Origin: Siphonodentalium dalli | Taxonomy: Eukaryota; Mollusca; Scaphopoda; Gadilida; Siphonodentaliidae | Length of the DNA: 64,000 nucleotides | Reading direction: 5' to 3' | NCBI GenBank assembly: GCA_032622095.1 | Contig: CP136063.1 | Coordinates: 145,629,379-145,693,378 of the forward strand | Part shown: one piece after another, positions 1-64,000 of the stretch | How the letters are laid out: the number at the start of each line of letters is the position of its first letter | How positions within the stretch are numbered: position 1 is the first letter of the stretch | Notes under the pieces: model-generated | What the model was told of the DNA's origin: nothing | The model's database searches: none | The model's input: the letters and a program-made list of their open reading frames with translations, nothing else | Program-made: the position numbers and the translations under genes

Positions 1-1130
1 TATACTTTTATTTCTCATTTTGACGCATTTTACAAAAACAGGGATTTTTGCTGAATTTTGGCACTTAATCCTCTAAAAATCATCTTTTGCATCATTTGTA
101 TATTTCACACCGGGTCCTACCCGCTGCGGAATGTCATAACCTTCAAAATGATGTATTACAAGCTTGTGTGTGGTCCCGATGGACTAAATTTTCTGAAATC
201 GGTTCCGTCCGCTCCATGCACTATAGGCACACGCTGGTAAATTTTACTTGCTATCATTATCATCGTTATGATTTCGTTGGGATTCTCACATAACATTTAG
301 AAAATTGTGAGGAGTTTGATGCTGATTGAAGAATCCCGTGATCGTGGCGTATACCGTACACGAAATTTCAATTCCCGGTATACTGCACCGTTATACTGGT
401 AGTTCGAGTTTCCTTTGGTCTTCACATGTCTGATAAAACGTATACACATCCCATTGTACTGCTTTGATATCCATATATATTTCAAATATCTGGAAATACA
501 TCTATATTATAGACACATTGTCAAGATATAACCGATGTCGCGCGAATAATGACTACCTAGTTCCATCGCCATATATTCCCTTGATTATACACTGCAAACA
601 GTACGCTCATATTGGTTCCGAATTAGGGTTAGTTTGGTTCTTTTGTGCAACTGAAATATGGCCGCTCAGTCATGCAGGAAAACAGACTTTAATGTTCACT
701 CTATTTGTTTTACCCAGACGTAAACGACCAGACATAAACACAATTATGTCAGAATTTGAGAAATATACCAGGCAAATCAAGAGGGTGGTCAAACTTAAAA
801 TGGCCGAAATTGTCACAAGCAAAGGCCGTTGACCCCTAATGAGTGGGGAAAGTGTATACAACGCACATAATTGACACAATGGTTATATTTTCTGGATTAA
901 ATTTGGTATTTGTTAGGTCAATTTTGATAATGGTTTCAAAAATGGCCACCAAGACGGTGGCTTCGAGGCGCAAAACTCTTTGTACTAAATTTCAACAAAT
1001 GACCCTTAGTTCATGAAATGTGATGCCACATTGGATCCAACAATAACATATTTACCAAACTAAGTCTTCATTCCGACATGAAATATGTTTGAATGAGGTA
1101 TAATGAAGAAAGTCATTTGCTTGAATGAAT
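1..1130. other. No gene recognised; AT-rich sequence
   Basis: Short open frames occur on both strands but none has convincing composition or splice context. Around 935-965 there is a short segment rich in ATGGCC/GGTGGC words, like those in the repeat families further right. This is probably old decayed repeat plus neutral sequence. Confidence 0.5.
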
Positions 1131-1379
1131 GTGATCATGTCATACATAACATGGTCGTTGAGACTCGATTTTGAGGTGAACCTAGAACAAATTGTCGAAA
1201 AGCTGCTTTTGGTGTCATTTTGTCGGGCATAATGTGGGGAGCAATTATTATATCCAAAATCCGCTGAAATCCGCTTTGGTGGGAAATTTCAACTGCCCTT
1301 TGAGATAGGGTCGTATTTATGGCTTTTTGTGACAATTTTGCTGTTCCTTATTAGTCTAGCCAATTTGATGGAAAGAAAC

Positions 1380-2005
1380 ACCCAACCGTGATCAAATTGC
1401 TATGTAATGTCTTGGTGTTTTTGAATGTGACTATACCCATATAATAACATAACCAAAATCACCATGAATCCCATGGTGGGAAAGTCGTCAATTTAGGTTC
1501 AAAAGTCAGGAATATGTAAAAAAATAAATTGTAATTTTCTGGTTGATACTGTTTAAGGTGAACATATACTAAATTGATCAGAAGCTTTTGTGTTATTTTC
1601 GGGCAGAATCTGGGGAACAATATATCCTAAATTCGCTTTGGGGGAAATTTTCTACATATCTTTGAAATAGGGACTTTTTATGGCTTTTTGTGTACATTTT
1701 ACAAACTTCCAACCGTGAAAAAACTTGCTATATGACTTTTGGTGTTTTTGAATGTGACTATACTCATATAATAACAAATCCAAAATCCCCATGAATTCCA
1801 AAATGGGAAAGTCGTTAATTTTGTGTCACTGAAAAGACTGGGGAAAAAACGGGAAAATTGGAATTCTGTTAGTAAACAAAGCTGCAAACCATAAACACTC
1901 AGTCGAGTCCCCTGACTGCCAAATGTGACCAAATAATAACGTATCCAAAATTGCCATGCGTTGCATGAAGGGAAAGTCGTTAATTTTGGATAAAATGAAA
2001 AAGAA
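1380..2005. repeat. Three diverged copies of a tandem unit
   Basis: A segment beginning around a 'GAATGTGACTATAC.CATATAATAACA' word and ending in 'GGGAAAGTCGT.AATTT' appears at about 1420-1495, 1745-1825 and 1920-1990. The copies differ at many positions and spacing is irregular. A related phrase ('atatccaaaatccgcttt') occurs at about 1248-1275 and again at 4145-4165. The overlapping minus-strand open frame at 1699-2070 runs through two copies and is judged non-coding. Confidence 0.6.
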
Positions 2006-2164
2006 ATATGTAAGAAAATGGTGAAAATTGAAAGTTTTGTCCGGGAACCAGGTTGGCCAACGGGCACCAAGAATGGGGCCCCAGTATTAAACTTGATTCA
2101 TTTTGTTGTTGGTTAGGATGTCTGCTCAAAGAACTTCGACGATAACACGTGGCCGTGTATGTAC

Positions 2165-2232
2165 CAGGCAATATGGCGGAGTGCACTATCAATCACTTCA
2201 ATGTCCTCTAAATTGATTAATGTGAAAGACAC
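2165..2232 (-). CDS. Candidate internal exon, unknown gene
   Basis: On the minus strand a strong acceptor (T-rich tract ending TTGCAG) is followed by an open 68-nt stretch encoding VSFTLINLEDIEVIDSALRH and a few more residues. A GT follows at the end, but the donor (CTG|GTACAT) is weak. If the donor is not used, the frame stays open into WYIHGHVLSSKFFEQTS and then stops, so it could also be a last exon. No partner exon with matching phase was found nearby and I do not recognise the peptide. The acceptor quality is the main support. Confidence 0.25.
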
Positions 2233-2489
2233 CTGCAACAAAAAACGAATTATTCTTGTTGCCATATTATATGCCTGCCATTTCGTACATAATATGACTC
2301 AAAACCTATAAAATGGCGAATCCCAATCCGTTATAATAAGTCATATCCCGAGGATTTGACAATTCGGTGTCTAAATAATTTTTAAATTGACAAAGAAAAT
2401 GGAAGTAGGAAGTGAACAATTGAAGTGTTTTATTTCTTTGTTTTTTTTAACTAAATTTTACGATATCAAATAATGTATAGCCAATATGT

Positions 2490-3060
2490 AGTCATATATG
2501 TCATCTTACGAATTTCCAAAGCCACCAACTAGTTTCATAATACATCAAAGGAGTGTCCCAAACCATATGCAGAGTTACAAAACCCATTTAGTATCCAAAA
2601 GCCAACATGTGAGTATCCCAATCCATACGATGGTGGCCCCAAAAGGTAGTGCCCCAAACAATACTCAACTGGCGTCACAACCCAGACATAATTTATAGTC
2701 CTCCAAACCATGTATCTGGTATTCTAACCCACCCAAAATGACTGACCCAAACCACCAAATGAGTGTCTCAATCGACCCAATCCATTCAACGAATGTTTCC
2801 AACATTTTCAACCGATGTTCGAAACCACACAGGTGTCCCAAAACATCATACAGGTGTCAAAAACTATCCAATGAGTGTCCATAACCATCGAATGAGTAAA
2901 ACAAACCATAAGATGAGAACCCATCGAGTGTGTCAAACCACTCAGTCAGTGCCCCAAACCACACAATTGGTGTGCCAAGGTAACCAAACCATCCATCGAG
3001 TGTCCGAACTCACACGAGTGGAAGACATCCAATATGTACGCCATGCCATGCACACAACTA
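2490..3060. repeat. Decayed minisatellite, unit about 20-24 bp
   Basis: The phrase 'CCCAAACCATCCAACGAGTG' and variants recurs more than fifteen times with irregular spacing (examples near 2575, 2620, 2705, 2750, 2870, 2890, 2915, 2940, 2990). The repeat makes the plus strand open and rich in His, Thr and Gln over 2498-2698 and 2763-3071. Those frames are best explained by the repeat unit, not by a protein. Heavy divergence between units suggests an old array. Confidence 0.7.
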
Positions 3061-3403
3061 ATATACGGTGAGTGTCACATGTCATACAACATACAACTGT
3101 CGTCTCAATCTATTCGAAGGCCGAGGGCAACAGTTCGATAGTCATTCCTGATACCGAGGGACAACAATTTTGCCTGTTCCCAAAAGACACATGCAATAAT
3201 TGCTTTGTTACCCAATACATTTACTTGTATATAATCAGGTCATTGCTAATTAATCACACTCTTTAATAGTGTTATTTATAATTATGAGAACTAACTGGTA
3301 TATATACCGCGTGACAGTGACAATGCGGAAATCCGGTATAATTAAAAAACGAAATCGGAAATTTCCGGAAATAGCCGAAACGTCACGGAAATTGCAAACC
3401 ATG

Positions 3404-3556
3404 TAACAGTTCGTTCGGGCCAGTCAACAGTTCACTCGGAGCCAGTCAACAGTTCGCTCGGTCGGGCAACAGTTCACTCGTGACGTCACGAAAGTTGACC
3501 GTGATTGCAAACCGGGCAACAGTTCATTCAGGGCGGGCAACAGTTCGTTGTGGCGT
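3404..3556. repeat. Short GC-richer tandem repeat (CAACAGTTCRCTCGG)
   Basis: Six copies of a word close to 'GGCAACAGTTCACTCG' start near 3404, 3426, 3447, 3468, 3517 and 3537. The first four are spaced 21-22 bp apart. A TGACGTCACG site lies between copies four and five. The segment is clearly GC-richer than its surroundings. Confidence 0.75.
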
Positions 3557-3560
3557 TACG

Positions 3561-5580
3561 AACGCAAATTTGGGGTTAACCAGTTAATTCTAAATCCCAA
3601 TGATTTACGAAGTAAAACTCTACTATTGGGTAACAATAATAAATGTTCTCTCTCGGCTTTGTTGATCTGCAGCGCCCGTGATAACTGTTGTCATTAGACG
3701 TGGTATAAGATCGTCACATGTTTGGCAGTTATGCTGCAAAACTCCAAACAAATGGCATGAACGATCATTGATGTTAATGGACTATTAATGGATTCTTTAT
3801 TTTAAACAATAATGTTGGCAATGAATATGGCAACCAGCGGCTCAGGGAAAATTAGTCCATGGATTATAGCGACAGTGAATTTGATTCTTTGTCCATATTA
3901 CTACGGAAGGTGATCGATAATCAGAAAAATGAGTTGACTTTATAATACTCATTCATTGTTCTATTGTGAATCAGAAATCCACCATAGTCCTAGTAATATG
4001 AGAACATAGGCATAGTTCTTCCTTGAATTTTAACCGCTTTTGACACATTGTATGGTCGTGGTACGCGTAATGACGGGTTAATCGGGAATAAATTGGTAAA
4101 GAAGCGATTTTGGTGTAAAAAAAAACGCAGGAGAGTCCTCGGTATAACATATCTAAAATCCGCTTTGGGAAAACTTTGTTATCCAAGATGGCGTCCAACA
4201 TGGATGTCTATATTACATCAGTTCTCGAAATAAGTCATTATACGATATATTGTGTCACAGGAATTACAAAATTATGCCATTCTGTGTGGAATTGTAGTAC
4301 GAAAGCGAATAGAGTGACACGGACAGAAACAAATACAACCGCGAACATGAAATGGCTGTCAAAATGGCCGCAACTCCAAGCCATACCACGACGAAAGCAA
4401 CATATTAGATAACCACATAGGATCTAAAATAGGTATTGGTAATCTTCAAGTATGTTGTTAAATATCTTTCAAGGTACACAGCTCAATAAAACAGGTCCAC
4501 CTGAAGGATTTACCGGCCACTGCAACGCAAGTCAAACCCAATGATTTACGTATTTAAATTTCGGGTTTTCTGCTTAGAATACATCGAACAGTCGCCAAAA
4601 ATAGTAATTTCGGGCATGCGACACACAAAGTAATGTTTAGCCACACAGTGCGTGGTAATTTCATTCGGCGTGATGATTAAATGCATAAATGGATTCACGG
4701 ATTCACACACTTTGTTTAATTATTCTGCCGGTCAAAATCAACCCCAATCGATCTTCAAGTCATTTCTTAATTAAAGATGTTATTTCAATGTTGTTTCACT
4801 CAATGGGCTATTTATTACTCCCTCTGGTGTATTCTGTGAATGAGTTTTTGACGTGTGATATGACATAGGAGTTATGGGCAAATGTGATTATAAATGTACT
4901 TGGGTATTTTCGTACTCGAACCGTGTAACGAAGATCGACAATTGTGGTCTGCTTATTATTCTGCATGCTATATCTCATGTATTATTCAGTTGCATATAGT
5001 GTAATAATGGTACTTTGGTATACAACACCATTTTACTTTACTAACAAGGGACGTACTTGAAAAATGCGAACCGGTTAGACTTTTTGTAGGTCGATGTATG
5101 TATTCGCGTGCGGATGTATCTTCGCGGATGTCTCATTGTTGCAGTATGTAATGTTTATGACCGCATTAATTGCTTTCGATATTTAGGTGTGAACCATGGC
5201 TGATAAGTCTCAAGAGTGTAAGTAAATAATTCGAGACATGACAATTGGCGGAATGGGGTGGAAGGCTGAACAGAATGACAATCTACTGAACAGAATGTGA
5301 AATTGCTCTGGACGGCCGATATATCCAGGAATATGGCACGAAGAGGACTCATTTTGGTGTCTGACGAAAGGCCGATATTCTTCCCAACCAAATATATTAA
5401 CCACTGACCAGACAACAGACGTTTCATTACAAGCTACAAAGCAGGGTTCAGTCCCATCGCTACGCTTTGTCTGAACGTTGCCGGCATGTGTATTTTCTTA
5501 ATTAAATCTAACATCTAAATCTAAAGTGCTCTGTCAGTTACAATTTATTCTGGCCTGATCTGGACAATTTTCAGTTTCTC
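3561..5580. other. Mostly unrecognised sequence
   Basis: No gene is supported. A short plus-strand frame at 3858-3944 begins MDYSDSEFDSLSILLRK and would allow a GT donor after LLRK, but nothing continues it. A fragment at about 4135-4200 resembles the 1.2-1.7 kb repeat. Minus strand 5155-5427 is open in two overlapping frames, neither of which I recognise. Confidence 0.4.
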
Positions 5581-5860
5581 AGAATAACGCAGAATGAATT
5601 GTAACCTACAAAAATCTCAAATAAATAAATGTGACATTTCTTCACATTACGTGTAGGTGCGGGCAGCGGTAAGCCATGCATAGGGGACTGAACTCCTGAG
5701 CTTGGTTTCATTGTTCGATCAGAATAACGCAGAATGAATTGTAACCTACAAAAATCTCAAATAAATAAATGTGACATTTCTTCACATTACGTGTAGGTGC
5801 GGGCAGCGGTAAGCCATGCATAGAGGACTGAACTCCTGAGCTTGGTTTCATTGTTCGATC
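5581..5860. repeat. Perfect two-copy tandem duplication, 140-bp unit
   Basis: The block 5581-5720 is followed directly by 5721-5860, which is the same except for one base in 'tagGggactg' versus 'tagAggactg' (5692 region versus 5832 region). Near identity points to a very recent duplication, or to an assembly or allele artefact. Confidence 0.95.
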
Positions 5861-7132
5861 GACGAGTGCATGACTGACCTACCATCAAATTGTCGAAAAT
5901 CAAGGCTGCGGAATTGTATTTTGCAGCGATAAAGTCATTCCCAATAGCAAACGTTGTATTAAAATGAAGTTTAGCTTCTATTGCACAACATCATTCGACC
6001 GAAGGGGTTGTTTTTGTTTAGAGACCGATTAACCCATTATGCTAAGGTGCCATGAAACATCTAAAACTGCAATCGACATCAATGTTTAGAATTTAGATTT
6101 CTCGATAAATACGCTAGCAAACAACAAGTATTAGGTATCAAATGACGTAGTGGACTACTACGCATCCATTTTTTGTGGTAAAATGTCTACTGACTCGGCG
6201 AACATGCAAACTTAATATGTCGATGCCTATGGAAAAAAATAAAAAAAATAGACTCGGTGTTTACAATATAATATAATTATATATCATAAGTTCAGTCTGG
6301 CAAGTCCAATTTTTAAAATGTTTTCACATGCTTTCTCACAAAGCGCACACTATACACACACACAAAAACAATTACATATAACCAAATACAATGATAGCCA
6401 ATTCCTATATACACCTTTTTCACAATCACTGCATTAAAGCTTCAATATATTTTACAAAATATATATTAGATATATGCCTAATGATATGATCTTGAGGGCG
6501 TTACCATTTCTGACAATGGTTTTCCTGTGGTGTGCAGCGGATACGTGTAGCATAATGGAGAAGGGGTAAATGTGATTATGTTGTTAAATATCTTATGCGG
6601 TTGCAGAAAACGTAGTAAGTTAAGTATAATACCGTTGCCTTGGTGAATATAACCAAATATAATTTCCAGGTATAAACATAGTCTCTGCCACAGAGTATGT
6701 AGGCAATTTTGGTTAAATTTATTATTTATTGAAGATACTTTTTGGCACCCTTTGTATTTGATAAATTGCATTCATAGTATACTACCATGCATTCTTGAGA
6801 TAAGAGCGTAATATTCGTATTTCATCACTTGATCGGAGGCAACTACAATTTTGAGACACGGAAAATAGGATCTACATATTTTACCCAGTACTTTGTGAAT
6901 AATTAACTTTCAAACTGTTCTATAGCATGCATTGCATTTTGAAAGGTTTGGTGTTGCACATGTCAAAATAAATGATGATCGGTCACATTCATGAGACTTC
7001 TCTGAGTACATTAGATATCTGCTTCTAGGAACGGTCACATAACCAATACATCGCTATTAAATCCCATTTAACTATTTCATTACATATAGATCACACAATT
7101 TAAGATAAACAGAACAGATAAAACTGCGTTAT

Positions 7133-7971
7133 TTTTCCGTTTCTGGGCACCCAAAAGTCCGGATTTAAATGTTGTATGAGACCCTGCTTTTGCAGATAGA
7201 ATTCGTACATATATGATCAAAAGTTTCTCTCATACTCTGCAATAATTATTTCTCACATAATTAGTGTATATTTCAATTTATTACAAATTTGGCATTAATT
7301 GGTGCACCTACAGCAGATATTCAGCATTTTCCCGATACCAACTGCCATTTTAGACGCCGTGTTTGGGAATTTTCGCCATAGCGGAAATTATATATGTTGT
7401 TCAGCAAACCAGTTTGCACAATTTGAGACCAAAAACGGCTTCTTTACCAATTTATTCCGGGTCAAACCGCCTAACAACCATACTAACAGGGAATGACTTG
7501 TTATAAAGGAATCTCCATACACTGACCCATCAAATAACGTAACTCTGAATTAAAGGAACCATTTTGGGCATCACTGTCGGATTCAGGTAATTAGTATCCA
7601 CAACAATTAGTATCTCTCTAAATATTGACATCAAAATATGCACAAAAAACTCAAATTTGGTAATGGCAGTGATTACTATAGTTACAACAAGAAGTTGTTT
7701 TTCCGTTTCTGGGCACCCAAAAGTCCGAATTTAAATGTTGTATGAGACCCTGCTTTTGCAGATAGAATTCGTACATATATGATCAAAAGTTTCTCTCATA
7801 CTCTGCAATAATTATTTCTCACATAATTAGTGTATATTTCAATTTATTACAAATTTGGCATTAATTGGTGCACCTACAGCAGATATTCAGCATTTTCCCG
7901 ATACCAACTGCCGTTTTAGACGCCGTGTTTGGGAATTTTCGCTATAGCGGAAATTATATATGTTGTTCAGC
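7133..7971. repeat. Two 273-bp direct repeats about 290 bp apart
   Basis: Segment 7133-7405 recurs at 7699-7971 with three substitutions that I can see (ccGgattt/ccAattt, ccAtttt/ccGtttt, gcCatag/gcTatag). The copies are separated by 293 bp of unrelated sequence. The plus-strand open frame 7299-7496 starts inside copy one and is not supported as a gene. Confidence 0.9.
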
Positions 7972-8413
7972 CATGGTGCCAATTGAAACATGGACACGAC
8001 GGAAACTAAAGTTTAAAAGATTTTGAGCGGATGGACAAAAATTCAACATTTTCATATGAACAAAGAAGGATAACTCTTGAATGGAAAATTCAAGCAACAT
8101 AATTGAACCGTCGTTTGAAAGCCCACCTAATGCCAAACCGCCATACCAAATTTCAGCAGAATCCAATAACCCATGGCTGAGATATATGCGCGGACAGATG
8201 AAAATCCTACATTTTCAGATATAATAATGAGGGATAACTCTTGAACGGAAAATGTGAAGGTCAATGGACACTCTTTTGAAAGCCATCTTGATGCAAAACC
8301 TGCAAACCAAATTTCATCGAGATCCGATAACCCACGGTTGATATACATGAGCAGACGGAAGGACAGACAGGTGTGTGTACTCCAGTATACACCCCATTTT
8401 GGATGGGGGTATA
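7972..8413 (+). mobile_element. Repeat-array element with terminal hairpin (pearl/HINE type)
   Basis: Two related units of about 165 bp ('gggataactcttgaa.ggaaaat...' near 8070 and 8230) are followed by an ACGG/ACAG-rich stretch (8350-8370). A hairpin then pairs GTATACACCCCAT with ATGGGGGTATA (about 8384-8412). The order of units, microsatellite and hairpin matches other elements in this window. A fragment with the same unit is at 47925-47990. Assignment to pearl or Helentron-derived elements is by architecture only. Confidence 0.6.
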
Positions 8414-8439
8414 ATTAACCAAAGTGTTTCAGTAATCAA

Positions 8440-8905
8440 CGTATAGAGGGCAGACTACAATCACAACTTTTAAACGATTGCAGGGCACATTGAGGCAATA
8501 TCTACCATTTTCCATATTTTGAGCCAAAGTTACAAGTTTGGTTCCATTGATGTGGAATATTTCTAGGTAATGTTATGCCTCACATACATCGGCCAGTTCG
8601 GCTTATTTCTAGTTGAAATATGACTAGAATCCCAATGGAGAATTTTGATTAAATTTTATACCGCATTCTGTAAACTCAAATTTTTGATGGATCGGAAGGA
8701 GTTGATACCCAAAGAATGGCAAATGTCATTGCTCAAATGATCAGATGACATGGAAAATACAAATGAAGTAACATTTCTCCACCAGTTCCAAACAGCAGAA
8801 ACTGATCTAGAAGATATTAGTGAAAAATAGAAAAAATTTCCACTAACAAAGAGTTCCAAATTTGCCCTAAAATAGTGGCATTATGTGTTAGCTTCACAAA
8901 AATAT
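8440..8905. repeat. Dispersed repeat shared with 42.77-43.29 kb
   Basis: The order of recognisable phrases is the same in both places: 'atttaccattttccatatttt', 'aatatgactagaatccca', 'gcattctgtaaa', 'ccagttccaaacagca', 'atctagaagatatt', 'atatatac'. The 42.8-kb copy has extra ATGGC/GGCGGCCAT stretches that are absent here. The copies are strongly diverged. Confidence 0.75.
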
Positions 8906-8920
8906 ACACAATTATATACA

Positions 8921-9690
8921 ACTAGCAGGTGACCCGACTTCGTCCGGACTTTGACCTTGAATTGACCATTTTGAAGGTCAAGGTCAGGGTAACAATTTGA
9001 CCCGTCCAAAACACTCCCCGGACAAAAGTATCCCTAGGTATAAAATTTCGTCGAAATCCATCCGTTTTACCCGATTTGACCATTTTGAAAGTCAAGGTCA
9101 GGGTCACACTCGACCGACAAAAGTATCCCTAGGTATCAAATTTCGTCGAAATCCGTAAATTTTTAAATTTAATTTGAGTTATTTCTGCCTTTTTAATCAA
9201 GAGAAATGATGGTACCCGTCTCGTGATGGTACCCGTCCCTAAAAAGAGGTACGTTTGTGGGTACCCATTTCAAGGTGAAGATCACCTCGGGCGGAAAAAC
9301 TTACCCGATGAAAATCTCCCCTGTTCCTTGCAACCCCTAAGTATGATGAGACACAAGAATCACACAACACTCTCAGGTCTGGATACAGACACACTCACGT
9401 CTGGCCCCAGACATAAGAATCACACTACACGCATACGCTCTTTATCAACGACACTACAGATACGAACGCTCTAACTATCAACGCGATTAACCCCACAGCG
9501 CCAAGGACGGTCATTTTGGTGACTGAGGGTGGATAAAGGGAGCTCAGAGCTTCTCCAAAACGGCGGTAATCACTGCCCGTGGCTTTTTAACCTTAGATTG
9601 GAAGTTTGAGCTCAATCGGTCCAGCGGTTTTCCCGGCCATAGCTAACAAACAAACAGACAGAAGTCCCAAAATAATATAATAGATTGACA
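8921..9690 (-). repeat. GTCAAGGTCA-type repeat element
   Basis: From 8921 ('ctagcaggtgacccgacttcg') the sequence has alternating 'gaccttgaattgaccattttgaaggtcaaggtca' phrases. This is the reverse complement of the large array at 43.7-45.6 kb, where the same phrase ends each unit ('gaagtcgggtcaccttctagt'). The right part (9200-9690) has a duplicated 'acataagaatcacac' phrase and ends in an ACAGAC-type run near 9650. The element class is unclear. Confidence 0.6.
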
Positions 9691-10120
9691 AAATTATGCA
9701 TGTTGTGAAAATGTTCTTAGTCGAAAAATGGGACTAACTCCACACACAAAAAGTCGGACAGACGTCATAATCGCAGGTGCACAGGTTCCCATGGTACTAA
9801 ATATCAGTGCCAAGATTAAAAAACATTGACCTAAAAATGTAGGAATAAAAGCTCAGACAAAATTATGCATGTTGCAAAAAACAATTCTAAGTTGAATGAA
9901 AAAGGGGGCTAACTCCACCAAAAAATAATCGGACAGACCTCATAATCGCAGGTGCACAGGTTCCCAAGGTACTAAATATCTGTGCCAAGTTTCAAAAATA
10001 TTGACCAGAAAATGTAGGAATAAAAGCTCGGACAATATTGTGTCCACGGACGGACGGACAAGCTGATTCCAGTATACCCCCCACAACTCGTTGCGGGGGG
10101 GGGGGGGGGGGGTATAAAAA
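9690..10120 (+). mobile_element. Repeat-array element ending in a G-rich hairpin
   Basis: Two units of about 160 bp are visible ('aaaattatgcatgttg...', 'tcggacagacNtcataatcgcaggtgcacaggttccca' at about 9755-9795 and 9935-9975). They are followed by 'ggacggacgga' (10049-10059) and a GTATACCCCC...GGGGGTATA hairpin. The hairpin's 3' arm has expanded to a run of 18 G (10095-10112). Related units without the hairpin lie at 26180-26360. Confidence 0.6.
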
Positions 10121-10189
10121 CTGGGGCCATGTATGGTGTCTACATGTTTGTGTACTGTTTGCGTTCACAGTATGTGCTAAACAAGAGGT

Positions 10190-10825
10190 GGGATTTTGTC
10201 AAAAATCCTGGCTTGCGAACTCATTAGGTACTAGCCATGTGACGTTGTCCATTTGCACAAAAAATAATAAACAAAGTTCAATAACTCTGCTGAAAATATC
10301 CGGCCGGACCTGGTTTGCGAACTCGTTCTAGATACTGGTCATGTGAACTCATATACCAAAAATCTTTGAAATCCGTTGACATTTGTGTAAATGAGCCCTG
10401 GACGTCGTCTATTTGCTATTTGGTAAATTCGACAAAAATAATAAACAAAGTCCAATAACTCCAGTAAAAATATCCAGCCGGACCTGGCTTGCGAACTCAT
10501 TCTAGGTAATGGTCGGGTGAACTCATATACCAAATATCTTTGAAATCCGTTGAGATTTGTGGAAATGAGCCCTGTGACGTCGTCTATTTGCTAAATTCGA
10601 CAAAAATAATAAACAAAGTCCAATAACTCCGGTAAAAATATCTGGCCAGACCTGGCTTGCGAACTCATTCTAGGCAATCGTCAGGTGAACTCATATACCA
10701 CAAATCTTTGAAATCTGTTTACATTTGTTCAAGTTATGACTCTTACAAATTCGGGATGGACGGACGGACGGAACCCATTACTATATCCCCCGCAAATTAA
10801 AAATTTGGCGGGGGATAAAAATGAG
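10190..10825 (+). mobile_element. Repeat-array element, units about 170 bp, terminal hairpin
   Basis: At least three units carry 'aataataaacaaagt.caataactc...aaatatc.ggcc.gacctggcttgcgaactcattctag' (starting near 10265, 10438 and 10608). They are followed by GGACGGACGGACGG at 10757-10770. The hairpin pairs TATCCCCCGCAAATT with AATTTGGCGGGGGATA (about 10786-10820). This is the clearest example of unit array, ACGG tract and hairpin in that order. Confidence 0.7.
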
Positions 10826-11169
10826 TGGGGTGAAGTTAAGTCCTGGGAGGGGGGAAACATGCCATCAGCTCTATATGGGCTTAGCGATCACAAGGGGGAT
10901 AAACCCAAAACACGTTTACAGCCTTTGGGGCATCAGTGGTCAGGGGTTGATCTTTGGCATTGATAAAGAATGAGGAATTATTAGCCCATTCTTTAGGCCA
11001 AAAAAAAAAAGTGTTTTGGTTCTCGGGCAATTTTTTTTTTCAAATCAATGAGGGAGGGAGGGTTTTATTTTTATTTTTTTCTGCGCATAGTAAGCATGGA
11101 CAAAGATACCTTCCTCTGTCTAGTAATAACCAGAAAGGTAGAGGGAACTGTTATGCATATAAACTCATT

Positions 11170-12235
11170 TAGTCTTATATAACGAGAGGCCGATCACGAT
11201 CGGCAGATGTTTAACCCATACCTTGGCGATAACGATTAGCTATTTTCATAAAATCCTTGAATAGTGTTTTGGTGTACACATCTCGAGCATATTACGAAGT
11301 TGAAGGCAATTATTAGTACTCATCTCGAGAAAATAACAAATTTCAATATCTAATAACTCTGAGCTTTGTTTGATGGGTTCCTCAACTCGAATCAAATATT
11401 TGTTACCCCCAAAGCCAAAGAAATAGTAATATAGGACCCTCTGATCGGATTGTTGTTGTTGGAATCTGTTGAGATGGGGACCCTCTGATCGGATTGAGTA
11501 CCTTTAATGCATAATTATGAGATAACTAGAGGTGGGATATGAGATTGAAGATATTAGATTTTTTACATTGGATAGCATACTGTATGTCTATGGAATGGGT
11601 GGGTTAATTTTGTTAATATTTTAAAGCAATTAAACCAAATGACCCTCTCTATACAGGTTAGGGGTGTGTTATCATAAACTATGACTTGAAATATAATATA
11701 ATCAATGACAAATATTTGAGTTATTAAATGAGATAGCAAGGGGTTGATCTTAATCACACTAATGAACTGATCAAAATAGTCTATAAATGCATGTATATGG
11801 ATTTAGAAGCCCACACAATAAGTCAGTCTCAAGAATACAAGCAACATTATTATTATCCTGCACCCCGAATGCAATAGAGGGAATTTCAAAATAAGACATT
11901 TCCTCTAATGTTTTTAGAAATCCTTACTGAACCTGGCTCAAAGTGAAAGATATAATTTAATATCTGCCTATCAGATATCATGTGTCTATGGAATGGGTTA
12001 ATTTTAATCCCAAAATCCATGCAAGACCAGAGCTATGTTGGAGTTGATAAATCCTGAGAAGTCACTGTCCACACACTATGGAAATGCAACAAACAACAGA
12101 TAGCTATTAAAGTGCAGCAGTGAATATCAGATTTCATTACCGGGTATCAATAATAGAGATTATCTTTAGTCTCTCTTACTGATACCAGAGTTGTAAGCTG
12201 CTGCAGTTATATATTGTAAGCAAATCTCAAATCTG
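11170..12235. other. Unrecognised sequence with a short shared segment
   Basis: A segment of about 55 bp at 11178-11232 ('ataacgagaggcc.atcacgatcggcagatgtt') recurs at about 61230-61288. 'ggaccctctgatcggattg' occurs twice at about 11435-11500. No gene is supported. Confidence 0.5.
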
Positions 12236-12239
12236 TTCA

Positions 12240-12805
12240 ATTCTTAGTTAAAAGGGGCCATAATTCTGGTAAAAAAAACAGGATCTGACCCATATTCAAA
12301 GTTGATCTGTATTTTGAGTTGATAAACTTGCATACCAAATTTGGTTCTTATCAGTTGAAAAATGGTTGATTTATCAAAATATGCAGAAATTCTATGTCAA
12401 AGGGCCGTAACTCCATTAAAAAATATCGGATCAAACCCATATTCGAACTCGATCTGTATTTTGGTCCGAGAAACTTGCATACCAAATTTGATTCTGATCG
12501 GATAATTTTTTTTTGAGTTATGGTAGCATGCATGAATTCTAAGTCGAAAAAGGGCCATAACTCCGTAAAAAAAGCTCGGATCGAACCCATATTCGAACTC
12601 GATCTGTATTTGGTGCTGAGAAATTCATATACAAAATTTGGTTCTGATCAGATAGAAAATATTTCAGTTAACGCACCATGCGTAAAGTGTCTACAGACAG
12701 ACAGACAGACAGACAGACATACAGACAGACAGATGGACGGACTAACGACGAGTGGTCAATCCGGACAACGACACTATGTTTACCATACTATGGTATGGGT
12801 AAACA
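12240..12805 (+). mobile_element. Repeat-array element with (ACAG)n and terminal hairpin
   Basis: Three units of about 150 bp each contain 'agggccNtaactcc...tcgNatc.aacccatattcgaactcgatctgta' (near 12255, 12402 and 12552). An ACAG run follows (about 12690-12732), then 'cgacgagtggtcaatccgg' and a perfect hairpin whose arms are GTTTACCATAC and GTATGGGTAAAC (12778-12803). The same 3' end, down to the hairpin, occurs at 62490-62603, so the two are copies of one family. Open frames here come from the repeat. Confidence 0.75.
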
Positions 12806-14800
12806 TAAAAATGGCATTGTACTACCAGTGTATGACTGGGATTACCTAACAATATATAATGCCCCTGACATTAACTACTGTTATTGTTGTCTAAAAACTG
12901 ATACCTCCCCATTCTAATACATGTATGTGATCCTGAATTTAGTCCTGTGCCTTTCAATTGTATAAAGTTACAATTAGTGTAAGTTGTTCACAATGACTAA
13001 TTGTAAGAAGAGCATGAGGATCAGCTAATCATTTTCTGAATTGTAGTCATCTACTTCATGTTGTTAGCCTGCAAGTGACTTTTTAACACATTACATGTTA
13101 GAGCTCAATGCACACTAATATTCAACACATATATATGGACATGTTGATAAAATCCCCAAAAAAAAAAAAAAAACAACAATTTAAAAAAAAAAAAAAATTC
13201 GTTAAGTTTTTTTGTCATAACATCAGGCATTGCAATAAAAAGGCCTAATGCGGCCCTTTTTATTCAATGCGGCGGGGCCTGAGAACCAAAACCTTTTTTT
13301 TTTTTGGCCTTATATGTAATTGTTAGTGGTTATGAAACCATGTTAAAGGTTTGGAAAAACCCAGACAATGCCAGGCAGCGCAGCTAGTTTCATGTATTTG
13401 TGGACCGTGAGCGATCCCCAGAACATGACATGAATAAATGAGGGTCCAAACTCCCATTGACTTTTCTTTAATCAGTTTATCATATGGACAACATACTTTT
13501 TGGGCCAATGGTTGACGAGCTGATTTCAACATCCCACCTGAGTTTGACCGGCATACAGTCAGTCACTTCTGGGAGTAATGAAATGAATATCATTAAGTTG
13601 TTGTGATATAAATAAATTTATGTTAACTTTTTAATAGTTACAAATTCAAAACATAGAATACCATATGACAAAAGTATGTTAAAATTAGTCGGCAACATGT
13701 AAGGCAACAAAACATTACAAACTAAAATAGCATGGCACTGCCAAGTCATCGATAAAAAAATCCTCATCTTTATACACAAGATGCAATTTTTAACTATCAG
13801 TATTAACAAATTTGATTTATATAAAGGTAAAACATCAATAAAATGTGAACGTATGTCCATGAAAAATTCCAGCTCCCAATTTATAACCATGTCTCACAAG
13901 AGAGTTTGAGAGGACGAAACTTAATTTTTAACAAAAGCCTCAATAAATAAATTCCTTCAGCATAATTATAGCAGAGCCCATTCCTGATGTAAATCTTCAA
14001 ATAGGTTGGGGTGCCAGGTTTCCACAACAAAATCCCAAAAAAGAAGTCTTACTATAACTCGATCTTGAACAGATTTCACTGTTGTCTGAACATTGGTTTG
14101 GTTTTCCATTAACTAAGTTAATTTACATATCATAAACCAGATGAGGCAACATGTGAGCAAAATAAATATCCCAAAATATAATTGAGAGTGAATTATGCAG
14201 CCATGTAACATAAGTATCGCGTTCAGTTCATTATGTCGAAATGGACATAATGCACTGCACAACTCATTTCCCACCCAATCACCATATATTGATGCAAGGG
14301 AACATATAAATGGCTCTATGGACAGTCTTCAGTGGGTGACCATGGGAAATATAACATGGGAACATTCACTTGGTAGACATTAGTGTTTATGCAGACTCAA
14401 TTATCATCTAGATTCCATCAGTCACAAACATTTAAAAACAAATGAAGAAGGATGAAAACATTGTTCCAGCAAATGTGTATTGTATATGCTTTGAAACATT
14501 TTTAAAAGGTTCATAAAATTACAGAAAATTTAAAGGAATGAGATAAAATAAGAAACTGACAAATTGTAATTGATTTTGTAATTTTACCAACTTTTTGCTT
14601 TGTTTATTTCTGAAATCGTAAATAAGTATTTGCATTTGTAAAAGCATTAATCTCTCTCAGGGGAGTAAGCAAGCAAGCATAATATATTGCTGTTGAAAGC
14701 AGCAAGAGCTTCAGACGTGTCAAAGTACCACCGTTACCAATATTGTTGGGACAAAGGCTGTGCTTGGGTAGTATTGCACTACCAGACTACCAGTATCAGT
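12806..14800. other. No supported gene; AT-rich with A-runs
   Basis: 13158-13198 holds two A-runs and 13296-13305 a T-run. 13323-13560 on the minus strand is open in two frames at once (one reads KSQWEFGPSFIHVMF, the other VCCPYDKLIKEKSMGVW). That suggests a decayed dispersed repeat more than a gene. Nothing else stands out. Confidence 0.4.
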
Positions 14801-14814
14801 ACGGCCTGTTATGG

Positions 14815-15055
14815 TGTGTGAGGAAATTAACATTACTTTACAGAATGGATTCTCCAACTCAAGTTATAAAATTCTACAGACGGATGGTCTATTATTCATC
14901 TGGATGGATATTCAGGTAATAAAAGCGGAGGACAGACGGAAATATAATACAAGTGCAGAAGGATTTCTACTAATTGGTGGAACATGTTCAGATATTAAGT
15001 TCAACAAACATTATCTGAACATTTCCTAAGGGAATTACTTATTAATGTATTTAGT
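14815..15055 (-). mobile_element. Copy of a CTATACTAAAT-ended fold-back element
   Basis: The 3' end 'atttagtatagat' (about 15049) is the reverse complement of the 'ctatactaaat' ends at 15586, 21176 and 52437. Internal inverted words 'gaacatgttcagat' and 'atctgaacatttcc' also match those copies. The left end is not clear. The plus-strand open frame 14811-15029 lies inside it. Confidence 0.5.
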
Positions 15056-15101
15056 ATAGATATGGTTAAAGCGCCAATGGGTCAATCAAATGAACTTATT
15101 A

Positions 15102-15312
15102 TAGTAATGCCCTAAATAATCGACTCCTTAACCACAGCAGAATTATGGGTATTTTCAGGATTTAGTCGGAAATATGGCTTGTTGCAATTCATTGGAAAGC
15201 TCTCAGTGAGAGCTTTCTGATGAATGGCAACAAGCCATATTTCCGACTGAATCCTGAAAGATAACACATAATTCTTCTGTGGTTAAGGAGTCGATTATTT
15301 AGAGCATTACTG
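15102..15312. mobile_element. Palindromic MITE, family 1 (TA-flanked, 211 bp)
   Basis: Starts (C/T)AGTAATGCCCTAAATAATCG and ends with the reverse complement, flanked by TA on both sides (15100-15101, 15313-15314). The two arms are nearly complementary over the whole length, meeting at 'agctctcagtgagagct'. TA target duplication and long terminal inverted repeats fit a Tc1/mariner- or pogo-type non-autonomous element. Four other copies are in the window (16654, 24005, 32167, 53591). Confidence 0.9.
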
Positions 15313-15585
15313 TACATGTTAATATTATGTTCCATCCATAAAACGACTGCCAATATCTACCAGAAAAATTAACTCACCAATGTGGTGCAACTATTTTATT
15401 ATTTTGGAGGTAATTAAAATATGAAGCTTTAACATGACACAATATCAACAGTGTGAACAGGCGCAATATTTTAAGTAAATGCTCAGATTAATTACGTGAA
15501 CATCGAGCAGCAAAGTTACAAACAACTTTCAATATAAATTAGATAGGTAGCAATCTTTATGATGGTCAGCATTTCTTCTCTTTAA

Positions 15586-15831
15586 CCCTTTCTATACTAA
15601 ATGGACACCCCCAACAAGTTATAGCTATACATTGGAATAGTGTATTATCCACTTTGAGGGATATTCAGGGAATAAAAACAGATAATACAAGTGCAGAAGG
15701 AATCATATTCTTTGGTGGGAAATGTTCAGATAATAAGTTCAACAAACAACATATTCAACATATTATCTGAACATTTCCTAAGGAATAACTACTTGTCAAT
15801 CTGTGTCAATGAGAATTTAGTATAGAATTGA
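15586..15831. mobile_element. CTATACTAAAT-ended element flanked by TTAA
   Basis: TTAA (15582-15585) is followed by CCCTTTCTATACTAAAT. The right end reads ATTTAGTATAGAATTGA followed by TTAA (15832-15835). Internal words ('aagtgcagaagga', 'gaaatgttcagataataagttcaacaaac') match the 14.8-kb copy. TTAA target sites suggest a piggyBac-like origin, but the ends are imperfect. Confidence 0.65.
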
Positions 15832-15892
15832 TTAACATCTGTGGAAACGGAGTGTCAACAGACATAACAACCAAAGCTACTGTGGATTAGAG

Positions 15893-16622
15893 TTGACAAC
15901 TCGTTGCATCAGAACTATAAGGTCGTAACTCACATTTTCAACTTGAAAATGAAGATTGAAGTTTTCAGACAACATTTCTCATAATGTTGACTAAGCATGA
16001 TGTTTTGTTGTATTTATCCCAATGAAAACTGGCATTAGCTGTCCATTGAACCACATAATTTTTCTGTTTACTCCCTCATTTTCTTTTAAAAAGCAATAAA
16101 TTGTTTGGAGATACGACCTTTTGCATACTCAAACGACGATTGGTTTCCATGCTATAAGGAAGTGGTGCTAATAAATACAGATTAAGCTAAATATGCTGGC
16201 AATCGCATGTTTCTATGAACTAAAAAAGTGTCTATTCTACGTTATGAATATTCACTCATGTGCATAATCATACAGAAATTTGTGGAACAATCAGAAAATT
16301 TAAATCACCAAATGATCACATGGAGATACAACCATATAGCACACATTTGAGAAGTTACAAACACAAAACAGAAGTCACGTGGACAACCTGAAGCATCTGA
16401 TTGGCTGCTGTTGGACATACGACCTTATAGCACGAATGATTGTGAAGATTGCTGGAGATACATTTGTGTTGCTGGTTTGTGAGAATATTTGCCATCCAAT
16501 GCAAAAACAGTTTGGCCCATCGGATTGGAATTTTTCTCATGATTCGAATGATATCAAATACTCATTTCCTGCCAAAATGGAGTTACGACCTTATAGTTCT
16601 GATGCGACGAACTGTTGTTATT
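15893..16622. repeat. Inverted repeat pair, arms about 45 bp, 730 bp apart
   Basis: The left arm at 15893-15941 ('cgttgcatcagaactataag' and on) and the right arm at about 16577-16620 ('cttatagttctgatgcgacg') are inverted copies with a few mismatches. Inside, short phrases like 'ggagatacgacctta' recur (16110, 16322, 16417, 16568). This may be a decayed non-autonomous element. The open frames at 16355-16675 on both strands lie inside it and are not supported as genes. Confidence 0.65.
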
Positions 16623-16653
16623 TATCTATAAGAACCTTTGCTGGTACAATATA

Positions 16654-16864
16654 CAGTAATGCCCTAAATAATTAACTCCTTAACAACAGCAGAATTATGG
16701 GTAATTTTTCAGGATTTAATCGGAAATATGGCTTGTTGCCATTCATCGGAAAGCTCTCAGTAAGAGCTTTCCGATGAATTCCAACAAGCCATATTTTCGA
16801 CTAAATCCTGAAAACACCCATAATTCTGCTGTGGTTAAGGAGTCGATTATTTAGGGCATTACTG
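16654..16864. mobile_element. Palindromic MITE, family 1 (full copy)
   Basis: CAGTAATGCCCTAAATAAT at the left end and its reverse complement at the right, flanked by TA (16652-16653, 16865-16866). Length is the same as the 15102 copy. The pair sits only 1.3 kb from that copy. Confidence 0.92.
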
Positions 16865-17113
16865 TACTACCAAAAGGTCTGAGTCTCATTTGCACCGGTA
16901 TTGGTACTGATTCTGAGCGAGCTTGACAAGCCTGAAGTGTACTAGTTCAAAGTTGGGAAATGCACTAGAAAGAAAATTATTTTAAAGAGGAATTTCTCCA
17001 AAGATGCCCACGACAAGAGTAAGATTTCTCTGGGAAAAAAACATATGTTTGTAAAAAAAGAAAAAGAATAATAAATTAAATATACAATTCCACATGATTC
17101 TTATAGAAGACAT

Positions 17114-18145
17114 GACATAAACAAGACAGTCAATGACTGGGTCGCTCACCAGACTTTAAAGACTGAGAAGACTGGGACTCTGAAGACTAATTCATTCAGA
17201 TGTTGACATTATGTGCACATATGTGTACCTGTATTGGAAGACAACATTGTATTACAATAATATATATACAATCAGAAGATTTTTTTAAATCTGAAATGTG
17301 TATGTTATCAGGAACTGATTCTACACGTAGTTCATACTCAAATTTAAAAGTTAAAACAGTATGATAAAACAGGCAAAGGGTATGAAAGGTTTTAAATTAC
17401 CACACCAATCATGTAAGTTTAAAGACATTTATCTTTTATTTATCTTTAACCTTCATACCAAATACAAACTCATTCAACCTGATGATACATGAGAAGTCAT
17501 TTTAAGAATTACTATGGAGGGATAGAGTTATGGCCCTGGCTTCACAACTATTTGACCAAGTGACCTCATTTGAATAAATCTGAATGTGACAGGGACCACC
17601 AGCCTAGGGTCAAAATATAGGGAGAAGTGACTTCTCCCTCTTGGAAAAATAAGGAGAAGTGAGGGCTTACCAGGGAGAGTGGAGCGTTAGTGCGACTATT
17701 TGTCGCTAGTAACTATTCATTAGAACTGATTGTTTTAGCTGTTATTATTGTCCACAATAGATTTTCTACATGGGTGAGGATAAACTGGAAGTGTTAAGCT
17801 GAGCAGTAGATCATCCAGTCACCAATTCTTTAGGGAGATTAAAAATTTAACTAAAATTTTTTTTTTTTTTGTTGTTTTTTTTAAGGGAGACATCCACTTC
17901 TCCCTGACGTCATTTCAGGGAGACTTGCGGCCACACAGGGCGACTATTTGGCCCACGTCGCCCCCTAGGCTGGTCCCTGGAATGTGAGTCACCTAGCGAA
18001 CATCCACACCAAATATGAACCCATTCGGCCCTATGGATATAGAGAAGATGTTCAAAGAATTGTTGACAGACGGACGGATGGACGGACAAGGAGTGATGAC
18101 TATAGCTCTGCCGGAGACTTGGTCTGAGGTGAGCTAAAAAAATTA
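17114..18145 (+). mobile_element. Repeat family A element, interrupted by a hAT insertion
   Basis: The left part 'aacaagacagtcaatgactg...gtcgctcacc' and following text match 27709-28020. 'aaatctgaaatgtgtatg.tatcag.aactgattctaca' at 17285-17330 matches 30110-30155. The right part 'gttatggccctggcttcacaactatttgacc...' matches 26570-26690 and 30430-30480. It ends with a GGACGGA run (18070-18090) and a hairpin pairing TAGCTC with GAGCTA (about 18112-18138). A 390-bp hAT element (17590-17979) has jumped into it. Confidence 0.75.
17590..17979. mobile_element. Small non-autonomous hAT element, 8-bp duplication
   Basis: Ends are CAGGGACCACCAGCCTAGGG on the left and the reverse complement of CAGGGACCAGCCTAGGGGG on the right. 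Both flanks carry GAATGTGA (17582-17589 and 17980-17987), the 8-bp target duplication expected of hAT transposons. A related uninterrupted copy at about 26622 ('aaatctgaatgttagtcaccc') shows the empty site. Length is 390 bp with no coding capacity. A likely relative is at 58581-58940. Confidence 0.93.
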
Positions 18146-18246
18146 TGCATGTTGCAACATCGAGTTCATGGTCAACACTGGACAGTTTCACTCACGCTAG
18201 ACCAAGATCTCATTACAATCAACTGGGTCTAGAGTCTCTGGTACTT

Positions 18247-18288
18247 ACGTTGATTTCAGAGATGAACGGGGAATTCTCAGCTTGTGAC
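18247..18288 (-). CDS. Candidate exon or first exon with strong donor
   Basis: On the minus strand a strong donor (AAC|GTAAGTACC) ends a stretch reading LSQAENSPFISEIN if the AG at 18289-18290 is the acceptor. That acceptor has a poor pyrimidine tract. Alternatively this is a non-coding first exon, since 150 bp upstream there is TCGGACGTCAATCA, a cAMP-response-like site. No partner exon is proven. A possible 15-nt exon with a good acceptor lies at about 19151-19165. Confidence 0.2.
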
Positions 18289-18299
18289 AGCTAATTAAT

Positions 18300-20390
18300 A
18301 TTCATGTTCCAAATAAAGTACTGTTCACTATTTTGATTGACGTCCGACAACGCCCCTGTGTAGATAACAAGGACAATTGCTTAAACATCCATCAAGCCAG
18401 TTCTGTCATAGAAAAAGGGAGCAAACTGTGATAAATGATTTATCCTTCACGGGGCTTATCATAAGCTCAAAAGTCAATTGCGAAGTAGTGACAAAACGGT
18501 TAATAAACTTGAAGGAAATGGTGATATAAATCATAGTATGGAAAACAAGCTATCTGTTCATGAAATTCTTTGTGATGTTGCATCATATCCTTATTTAGAA
18601 CATGAGCATGCAATTTACTACAATTTAGACTACAACCATAGTAAATTCCTTATTTGGTGTGTGCGTAACTATATTTGTTAGGAGAAAATATGAACTGGAT
18701 TAATATATTTTAATCTCTTAGCAAAATCAATTATATTAAGTACACAATTTCTGTTATTCCCCAATTATGAAGGAACATTTATCACCTGATTTTAGAACCC
18801 ACAATGGATACGATGGGTTTAGTTAACTAAGTCAATGTTTGATCAGTTAACAAGGGCGACATAACACATGGGTTGTAATAAACCGCTGAGACTGCAGTCA
18901 AACACTGCAGATGTGGCTTGTGTAAATAAGTGAAAAAGTGTGAATAATATGTGGCTTTTGCAGGAAGCTAATGATTGGTTGAAGTTTTGCATTCCTCGAT
19001 GTGATTGTTCTGTGGGAGAAATTTCAATGGCACGGTTGCTCCGGTTTGAAATAATATATTCCATGGGCCAGATGATTGCAATAAGATCTTGGTCTAGCTT
19101 TACTGAGACTGCACAATGTACAGATTGACGATTATAGGTGCACTCACCACATGCTGTTTCAGCTTCAGAAGAGATAAAAAAATTAACAAATCTTATTGAA
19201 TGGTAACGCTTATAAAAGTTCCTTTGTTTTAATTACAATTCTTTACAATTGTTTCAATATTGTAAAATTTACAAAGGAGAAACTTATGGCATATGCATCC
19301 CTTTCAAAATACATAATGTAATTTAACAGCAGCAAGATTGGCTCACTTGAATCAATGGGTATACGATGATTGCTGCAGCCTGCGCGAAATATAGTATAAT
19401 TCAAATGCCTTCATGCTCCAAATTAAGCACAAGAGTGGGTAGGAAATTGTGTAACTCTAGCCAAACCAGAAACTTTTATCCGGAAAAGAAGACAACCTAA
19501 TCATTTACACATATACGTTTTGCTACAGGTATAGAATTCAGGAAGAAATTAAACAAACGCCTTCAGTTAACACTGAAAATAGCAGCAAATATCTCAATAT
19601 TCTTAGTTAACCTGTGTCTATTCACATACATGTGGTATGGTACATGTATTTACCTACCCTGAGGCAACCACTTTCCTGGCTAAGTGTAGGTAAAAACCTG
19701 TACTTCAAGATAAGCAGTTATAACATTTAACTATCAAATTTTAGCATCCTATTTTATCCAATGCCCAAAATGTCAGTTGAGACCAAAAGGCTTCTAAATG
19801 GTACAGAGAATTTCTGAGTGAAGATGGGGCCCCATAACATGTATCGATCAACCAATAATATGAACGAATGCACACTAGCCAATAGATAATATAATATACC
19901 AATGTATCTTGAAAACTAATTGAAAACTTTCCCTATGTGGTTTGATAGCAATTTGGTGATGAGGATACTGGTTTCCTACCCACTTAATCTATTGAATATA
20001 ATTCTATGGTCAGGTTGGGGCAATGGGAGTGAGAGTTATGTTTCCTATGTTTGGCAGTTGGGGGCAGTCTTAAATTAAATACTCAGTGCCATTACTTCAA
20101 CATGTATAACATTTGCTTTCCAGCTAAAAATGTACAACATTTGCTTTCGATCATCACAATACTTTCAAATATATTGTCGGCAACATGACTATATACCTCA
20201 TTATGGCACCTTCAGCAAACTGCTTCTATCAAGGTATGCATTTTAATACAAGCTCACTAAATGGTATCTTAAAAGTGCCTAGTTTGATTAGAGGGTCCTG
20301 TGTATCATCCAGCCACGGAAACCTCACCAAAATCAGTTTTATCGATTGAAATTACTTTATTACAATTTATTATGCACCCATAGATGTGAG
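18300..20390. other. No supported gene
   Basis: Short open frames at 18478-18681 (plus) and 18843-19064 (minus) have no recognisable motifs. On the minus strand a T/C-rich tract ends CTGAAG near 19165 and a GTGAGT donor lies at about 19145, leaving at most a 15-nt exon. No repeat family seen elsewhere in the window was noticed in most of this interval. Confidence 0.4.
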
Positions 20391-20395
20391 ACATA

Positions 20396-20427
20396 TGTAT
20401 TCAATGGAATACAATCCATTGAATACA
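20396..20427. repeat. Perfect 13-bp inverted repeat, 6-nt loop
   Basis: TGTATTCAATGGA and TCCATTGAATACA flank ATACAA. It would form a stable hairpin in RNA from either strand. It is isolated, with no obvious gene end beside it. Confidence 0.8.
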
Positions 20428-20442
20428 TACTGTTGTGTACCA

Positions 20443-20520
20443 CAACTGGAATAGAAGCTAGAACTGCCTGATCATTGCAGTGTGCGCTAGACAAGGTTGG
20501 TGCAGGTTCAAACCCCAACA
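20443..20520 (+). repeat. Possible tRNA-derived (SINE-like) fragment
   Basis: GGTTCAAACCCC (20505-20516) matches the pol III B-box consensus. Upstream 'tgatcattgcagtgtgcgc' could be a poor A-box about 40 bp away. The fragment does not fold into a proper tRNA by eye. It could be chance. Confidence 0.25.
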
Positions 20521-21175
20521 TGTATGAAAATCAGGACAGATTTTTAAGCTTGATCTGAGTTGAGGGATATCTCAATGTGTCATTCCGATCTGGTATATGT
20601 ATGCATCCGCACACGAACTATCAATCCACATGTGCCCGTATATATATATTTCCAGAGAGAATCCAGTGGAGTTTTTGTTTTCTTGACTAAAATTTATGGG
20701 TGTCGAATCAGACCAGGCATCTTTAAGAAATGTGTTTCCATGTTACACAAGAATCAAAGGTAAACAATGGAATAGTTTTTTACTTGAATTTTTATTTGCA
20801 AAATTTGCCAGTGTATTTATTATAACAACATATTTCCTCACACGACTGAAACAAATAATTAATCCATGCAGTGTGGGCTGGAAATGCTCAAGTTGCTTCC
20901 TGGTGAGAAAATATAAATTGGGAATGAGAATTTCAAAACATGCAGAGTTGCAGATAAATGACAGAAAGCACATACATAAGATATTGTATCAATAATTTAA
21001 TTATTACTAAAATTATTAGGATAAATTGCTAAGATCAATAACAGCTGGGATGTCAAATTAGGCAAAATATGACAAACAACATACGCAACTGGCAAATTAT
21101 CCAGAAAGTTTGTCACACTTGTGCCAGGCATGTAAACTCACAAACATTTCAAATATATTTTTAGTATTATAACCT

Positions 21176-21236
21176 TTCTATTCTAAATACTTATTGACAA
21201 GTAGTTATCCCTTTGGAAATGTTCCAATCCATTTAG
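21176..21236. mobile_element. Fragment of CTATACTAAAT-ended element
   Basis: 'ttctattctaaatacttattgacaagtagttatccctttggaaatgtt' matches the end of the 52433 copy ('ttctatactaaatactaattgacaagtagttccctcaggaaatgtt'). Only about 60 bp remain. Confidence 0.6.
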
Positions 21237-21610
21237 TATACATGTAGAAAGTTAAAAGCGAAAATTTCCAAGACTTCAAAAAAATAAACTAGATGGAAGA
21301 GCAAAACTGATTTACACTATTACCATATCTTGACAGTTGCCCTATTCCCAGTGATTTGAAATCAAACTGAGGTGGGGATGTCGATATTGACCCAATATAT
21401 TTATAATGTTTATATATATGCTCTTCATTATATGGAGGAATAAAGATATATATATATTATATTTGCTGATTTGAAGTCAATGAACTATGGTGCTTGATGT
21501 AGTGTCAACTAAATCACACTGAGAAATATGCATAGTGAATCAAGGTTCTATGCTATGAACTACTCTCACGTAATATTTGGCCAAATGCACCAAATTCATG
21601 ATTGAATTAA

Positions 21611-22018
21611 AGGCCCTTATAATTCTGGAGCGCCTGATTATTTTCTTTTCCGAGATATCAATATACCATTTTATTCATAAAATTGCATCATAAAATAGGG
21701 GCAAAAATATTTTTTCTGCCGAGATAATAAAATTCTGAGGCATAGAAGTATCCGTTTAGCGACAGAAAATTGTTCCCTTTGGCATTGAACATATTCCCCT
21801 CTTTTCAATCAAGAATCATTTCTGCATGGATAAATAAAGAGCGTTCCTTATTAGTTTTTTAGTGGCGTTTGCTCACCACTGTGCAGAAAGTTGATAACAA
21901 ATAATTCATTCCTATGACCTCAGTAATAGACTTTTCATGGTATATAAATTCCCCGCTATAGTAAATAACAAAAAGTTATAAATGGGTAGATTTTGAGGCT
22001 CTAAAATGAAGTGGGCCT
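21611..22018. mobile_element. Candidate TTAA-flanked element with short ends
   Basis: TTAA-AGGCCC on the left (TTAA at 21607-21610) and GGGCCT-TTAA on the right (TTAA at 22019-22022), about 408 bp apart. The inverted ends are only 6-8 bp, so this is less certain than the other elements. piggyBac and Kolobok elements both duplicate TTAA. Confidence 0.4.
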
Positions 22019-22601
22019 TTAACAAAATAGCACCAACAAATAAACTGATAAACATTGATTAATAATATCTGTACACCAAAGTTTAATACTAGGCCGAAGA
22101 AGTATGAAAATTTAGATGTTCATGATGATGAGAACAAGGTAAATGCCATTAAAATAAATATTCTGTGTTCTCAGGTGTTTTTAATTGTTTCTATGGAAAA
22201 CTCCTACAATTGTCCAAGCAATCCATAGGATGTATCCTCTGATGCCTTTAGCCATTAAATTTCAAACAGAAACCAACCTAGATTTCTTATAGTGGATAAA
22301 TTGGAGATAAAACTTCGAACTCTGAAAATTCTAGATAAATGTGTATTTATATATGTTGAAGACTTTTTTGATTGATCAGTGAGGTGCCGCAGAACACAGT
22401 ATTTATATGTTTTTTGTCCTAATAGTATGATCAATTTGGGTATGCGAGTTAAATAGTCAAACTGAACAACGTAATTGAGATTCTGTATAGCTAAAGATGA
22501 CAATGTTGTTATAATATCAGTGATATAGACTTGGAACTTTAATTAAGTGGGATACTAACCAATATGTGAATATGTAAGTTCTCACTGAAATAATAATGTC
22601 T

Positions 22602-22695
22602 TTACACTATAGCACTACGCTCAGGTTGTTTCGGATTGAGCACAATTGGTGTAAGGCTACCAGAGCCAGAGGCAATAGTGGCATCCTTGCACCAA
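22602..22695 (-). CDS. Candidate last exon, unknown gene
   Basis: On the minus strand, after an AG at 22696-22697, an open 30-codon frame runs to a TAA. It contains GSGSLTPIVLNP and ends PKQPERSAIV-stop. Composition is protein-like (Ser/Gly then Pro/Lys/Arg, hydrophobic C-terminus). A second possible acceptor (GTGCAAG) would start it in phase 0 at DATIASG. A hydrophobic last residue might be a PDZ ligand, but the -2 position is Ala. No upstream exon is proven. It could belong to the gene at 46.9-59.2 kb or to another gene. Confidence 0.3.
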
Positions 22696-23513
22696 CTGTT
22701 CAAATGTGGTAAATGATAACCCATCCCAAAATAAGTGTAGCTGCATATTTATTTAATACTCCAAATGCAAAAAAAGGATATTATTCAGATTTTCTTACTG
22801 ACATATTGATTGTTTTCAATGATTTTAATGTTACAAATTTTTGTAATAACCATTATGATGCCCTTAGCAGTATAAATTGCATGGTGTGTCTCCACGGCAG
22901 TCTGGATTACACAAGAGCAATATGTCGAAAATCTCCACATTGCATGGAGCCGGTGCATTTGCTAAGTGTACAACAATGGGTGTTTAGTAACTAATAAAAA
23001 AAAAACTCAACGCCTAAACATCGTACATATATTTACCATATTGTTCAAACGGAATTTACCACCAGTAAATATAGAATATCAATTCCAGCAACAATAATCA
23101 ATATATATAACTTTTATATGATTTGTTTCAACTGTCTTACTGCAATAATCTGCCAAATTTACCACAAATCCATATATTATGTACAGCTATATAACTATTG
23201 TAGAGGTTGTAACTCTAAATTTATTTGCAGTACCGAAAACCAAACCATCAGCTAATGAAGATTACTGAAGATATCAAGAAAATCATTTGGGACAGGTGGA
23301 CAGACTGGTGATGTCAGAACAATCAAAGAGTCAATGATATTTAAGACTAGCTGCTATATGATTTGCTACTATATGATTTTCAATTATTAATATGCAAATA
23401 AACAGAAGAAATCAATCATTAATTTCAGTCTACGATATTACAGTATTATTATAAACACATGAGCAAAAATTTGAAAGATTTCGCAAAAATAAATGTCTCC
23501 AAACCTAGGTAAA

Positions 23514-23583
23514 CTATTGTCTTGTCTTGCCAGAAGTTCCCACGTTGATTTGTCGCTGCACCACAGTGTGTGGAATCCTAATC
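23514..23583 (-). CDS. Candidate last exon, unknown gene
   Basis: On the minus strand an open frame reading IRIPHTVVQRQINVGTSG and ending KTRQ-stop follows a CTGAAG acceptor. The evidence is ambiguous, because the same stretch is also open in a second minus frame (FHTLWCSDKSTWELL) and on the plus strand (SHVDLSLHHSVWNPNPSEW) behind a good acceptor (TTGTCTTGCCAG). Three open frames over 70 bp at this size is not rare. Confidence 0.2.
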
Positions 23584-24004
23584 CTTCAGAATGGCTAACA
23601 GTTTTTTGTGTGAAGTACCATCAATCAATATGGATAAGTCACTAGTCACTATATACAGTTACTCTGTTATTGAAATTGGTGTTAAATATTCCTGATTTAT
23701 TTTTACATGGTGTTGGTTGTAATGTGTTGACTGAAAGAATCTGTAAAATACTCATTACTTAAGCAAACAAATTATTCGTTTGGACAAAATAAATAAAAAT
23801 TCTATGTGCTCAGGCCCCTTCCTTATCTCTGAAATTTTCTTTTAAAAACCTCGTCAAATATTTTATTTAAACATTTTCTGTTAGAAATAACGGATTAGAA
23901 TTTTGTATTCTGGAGCATGTTTTCCAGATTTGTAGAACAAATTAAAATAGCCTTCCTCCCTCATCTCATAAGTGAGATCTAATTTCCAGGGAACACAGAT
24001 ATTA

Positions 24005-24153
24005 CAGTAATGCAGTTACAGTTGCCATTCAATCGGAAAGCTCTCGGGGAGAGCTTTCCGATGAATGGCAACAAGCCATATTTCCGAATAAATCCTGAAA
24101 AATTACCCATAATTCTGCTGTGGTTAAGTAGTTGATTATTTAGGGCATTGCTG
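24005..24153. mobile_element. Palindromic MITE, family 1, left arm deleted
   Basis: TA-CAGTAATGC is followed almost at once by the centre of the palindrome. Most of the left arm is missing and the right arm is complete to GGGCATTGCTG-TA. Length is 149 bp versus 211 bp in full copies. Confidence 0.88.
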
Positions 24154-24159
24154 TATATT

Positions 24160-25900
24160 CTAATGGCTTTTGTTTCAGAGCAAATACCCTCAACAAATTG
24201 AGATTCAGAAGTAAACAAGATACAAGTGACACAGACAGAATGTTACTCAGACTAGAAATAACACTATAATATGCAAGAACCATGCATGGCCACTGGGTGG
24301 TATGTTTGTAGAGGATATTCCGAATGCGAGCATCTCCATCTTTCCTTTAGTTTTATGCTAACGGAAGGTGATTGCAGCAAACATATTTACTCCAATATAA
24401 TTAATAGAACTAAGCTTAAATCTTGAAGCTGTAACATGCCGGTATGTGTATATTGGGCATAAATTATCCACTCTTATTTTAGAGTTATTTCCCTTCATAT
24501 GCAGCAAAGTAGTCTGGAGGTACTTAATTTTTTTCGAAACTTGACAGAAGAGCAACGGGGATGTAGTTATTTCAACTTTTTTCATAACCTGATGCCATGT
24601 GTTCTTCAGTTAAAGATTAATGAATAATAGTTTTATTTCTGACTAGAACATTTAGCGATGTGTTGAAAATTACTATATTTCTCATAAGAAAGTGGCTTCA
24701 TGTTATAGTGGGTACATAGTTTAAATTCACTAATTCTTATAAGTTTGATAAATCAATGAGTTTTTAATTGTCGCTATAACTGTCTGTAGTCTTATTGCTC
24801 CATAAGATGAACCATTCAACATAAGATGAACCATTCAGGATAATTCAACCACAAAAATATTAAGTCAGATTTTTATTCAGAACAGTGAATCAACATCAGC
24901 ATGGCACCACTACTGTGGGCCATTTTTTTAACAACCCAACTATGAATCATGTTTAGCAACCTGACTATAAATGCAGATGAGTGCCAATATAAGCCATAAT
25001 GCTCAAAATGCCACGCTGTCATCTAACTAGATAAGTAGCACACAGCGTAATTGCATTAACTTGCCTGGGCAAATTATCATAGATAGAAAAATACAGCTGA
25101 CAACTCATCATCACAGTCATACACACATCACTATCTCTCTCACACATATAACAAATATCCATTTTTCAACATTTTAAAAACTTGTTGATCATAAAATTAA
25201 ATATCTCATACATGGGACATAAATGCTATGTACAAACTATGTTTTATGTGTAAATGAATCTTCATAAATGAGCGGCAGGCAGCGACAATAATAATGTCTG
25301 AGTCTCTATCCAGTATGTACAGGAGGCTGAAAGATACAATAATAAATATATTGTTTACTACATAAGCATTCAGAATAATAGATATAACTAGAGGTGGAAC
25401 TATCCCAGTGGGACTAAGGATTAATCTCTACCAGAGCACACCAGTCATACTTTCTGACTCTGACACCGGCTGGGTACAAGTCCGTTGTTTTCTATATTTA
25501 GCACAGGTTTTTCCAACAAAAATGGTGAATTTGATCCCCCATATTCAAATGTCTTTAATAAAGTATCTAAAGTCATATATTTTCATTTTTTTCAATCAAA
25601 GACAATCAATGAGTTCATAATATAGATAATACAAATTTGCAACTTAACTTAAGCAACACTGTTTGTGTTTGAAGCATTTTTCATTGACACAAAAATTATT
25701 AATTAACTGTAACAAGAACATTTTCATACAATTTGCTAGTCTTAGTAAATAAACTAATTCAAGCACTTTTCATTGACTCTAATGGCCTACTCCAAGTCTG
25801 GAAAAAATGAAGTCTAATTCAAGGTTATCCAGCACCTGTATGAACCTAGGCTTGATCAGGGCATCGTGTGGCTCTGTCCGCTTAGTATATATAAGTCAGG
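24160..25900. other. No supported gene
   Basis: AT-rich unique-looking sequence. Minus frames at 23979-24218 and 24358-24585 and the plus frame at 25408-25620 have no recognisable motif and no clean exon borders. 'acataagatgaaccattca' is duplicated at about 24802-24838. Confidence 0.45.
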
Positions 25901-25910
25901 GTTGGGGTAA

Positions 25911-26010
25911 TCGTAATCAAAGTAATCGATTACACAATTTGGAGTAATCACCTGTAATCTGTAATCATGACATTTTTTGATTACAAGTAATCGTATATTA
26001 TAAGTATATA
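25911..26010 (+). mobile_element. Solitary hAT-like end
   Basis: 'AGGGTTGGGGTAATCGTAAT' followed by several 'GTAATC/GATTAC' words resembles the ends of a common class of animal hAT elements with alternating GTAATC motifs. The other end was not found downstream, so the element is truncated or the far end has decayed. Confidence 0.4.
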
Positions 26011-26174
26011 TTAATATCTCAGAAGTCCACAAATTGTGGGTAAAATGTTGCCCGTTGACAGTGGACTTATCGAGTCATCAAGGGAGATAAATCCTGCATG
26101 GAGTTTGACTAAGGATACCCCCGCAGTGCAACTGGGCTACATTAAGGGTAGTCATATTAACATAATAGTTTTTC

Positions 26175-26785
26175 GAAAACAAAACACTGTTTATGCATGT
26201 TGCAAAAAATAATTCTAAGTCGAAAAATGGGGATAACTCCACTAAAAAAAGTTGGATCAAGCTCATAATCGCACATCGGTAAATAGCTGTGCCAAGTTTC
26301 AAAATATTTTACTGGAAAATATAGGAATACAAGCTTGGACAAAATTATGCATGTTGCAAAAAATTTGACAAACTCCACTATCAAAAGTATAAAAATGTTT
26401 TTGTTTTTTTTAAGAGTTTATGTCCTTGACTCTGCCCCTAATTGGCCCAGTGACCCCATTTGAACAAATCTGAACCCCAGTCACCCAAGGACCCTCCATA
26501 CCAATTATAAACTGAATAGGCCTGACTGTTCTCAAGAAGAAGTTGTTTTAAGAATTACAATGGTGGGAAAGAGTTATGGCCCTGGCTTTGCAACTATTTG
26601 ACTAGGTGACCTTATTTTAACAAATCTGAATGTTAGTCACCCAGGGAACATCCACACCAAATATGAACCCATTCAGTCTTATGGTACTGGAGAAGAAGAT
26701 TATTCTTGACTGACGGAAGGACGGATGAAGGATGAGGAGTGATGACTATAGCTCCACTGGAGACTTTGTCTCAGGTGAGCTAAAA
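26175..26785 (+). mobile_element. Repeat units plus family A right end
   Basis: 26175-26365 has two units of the 9.7-kb type ('aaaattatgcatgttgcaaaaa'). From about 26395 the sequence matches family A ('gttatggccctggctttgcaactatttgac', 'ccacaccaaatatgaacccattc'). It ends in GGACGGATGA and 'tatagctc...gtgagctaaaa' (about 26745-26785). This copy is uninterrupted where the 17.5-kb copy has its hAT insertion. Confidence 0.65.
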
Positions 26786-27010
26786 ACTGAGAAATACACA
26801 GAACTGGACTTGTGTGTGTGTTATATTGCAGTGCAATATCATAAGGGTAATATGTTATCCTTCCACAATGGTAACAGTGCTGTATATTGTCAACCAGTAT
26901 TAACAAATGTGAAGTTCGGTGTTTATTACATGGCTGACTTGTTCATCTGCTTTCTAACACCTTATTGCTCTGGAAGACAATGGACTAATAGACTTAGAGA
27001 ATCAGATATA

Positions 27011-27128
27011 TAAAATATGTAGCTACCGTGAGAGGATCTATTGGGCAAGGCTCTGCCGAGTCCAACAGATGCCATATCCCCAAAGCGGACATAAACAGTT
27101 AAAGCGATAGCATTAGCTACATATTTTA
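27011..27128. repeat. 118-bp unit with perfect 15-bp inverted ends
   Basis: TAAAATATGTAGCTA (27011-27025) and TAGCTACATATTTTA (27114-27128) are exact inverted repeats around an 88-bp core of higher GC. It could be a very short MITE, or a structured RNA. No second copy is in this window. Confidence 0.7.
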
Positions 27129-27704
27129 TCATCAATCACACAATACTTGCATTTTGTGGGGGAAATCTGTCATTTTCCTAAGTTTTTCATTTGTTAATTT
27201 GATGACGCCCTTACATTAATGTGGTCAAGTGAACAAATTAGTTTTCATAACCAGAGTGCAGCTGAGAGCGAAATTGTTCTTTAAAAAGTAAAGCTACCTT
27301 GACTTAATAAACGTAATGTAACGTAATGTAACGAAGACAGGTTTCATGTAAGCAATAGAGGTAGTGAGCGCTGGATAAATACATGTATCTATGTTTACCT
27401 ATCGGTTTTCTTGTTTGCCAAGTTGAGTTTCACCATCTATATTCAGCTCATACCTCTGCTGCCTTGTTACAGACACCTTAAACAAGAAATCAATTTGAAA
27501 ATGTATATGTATAAATCAGTTATGTAAGACTTAACAATAACATGCTGAATAGAACATTCTATGCAGGAGAATCCCTGACTCCTTTCGTGATTTACGTTCT
27601 CAGCCTTGATTGTAAGCTGAAACCGTTCCAATCAGCCTAATCTTAACTGTATTGCTTACGGACATAAAAACCAATCAGCCTAATCTAAATCGTACTGCTT
27701 ACGG

Positions 27705-28035
27705 AATAACAAGACAGTCAATGACTGTGGAGTCGCTCACCTGACTGTAAAGACTGAAAGACTCCGAAGACTACAAGAGTTAGTACTTTAAAATAAGTAG
27801 TTAGAGCAAATACATTCAGCTTAGCAATTTAATTAAAGTGTTCACACTGACATACATACTTATTCTTAATTCAATTACTTTGAGTGCAGAGTATTAAATC
27901 TGCAATGTCTGCCCCTTCTTGAATAACCAATCTCATTTGAACAAACCTCATACCAGTACAAGATGCAGATGTTGACATTATGTGCACCATATGTGTACAT
28001 GTGTTGGAAGACAAAACATTGTATTGTAAATGAAA
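27705..28035 (+). mobile_element. Left half of a family A element
   Basis: Matches 17114-17255, including 'gacagtcaatgactg', 'gcagatgttgacattatgtgcac' and 'ttggaagacaa.acattgtatt'. The match stops at about 28030 and resumes at about 30095, so the array between them is an insertion in this element. Just upstream, 'ccaatcagcctaatct...tgcttacgga' is tandemly duplicated (27628-27707) and recurs near 30572. Confidence 0.7.
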
Positions 28036-28189
28036 GTGTCAATGACACTGTAGCTCAACTTGGAAAGGGAATAATTTAATGTGTTACTGTCGATGGAGTG
28101 ATTAGGAATGTGGAAAGTTGAATGTCTAATACTAGTTTACCAACATGAAGAGAGATATACATACTAGTATATAAAAGTAAAATCTAAGA

Positions 28190-30085
28190 TGGTTGCTGGC
28201 GGCTATGTTTTCCAACAATTCAAAAACATTTGATAGCTTTAGTCATGCAGAGTAGAATCCAAGATGGCCGCTGGCAGCCATGTTTTAATGTTGAATAACC
28301 CCAAGATGACTCGTTCCCATCTACATGTCAATGTCAAAAGTCAAGACAAATTTCATAATGATCGGACCAAAGGTACGACCTGTAGCCCGTGCCAAAGGAT
28401 TTAGTCATGCAAAGAGTAAAATCCAAAATGGCTGCTGGTGGCCATGTTTATGGCCGAATGACCCCAAAATTACTCGTTCCCATCTACAAGTCAATATTAA
28501 CACCCACAACAAATGTCATGATGATCAGATGAACAGTACGACCTGTAGCCCGTGCTAATGGATTGAATTTTGAAATCCAAGATGGCCGCTGGCGGCCATG
28601 TTTTTTTCCCAATGACCCCAAAATGACTTGTTTCCATCTACATTCCAATTTCAACAGCCATGACAAATTTTATGATGATCAGACTAAACGTACGACCTGT
28701 AGCCCGTGTTAAAGGATTTAGTCATACAAAGAGTAAAATCCAAGATGGCTGCTGGTGGCCATGTTTTTTGGCCGAATGGCCCCAAAATGACTCGTTCGCA
28801 TCTACATGTCATTGTTAACATCCATGACAAATTTCATGATGATCTGACCAAAGTTACGACCTGTAGCCCATGCTAAAGGATTTAGTCATGCAAAGAGTAA
28901 ATTCTAAGATGGCTGCCAGCGGCCATGTTTTTTGGCCGAATGACCCCAAAATTAATCGTTCCCATCTACATGTCAATATTAACATTCCTGACAAATTTCA
29001 TGATGATCAGACGAACAGTACGACCTGTAGCCCGTGCTAATGAATTGAATTTTGAAATCAAAGATGGCCACTGACAGCCATGTTTTTTGGCCGAATGACC
29101 TCAAAATGACTCGTTCCCATCTACATGTGATTGTTAACATCCATGACAAATTTTATGATGATCAGACTAAAGGTACGACCTGTAGCCTGTGCTAAAGGAT
29201 TTAGTCATACAAAGAGTAAAATCCAAGATGGCTGCTGGCAGTCATGTTTTTTGGCCGAATGACCCCAAAATTAATAGTTCCCATCTACATGTCAATATTA
29301 ACATCCATGACAAATTTCATGATGATCAGACGAACAGTACGACCTGTAGCCCGTGCTAATGGATTGAATTTTTTAAATCAAAGATGGCTGCTGATGGCCA
29401 TGTTTTTCAGCCGAATGACCCCAAAATGACTCATTCCCATCTACATGCCATTGTTAACATCCATGACAAATTTTATGGTGATCAGACTAAAGGTACGACC
29501 TGTAGCCCGTGCTAAAGGATTTAGTCATACAAAGAGTAAAATCCAAGATGGCTGCTGGCGGCCATGTTTTTTGGCCGAATGACCCCAAAATGACTCGTTC
29601 CCATCTACATGTCATTGTTAAAATCCATGACAAATTTTATGATGATCAGACCAAAGGTACGACCTGTAGCCCGTGCTAAAGAATTTAGTCATACAAAGAG
29701 TAAAATCCAAGATGGCTGCTGGCGGCCATGTTTTTTGGCCGAATGACCCCAAAATCACTCGTTCCCATCTACATGTCAATATTAACATCCATGACAAATT
29801 TCATGACAATAAGACGAAGAGTACGGCCTGTAGCCCGTGCTAATGGATTTAATTTTGAAATCCAAGATGGCCATGTTTTTTCCCCGAATGACCCCAAAAT
29901 GACTCGTTCCCATCTACATGTCAATGTCAACATCCATGACAAATTTCATAATAATCGGACCAAAGGTACGAACTGTAGCCCGTGCTAAATGAAATTGTTG
30001 ACGAATCACACACGCATACACACACAGATGACGGATACCAAGCCATGGCAATAGCTCAAACTTTACAAAGTAAAGTTGAGCTAAC
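28190..30085 (+). mobile_element. Array of about 12 units with hairpin end
   Basis: Each unit has 'AAGATGGC.GCTGG.GGCCATGTTTTTTGGCCGAATGACCCCAAAATGACTCGTTCCCATCTACATGTCA' and ends 'GTACGACCTGTAGCCCGTGCTAA'. 'CTGTAG' landmarks lie near 28381, 28544, 28698, 28862, 29026, 29181, 29345, 29501, 29665, 29829 and 29974. Spacings are mostly either 154-156 or 163-164 bp, because one unit type lacks about 9 bp. The array ends with 'cacacacag' and a hairpin pairing ATAGCTCAAACTTTAC with GTAAAGTTGAGCTA (30050-30084). Open frames inside come from the repeat. A truncated copy is at 48350-48655. Confidence 0.85.
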
Positions 30086-30089
30086 AATA

Positions 30090-30575
30090 ACAAACATCAG
30101 CAGATTTTTTTTAAATCTGAAATGTGTATGCTATCAGAAACTGATTCTACAGGTAGGTCATACACAAATTTAAATGTTAAAACAGAAGGATAAACAGACA
30201 AATGGTATGAAAGGTTTTAAATAACCACACCGATCATGTGAGCTTAATGAAACTTTATCCTCATCAGAAGCCAGGATATAACTTTTTAAAGAGTTATGTC
30301 CCTGGCTCTGCCCCTATTTGAACCAGTCACCCCGTTTCTGAACCCCAGTCAGCCAAGGACCCTCCATACCAAATATAAGCTAAATCGGCTCAATGGGTCG
30401 TAAGAAGAAGTTGTTCTAAGAATTACTATGGAGGAATAGAGTTATGACCCTGGTTTCACAACTAATTGACCTGGTGACTTCATTTTGGAGAAGAAGACGA
30501 TTCTTGATGGACGGATGGACGACGGACAAGGAGTGATGACTATAGCTCCTACGTCTCAGGTGAGCTAAAAACCCA
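30090..30575 (+). mobile_element. Right half of the interrupted family A element
   Basis: Matches 17275-17530 and 26400-26785, including 'aaatctgaaatgtgtatg', 'gaaaggttttaaat.accacacc', 'tatggagga.tagagttatg' and the end 'ggagtgatgactatagctcc...caggtgagctaaaaa'. Together with 27705-28035 it forms one older element split by the 28.2-30.1 kb array. Confidence 0.7.
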
Positions 30576-30579
30576 TCAG

Positions 30580-32160
30580 CCTAATCTAATTGTATTGCTT
30601 ACAGACATAAAATGCTATGCTCAGACAGTGCAAAACTGTAACACATAAAGAATATAAAAGAACAGTTTAATAGTGATTATATGCAAATTATCTTGGGTAT
30701 AGACAAAATATCAAATTATATGCTTTATGTATCCACTAACAATAACCTTTTAATTCATGAGATAATCCTGATGACTGCTCAGAAACCTAGATATCTTCTT
30801 ATGTTCCATCCAACAGTCGATGGTCCATTAGAAGAGTAACACAATGAATAAGCAATGAAATTTATTATAATATAGACAAAGGACTTTCAGATCTTCATTT
30901 AGAAGCAAATGCACCAAAATTCAACTTCTATCACACATTTCTTTTAGAAAGTGACATGTATTGGAGTTGCTGGTACCTTAAAATGATGTGAGACTCTTTG
31001 CTGAGATGTACATCATGGAATAACAAATAATCATGCCACAATTAGTTATTTTCATATATTATATAACCAAATAAGTGGTAATCAGCATCATTCTAATTAA
31101 CAAATTACATTTAGTGACTAGTGTTGGCGGAATCATGTTTATCAGCCAATAATTCGTCCCGAATCAAGTAGTAAATATTCACATTTGTGCATAGTTCAAA
31201 CATTGTATTCTCTGAAATGGTACGGTTGACATGGTTGGAATTTCGACAATCTTACTTGATTGATATATTCTTGCTATGGAGATACTAACTAGTCGGTTTT
31301 ATTCACTGTAATAATCCACAATAAGTCTAAGTTATTTTCTTTCGAATGAATATGTATCAAGCTAGAGAGAAAATACTGCCGAGACTAAAGTGAGGACATC
31401 ACAGAGTCATGTTAAGTTTTGATATATGAGCAGAAGTTGCAGCATGCTCAGTCTACAAATCAAATTTGACAGAAAATATGGAGATATCATATAATCATAT
31501 CAAGAAAAGTTTGTTGGAGTAAAGACGTTCACCCACCCACATTACAAAAGACTACACTTGGTATACACGGTTTATAGTACCTGCACTACATCCATACTCC
31601 AATGCCCAAATCTTATGGTATACAAATATTCTTCATTAAAAAGAAGTTCAGATAATTTTAGCATTACACCAGGCAGAGAGACACCATAAAAACAAACAAC
31701 CTCATATAAACAGAAAAAAATATATATATGAAATGAATGGGAAAAAAGTAACTCACCATCAACTTGTATTCAGTTATCAAAAGGCTAATATTTTCCATCT
31801 GGTTGGAAACCGTTAACCTATTATATATTTACATTAACATCTAGGAAGATAATGAGATGGACCTTGAATCCATTCGTTGGAATGGTAACCAGCTTCTGAA
31901 AAACCGTGTTAGCTGCCTGTGGCAGTGTACATTATAATGAAGTAATTTATCTATGGTGCTAAAAAAACTGCAACCTCATTGCAGGATATGGAGACAAATA
32001 ATAAAACTGAAAGCACAAAAGCCAAGCAAACAGGATTCAAATTGATTACAAATGCCATAAACCATCATGCTTCAATGCATCCAGACAATGTCTAGAAGGA
32101 TGCTAGAAATAAAGGTAACACTTAATAAGTTTCTATAAATAATATTATTTAAATTACCCA
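30580..32160. other. Unique-looking sequence, weak exon candidates
   Basis: Three minus-strand stretches have usable acceptors. At 32095-32056, TTTATTTCTAG precedes HPSRHCLDALKHD. At about 31902-31850, GGTTTTTCAG precedes SWLPFQRMDSRSISLSS and a stop. At about 31798-31757, an ATG after CCAACCAG encodes MENISLLITEYKLM before a GTGAGT donor. None was linked in phase to a proven exon. They may be parts of a gene or chance. Confidence 0.2.
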
Positions 32161-32166
32161 CAAGTA

Positions 32167-32303
32167 CAGTAATGCCCTAAATAATCAACTCCTTAACCAC
32201 AGCAGAATTATGGGTAATTTTTCAGGATTTAGTTGGAAATATGGCTTGTTGGCATTCATCGGAAAGCTCTGTGAGAGCATTCCGATTATTTAGGGCATTA
32301 CTG
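32167..32303. mobile_element. Palindromic MITE, family 1, right arm mostly deleted
   Basis: Full left arm (CAGTAATGCCCTAAATAATC onward) through the centre, then a jump from 'gtgagagcattccg' straight to 'attatttagggcattactg'. Flanked by TA (32165-32166, 32304-32305). This is the mirror image of the 24005 deletion. Confidence 0.88.
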
Positions 32304-32375
32304 TAGAGCTTCCTCCATGTTTAATTAAAATCTGTAGTGTTATATGCTCTTTCTATTAACCTCTTCGCGGCTATG

Positions 32376-32403
32376 ACGTCCGTAATAGTACTATTACGGA
32401 CGT
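32376..32403. repeat. Perfect 28-bp palindrome at the element's left end
   Basis: ACGTCCGTAATAGT and its exact reverse complement meet with no loop, 16 bp inside the candidate TTAA element. It is followed by a third related word 'acgtaactattaaggacgtg'. It may be a transposase or host-factor binding site. Confidence 0.9.
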
Positions 32404-33693
32404 GACGTAACTATTAAGGACGTGAAAGTACACATCATATGCTATATGGTCAGTAGTACCTACGGACATATTTCAGCACACTAGCAGTAGGCCATTATTC
32501 ATAATTGGAACTCAAGAGATTGGTGCATCAGACTAACTGTATCTCAATGTTTCAAACAGCGTATTTAATATGTTCCATTTAATAGTCGCTTATGTACTTC
32601 CGTGGGAATTTTTTGAACAAATGTAGAGATTATAATATTATGATAGGGTATCACTAACTTTGTAGGAAAAAGTTTGTTAGACTTCATAGGTCCGCGACTG
32701 GAGGTGAATTATGACGTCACAAAGATGACGTCATTGTCAGTACAGTTCAGATGTAGAGTTGTCCTAAGAACTGACAAATTCTGCGCATATTTCTTAATTG
32801 TTTTACATTTTGTTTCAGCAATTCATCAATAGTAGTTCTCAAAGTACAGTACCCTAGTTTACAGGAAAATGTTATTCCAGTCAAAGATGGCTGTCAATAT
32901 GGCACAAGAAAATCAACAATTTTGTGATTTTCAAGAATTTCATGTAAATGAACTTCCGTTTGGTAGCGACTGCGAATTGTGACAATTCAGTGTTTACTTA
33001 TTGCTTCAGCAATGTAGTGCACCAATTGTATTGTACAAAACCTGTTCGATCTGTCAAAAATCCACTTTAGACAACTGAATTATAGCATTTTTCAAAAATA
33101 AATTCCGACATTTTAGCAATAGATTTAAATAAATGAGCGCAATTCAGTGAGGGGACAGAAATATTTGTGCCACATGCAGAATTATTATTACACTTCAATA
33201 TAACTGTTCAATTTCATCCAAGATGGCTACCAAAATGGCAGTCAAAATACAAAAGTCAGTGTTAACAAACAATCAATTGTCACCCTGGCATTCCACCATA
33301 GGAATTACATCAATCGGCTACGCATAACTTTAATTTCTTATACAAATTAACGAATGTGATATACTGCATACGTGCCATGTCTTAAAATTTCCTGATATGA
33401 AGTGACGATTGAGTTGAAGAGAAAATCCAACTCTCTGTGTGAAATTAGAAAGTACATATTTATATAGACCTCCATCTGTTCTTAGATTTAGGGACAAGTG
33501 TTACAATCCCAATGTCTAGCCTTATGCTATACTCTAAGCCAAAAGTACAAATTGAGAAATATTGGTGGTTAACATATCAAATGATGATGATGTAGATACG
33601 CACTGGTGTTAGTTCTTTTCATGCCCATCTCCTCGGTAGAAAATGCCTATATTGTATCATATAAGGTAGCAACACACAACTGTTTATTGTGAT

Positions 33694-34479
33694 TAGTGTT
33701 GAAACGATTAGTGAATTTCAGAGTCGACTAGTCGAGACCCAAAAGTCGCGTTATGTCGACTAGTCGGTACCCGATATCAAAACTTTCAAACATAACATGG
33801 TACGGAAAATTCATCGTACATGGCGTACACTGATGACTGATGCAATGTGGTGGATAATGATTAGAAACTCGATCATTTATACAGGTTTTAAATTTAATAT
33901 CTGCGTTCGAGATTTTGTTTAGTCACGTGATCACCAATAAACCGGTGCCGAGCGGTGTCACTATAAAATGTTAATGTTCCGACTAAATACGCCCTATAGA
34001 ATAGGCTATGTTGTAGAATACGATAGCCAGTTCTTAATGTCAGTATCATTTATATACGGTAGCAACAATGACGTCACCTTAAGCGACCTTCAATTGATCA
34101 ATTGAAATATACACAGTGTTTAGATCAAAGCGGTCTCCGACAAACGATAAAGCTGCGTCAATCATTGCCATCATGTCGCAGTGATGTCTTTGACCTCAAA
34201 CGATGAGTGAGACATTGTGTTGTCAATTTCATTCATTCGATTAATAGTCGGGCCACCGTGTGTGTCTATACTAGTAACACTGTCAATTCCGGGTGCCACC
34301 AAACGTTATACTTACCGTAACTTACGTGCAGTTAACACCGTTTATGTCGGAATCGATCTTGAAAACGTTATACATGGAACTAATACACTATGTTCCGACT
34401 AGTCAACGGCAAAATTCAGAGTCGACGTTCTGACATTTCAGGGTCGTCTACGACTAGTCGATTAATCGTTTCAACCCTA
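33694..34479. mobile_element. hAT element, 786 bp, exact 8-bp duplication
   Basis: Left end TAGTGTTGAAACGATTA and right end TAATCGTTTCAACCCTA are inverted copies with one mismatch. ATTGTGAT flanks both sides (33686-33693 and 34480-34487). Palindromic CGACTAGTCG words sit near both ends (33725-33734, 33757-33766, 34396-34405 with one mismatch, 34451-34460), as expected for transposase-binding sites. No transposase remains, so the element is non-autonomous. It lies inside the candidate TTAA element and is therefore younger. Confidence 0.93.
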
Positions 34480-34558
34480 ATTGTGATAGCTATGAGTGGG
34501 GATTGTACTTCTCAGTTATACCATGATTATTGGCAAGCAAGAAATAACACATCCTTGT

Positions 34559-35106
34559 TTATAAAACACAAGCAATAGTAGAATTAATTATATGGCTGTC
34601 ATTTGGCCTGCTTGTCTCGCAGATAGTTGCGCTGTAACCTTGAATTAAATTTGCATGGGAGCACCATTTAAACCTCGTTTGGCTGAACTTAGCAGGTTTC
34701 AATCGTATTAATAAGCATGGCAGATCAAAATAGAATAGACCCCCATAGGTGGATACTATATCTGTATAAGGGGTAGTGCCCCTTATCAAGATTAAAGTGG
34801 TGTATTGTGAATAGCAGGTTCTGAAATCTGGATGATGGTATTCAACACAGTAGTCCAACCACTTTCATAGCATTTGAGAAGTAAGTATAAGTTGTTGACC
34901 TCCCAGGACATGTTTATTAAGTTGAAATAAACATTATCATACACCAGGCTAGATCCCGACACCAGACAAATGTGTGTCTCTGGTTCTTGGCATTCGTCGT
35001 GTTCAGTTAATTGGTGGTAGCCCCACAAAGTGATTCGTCCAATATACGCAAGGTGTCTTGGCATGAACACAGTAGGCTGGTACGGACCATTGCTAGTATA
35101 CAGCAA
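34559..35106 (-). CDS. Two overlapping unidentified frames, possibly a decayed transposon ORF
   Basis: 34792-35106 is open for 104 codons (contains FMPRHLAYIGRITLWGYHQL and ends SEPAIHNTPL). It overlaps 34559-34858, open for 99 codons in another frame (contains TTPYTDIVSTYGGLFYFDL). An overlapping pair in different frames suggests one older reading frame broken by a shift. I do not recognise a domain. The position inside the candidate TTAA element makes a transposon origin likely, but DDE motifs were not found. Confidence 0.35.
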
Positions 35107-35241
35107 AATGATATCCCATATTGAATTCTATGATTTAGGCATGTGAATAGTTTAGTGGGACAATGCATTGCGTTTGTACATCATTTCTACAGGAAAGTTG
35201 TTCTTGGCAATGGTTATGACTGTGCTGCTGGTCGCACTTGA

Positions 35242-35451
35242 TTAATGATTATTTTGAAGTTTATCGAAATCAACAGGAACTGCACAACAGCTCTGCATAT
35301 CCAACCCTGCAGTTTTGATTACACAGTAGGAAGTGGGTGAAGAATCCATTGGTAGTGATGAGTCTTCTGGTGTCATATCATCAGTTTGATTTATTATGTC
35401 CAATATACTTTGGAATCCAGGTTCTGAATACTGAATGACATTATGGGGCAA
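35242..35451 (-). CDS. Unidentified short frame in candidate TTAA element
   Basis: 69 codons from ATG, extendable a few codons upstream. The peptide is acidic and Ser/Pro-rich (EDSSLPMDSSPTSYCV) and ends DFDKLQNNH-stop. It starts with VIQYSEPGFQSILD, echoing IIQISEPAIHN at the end of the 34792-35106 frame. The DNA of that segment is alike in both places, so they may be related. Function is unknown and it is probably a remnant. Confidence 0.3.
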   Translation of the reverse strand: MPHNVIQYSEPGFQSILDIINQTDDMTPEDSSLPMDSSPTSYCVIKTAGLDMQSCCAVPVDFDKLQNNH

Positions 35452-36899
35452 CTCAGTCGACTAACTTCTTACAACATAATGTAAAGTAATAGTTGGTTAA
35501 TGACAGCTCGTGACATGCCATGTTCATTCTGGTTAGAGCGTTATCACGAACCAATGGAAATGGGGAAATGAAGGAAGTTGAATTATCACACGTAACTTTG
35601 GAGGTGACCATGGTTCACTATTATAATAATGGCAACTTTCAGATCATATTATACAGGCGGATCTATTTATTAGGATATAGTATATGGCTATATGCCTCAA
35701 ACTGTTCTAATTATGTTCGACTAAGAGTTATCAGATCAGCCTGGCTATATCCCATACATTGTATATATCATGCATCATGATAATCTACCCCAACCATGTG
35801 ACATATATAGCTTAACTTCAGCAGAAATCTAAATGGTCATGGGAAGGCTATTATACGAAGAGCTCCATACTTGTTCATTTGATAAGCAATCCAGTTTGAT
35901 CAGATACACCTTAGTTTAAAAAGTATTTTTCCATAAATAAAACAACAATAAGTATATGTTTCATCGTGGACCGGATTCGACACCAACTGTGCAGACTTAT
36001 GTGAGTCATTTCAGAGAATCAATGTATATTCACCCCACCTAACACAAGAGCGTGATTGTCCCGATGCACATTAGCTATACTTGTATATGAGATAAACTAA
36101 TTTTATATATACATGTAGTCATATAACAATATGCTAATATCGCTGTAATTCAAGTAAACATATTGCTTGAGTTCTAGTTCAAATTTGTCACGATCCCATC
36201 TTGGTCATCATATTAATTCACATGCGGAATGTACCGGTACTCAGTATGAATTGGTGACAAGAAGCAGTTTAAGCACGAGGCAATCCTCAACATTTCTTCC
36301 TACACATATATGTTTACCAGAATGGTAGAAGCGGGTTTCAGATAATTCTGTGTCGAATTTCCATCACAAAGAGTACCCATACAAGGATTCATTTTGTGAA
36401 GACTTGTATAGATATTGTGTCAGAAAACTTTTGTGTAACTTCGACAGACTATACAACCTCGTTCATCAACCAAGCCTATATGCCGGAGGTATACACGTAT
36501 CATTGTGAAATGGACAAGATTAAAGTATAGCTATACTCTCTTAGCAAGGCCCCGGGAGATCTCCTGGTTTATATTTTAAATTTCAGGCTTCAAAAAGTCA
36601 GTCACTGTTAGCTATATACAGTAATCTGATTCAATCCGTCGCTAAACCTTTTATTATAGGAGTAAATATACTCAATCGTTATCGATATGCAAGAATGTAT
36701 GGCGATCACATGCATCATTTGATCGTTGGCAGCTGACAGCGCCTGAAGTTGGCAACTTCACTATTTTCTCCACATCCCATGTTGGTCTCTATTAAAATAT
36801 TTATATAAAATCATAATCCAGTTTGGCACAACTCCATATGCTTAACGTGCTAGAACATATGTGTTGGTTTATATAGTGAATGGTATGTTCTCACCGAAA

Positions 36900-38100
36900 G
36901 CCCATGTATGATAATGATATGCTTATGTGTCCTTCTTACACGATGGGATATAATGCGAAAATTTCGACATTTCCGCCACATTGGCGGCCATCTCGATTAC
37001 AATAAAATATTAATAACTTTGGATTATCTAAATCGGAGTACATTCATTCATATATCTAAACACCGAGATATACTTCACCTGGTGGACATCTTATTTGACG
37101 TATAAAAATATTTGGCAAATGTTTGGCAAATTTTCACGATACTTATTTGGAAAATAATAGTTATATGAACTTGGTATTTTGAGTCATTGCGGTAAAACAA
37201 CTATTAGGAATGTATCATAACATGGCGATTATTTATTTGGAAAAGCAAATTAGTCTACTACATTCACCTTCTACGTGACAGAACGGTAAATGGGTGAAAG
37301 TGGGTAAAATTTGAGTATTATCGTATTTTGGAAGCCATCTTGGATTATGTTGACATTTTCGAGATCCAGTTAGATGTAAATACCGTACGTAATGATCCTA
37401 CTCATTTCCATCACCGATTAATTCTAATTTTCTTCAAGGAAATTGTTAGAAAATAAAAAAGTATATTTTGGCGAAAATTCATACCACTTTCTTTAAAACA
37501 TCACATTTGGAAAATACAATCAAAGTAATCAACTAATGTGATGCCTAAGTGATTTGTTCTCAAGATTGAAGAGAAGTATATTCCATAATCAACACCAGTT
37601 CGATACAATCGAAAATGATGTAGGCGACATGTATGGAAAATCATCAATTTCCCCACTTCCTGTCGCCATTTTGGCGGCCATCTTTGATCGAGAGGACAAA
37701 CTTTTATATACAAATATAACATGGCATCGCACCATACACTGTACAAAAGGATTGTCATATATTTTATATCACAATTATATTTTTATCATGAAATCCAACA
37801 ATAGCGAACTTATGAAAATGAGCATGGCAGCCATCTTTGTGACGTCATCAGACAACCCAGTCGCGACACCAGGGGGGGGGGGGTCTAACAATTTTTTTTT
37901 CGGACGTACAAACCATATACTGGCTCATGAGCATGGTCTCTATATTTGTTCAGGATTTTCCCACGGGAGCCCAAAATCAGACATAAGCGACTCTACTAAT
38001 TATTCTGAAAGATACTAACCTTTCAACTGAGTGAGTTTTATGGTTGTTGTGATATTCTTGTTATATTTATCCACTGGAAAATGGCAATAACATCAACAGC
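36900..38100. repeat. Diverged duplicated segment with GGCGGCCATCT words
   Basis: 'GCC..ATTGGCGGCCATCTCGAT' near 36972 and 'GCCATTTTGGCGGCCATCTTTGAT' near 37666 sit in similar surroundings about 690 bp apart. A third 'GGAAGCCATCTTGGAT' is at 37330. A run of 12 G is at 37872-37883. The 154-codon plus frame at 37554-38018 crosses this repeat and the G-run and is not supported. Confidence 0.5.
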
Positions 38101-38294
38101 CCAGCAAACGACGTCATAAAGTCATTTAGCAGCGAAGAGGTTAACATGTCCTTGATATATTTATCATGAAGATTCCAAAGAATTTATAGGATTTAAAACT
38201 AATTTATGAAGTAAGTGAGTATATATTATATAATGTTTGACTCTACTTTTATCCTTGAATCAAACTTTGCTTGTTACCATATTTATATACCAGA

Positions 38295-38720
38295 ATAAAA
38301 AGAAGAAAATTCTAAGTTGAAAAAGCGCATAACTCTTTCAGATATAATCGGACCAAAGCCAAATTCGAATTTGATCTGTATTTTCATGTGATTAATGCAC
38401 ATAATAAATTTGAAAGCTATTGGATAATCACAACTAGTTATCAAATGTACAACAAAATAATCAGCAAATTCTAAGTCGAAAATGGGCATAACTCAGCCAG
38501 AAATATTCAAAGTGGATTCAAATTCAAACTCTATCAGGACTTTCCCATATGGAAGCCACATACAAAGTTTCATCAAATTCTGTTGAATACTGTACATATT
38601 ATAATCCAGACAAAAATGTTCCGGAGTGATGGCCAGACACGCAGATGGATGGACGGATGGTATGACACCTCTCATTTCTGCAGTCCATTGCATCAGCTTT
38701 ATATAACCTAATAAGCCAAA
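38295..38720 (+). mobile_element. Repeat-array element fragment with GGAC/GGAT run
   Basis: Two units contain 'aaattctaagt.gaaaa.g.gcataactc' (38307, 38466) and 'caaattcgaa/caaattcaaact', followed by 'atggatggacggatgg' (38645-38660). The layout is the same as the other repeat-array elements, but the hairpin end is not obvious. Confidence 0.55.
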
Positions 38721-38903
38721 ATTCACCTGAGTTACAGCTATACATTTTTAAATCCAAGATGGTCACAACTCTTTTGTAACCTGTATGGAATCACCAAGAT
38801 GGCTACATATGGTTTATGACTATGGACACATTCCCTTAACATGAACACTGGACATTCATGCATGTTTGTACATGACATTTGGCAGCTCAGTGGCCTTCTG
38901 GGT

Positions 38904-39000
38904 TATCTATTATATATTTTGGAAGATCTGTGTGTGTGTGTGTCTGTGTAGTCCAGGAGATCGGGGGGTAGTGTTGCTCATATTGACGGACAAGCTGCGA
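38904..39000 (-). repeat. Fragment matching the 43.6-43.75 kb repeat
   Basis: 'tctattatatattttggaagatctgtgtgtg' matches the unit start at 44338 and 44902. The next part, reversed, matches 'cttgtccgtcaaaatgagcaaca' and 'gatctcctggacta' at 43673-43725. So the two phrases occur in opposite relative orientation here. Confidence 0.6.
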
Positions 39001-39145
39001 CCATGTTATTTTTAATGTTTTATGTATGGTAATGAAGAAAAATTATGATAGCAAGAACAAATTTGTAGCCTTCTTCGTTTTTTTGTAAATTTTTGGCATT
39101 TTTTAGCCCAAATTTTTCAAATTTTTTTTCAATTTGTAACCATTT

Positions 39146-39240
39146 CATTACTTGCGCCAGTCATGCTGGACGCAAGTAATGTTTTCGGTTCGGATATTTG
39201 TCTGTTTATTTGTCTGTTTATTTGTCTGTTTATTTGTCCT
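39146..39240. repeat. Hairpin followed by a 12-bp tandem repeat
   Basis: CATTACTTGCG and CGCAAGTAATG (39146-39181) are perfect 11-bp arms around a CCAG...CTGG inner stem. Immediately after come about four copies of TATTTGTCTGTT (39195-39240). Confidence 0.85.
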
Positions 39241-39249
39241 TCCGTGAAT

Positions 39250-41870
39250 ATGTTACGTCATACCGGAAGTACAAAATGTAAAGAATGCAGATGCGCTAAT
39301 ATGAAATGGTTACATCAATTGTAAATTAAATCCACGTATATACTTAAATTGCATTGTAATCTGGTTTTATTTTGGTAATAAATCGTTCATAAAAGAACAA
39401 TATTGAAAGATTTCTTTCTGGAAACCGATAAAGACGCCATGACGTCACGACGCACATCTGACGTCACAGGGCGCGCAAAACACCAGACATGATTGTGTCG
39501 ATGTCCAGACAGCTGAGACTCGTATTACAGACTAAACCGATCCATCTGCCAACAACTTTGTGTTTTATTATTATAAATATATATATATATATACCCTGCA
39601 TGGCAAATAAAAGTGGGCAATAGTACTGCCCATTAGAAGCCTATTTTATGTAACTTGAAACTCGGGAAATGAGTTGAGATCAAGTCTAAAAGCGTGCGGA
39701 ATCTTTTTTTTCCGCAGAGACAGTGAGGTGCGAACATATTTCTGGAAACTTTCTTCGAAGTTCAAAACATTTCCGAAAGATCCTGGTGCATATTTATAAA
39801 CCATGTCCGGCCAAACAGTCGATCACATGGTTCAATTGAGAAGCAATTACACTGAAAAATGTGAATGTGGAAACATGGATTATTAAAATGCCTTATTTAT
39901 TAACTGGGAAAACAAGCTGTCTCATTCTCAACGCAATAGACATTTTGATATGTTCCCGATGACTGTAGATCAGTCGCTAAGGGCATCTTCACATTTACAC
40001 ACTTTTAATCAAAGACTAACGTGTCTTTTATTTAATTGTGTCGGTATTTGTAATTGACTTCGGTGGTTTTTGCCGCTGAAGTGTAATGGCATACACAAAT
40101 AATTCTAGTCAAACTAGTAATTTAACCCATTGGTATATAATATATAGCATCATCGCGGCAACCAATCGTCTTCTCACCCTTCAAATCAGCGATGTCTATA
40201 TTCTATAAATATGTCAAACAACACGTACGGTATTACTAAGACCATCATTAGTGTAATATATCACCTGGAGATAACAGAGATATTCTGTCCGTACACACAA
40301 ATATTTCAGCAATGGATGAACTGAAATTTTATATCAAGATTTTTTATCGATCTCTCAACTTTTGTTGGCAAGACACCACAGAACATGCCAAATATGTGAT
40401 GGGCGCAAGTATAGGCAGCTCCAGTGAGTGCATTCTAGTTTTAGTATGATTTTGGTAATTAAGTTGAATAGTAATTGTGTTAATAATGTTAAATCACTAA
40501 TCGTGCTAAAAAAAATTGAAGAATTTAAAAAAAAATTTAATTTTTTACCATTTAATTTTTTTTTAATGCAAAATCGTCCAAATTGCAACCATTTCATCTT
40601 AGTATGATTTTAATGGTTAAATTCGCCATTAATTATTTTAATAGTGTTAAATAATTTACAATTTGTCTTCTGCAATGTTTTTAAATGGATTTAAGAAGGT
40701 TTCTACTTGTTTTCTAAGTTGAGGGGGGTCTAATTCAAATCCAATTAAACATTGAACTGTTCAAAATTAGATCAATTTCTTAAGGCGTATGGTAGATATA
40801 CGTAACTAGTTTTCAAAACTTATACATATGCCTTTCTATCATGTGCGTTATGCACGCGAGTCGGATTTTACAAATTAAATTATGATGAAAAACCCTGAAT
40901 TTTGGGTGTGATCATAATATTCCAATTAGAGAGTGGATGGACATGGGGCATGCGACACTGTGCAGTATATATGTATATGACAAGCATGACATGAGATATT
41001 AGTATCTTTCTACTAAACTGTGCTTCCAGAGTTATCAGGAATAGAGTATCGGTGTTATTTCTTACCCAAATAAATTTTAAAACGGGGTATGTGGGTTAAA
41101 GGACCGCTGGGAGATAATAGGATGTCCAATGACTCCTATATTTCTATCGTATCACAGTAAAGCTGTTTTTGTAAAATTGGCGCGGTTTACACGATCAAAG
41201 TTCGATTTTCTTTACAATATGTTACAAGCAACTAATTATATAGAGTTACGCTTCTTGAATTTGTGTAGGGAAACTCAATTCAGCATAACAAAAAAATATG
41301 GCTGCTGATTGGTTGATTATCATTGAGGGAAATATGGAAGGGGTCTGGATATTTTTATGCTGCTGATTTATGTGCAGTAAATGGAGTAGTTGTAGAAATG
41401 CAAGATTATCGTTTGAAAAAAAATACCGAAAGGTGCGCGTTTGTTGTCACATACTGGTGCAACGGATGACGTTCTAAGGAAAAATTGACCACTTGAAGTT
41501 CAAATAGGCTTAACCCATGGCCGGAGGGACTTTTAGTTAACACTGTCATCTATGGAAAATAATTAGGTGTTTGTAACCTATAGATACGAAGCTTCGGTAC
41601 ATTAATTATTATTCATATATTACTATATTTAAATCAGACGTATGCATACAGTCGGTGTCGAAACAAAAACACGAATGTACCGATTATTCGTGACATTCAA
41701 GTTAAATGTTCAATAATAGAAAATTATACTGTGACTGCTCCATTCATCATGATGTTAATCAAGGTGTATCGTTATTAATAACAGTATACAGTAATATCGA
41801 AATAAGAAGAATCACGTGGCCCTGGGTACTTATCCCCCAGCACTGTGGCAAACAAATTGACAATGTATTC
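39250..41870. other. No supported gene
   Basis: AT-rich, with (AT)n at about 39573-39592 and homopolymer A/T runs at 40507-40567. 'accatttcatcttagtatgatttt' near 40590 echoes 'agtatgattttggtaatt' near 40443. No open frame with splice context was found. Confidence 0.45.
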
Positions 41871-41877
41871 TTAAACC

Positions 41878-42515
41878 CAAACCTGTGGCGGTTTTTCATC
41901 CAATGTACCGAAGCTTCGTGCCATGTACCGAAGCTTCGTGACGTGTCAGAACTCCAGGAATATACCACCACAGGACATCATATGGCACCGATAACAAACG
42001 TTGAATGGTGACCAGAAACCCGGATATTAATAATTTCAGATCATAATTAGCATCGATATTAACCCATCGAGGAATATGTCATAATGACACACTATATTAC
42101 ACCCACCCCTATATAACTGCCCCCTCTCTGACACAGGGCTACATGTAAGAAGATTATCGATGTCTACTTAATGAGACTATACAGTTCCGTCAAAATCTGG
42201 TGAAAAATGTGACCTCGCATCGTTAACCCCAAATCTGTGGCGATTTTTCATCCAATTTACCGAAGCTTCGTGACACGTACCGTCAAATGGCATCAGACGT
42301 TGAATGGTCACCATAAACTTCGATATCAGTCATTTCAGATCGTAACTATCATAGAAATATATATTAATCCATGGTGTAATTATATCAAAATGACACACTA
42401 TATTACACCCACCCTATATAACTGCTTTACTTCAGCCCTGACAGTGCTACATACAAGACGTTTATCCATGTCTACTTAATGAGAGTATACAGTTCTGTCA
42501 AAATCGGGCGAACAA
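41878..42515. repeat. Diverged tandem duplication of about 350 bp
   Basis: Copy one (about 41880-42228) and copy two (about 42232-42515) share, in order, 'ctgtggcg.tttttcatccaat.taccgaagcttcgtg', 'cgttgaatggt.acca', 'acacactatattacacccaccc', 'tatataactgc' and 'tgtctacttaatgaga.tatacagtt'. The palindrome CGAAGCTTCG occurs at 41909, 41929, 42262 and, inverted in context, near 41587. Confidence 0.85.
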
Positions 42516-42539
42516 TTTGGTCTATAAATGCCGCAGTGT

Positions 42540-43290
42540 GACACATTTAAGATAGACCAAAACAATAAACACCTTTCAACCCAAAGATAGTTACATTTTA
42601 ATTGAAAAAATAGTCCAAGCATGAAAAGTTTATTTTTGCCGATATTTAAGTCAAGTTTTTGAGAGAATAGTCCAATATTTTTGGTGATGTCAGTGGTGAC
42701 AATTAACCATGGTACATCAGACATGTTAGTATTCAATGTATAGAAGGCAGAATAGCCAATTTTGTACATCATCCACAACTTGTAATCGATTGCAGGACAT
42801 GCTGGGGCAATATTTACCATTTTCCATATTTTGGCAGCCATTTTGGCAGCCATTTCGGCCAAAGTAAGAATTTTGGGTCCATTGAGTTGGAATATTCATA
42901 AGTAATCATGTGCATCACTTACATTTCAAAGTTATGTTCATTTCTTGTTAAAATATGACTAGAATCCCAATTGTGATGTTTTTGTGTGAAATTGTATACA
43001 GCATTCTGTAAATTCGTATTTTTGAGGGAAGGGAAGGGGTAATAGGACCCCAAAAAGTGCATATTGAATTGCCCCAATGATCAGTTAATATACAAAATAC
43101 AAAATAAAGTCACATTACTCAACCAGTTCCAAACAGCATGAATCGATCTAGAAGATATTTGTAAAAAAAAGTTATATTTTCAACTTCCGGCGGCCATTTT
43201 GGTGGCCATCTTGGATGGTGAGTTTCAATTTTGCCCCAAAAAAGTGACATTATGTCTTACCTTCACGAAAATATATACATTTGTATACAT
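42540..43290. repeat. Dispersed repeat, second copy of the 8.4-8.9 kb family
   Basis: Carries the same ordered phrases as 8440-8905 plus extra 'TTTTGGCAGCCATTTTGGCAGCCATTTCGGCC' (42830) and 'CGGCGGCCATTTTGGTGGCCATCTTGGATGG' (43188). 'aaaatgagtgggg.gaagttaagtcc' at 43447 also matches 10822, which follows another element. The minus-strand open frame 42476-42862 lies in this repeat. Confidence 0.7.
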
Positions 43291-43689
43291 TTTACAAGAT
43301 TGTTACCGCTATAATTTGCATAAAACTGACTTAGAGTCTGGTCTGAAAAACAGCGGCCATGATGGACGCCATTTTGTCTGGAGTCTATATGGCCACTTTT
43401 TTTTCTTGTTAACATTGCTTAAAAGTTGAAGGACATAATAAGGAACAAAATGAGTGGGGAGAAGTTAAGTCCCAAGGGGTGCAAGGGTGCCAATATTAGC
43501 TCCCGGAATACTAGTAGTACTATGACGTCGCCGGAAAATTCTTCTATTTTCGGTCGTCGGGTAGGTCAATAAAAACATGTTTTTCGCCAATTAAGCTACA
43601 AATTCACCACTGCTATCATGGATTTTCGTAATCTACATATATTTTACTACAAAATTAGACTGGATAGCACTTGTCCGTCAAAATGAGCA

Positions 43690-45600
43690 ACATTTGTTAT
43701 TTCTTGGGGTCGATCTCCTGGACTAGTGTGTGTGTGTGTGTTCGCGATGGACTCGAAAACGGCCGACCCGATTTCGATGAAACTTGGTATGTGTGGGTAT
43801 TTTCGGCCGAGAACTGGCATAGGCCTATTAATTTGTCCGTGCGACGTGACCTTGACCTTGACCTTGAAATCGGGTAATTTCAAGGTCAAACGCCCGAATA
43901 TCACGGTATTTCGATAAAACTTGGTATGTGGGGGTATTTTCGGCCGTGGGGTGGCATGGCCCTTTTAATTTGTCCGTGCGACGTGACCTTGGGTCATTTC
44001 GTATGGGGAGTCTCATAAACATATTCATTTGCCCGTGCAATTCAAGGTCAAATCGACAATTTTGATGGGATTTCGACGAAATTTGATACATGGGGATACT
44101 TTTGTCAACTGAGTGTTTTGGACGGGTCAAATCGTGACCCCGACCTGGCCTTGACCTTCAAAAGGATAAATTCAAAGTCAAATCGGGTAAAACCAGATGG
44201 ATTTCGACAGGCACGTTTGTCCGGTACTTTTGTCCGGGCAGTGTTTTGGACTGGTCAAATCGTGACCCCACTTGACCTTGACCTTCAAAATGGACAATTC
44301 AAGGTCAAAGCCCGGACGAAGTCGGGTCACCTTCTAGTCTATTATATATTTTGGAAGATCTGTGTGTCTGTCTGTGTGTTCGCGATGAACTCGAAAACGG
44401 CCCACCCGATTTCGATGAAACTTGGTATGTGGGGGCATATTAATTTGTCCGTGTGACATGACCTTGACATCGGGTAATTTCAAGGTCAAATGCCCGAATA
44501 TCACGGGATTTCGATGAAACTTGGTATGTGGGGTACTTTCTTATGGCGAGTCTCATAAGCATATTCATTTGCCCGTGTGACGTGACCTTGACCTTGAAAT
44601 CGGGTAACTTCAAGGTCAAATTGCCAATTTTTATGGGATATCGACGAAATTTGATACGTGGGGTTACTTTTGTCCACTGATTGTTTTGGACGGGTCCAAT
44701 CGTGACCCCGACCAGACATTGACCTTCAAAATGATAAATTCAAAGTCAAATCGGGTAAAACCGGATGGATTTCGACGGGCACGTTTGTCGGGTACTTTTG
44801 TCCGGGCAGTGTTTTTGGACTGGTCAAATCGTGACCCCACTTGACCTTCAAAATGGACAATTCAAGGTCAAAGCCCGGACGAAGTCGGGTCACCTTCTAG
44901 TCTATTATATATTTTGGAAGATCTGTGTGTGTGTGTGTCTGTGTCTGTCTGTAATCGATGGACTCAAAAACGGCCGAGACGATTTCGATGAAACTTGGTA
45001 TGTGTGGGTATTTTCGGCCGGGGAGTGACATGGGCCTATTAATTTGCCCGTGCGACGTGACCTTGACTGTGAAATCGGGTAATTTCAAGGTCAAACGCCC
45101 GAATATCACGGTATTTCGATGAAACTTGGTATGTGGGTGTATTTTCGGCCGGGGAGTGGCATAAACCTATTAATTTGGCCGTGCGACGTGACCTTGACCT
45201 TGAAATCGGGTCATTTCAAGGTCAAACGCCCGAATATTACGATGAAACTTGGTATGTGGGGGTACTTTCGTATGGGGAGTCTCATAAGCATATTAATTTG
45301 CCCGTGCGACGTGACCTTGGACCTGAAAAATCGACAATTTTGATGGTATTTCGACGAAATTTTATTTGACTTTTGTCCACTGGGTGTTTTGGACGGGTCA
45401 AATCGTGACCCCGACCTTACCTTGACCTTCAAAATGATCAATTCAAGGTCAAATTGGGTAAAACTGGGTGGATTTCGACGGGTACTTTTGTTCGGGCAGT
45501 GTTTTGGACGGGTCAAATTGTGACCCCACTTGACCTTGGCCTTCAAAATAGACAATTCAAGGTCAAAGCCCGGACGAAGTCGGGTCACCTTCTAGTTAAA
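43690..45600 (+). repeat. Three large tandem units of a GTCAAGGTCA-rich repeat
   Basis: Units run about 43690-44337, 44338-44901 and 44902-45595. Each goes from '(GT)n...tcgatgg/aactcgaaaacggcc' through several 'ttcgatgaaacttggtatgtggggg...gtgcgacgtgaccttgaccttgaaatcgggtaatttcaaggtcaaacgcccgaatatcac' sub-units to 'aaagcccggacgaagtcgggtcaccttctagt'. Units two and three begin with 'tctattatatattttggaagatctgtgtg'. Sub-units of about 110-130 bp are nested within. All open frames here are repeat shadows. A diverged copy is at 8921-9690 on the other strand. Confidence 0.8.
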
Positions 45601-45709
45601 TATAAAATTGAATTAGCTTATACTCTTTCGTGTACATATGTCATACTGTTACATGCTGTTACAGTAGAACCTCACAAAATCTCCCCTTTGGACTAAACTT
45701 TCTTTTTGG

Positions 45710-45715
45710 TTTATT
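45710..45715 (-). terminator. Possible polyadenylation signal AATAAA
   Basis: AATAAA on the minus strand, about 1.2 kb downstream of the stop codon at 46896. If the 47.1-kb exon is the last exon, this is a candidate site, and the 3' UTR would contain the 46.0-46.7 kb array. Chance occurrence is likely at this AT content. Confidence 0.2.
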
Positions 45716-45949
45716 GAAAATCGTGCCATGAGGAAACATGAAGCTGCCATTAAAAAGAGTGAACAGCAAATAGTCCATTGATGCAACTTTAATAAACAAC
45801 ACAATAATAAAAATAGTTATTTTAAACTGATGATGCACATGCATATATTAACAAGGGGTACGCATCTAAGATGCTTTTGTCGAGTTTTTTGGCAGTCAAA
45901 CTAAACTTCTGCCAATAAGGTGCACAACCCTCGGGAAAAAAGTTGGACG

Positions 45950-46765
45950 GTGGTATATTATTGCAACCGACCTATATACCAAATATCAATTGAATCCGTT
46001 AATATTTCATTGAGTTATCGCACTAACGGTGATAAAATTGTGATTAAAATAGACAAACTAAGACCCATAACTCCGCGAAAACAACTCGGACAAACCTGGT
46101 TTTCGAACTCGTCCGAGATATTGTTGCAGGAGACTCATATACCAAATATTGTTGAAATCAGTTAATATTTCATCGAGTTATCGCGCTAACGGTGATAAAT
46201 TTGCTAAAAATAGACAAACTAAGACCCATAACTCTGCGAAAAAATTCGGACAAACCTGGTTTTCGAACTCGTCCGAGATATTGTTGCAGGAGACTCATAT
46301 ACCAAATATTGTTGAAATCGGTTAATATTTCATCGAGTTATCGCGCTATCGGTGATAAGATTGCTAAAAATAGACAAACTAAGACCCATAACTCCGCGAA
46401 CAAATTTTGGACAAACCTGGTTTTAGAACTCGTCCGAGATATTGTTGCAGGAGACTCATATACCAAATATTGTTGAAATCGGTTAATATTTCATCGAGTT
46501 ATCGCGCTAACGGTGATAAAATTGCTAAAAATAGACAAACTAAGACCCATAATTCCAGAAAAAAAATTCGGACAAACCTGGTTTTTGAACTCGTCCGAGA
46601 TATCGTTGCAAGAGTCTCATATACCAAATATTGTTGAAATTGGTTATCGTGCTATCGGTGAAAAACTAAACTAAAAACCATCTAAGATGGATAACTCTTG
46701 TAAAAAAGTTCGGACATGACCCATTTTCTACAGGCAGTAAATAGTCATTGGGGGCAACTGCCATA
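45950..46765 (+). repeat. Array of 160-bp units (about 4.5 copies)
   Basis: 'agacccataactccgcgaaaa...ggacaaacctggttttcgaactcgtccgagatattgttgcagg' recurs with landmarks at 46061, 46222, 46382 and 46543 (spacing 160-161 bp). The units are very alike. A related but different unit begins at 63700. A run of 15 C follows at 46788-46802. The plus frames at 45920-46637 are produced by the repeat. Confidence 0.9.
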
Positions 46766-46895
46766 CCAAATTTTCCGAAGGTACGAACCCCCCCCCCCCC
46801 CCTCCATTACCACCATTAGATATCTAAACCATGTTCCCCCAAACACCTGTGATAAAGACAAAGGAAATCTACAACATAGCAGCAAACACCCACAA

Positions 46896-47099
46896 TCAAG
46901 CTGTGTGTACCTCATGTTCTACTATCCGTTCTATCACCTGGTACGTTCTGAAAGTTGGGTTCCCAGTTTGCTGATTAATGTGTGCCCGAGTGTTAGTAAA
47001 TGATTTTTCTCCAATAATCCGAGAGGTCTTTTTGACCATGGTGTCACCATCATGTCCAGCGACAACAAGAGGCAAGTCAGGACCACCTTGAGTGACATT
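46896..47099 (-). CDS. Host gene, exon 5 as seen (likely last coding exon)
   Basis: A good acceptor (GATTTCTCTACCAG) is followed by an open frame starting NVTQGGPDLPLVVAGHDGDT and containing KKTSRIIGEKSFTNTR and NQQTGNPTFRTYQ. It then reads VIERIVEHEVHTA-stop. The exon either ends at the stop (46896) or at the CAG|GTGATA donor (46938), which is weak and lacks G at +5. It joins in phase 0 to the 29-nt microexon at 48802. The peptide is polar and looks like conserved protein sequence. I cannot name its domain. Another strong acceptor (TTTGTCTTTATCACAG) lies just downstream near 46850, leaving room for a further short exon or an alternative end. Confidence 0.8.
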   Translation of the reverse strand, partial: NVTQGGPDLPLVVAGHDGDTMVKKTSRIIGEKSFTNTRAHINQQTGNPTFRTYQVIERIVEHEVHTA

Positions 47100-47314
47100 C
47101 TGGTAGAGAAATCAGCAATACATGCGGTTAGTAGGTGCTCAGGCAAGAATGATTTCTCCCAAAAAAGATTAGTGAGAAATGACAAAATATCTGATGTACT
47201 TTTTTTTAAAGCGAATATTTTGTTTCAGAAGTCACTGTGATGTTATAAAAATATTGCAACAATTTTCCTAAGGGCTTCAGAAATAAATTCCCACATGCCT
47301 AAATACAGGATTAA

Positions 47315-47521
47315 CCCTTTCAGTGCCAAGTCCGAATTTTGTATCAACCCATATTTCCTTGATCATTTTTCAAATTTATTGATTATAATAATGTGATACA
47401 TTGATGGAAAGAGCTCTAACAGCTCTTTCCATCAATGTATCACATTATTATAATCAATAAATTTTAAAAATGATCAAGGAAATATGGGTTGATTCAAAAA
47501 TCGGACTTGGCACTGAAAGGG
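47315..47521. mobile_element. TTAA-flanked 207-bp palindrome (piggyBac-like MITE)
   Basis: TTAA-CCCTTTCAGTGCCAAGTCCGA at the left and its reverse complement followed by TTAA at the right (TTAA at 47311-47314 and 47522-47525). Arms of about 100 bp are nearly perfectly complementary and meet at 'aagagctctaacagctctt'. TTAA duplication with CCC-starting ends is typical of piggyBac-type elements. It lies in the intron between exons 4 and 5 of the host gene. Confidence 0.92.
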
Positions 47522-47924
47522 TTAAACAGTTCTGCCAACCCGTTAAAAATTCTGCTTCAGAAATGAGTCAAATGTGCTTGAATGCACTTCCAGCCTTTTG
47601 AGTTGAAATTATTATTAAAATCATGTATAACTTATTTTAAGCCACAAAACCTCTTTCTTCGGATGATATCATGAGTATATAAGGTCTAGTGGTTCAGGAT
47701 ATGATAGTTAATGAGATGTTAATGGATAGACAATAGACATTAATGACACCAGTCCTGATGGGAGCTAAATGCAAGCAATATATTTTGATTACAGGATTAA
47801 AATGTTCAATTACGGTTTTCTAAGATTCTTGAACAATATGGAGTATGGGGGCTGATTTATTTCCAATCAAGTCAAACTATAGTCGGGTACTGGGATACCC
47901 TCGTGGTGCTAATTGAAGGACACA

Positions 47925-48655
47925 AATTCAACATTTACATATGGACAAAGAGGGATAACTCTTGAATGGAAATTGCAAACAAAAACATAACTGAACCTCC
48001 ATGTGTATCTGATTAAAAGCACCATACCTGTCGGCATTGTTACGTCAACAATTTTGGGAAAACCCGGGGAAACCCCAAAATAGTAGTTGTGATGTCATAC
48101 ATGTGCTTTCTATATTTAGGAAGCGAACATCTCAGTGTGGCCGCATTTGACAGGTCTGCGTGTTCAACAATAAATTAGTATTGATACAGACTATCACCCA
48201 AATGATATCCAAGTCGCCAACCAATAAAATCCTTAGCATATCCCCGTAAACATGGTATTATTGCCTGTTATTCTCGAAAATTATTATCGGGCTGCGGTGG
48301 TGAATGTAAATTACGTTGTGCCGCTAAAGCGGGCGGCAGTGTTGAAAGAGTTAACATCCATGACAAATATGATGATGATCAGACAAACAATACAGCTTGT
48401 AGCCCGTGATAATGGATTGAATTTTGAAATCCAAGATAGTCGCTGGTAGCCATGTTTTTTTGCCGAATGACTCCAAAATGACTCATTCCCATCTACATGT
48501 CAATGTCAACGGCCATGACAAATTTCATAATGATCCGACCAAAGGTGTGACCTGTAGCCCATGAAAATTGTTGACAGACAGATGCACCAACACACAGACG
48601 ACAGATACCAACCCATGGCAATAGCGCAAACTCTACAAAGTAAAGTTGAGCTAAA
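47925..48655 (+). mobile_element. Fragments of two array families
   Basis: 47925-47995 carries one unit of the 8.0-kb element ('gggataactcttgaatggaaa'). 48350-48655 carries about two units of the 28-30 kb array, in order, and its end ('ccatggcaatagcgcaaactctacaaagtaaagttgagctaa') with the terminal hairpin. They are truncated relative to the larger copies. Confidence 0.7.
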
Positions 48656-48801
48656 AATTATTCATACATTCATAAATTTTTTTAATTTTTAAGAACACGG
48701 GTAATTATTTTGATGGATTTAATATTTTTTGCTTAATAAGGAGAACGTATATAAAAAATGAAGATAGTTTAAGTATTAAGAATGGACCAAAAAGTACAAA
48801 C

Positions 48802-48830
48802 CTCTGTCTGACCATGTGGATGAGAGACAC
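48802..48830 (-). CDS. Host gene, exon 4 as seen: 29-nt microexon
   Basis: The acceptor is strong (TTATTTCATTTGCAG) and the donor is GAG|GTTTGT, which is weak. The 29 nt add VSHPHGQTE, with the first Gly codon split across the previous junction. A length of 29 (3n+2) is exactly what is needed to take the phase-1 end of exon 3 to the phase-0 start of exon 5. Skipping it would shift the frame and meet a stop within ten codons of exon 5. The in-phase fit is the main reason to accept so short an exon. Confidence 0.65.
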
Positions 48831-48959
48831 CTGCAAATGAAATAAGTATGAATAACCACGAAGGTCAACTTGTTCAAACAGATAGAAAATATTACAAAAA
48901 TCTATCACAGCGCATACAGCTACCGGTATGCTCTAATTAATTGACCCCTTTAACGAGGT

Positions 48960-49165
48960 TATGGGCTGGTAATGACCGCGGTCATACCGCCACTACACCG
49001 CTATAGTACACTGTCCATTCGCGGTAACGCGCGGTATCTGACCGTGGTAGTTTAGGAAGTCCAACGCAGTAATCTAGTCCGTTACTGGCGTACACCGCGG
49101 TAGTATTTTCCGTGACCGCCTTCCACCGCGGTCATTTCCCGTGTAAACTGCGATAGAAAAATCTG
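48960..49165. other. GC-rich island with repeated ACCGCGGT
   Basis: Palindromic CCGCGG words occur near 48978, 49095 and 49131, together with 'cggtaacgcgcggtatctgaccg'. The stretch is rich in CpG in contrast to its AT-rich surroundings. It lies in an intron of the host gene, 130 bp from the microexon. It may be a foreign insertion or a regulatory element. Confidence 0.5.
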
Positions 49166-49169
49166 CTGA

Positions 49170-52100
49170 TAAGAATATTTTTTCAATGTTGCTTTGAAGA
49201 CACAAGGCTGTGTAAGATATAACGGCGATTTTTGATCTGTCTTGTTCAATTTTTCCTATAATATGCGTTAATTTATGAAGAAACTGAAGCTTACATTCAT
49301 TACTCTCCTGAAACTAAATTTATTTTAGAGTACTAACGTCTTCAATCATTATGGTTGACATCACGTGCAAATAGGTGATAATGTGCTAGGATCTATATTC
49401 AGACATACTTCCAAGTCTACTCGTACGTAACCCAACTGGAATGTTCGGATAGCGAGTTTTTAGCGGAATTTTGCAGAATAAACGCGACCACAGGTAAGCC
49501 AATGAGACTGAGAATCTGCAAATTAAATTCCAAATATGACGACACAAGCTACTTCAAAGAATAATAAAATCCGATATAAAGAACTATTAAACACCACCTC
49601 AGTGTCTTTATTTTATTCTCTGCCCCAGATGTTTAAGAAAATATTTATCAGAAAATATTTATTAGTATTTGAAAACTCGACACATATAAGCACGAGAGTA
49701 GGTCACGATATACTGTAAACAGTGTGCGTCCTTGACCTGACTCATTGCATCATGTCTACATGGGCACGTGTGCATGATAGACCCACATTCAATGACTGCG
49801 GCATAATCCATTTGATGTATCTAATATTGCGACATAGTTAACTGCACGTGTTTACAGCCTATAATTTCTACTGGATGACGTCACATTTGGAATGATGTTT
49901 TTTAAAGCCCGGAAACGATCATTGTACAAACCCCAACAACCTGTCCTCGTATTTAATGTAGCAAAAGCGTGAACCTGTGTACATGGGTATATTCAATTTC
50001 ATATGACATTGTGCTTTCTAATATCATTTTCTTCAAATTTGAAATGGATAAACGTGACGTCAAAAGTAAATGTCTTTTAAAGTTACGAAAGTTGGACTGC
50101 CATACAGATACACGGCTGCCGGTACAACTGACTTAGTTTGTCTTGACTATGATACCTCATTTTCAATTGCAATATGATTGATAGGTTAATGTTTAGAGAA
50201 GTCGCGACTCGAGGGAATTCCCAGGGAACCCCCATGCGACAGTGGGTCTGTGGGGTTTCAACTTGTAACACACGGTGCGCCCCACGTGCGTTCTCGGTTG
50301 TTTATTGTATGGCGTCTATATATGGAATGTGAATGCCTCGCAACATACATTTGCCTTATAAAATCTGAAGCTTTTATGGATTTTAATAATAGCATCACGC
50401 TGTTTGTGATATATAAAACATTTAGATAAAATAATAAAGAATTTAATTACAACATAATCATTACATGTACTGAATTTAATGTTTTTAATTTTGAAAATGC
50501 CGATCGAGTTTGTTCACTTACTGGTATGTATTAATGAAACCTACCGTAGGCATACCTGCTTTAGTTTCCAACCATGTATACATAATTATATAAATGATGC
50601 TACCTGCATTTCTGCAATGACAGTATATCACAAACGAATTCAACATTTGAGGGTTGTTTCACAACTGGTACCGAAATTACGTTGTCCCGTTAGTTACATG
50701 ATTACTATATACTACTTACAAATACAACCGTAACACGGCATTGTAACAAAAGGTTATCACCACACCTATTACCATGACACTGCTGATTGCCGTGGATAAT
50801 TTTGAGTTCTGTTCTATTATAGTTAAATCATGATTAGTTGCACATAACACAACCTCGTTAATTAGAGCATAGCTGTATATCAGTTTGGCCATTTACTGCT
50901 ATTGTGTGACTGGAGACCCAATACAATTCTTTAATAGAACTTTACACCATCTACTATCACAAAATTTATAAATGTGGAGCATAACTCATTATCCAAGTTA
51001 TGTACATGTAAAATAAAATCCTTGACAATCCATTTTATAAAATGTTCTTACGCTCCGATACATGCGATAAAACATTCAAGTTCATGAAATCAACGAAATA
51101 CAATTGCAGCATTTGCCCATGCTATATAAGTTGTATGGAATTTCTCAGATATGGTGATCTAAGAGCACAATGAAACATGCAGTATTAAAGTTGTTTATAT
51201 GGACTAGACTATAAACAATGCCACAATGCTTTGACATCTGTAACCAATGTCTTTTTTGTTGCATTTATGGGCATATAAAATTGTAAGAGTCTTGACAATA
51301 TACTGTATAAATTTGTAAAGTCACAACCAAATTATAAAAAGTATGATGTCGGCCACTTATAATTTTATACGCCCATATTAAAATGCAATAAAAAAGGATG
51401 TTAATTGCTAATAATTATGCCCCAGAACATTACTATCAACATATTAAAGATGGATTATCTCTTCATATAACACTTTTGAAATAGTTTAGTGGGTATAAAT
51501 AATAAATACGATTTGAAGACCCAAGTCCAGAAATGGTTCTATCAAATAATATTGATTTTATTTCAAATATTTTATTATAAAATGAGATGATGAAGTGGTT
51601 TATTTTTAGAACAGACCATGCAGGCGATACCATATAGTGATAGAGATCATTAGGGCATTCACATAGCTATTTTACAAATGTCCCAGATTGCTTGTTAGTA
51701 TTGTTTTATTAAATAGTTATAAGTGAAAATGAGTTTAATTAAAAGTTTATTTGTGACTAAATTACACAATAAAATTTCTGGTAACAGTAACCAATATTGT
51801 TCGTTTGCAAAACAACCACACATTTTTAGACCAGAAAATATTCTAAATATAATCAATATTAATCGACAGGGGTTTTCGATTAATATCTATTATTTTATAC
51901 CCCAGTAACTATATAGCACATGATTAGAAAGAGATAGACCATCTTTAAAATGAATTATATCAAATCATTTTGGGGTAATAATTAACAATTTCCATTAGAC
52001 GAGTATACAGTTCAAACGATTGGTCAAAATGTTTATGGCTGAATTTTGCTTCCAAAGAAAAGGCGGGAAAAAGAAGTTGAATGCCGATCAAGTAATTGAC

Positions 52101-52430
52101 TTGAAAGTAAACAAGATGAAACTGATGCAGAGGAAAAGAAAACAGTTATGTCATCAGCTACAGAGTAGCTCAACATGGAGAGGGAATAATTTGGAATATG
52201 TTAAACATTGCAGTAAATGGGAGGAATAAGGAAAGTTAAAAAGTTAAAGTAATTCACTGAAGGGGTTGAATTGATGATGCAAACGAATTGCATCAGAGAT
52301 GTGGGGTCGAGATGCAGCAGTTTCACCAAACATGGGCTTGGATTGAAAATGCATTGCTGTCGCGATAAAAATTGACAACAGGACAGTAAATGCTCACCTC
52401 ACTGTAAAGGCTCTGAAGACCACAAAATCA
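49170..52430. other. Intronic sequence, no supported gene
   Basis: AT-rich. On the plus strand, 'CGCGACCACAG|GTAAGCC' at about 49486-49500 is a donor-like site without a partner. The plus frame 52020-52229 (contains KKKLNADQVIDLKVNKMKL) is lysine-rich, but has no family I can name and no clear exon borders. The rest shows nothing recognisable. Confidence 0.4.
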
Positions 52431-52436
52431 CTTTAA

Positions 52437-52560
52437 CCCTTTCTATACTAAATACTAATTGACAAGTAGTTCCCTCAGGAAATGTTCAGATCATAGATCA
52501 TTTGTTGAACTTATTATCTGAACATTTCCCACCAATGAATACTTCTGCACATCTACTATA
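52437..52560. mobile_element. CTATACTAAAT-ended element, another copy
   Basis: TTAA (52433-52436) followed by CCCTTTCTATACTAAATACTAATTGACAAGTAGTT. Inside, GGAAATGTTCAGAT and ATCTGAACATTTCC are inverted around 'catagatcatttgttgaactt'. It is inserted in, or abuts, a fragment of family A ('gctcacctcactgtaaaggctctgaagacca', 52390-52425). Confidence 0.6.
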
Positions 52561-52869
52561 TTTTTGTCTCTCTGTCGTAAGCTCATTTTTGCTAAACACC
52601 ACTCCAAATGAATAATGGACCATACCAAAGTATACTACTTTGTTACAATTAGTTTAAAACAGGTACATAGCTAGATTATCTCCTTTGAGCTGTTGGGGAT
52701 GTCCACTTTAAAATTTCCAACTGCACACCCCCCTCCCCTCCCCCATAGTCCGTCCCCTCACTCAAAACAGGACCAAACTCTCTGGCCATAAAATTCCTTT
52801 TGCACATCCCCCATAGGTCGGACACTTTTCCCACTTTTGAAAATTTCCAAACTGATATGCTACTTTTTT

Positions 52870-53225
52870 TTACCGACCGACCCCATTTAAACATATTTGA
52901 ATCCCAATTATCCATGGACCCTACACACCAAATGTCTTATTAATCAGTCAGGTGGTTCCAGAGAAAATAATATTTTAATGAGTTTTATATATCAATGATT
53001 TCATTGGAAAGAAGTGGTAAGTCCCCCATTTTAACAGACCTGTATCCCAGTATATCCCTGGCCTCACCTCTATTTGACTAAGTGACCTATCTGAATGAAT
53101 TCAAATCCCAGAGTCACCAAAGGACCCTCAATATTAAATGTCAGCTAAATAGACCTGTCGGTTCTTGAGAAGTAGTTGTTTTAAGAATTAGTATGGAGGG
53201 CAGTTGTTATGCCCCTGGCATTCTG
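52870..53225 (+). mobile_element. Diverged family A repeat fragments
   Basis: 'ccaaaggaccctcaatattaaatgtcagctaaatagacctgtcggttcttgagaagtagttgttttaagaatta.tatggagg' matches 26485-26570 and 30350-30430. The upstream stretch is a second, more decayed unit. A CCCCTCCCC-rich tract precedes it (52725-52760). Confidence 0.6.
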
Positions 53226-53590
53226 CAATTTGTGTTGATATTTGATCACATGTGGAATTATGCCTTTGAAAATTGAGCTTGAAGTTTGTCGATTAGCAAC
53301 TGGCCATTAACCATCTGATTATTACAGGTGAAGCCAGTTATCAATCAATCAATCACAAAATATGTTATTCTCACTTATGTGAAAAGTCTCATCAATGACA
53401 ATTTGGCTCATGTTCTAAATACAAATTCCAATAGTTTTACTATGTTAAGCTTTGAGAATGAAAATGCCAAACACGCTTCATGCCATCCAGTATTCAGGAT
53501 TCCACACCTCCACTTACAAAACAACATACAAATTGTAATTAAACATTTGTTTCACTGAAAAAACCAAATGCCACATATAAACTTGATGTA

Positions 53591-53803
53591 CAGTAATGCC
53601 CTAAATAATCGACTCCTTAACCACAGCAGAACTATGGGTAAATTTTCAGGATTTAGTCGGAAATATGGCTTTTTGCCATTCATCGGAAAGCTCTCACTGA
53701 GAGCTTTCCGATGAATGGCAACAAGCAATATTTCCAACTAAATCCTGAAAAATTACCCATAATTCTGCTGTGGTTAAGGAGTCGATTATTTAGGGCATTA
53801 CTG
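53591..53803. mobile_element. Palindromic MITE, family 1 (full copy, intronic)
   Basis: CAGTAATGCCCTAAATAATCGACTCC and its inverse, TA on both sides (53589-53590, 53804-53805), 213 bp. Arms are nearly perfect. It lies in the host-gene intron between exons 3 and 4, next to the 2.5-kb hAT element. Confidence 0.92.
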
Positions 53804-53938
53804 TAGATGTTATTGAAAACTGAACACAATAACTATTGCTGTCTATAGAAATCATAGAAAATATATGAAATACATCAATAGAAAATTCTATAAGAAACAT
53901 GACAGCATCTTTCAGGTGTCACTTCCAATGCCAAACAT

Positions 53939-56454
53939 TAGTGCTGAAACGGTTGACCTATTTTTGTAGCCGGTTAACCGTGACGTGTAACCGGATCATA
54001 ACCGGATATCCGCTATTTTCAACCTATGACTTTACACTCATTATTTACACCATAATATGAACCAATATATCATCATAATTTGATTTATCAACTGTATGGC
54101 GATTTCACGTAAGGGGTCATCTCAAAACTACTATCGGGAAATCAGCCTATTTCCCGATAGATCCCGATAGCATATATATGCAGTTATCGGGAAATGACGC
54201 AACGTTTTTCGGGAAATTATCGGAATATTTACATAGTCTATCGGGATTCTATCAAAGTTTACTTTCATTTCGGAGTATCATATTCCGAAAACAACGCGCA
54301 TGTTGTTTGGAAAGTTTCTGTATCGGGATTACTCCGGACTTTTATCGGGATTTTATGTGTTATAGGCCTATCTGTTATATTATTGATTTAATAGTTTCCT
54401 AATATGAGAAATCGTTAGTATCATAAAGTTTTACAGTATCAGCTGGGGGACACGTGTCGTAGAACTATTATATGTTATAATGTGGTTATCAGTAGGTGCT
54501 ACGTACGTACAATATAGGTATTTTACCCAGACAATACACCCACCCATCGGGAAATCTTCAAAATCAATTCGCGGGGAGCATACCCAAATATGTATGCAGT
54601 TGGAGGCCTATACTATCTCAAAGCTTGTGTTTGTAATATGTATAAATACATCCGACTTTTAAATGTGGAGGAAATAAAGATATAAATATATTATAGCAAA
54701 TTTATGTAAACGATTTGTATTTATTCGCGAATCGCCGACGACACAATTAATGCAATTGAGTGCAGTCTTAACATGAGATGTCGTATGTTCTATTTTTAGC
54801 CCGATTCCAGGAATTAGGGTCATCGATATTTACGTTTCTGGGAACAACACACGTGGCATTGCAGTTCGAGTATGTCTTGAAGAAGACAAATCATTATCAG
54901 ATTTCACACAGCGAACGGATTTTAAAATAAAACAATTTCAAACATGGGACTCCAGCTTAAAAAAAATATCGGGCCTGTACGTATATTCCGAAAAAAATAG
55001 CCTAGGCGAAATTTATTGCAATGTGCGACAGCATTCGATGTGCTTTATAAATATAACGCAATTGCATTTTTGTTTACCAGCACATGCATGGATCGAAAAC
55101 AACAAAACTAGCCAGTAGACAGCAGTAGAAAGAAAAATATAACTCCACAGTGGGTTAAACTTTAAGCATGAAATTTTACTGTTATGCCTACATTCTGCAT
55201 GGTCATGCAGTTTCGAGGGGGGGGGGGCTGGTACATCGATCATGCATGGCATGAATATCTACTCAGGTTCTCTACCCTTTAGTCAAGAGTATATAGAGAT
55301 TCGTAACATGACATATGGGGGCGTGTCCTGTTGTACATGTAAAGGTTTAGCATTAACAATTTAGCGTAATATTCCATAGTTTGTTCATGAATCGTAATAA
55401 TATGGTAAATAAAGAGCGTCTATACAGACCTGTGAAATTATGAATGGAAAATTCCATACAAATCTGCAGTGCAAAAGTTATAAATACGCGAAGCAATCAT
55501 AACATTTAACTGGCAATTAAATGTGTGCATGGGCTGCTTTTCATACTCTACATTAATTTCGTTTTCTGTAATTACTACTAATTATAAATAGGCTGCATTT
55601 GAACATAGCCTAATTATGTTGACAGTGTCGAATTTCACGATTGCATCATCAAGGTCAAGGTAACTCGATGCGTTTTATTTGTAGCAGGCCACTATATTTC
55701 GTCATCTTTTTTCAAAAAGATGGTCTTGCTAACTTTTATTTAGTTTGATATCTCAAATGCGCGTACTTTTAGCGATATTAATACCCAGTCCATCGTTTTA
55801 AAATGACTTGCCAATAAATATTATGTCATATATGACGCGCATTATCGACGCATCAAAATGTGCAGGGATCTATCGATCATAACTGGGTCAAGTACGAACA
55901 TACATATGAGGTTCTCAAAGGGGTAAACATTTTTGTCAGCGCTGATTATTTTGTTCTTGTGTGATTACTAATGTTCACATTCACTGCACATTATCACTTA
56001 GATAGTCTCCAGGAAATTCACCAAATTGTGATGTGAAGCATTAAAGAATTGACTGCGTAAAACTTGTGTTAATTTTTATTTGTGTCAGTATAGGCGGCGA
56101 GGCGAACACGTGCCAGACGCGCCATTTTCAAAAATAATGATTTAGCGCATTTCGTTATCTACATTTTAAGAATTACCTTGTCAATTTTACACTGAGTATG
56201 GTTGATAAAAAAAATACACGGGAGAAATTATATTTATTGGCCGTAGTTTTGAGAACAAATTTATTCTTGAATGATGAATCGAAATCGTGGCAGCGTGAAT
56301 TGTTTACTTTCAAGAAACTGATGGCGCCAAAAAATAATCGCAAATGGGGAAAATCAGCCGAACAATATAGTTCTCAAACATTGTTTGAAGAAAGATACCG
56401 TTGTCGACAGTAGCCGGTTGTCAACCGGATATCCGGATATCCGTTTCAGCACTA
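53939..56454. mobile_element. hAT element, 2.5 kb, exact 8-bp duplication
   Basis: Left end TAGTGCTGAAACGGTTGAC. Right end, reversed, TAGTGCTGAAACGGATATCC. CCAAACAT flanks both (53931-53938 and 56455-56462). GGATATCC/CCGGTTA words occur just inside both ends. A cluster of TATCGGGA/TTCCCGATA words fills 54130-54360. At 2.5 kb it is long enough to have held a transposase, but only broken short frames remain (54178-54402, 56198-56413). It inserted in the intron between exons 3 and 4 of the host gene, 97 bp from exon 3. Confidence 0.93.
56198..56413 (+). CDS. Short frame at the right end of the hAT element
   Basis: 71 codons from ATG, basic and polar (contains MAPKNNRKWGKSAEQYSSQTL), ending 41 bp before the element's right end. 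It could be the end or start of a decayed element-encoded protein. I see no hAT dimerisation motif or BED finger. CDS status is doubtful. Confidence 0.25.
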   Translation: MVDKKNTREKLYLLAVVLRTNLFLNDESKSWQRELFTFKKLMAPKNNRKWGKSAEQYSSQTLFEERYRCRQ

Positions 56455-56550
56455 CCAAACATGTTATTTTATATATTAGAATCTCAATTAAAAGTTTATT
56501 AAAAATAGGTGTGGAATCCTGAATAGAATATTTGATGATCTACTAGTTAC

Positions 56551-56630
56551 CAGGCAGGTTCTTGGTGTCATCATGTGATTGTGCAATTACAGCTTGTGCA
56601 ATCATTACATCATCTTCTAATGTCTTCATT
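56551..56630 (-). CDS. Host gene, exon 3 as seen
   Basis: The acceptor is TGTATTTCACAG and the donor is CTG|GTAACT. The 80-nt exon is open in the frame set by exon 2 and encodes MKTLEDDVMIAQAVIAQSHD then DTKNLP. The Arg before it is coded across the junction (AG|A) and the following Gly is coded across the next one (G|GT). The acidic, Ala/Gln/Ile-rich segment looks helical. The 7.7-kb intron that follows holds the hAT element, a MITE and repeat fragments. Confidence 0.88.
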
Positions 56631-56839
56631 CTGTGAAATACATACATAAGATTGTTTACGATTTCAACACAGATTTTATTTATAGTTTAGTTTAGGCCAT
56701 GCAAAGTCAATATACCATTTTTCAGGCAAAAACATTTTGAAAACCATGCGAGCGCACGGTTTTTAACACATTCACTGCGACACCCCCAGCCACAACATAA
56801 TGTCGCCTGAACTGTGATAGCAATAATTACTTTATATAG

Positions 56840-57290
56840 CCCTGATGGTTCTTGAGAAAATGTCTTAAGAATTACTATGGAGGGAGAGTTATGTCCCAGG
56901 CTCTGCCCCTTTTTTCCACACCAAATATGAACCCATTCGGTCCAATGGATCTGGAGAAGATGTTCAAAGAATTGTTGGCGGATGGATGGATGAGGAGGAA
57001 TGACTATAGCTTGATCAGAGTCTGTCTCAAGTGAGCAAAAAATGATGGAATTCAGTTAATTTTTTTTGGAGTTTATATCAATTCTGACATACAAAAGCTG
57101 TCAAATATTTACAAACTACCATCCATAACTCAGGCAAAACAAATCAGGGGAAACCTGGTTTGCTCACTGATTTGAGATAATGTGACAAGCAACTTGTATT
57201 CCAAAAATTATTGAAATTGGTTCATATGTTTGTCTGGACAGACAGTCAATTCAGTATAACCACATTCGCATTGAGAGTGGGGGTATACAA
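56840..57290 (+). mobile_element. Family A right end, then another array-type element
   Basis: 56840-57040 matches family A ('ttaagaattactatggaggga.agttatg', 'ccacaccaaatatgaacccattcgg', then GGATGGATGA and 'tatagct...agtgagc'). 57100-57290 is one unit with 'tccataactcaggcaaaa.aaatca.gggaaacctggtttgc', a GGACAGACAG run and a hairpin-like 'GTATAACCAC...GTGGGGGTATAC'. The two lie head to tail in the intron between exons 2 and 3. Confidence 0.6.
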
Positions 57291-58019
57291 ACTAAATATA
57301 AACAACTCTGTCATATACATGTGTATCAAATGATGGAATTATTTCCCTCCACACCATAAAGTAAAAAATAAAGTAACTCTACTGTCAGTCACTGACCATG
57401 CTCTGTTATATTGTATTTTTTTTTTTAATTATATCACAATTGACTGAAAAAGTTGTCAAAACTTCATATTTAATACTAGTACATTTCTTGGCTCTCAAAC
57501 ATGGAAGCATGGTAAAATTAAAATACAGAAATAACATTGCACTTCATTCGTGTAGGTAAAATTTGTCAGATAAATTGAGTTTCAATGATCACCCCTTCAT
57601 GGCTTCACAAAATGGACTTGATCAACTTTTGAATAACTTCTGTTAACTGCAAGTTTTGACTTATGAAAAAATTTGAAGTTGATCCTGACCCATGAGCAAT
57701 ACATTCTGAGATGGCACCAGCATGCTATTGTCTTGCCATTCTGTTCAAACGATCTTTGATGAACATAGTTCTACTTGATTGTTTTAAATACATTACCATT
57801 ACATTACCTACGTCATTTCAGACATCTTTCCGTTGCACACACTCAAATTTTTTGAACAGACTGACAGGCAAGACTGGGGTGTTTTTTTAATAACTGACAT
57901 GTACTAGAAGCACTTCTTCTGAATGAAAAGTGCCATGAAAAGAAAATTTTATGTCAGGTGAGTTGAAAAGTTTGTAAACAGGATAATCCTAAACATAGTA
58001 TCATCAAAACATGGCTTAC

Positions 58020-58116
58020 CTATTGAGCACCTTGCCAAACTCCTCACTGACGGGAGAAACATCACCAGAATGGGACGAAATCAAGGTGCTCTCTGGCAAA
58101 TCTGACATCATGATTT
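58020..58116 (-). CDS. Host gene, exon 2 as seen
   Basis: The acceptor is TTTTCTTATTTTTAG and the donor is AATAG|GTAAGC, both strong. The frame set by exon 1 is open across all 97 nt and encodes IMMSDLPESTLISSHSGDVS and PVSEEFGKVLN. The Glu before it and the Arg after it are coded across the junctions (G|AA and AG|A). The exon is Ser- and acid-rich, as in flexible linkers with phosphorylation sites. Overlapping open frames on the plus strand are shadows. Confidence 0.9.
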
Positions 58117-58580
58117 CTAAAAATAAGAAAATTCCAGTTAAAAAAATCAGCAATAATATTGGTTGCTTCATGATCATTAAAGTTGAAATATAAATGACTT
58201 TGTGAGGTTGATAATGAGCTGACAGTGTCATAATTTGTTGAAAACATTGGTTCCCTAAGCAATGGAACATTTGGCTTCTTCTAGCTATTCTATGGGTTGT
58301 CGGTTAGTCATTAAGAGCACAATCAAACAATAATATCTCCCGCTGTCACTAGTTGTATACAAGTCATGTAAACCCATTTACATTAAAAAACCTCACAAGA
58401 TGTGCTAATTTATTAATAGGGATTAGATTCAGATGGACCAAATTGAAAATATCTACCATATACATATATACATATAGAAGCCTGTCATCCAATTCTCAGA
58501 AAATGAACAGATATTTAGTTACACAAACCTGACACATAAACCTGACATATTTTATTCCTTCATATCAAAATGATAAGATA

Positions 58581-58940
58581 CAGGATTCAGCCTAGAGGTG
58601 ACTTCTTCTCCCAATTCTCACTAATTTACGAGGTTGAAGTAGCCCTGGAAATTCCAAACTTGACCGACAAAATTGCCCCCAAAAATCATTCTCATTTTTG
58701 AGGAGGCTGACAAAATAGAATGCACATAGCTACCAGACATGATGTGAATGCAAACAATTCATAATTCAGACATTCAAATTATAATTTTAATATTTCATAT
58801 TCTCGTTGCATAGCGACTACCGTACTGATCCACTTCAATGTTATAACATGCACTTCCTCCTGAACGATGACCACTTCAACTCATTTTTGTGACAGGGAGA
58901 AGACAATTTGCCCTGAAATTCACCTCTAGGCAGGTCCCTG
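58581..58940. mobile_element. Probable small hAT element in host-gene intron
   Basis: The left end CAGGATTCAGCCTAGAGGTGA and the right end, reversed, CAGGGACCTGCCTAGAGGTGA resemble each other. They also resemble the ends of the 390-bp hAT element at 17590. Flanks ATAAGATA and ACAAGACA agree at 6 of 8 positions, as an aged duplication would. Length is 360 bp with no coding capacity. It lies between exons 1 and 2. Confidence 0.6.
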
Positions 58941-59063
58941 ACAAGACATGTCTTTGCTACAAAAAGTGTCCAAAGCTTACGACTCCTACAATTCGCTATA
59001 TAAAATGTTTTCTCCATCTTGGGATGGCTGGATGCCTAGAAATGTATTTGGTGGCCGACTCAC

Positions 59064-59166
59064 CTTCTCTTGAAGAATCACTACTACTCTGATTTTCTAT
59101 TTCCTTTTCAAAATATTTCTGTTTCTGATTGAAAGACTGTTGGGGATCTGAAATGCTGTTAGGATT
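59064..59166 (-). CDS. Host gene, exon 1 as seen (5' part lies off the window)
   Basis: The acceptor is CACTTTTCCTTGCAG and the donor is GAAG|GTGAGT, both strong. The 103-nt exon is open and encodes NPNSISDPQQSFNQKQKYFE then KEIENQSSSDSSRE, ending in phase 1. The SFNQKQKYFEKEIE segment resembles, from memory only, the 'SF.(D/E).(Q/R)KYFE.E' segment in the C-terminal tail of Scribble/LAP-type scaffold proteins. The conserved segment that follows it there is not seen in exon 2. The identity is therefore only a suggestion. The upstream exons, with any LRR or PDZ domains, would be to the right of this window. Confidence 0.9.
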
Positions 59167-59486
59167 CTGCAAGGAAAAGTGTTGACTACTTTTAATATTT
59201 AGTCAATAAAATAAAGGATAATATAGTATGGCTCAGCTATGCCAATCATATAGACCCACTTTATTCTATTAACCATTTCCTATCAATTGAATGAAAAATC
59301 TTTCCCTGTCTGGGATCAGTATCATTAGAATGGTACCATGAAGCAGTTTCAATACAGATGTAATAGTTGGAGAGGACAAATTTTAACTTATTGAGTATTC
59401 CTGATAGGTGTGGGGGGGGGGGTAAATTTCTACAGGTACAAATAAGCCATAACAGTATAACATAACAGACTTGACAGACTATATTC

Positions 59487-59514
59487 TTGTATTACTATGC
59501 CCCACTTACTACAT
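59487..59514 (-). CDS. Weak microexon candidate upstream of exon 1
   Basis: TTTTTCTTACAG precedes 28 nt (reading NSYDIAGM in one frame), followed by GTAAGTGG. Both sites look strong. It cannot join exon 1 in phase at the standard acceptor without a stop. It would fit only if exon 1 used the AG 11 nt further in (CCTAACAG). So it is either an alternative exon or a chance pair of sites. Confidence 0.2.
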
Positions 59515-59607
59515 TCCAGCAATATCATAAGAATTGTCTGTAAGAAAAAGCTAACTTGTAACAGAATCCAGACACTTTGCATAAAAATGAGGCTAAAAAC
59601 ACCATTA

Positions 59608-60641
59608 CAGTCAAACTTCGTTAAGTCGAACGTCGGTAACTCGAATACCCCACTTAAGTCGAAACAAAATTTTTTCCCACCAGTCAGCTTATAACACTAA
59701 TTACTATGGTTAAGTCGAAGTGCCGTCGGAGATGCATGGGCGATGCATCGCCATGTGATTATAACTCAGTGTGCTTCTATCCAAATGCCTAAAAAGCTGT
59801 GAAGTTTCCTGGAGTCTTTATTTGTCCTCATGCATTGTTTCTTTAACATATTAACGAGGTGCGTGGATCAATTTCCCCATGAGGATTAGAAGTGTTGACA
59901 GACGAAATGAAAATGATCTTTATATCGCCTGATATGGAGAATAATTTCATTCAGTCATGCTTTCCCAAAATGAAAACAATGTTCCGAACGAAAAAATACG
60001 CCATCCATCTGATGATGGAAAGAAAAACATGGACGTTAAAAGCATCGAAGAACGGCATTTTGACTGAAGACGAGGTCATCGATTGCACCAAGCCCGACCC
60101 GACAATCGATGACGCAATGCATAGCTGCGACCTGGGCCCAGCTGCGACATTGTACTGCGTTATATAATGACCCAAGCAGACACAAGCGACGACTTAATGA
60201 AGATAGTGGGCATCAGCGATAAACTAAAGAGAGATTCAACAACTAATTTTTTGCAGAAACCACAGTCCTTGATAACCAGTCACTTCCAATCCTGAATCCC
60301 AATTTTTGTAAATACTATTGTAACCACTTCCGGGTCAAATGTACTTTTGTTATTTCTACCGCGAATTTGTTGATGTTTTCTTATCATATTCTGTGTTTTT
60401 ATTATATTATTCAATAAATAATCAGAACAAATATCATGTCGTCTGTTGTATATGATCAGCATAGTAACTGACTATTTATTTAGCGTGGGTATATAGCGTG
60501 CACAAGGTTGAAAACAATTATTATCGGATCGAAATGAATTCGACTAGTTGGAGTTTGTGGTTGAAATGGTTAAGTCGAACACACGGATAACTCGAAGAAA
60601 ACCAACGGTCCCTTGCGATTCGACTTAACGAAGTTTAACTG
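59608..60641 (+). mobile_element. pogo/Tigger-type transposon, 1.03 kb, decayed
   Basis: CAGTCAAACTTCGTTAAGTC at the left end is mirrored by GACTTAACGAAGTTTAACTG at the right, one mismatch. TA flanks both (59606-59607, 60642-60643). TA duplication and CAGT..AACTTCG..AAGTCGAA ends are typical of pogo-superfamily elements. The inside carries a C-terminal remnant of a transposase (60167-60295). The full element would have been about 2-3 kb, so most of the gene has been lost. Confidence 0.85.
60167..60295 (+). pseudogene. C-terminal remnant of a pogo-type transposase
   Basis: A 42-codon frame ends with a polar segment (SDKLKRDSTTNFLQKPQSL) and ITSHFQS-stop. Its position just before the right end of the element is where a pogo-type transposase gene would end. 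QSLITSHF resembles the PCNA-interaction (PIP) box, and Drosophila Pogo transposase is known to carry a PCNA-binding motif near its C-terminus. The frame before it (59892-60167, containing LTEDEVIDCTKPDPTIDDAM) may be an earlier part, out of phase by a shift. The DDE catalytic region is missing or unrecognisable. Confidence 0.5.
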
Positions 60642-62192
60642 TATATGAGAATATGTGATACAAATATGAAAAAAAGCAATAAGTGGGACAGCTGCCAAGA
60701 TTTTTCAGAGTGCTGCTAGAAGGTGTCACCCTGACGAAGTGTTTCGCAGTGATTGATCAGAAACACAAGATGTAGTGCAGACTAATATCACCGGGCCACG
60801 CTAAGTTAGGTTGATTTGTCATTTTCAATACAGTGAAACCTGCTTTGGGTGACTACTGCCAAGAGCGACCACCTCGCTTTAACAACCGGATTGGCTTTGT
60901 ACGGACTGGTTTACTATATAAATGACCTGCCGTGAGCGACCACCTGTCAAATGAGACCAGCGGTCGGTGATTTGTGGCAAAAATGACCAAATTTACCCGT
61001 TATGAACGACCACCAGACATGAAAAATAAGTCTTTAACCAGTGCTTTCCACGTGAACCCCAGATGCTTCAGCAGGATGCATGTTTCTTTGATTAAAATTA
61101 TTTGCAATCAGTTGCTTCATCACAGACTATAATTTGGGGATTCCCCACCGGGACATGTGACTAAGCTGAATTCCCAGCAGGGGGGATATAACATTGGTTC
61201 ATTTTAATCCAAAGTAGTATTTGGGAACGTGGATTATAACGAGAGGCCAATCACGATCGGCAGATGTTAACCCATCCCTTGGCGATAAAAATTTAATATG
61301 ATCGGATAAATGAGAGTTTTGGTGTTGAATTATAGAGTATACTGTTATGTACTATTATAGACAAATGTACATAACACAAATTATTGGAATTTATGGGTCA
61401 CTGGCATTTATATAAGAGAATGCTATGGTACAGGATCTGTAATGCTGAACTGCCACAGCCAGCAAGCCCATGGGTTAAATGTGTAGGTGTGACCTGGACA
61501 TGGAATACTTGGATTAAGAGAGTCCAATTTAAGTTTACAATAATAATGTGTCCTAGTTTACAGATAAGCAACCTCACCACTGACCCATTAATATCAATTA
61601 TATAGCAGAGCTGTCAAAATATCACAGGAATTGTTTATGTTGAACACTAAACCAATAACAATTATAATGATATCAGACCATCTGAAGATATAACTCTGCA
61701 GCACAGATGTCCAAGTCTACTGTTAATATCATGTGATGTTTATTGTTGAATCTTTATTTTAAAATAGATACCATAGCCTTCTTTATCAGATTATTTGCAC
61801 AATGGCATAAGAGACATCAGAAAATAATATAGCCTTATCAATAGCTAAGTAGTCCAAAGGCAATTGGTGAATTGGATTTAATGTTGCTCCAAACAGATTT
61901 ACCAGTACATAACACAAGATTTTGGACCGATTTAATCAAATTTGGTGTGGTGATTCGGGGTACCCTTGGCAGAGTTATAATGGTGTGAGTTTTGCAAATT
62001 TTGTTAGCTTAAAAAAAAAATGGTTTTTAATTATTTAAAAAAATTAAAGGGACACATTGGAAATCTTTTTTATCAACTTTTATCATAATCATTAATATCT
62101 AAATGAAAACAAATGACAATGTCAATGAAATTTTTTTTATTATTATTATAAAAGTTAAAATTAATTTTTTTTTTAAATCAATTTTTTTCTTC

Positions 62193-62603
62193 AATTTTTT
62201 TTCTCGAAAAAGGGTCATAACTCCTTTAAAATTAATCGGATCAAACCCATATTCGAACTCTATCTGTATTTTGGGCTGTGAAACTCACACACCAAATTTG
62301 GTTCCAATCAGAAAATGTTTGAGTTATGGCAGAATACGTGAATTCTAAGTTGAAAAAGGGCCATAACTCTGTAACAAAATCTCGGATCAAACTTCGATCT
62401 GTATTTTGGGCTGAGAAACCCATATACAAAATTTGGTTTCGATCGGATAGAAAATGTTTGAGTTATCGCATTACTCGTAAAGTGTCTACGGACAGACAGA
62501 CGGACAGACATACAGACAGACAGACAGACAGACGGACGAACGACGAGTGGTCAATCCGGGCAACGATACTATGTTTACCATACTATGGTATGGGTAAACA
62601 TAA
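62193..62603 (+). mobile_element. Repeat-array element, second copy of the 12.2-kb family
   Basis: Two units ('agggtcataactcctttaaa...cccatattcgaactctatctgta' and 'agggccataactctgtaac') about 146 bp apart. They are followed by an ACAG/ACGG run (62490-62533), 'cgacgagtggtcaatccggg' and the same GTTTACCATAC...GTATGGGTAAAC hairpin (62572-62600) as at 12778. The open frame at 62326-62670 is a repeat shadow. Confidence 0.75.
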
Positions 62604-62829
62604 AAACGTCATCACTCTTATTATTTTTTATGTGAATGTTGTCGAAGTGTTTGACCTAACTAATGTATGATGAAATACAAAAAAGATCCTATATTCCATA
62701 GTAGCATAAAATTGAGATTCTGCCTGGCTGTAGTGTTGTTTTTAGCAATAGGCCTATCATTAATCCAGTCGCTGCCTCATTGTGGCGAAGCATGAAAACG
62801 CTTAGGGCAAAGTGTCAAACTTACTCAAC

Positions 62830-63182
62830 GCGGGGATTTAATGTCTGCACCCGAAACATAAAGGAACCTTTGTTTAATAATTACAGGAGTTCGCGTCCTC
62901 ATTGAAAGAACCATCAACACGCTGACAATGCATGCTTTCCAAGTTTTTATAATGCTCATTCCCGGGCTTCCTATTAGATTAAAATCATTCCATGTGACAT
63001 CATCAAATACTAGTAGAAGTTTGCAGACACTACGCAATGAACTGTGTCGCAACAATAGAAACATCAAACAGATATTCCGTAGTCGCGAAATTGAGGTTAA
63101 TCATGCACGTGGCCAGAATCATTACAGGTCAGTTCAAGGACACCCACAGTTTTATTCGAAGATACTAATACATTCAAAATAA
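62830..63182 (+). pseudogene. Possible decayed DDE transposase fragment
   Basis: In two frames the plus strand reads TRGFNVCTRNIKEPLFNN and, after a shift, VRVLIERTINTLTMHAFQ. The order 'RGFN...(V/I)R..(V/I)ER.I' is what the C-terminal part of DDE_Tnp_4-type transposases shows. The match is short and from memory. The minus strand is also open here (62825-63067), and the frame continues with polar residues to 63182. Low confidence. Confidence 0.25.
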
Positions 63183-63239
63183 TATAATATGTGATACAGG
63201 AATGAAATAAAGACATGCAGTGACGACTGATGTACGTTT

Positions 63240-63700
63240 ATTTATTCCCTTTTTATCAAGTTATCATGTTGGGAGTTGATGCCCTAGCAATCTGTCTTGT
63301 TCTTCCTACTGTCACGACTCACGTGCCCGATGTGTTCTCTGATCGGCTGTTCTGCTGCATTATTTAACATGCATTTACCTGTATAAATCTCTTTTTGTTT
63401 GTTTTTTACTAATATAAATTTAAAGTATACTTTACTAAAAAAAGATTAAACCTATAATCACAATCATTTTCAACCAGTTTGTGTATAAAAATAATTCACT
63501 TGCTCAGACATCTAACACTGATGATAAATGTCAGTTCAGTCGAAATTGGAACAAACCTGTCGTCGACGACCACCTGTCATGAACAGGTTTCACTGTAATA
63601 AAAACAAGAGGTGGCATCAGAGATGCTGTGTCTCGTTTTCGGTGGCTTACCGCCGGTGGCTACCGCCAATTGGTGTGCATCAGTATCGGTAGACTAATTA
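63240..63700. other. No supported gene; includes right end of the 60.8-kb element
   Basis: AT-rich. 63540-63595 is the right terminal region of the 60831 element ('gacgaccacctgtcatgaacaggtttcactg'). 'ggtggcttaccgccggtggctaccgcc' at 63638-63668 is a short GC-rich duplication. Confidence 0.45.
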
Positions 63701-64000
63701 ATAGGTAAAATCGGTTAATATTTGTTCAAGTTATCGCAAAATGACTAATTAAGGGCCATAACTCTATCAAATATTATCGGGCCAGGCTGGTTTTCGAACT
63801 CGTCCAGGATATTATTGGAAGACACTTATATACCAAATTTTAGTTGAATCGGATGACGTTTGTTGAAGTTATCGCGCTAACGAGCTAAAAATTCATGAAA
63901 AATGACTAATTAAGGGCCATAACTCCATCAAATTTTATCGGGCCAGGCTGATTTTCGAAGTCGTCCGAAATATTCTTGGCAAGTATGTCTATTCCAAATT
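63700..64000 (+). repeat. Start of a 160-bp unit array, cut by the window edge
   Basis: Landmark 'gggccataactc' at 63755 and 63915 (160 bp apart), with 'atcgggccaggctg.ttttcgaa' and 'gttgaagttatcgcgctaacg'. It is related to the 45.95-46.7 kb array but clearly a different subfamily. The array continues past the window. Confidence 0.8.

Follow-up and report, generated by a model that had tools for sequence, protein, structure and literature searches.

A likely gene with a Scribble-like tail and a plausible frame-shifting microexon in the scaphopod Siphonodentalium dalli

Described Scribble tails and the mollusc locus

The tail of vertebrate SCRIB is reported to bind beta-spectrin through SADH motifs (Y-[KR]-X-[FL]-A-A-[ILV]-P), one of which resides in alternative exon 36, whose inclusion adds 25 residues together with the spectrin-binding motif (PMC4350421). 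The same report describes SADH as vertebrate-specific and missing in fly and worm, and gives a conservation of 13% between the fly and human Scribble tails (PMC4350421). In human breast tumours, the SCRIB tail exons are reportedly underused, and the tail has been linked to NUMA1 (PMC4919504). The schistosome Scribble reportedly has no C-terminal domain (PMC4006718), in contrast to the locus described here, where the sequence suggests a tail carrying two blocks like those of human SCRIB. The Drosophila and schistosome proteins are presumed to be LAP-family relatives of this locus. Among the matches listed in literature searches on Scribble splicing, Scribble in molluscs, and microexons in Scribble or bivalves, nothing concerned the locus.

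The window, which is the whole stretch of DNA that was analysed, covers 64,000 nt of the Siphonodentalium dalli genome (GCA_032622095.1, contig CP136063.1), and its minus strand contains five segments between positions 46896 and 59166 that join into one reading frame. On balance, the sequence favours reading these segments as the 3' coding end of a Scribble (SCRIB/LAP4) gene of an animal. They would then encode part of the tail that comes after the PDZ domains, and those domains, like the leucine-rich repeats, would sit upstream, outside the window; in the 59-64 kb region, no PDZ domain was found by Pfam in the three minus frames, nor by eye among the open frames. The encoded tail would be a flexible scaffold segment carrying two short blocks common to vertebrates (in exons 1 and 3), followed by an end encoded by exons 4 and 5.

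The likeness to the human tail begins in exon 1 (59064-59166, minus strand; 103 nt, internal), which encodes NPNSISDPQQSFNQKQKYFEKEIENQSSSDSSRE and whose peptide SFNQKQKYFEKEI resembles a block of the human SCRIB C-terminal tail that we take to be SFKERQKYFELEV. It resumes in exon 3 (56551-56630, minus strand; 80 nt, internal), which encodes MKTLEDDVMIAQAVIAQSHDDTKNLP, where the peptide across the exon 2/3 junction, RMKTLEDDVMIAQAVIAQSHD, resembles a tail block that is presumably RMKSLEQDALRAQMVLSRSQE. The two blocks lie on one strand and in the same order as in SCRIB. There are also differences: 43 residues separate the blocks here, versus 139 in the provisional human tail used for comparison, and exons 4 and 5 are unlike the end of that tail.

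By analogy with the vertebrate tail, this segment may help to keep Scribble at the cell cortex or to bind partners, but these exons lack the SADH motif through which the vertebrate tail binds spectrin. In particular, the motif does not occur in the joined peptide, and a looser form of it does not occur in any of the six frames of the window; because SADH is reported to be vertebrate-specific, its absence says nothing about membership in the Scribble family. The comparison suggests that two tail blocks are common to vertebrate and mollusc Scribble, though the fly and human tails are described as poorly conserved. If the blocks are ancient, they would mark a tail function that is older than the vertebrate spectrin-binding motifs.

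The exon chain and the end of the tail

An earlier, sequence-only reading had claimed that five exons join in phase here, and its coordinates, lengths, AG/GT ends and open frame were all confirmed. The five segments are 103, 97, 80, 29 and 204 nt long, with an AG acceptor before all five and a GT donor after each of the first four, and when joined they form a single open frame of 170 aa that ends in a TGA at 46896-46898. Of the three frames of exon 1, only frame 0 is open. Exon 2 (58020-58116, minus strand; 97 nt, internal) brings exon 1 into phase with exon 3, and the frame is also kept if both exon 2 and exon 3 are skipped. A missed middle exon was considered, with one candidate in the intron between exons 1 and 2 and another in the intron between exons 2 and 3, and both were rejected since neither resembled, by eye, the middle of the provisional SCRIB tail.

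Splice sites were scored by a simple log-odds with provisional matrices, and all AG (2906) and GT (3743) sites on the strand were ranked. By this measure, the acceptors of exons 1 to 5 rank 18, 52, 124, 5 and 39 among the AG sites, and the donors of exons 1 to 4 rank 2, 17, 89 and 244 among the GT sites, making exon 4's donor the weakest in the chain.

Candidate exon 4 (48802-48830, minus strand) is a 29-nt microexon. In the region separating exon 3 from exon 5, six open exons with non-negative site scores fit the phase of exon 3, and three of them also bridge to exon 5; among these three, the 29-nt exon scores highest (8.2 versus 3.8 and 3.2) because of its acceptor. An 18-nt version (48813-48830) uses the same acceptor and scores 8.3 with a slightly better donor, but misfits the phase of exon 5. 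Because the 29-nt exon shifts the frame, skipping it would cut the tail short: the predicted protein would continue with NLPECHSRWS and then stop, 13 residues past the second SCRIB-like block. As a spliced exon, the microexon is plausible and unproven.

The candidate terminal coding exon 5 (46896-47099, minus strand) has 204 nt including the TGA and encodes 67 aa. Five open terminal candidates follow exon 4, and none of the other four is as long. Its single-sequence structure prediction is a long two-stranded beta-hairpin with 27 of 67 residues at a pLDDT of at least 90 (mean pLDDT of 77.4 and pTM of 0.35; one of the five models averaged 49.2). The single control, a different reading frame over mostly the same DNA, had 0 of 67 residues at that level and a mean of 62.2. 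A fold search with the exon 5 model gave 720 matches, none of them at E <=0.001; the best had an E of 0.26, and they were taken as generic hairpins. The closest polyA-like hexamer lies about 1.1 kb beyond the stop, past a tandem array.

Taken together, the splice signals, the phase and the structure prediction make it plausible that the microexon and the terminal exon are real. Another arrangement is unlikely but keeps an appreciable chance, in which exons 1 to 3 are the Scribble tail and exon 4 or 5 is used otherwise, through read-through past exon 3 or a different terminal exon. Exons 4 and 5 together show no similarity to the provisional SCRIB tail (1675 of 2000 shuffles were as good), the donor of exon 4 is the low-ranking one noted above, and the acceptor of exon 5 (4.1) is outscored by those of two other terminal candidates, at 46846 (7.6) and 39595 (5.9). 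Read-through past exon 3 adds NLPGN and then meets a stop at once, which is compatible with such an end. Against it stand the acceptor of exon 4, which is fifth among 2906 sites and belongs to the best of the three bridging exons, and the length and predicted fold of exon 5. As an observation in its own right, the strong acceptor-like site at 46846 on the minus strand lies 50 bp past the exon 5 stop, and could mark an alternative last exon.

With the five-exon Scribble tail as the preferred reading, it may tentatively be supposed that the frame-shifting microexon is a switch, whose inclusion would yield a long tail ending in the beta-hairpin and whose skipping would yield a short form; the confidence in this proposal is low. 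If true, the switch would parallel alternative exon 36 of vertebrate SCRIB by another route. Both are small exons within the tail-coding region, and including or skipping either would alter the tail, but the candidate exon here is frame-shifting and, unlike exon 36 as reported (PMC4350421), carries no spectrin-binding motif.

Family assignment and chance

The human SCRIB tail used for comparison is a provisional sequence, verified only in part, and was picked after the peptides had been seen. When this provisional tail was aligned to the window's 2932 open six-frame segments of at least 15 residues, the two highest scores, 52 and 48 compared to 42 for the third, belonged to the segments containing exons 1 and 3. 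In a shuffled-tail control, a best score of at least 52 appeared in 2 of 200 shuffles and both scores together in none of 200, while the reversed tail reached a top score of 43. Individually, exon 1 aligned with a score of 48, equalled by 1 of 2000 shuffles, and exon 3 with a score of 47, equalled by 0 of 2000. Exon 2 alone showed no similarity to the provisional tail, with 856 of 2000 shuffles being as good.

Part of the provisional tail is verified by published data. Two phosphopeptides of SCRIB isoform 2, RVsLVGADDLR (S1297) and ALsPAELR (S1405), are in print (PMC4247952), and the provisional tail holds both of them, 108 residues apart, with the published spacing; they verify the stretch between them only, and not the two matched blocks. 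A literature search for tail peptides did not find the two matched blocks in print.

That the gene is real but belongs to another family, with the SCRIB-like blocks arising by chance or from a common short motif, is improbable, with a small chance remaining. The resemblance spans only about 34 residues, and it comes from an after-the-fact comparison with the provisional human sequence. On the other side, two collinear blocks on one strand whose joint scores no shuffled tail reproduced, together with the partial verification of the provisional tail by the peptides reported in PMC4247952, argue for Scribble. The joined peptide has no Pfam or PDB relative; P7_N_core (E of 0.021, 15.2 bits against a cut-off of 27) and POC1 (E of 0.072) were taken as chance matches. 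Further, when 112 of the 170 residues were searched for in collections of genome and viral contigs, there were 50 and 10 pattern matches, with 0 confirmed.

The sequence-only reading had also argued, from phase, that the odds of such a chain by chance are low. As stated, this argument has little force, since many candidate exons were available to choose from: in order-2 random 14-kb sequences, using the weakest sites of the observed chain as site thresholds, some in-phase five-exon chain was present in 88 of 300. A smaller control run gave a chain in 2 of 9 controls, with 4 chains in the reversed sequence and 27 in one random sequence. The summed splice score of the observed chain was more discriminating, as it was matched by 6 of the 300 random sequences and, with looser thresholds (score 0), by 2 of 60. 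At these looser thresholds, the real 14 kb has 2283 chains, the best scoring 41.6 versus 39.5 for the chain described here. At stricter thresholds, there was no chain in 16 further stretches of 14 kb from the window, which included both strands and in some cases partly overlapped the gene.

The base composition points the same way. The joined exons have a G+C content of 0.42, compared to a mean of 0.36 in their surroundings, and 1.7% of 20000 random draws were as high. Their first codon position is rich in G and poor in T, a frequent trait of coding sequences. Overall, the chance tests and composition make a gene at this locus likely, but not certain. That splice-like sites were merely chained by chance in AT-rich DNA is very improbable: phased chains do arise in the random sequences and in the smaller run, but few random sequences reach the summed splice score, and the coding-like composition, the SCRIB-like blocks and the hairpin prediction for exon 5 all speak against it.

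The claim that a real multi-exon gene had been missed by open-frame scans is therefore supported, mainly through the SCRIB-tail resemblance of exons 1 and 3 and not through the phase argument. The best reading of the locus is a genuine gene of an ordinary sort, whose tail has a frame-shifting microexon that is plausible and unproven. The analysis puts a name to a gene that open-frame scans overlook, and is otherwise ordinary annotation.

Introns, repeats and surroundings

The introns had been described as full of transposons, a description that holds in part. Each of the last two introns contains one palindrome. The one in the intron after exon 3 spans 53586-53808, with 111-nt arms that are 95% complementary, and the one in the intron after exon 4 spans 47311-47525, with 105-nt arms that are 97% complementary. 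Both are near-perfect, about 220 bp long and almost free of a spacer, and they are possibly foldback elements. Coding transposons inside the introns were sought with Pfam at an E of 0.05 and none was found in the frames scanned, leaving palindromes and satellite-like repeats only. The scan covered all minus frames of 46-64 kb and two of the three plus frames of 50-64 kb, and no domain reached this threshold in them. The tRNA and Rfam searches gave 0 matches.

Several tandem repeats surround the gene. Just beyond exon 5, a 161-bp unit is repeated in 4.2 copies at 45974-46646, and related copies, again spaced by 161 bp, occupy the window's final stretch (63732-64000). A second array at 28238-29997 has a 164-bp unit in about 10 copies, with further grouping of the copies at periods of 319 and 484. 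Finally, a 140-bp unit is present in two tandem copies at 5579-5860; they match at 99%, and are therefore probably a recent duplication.
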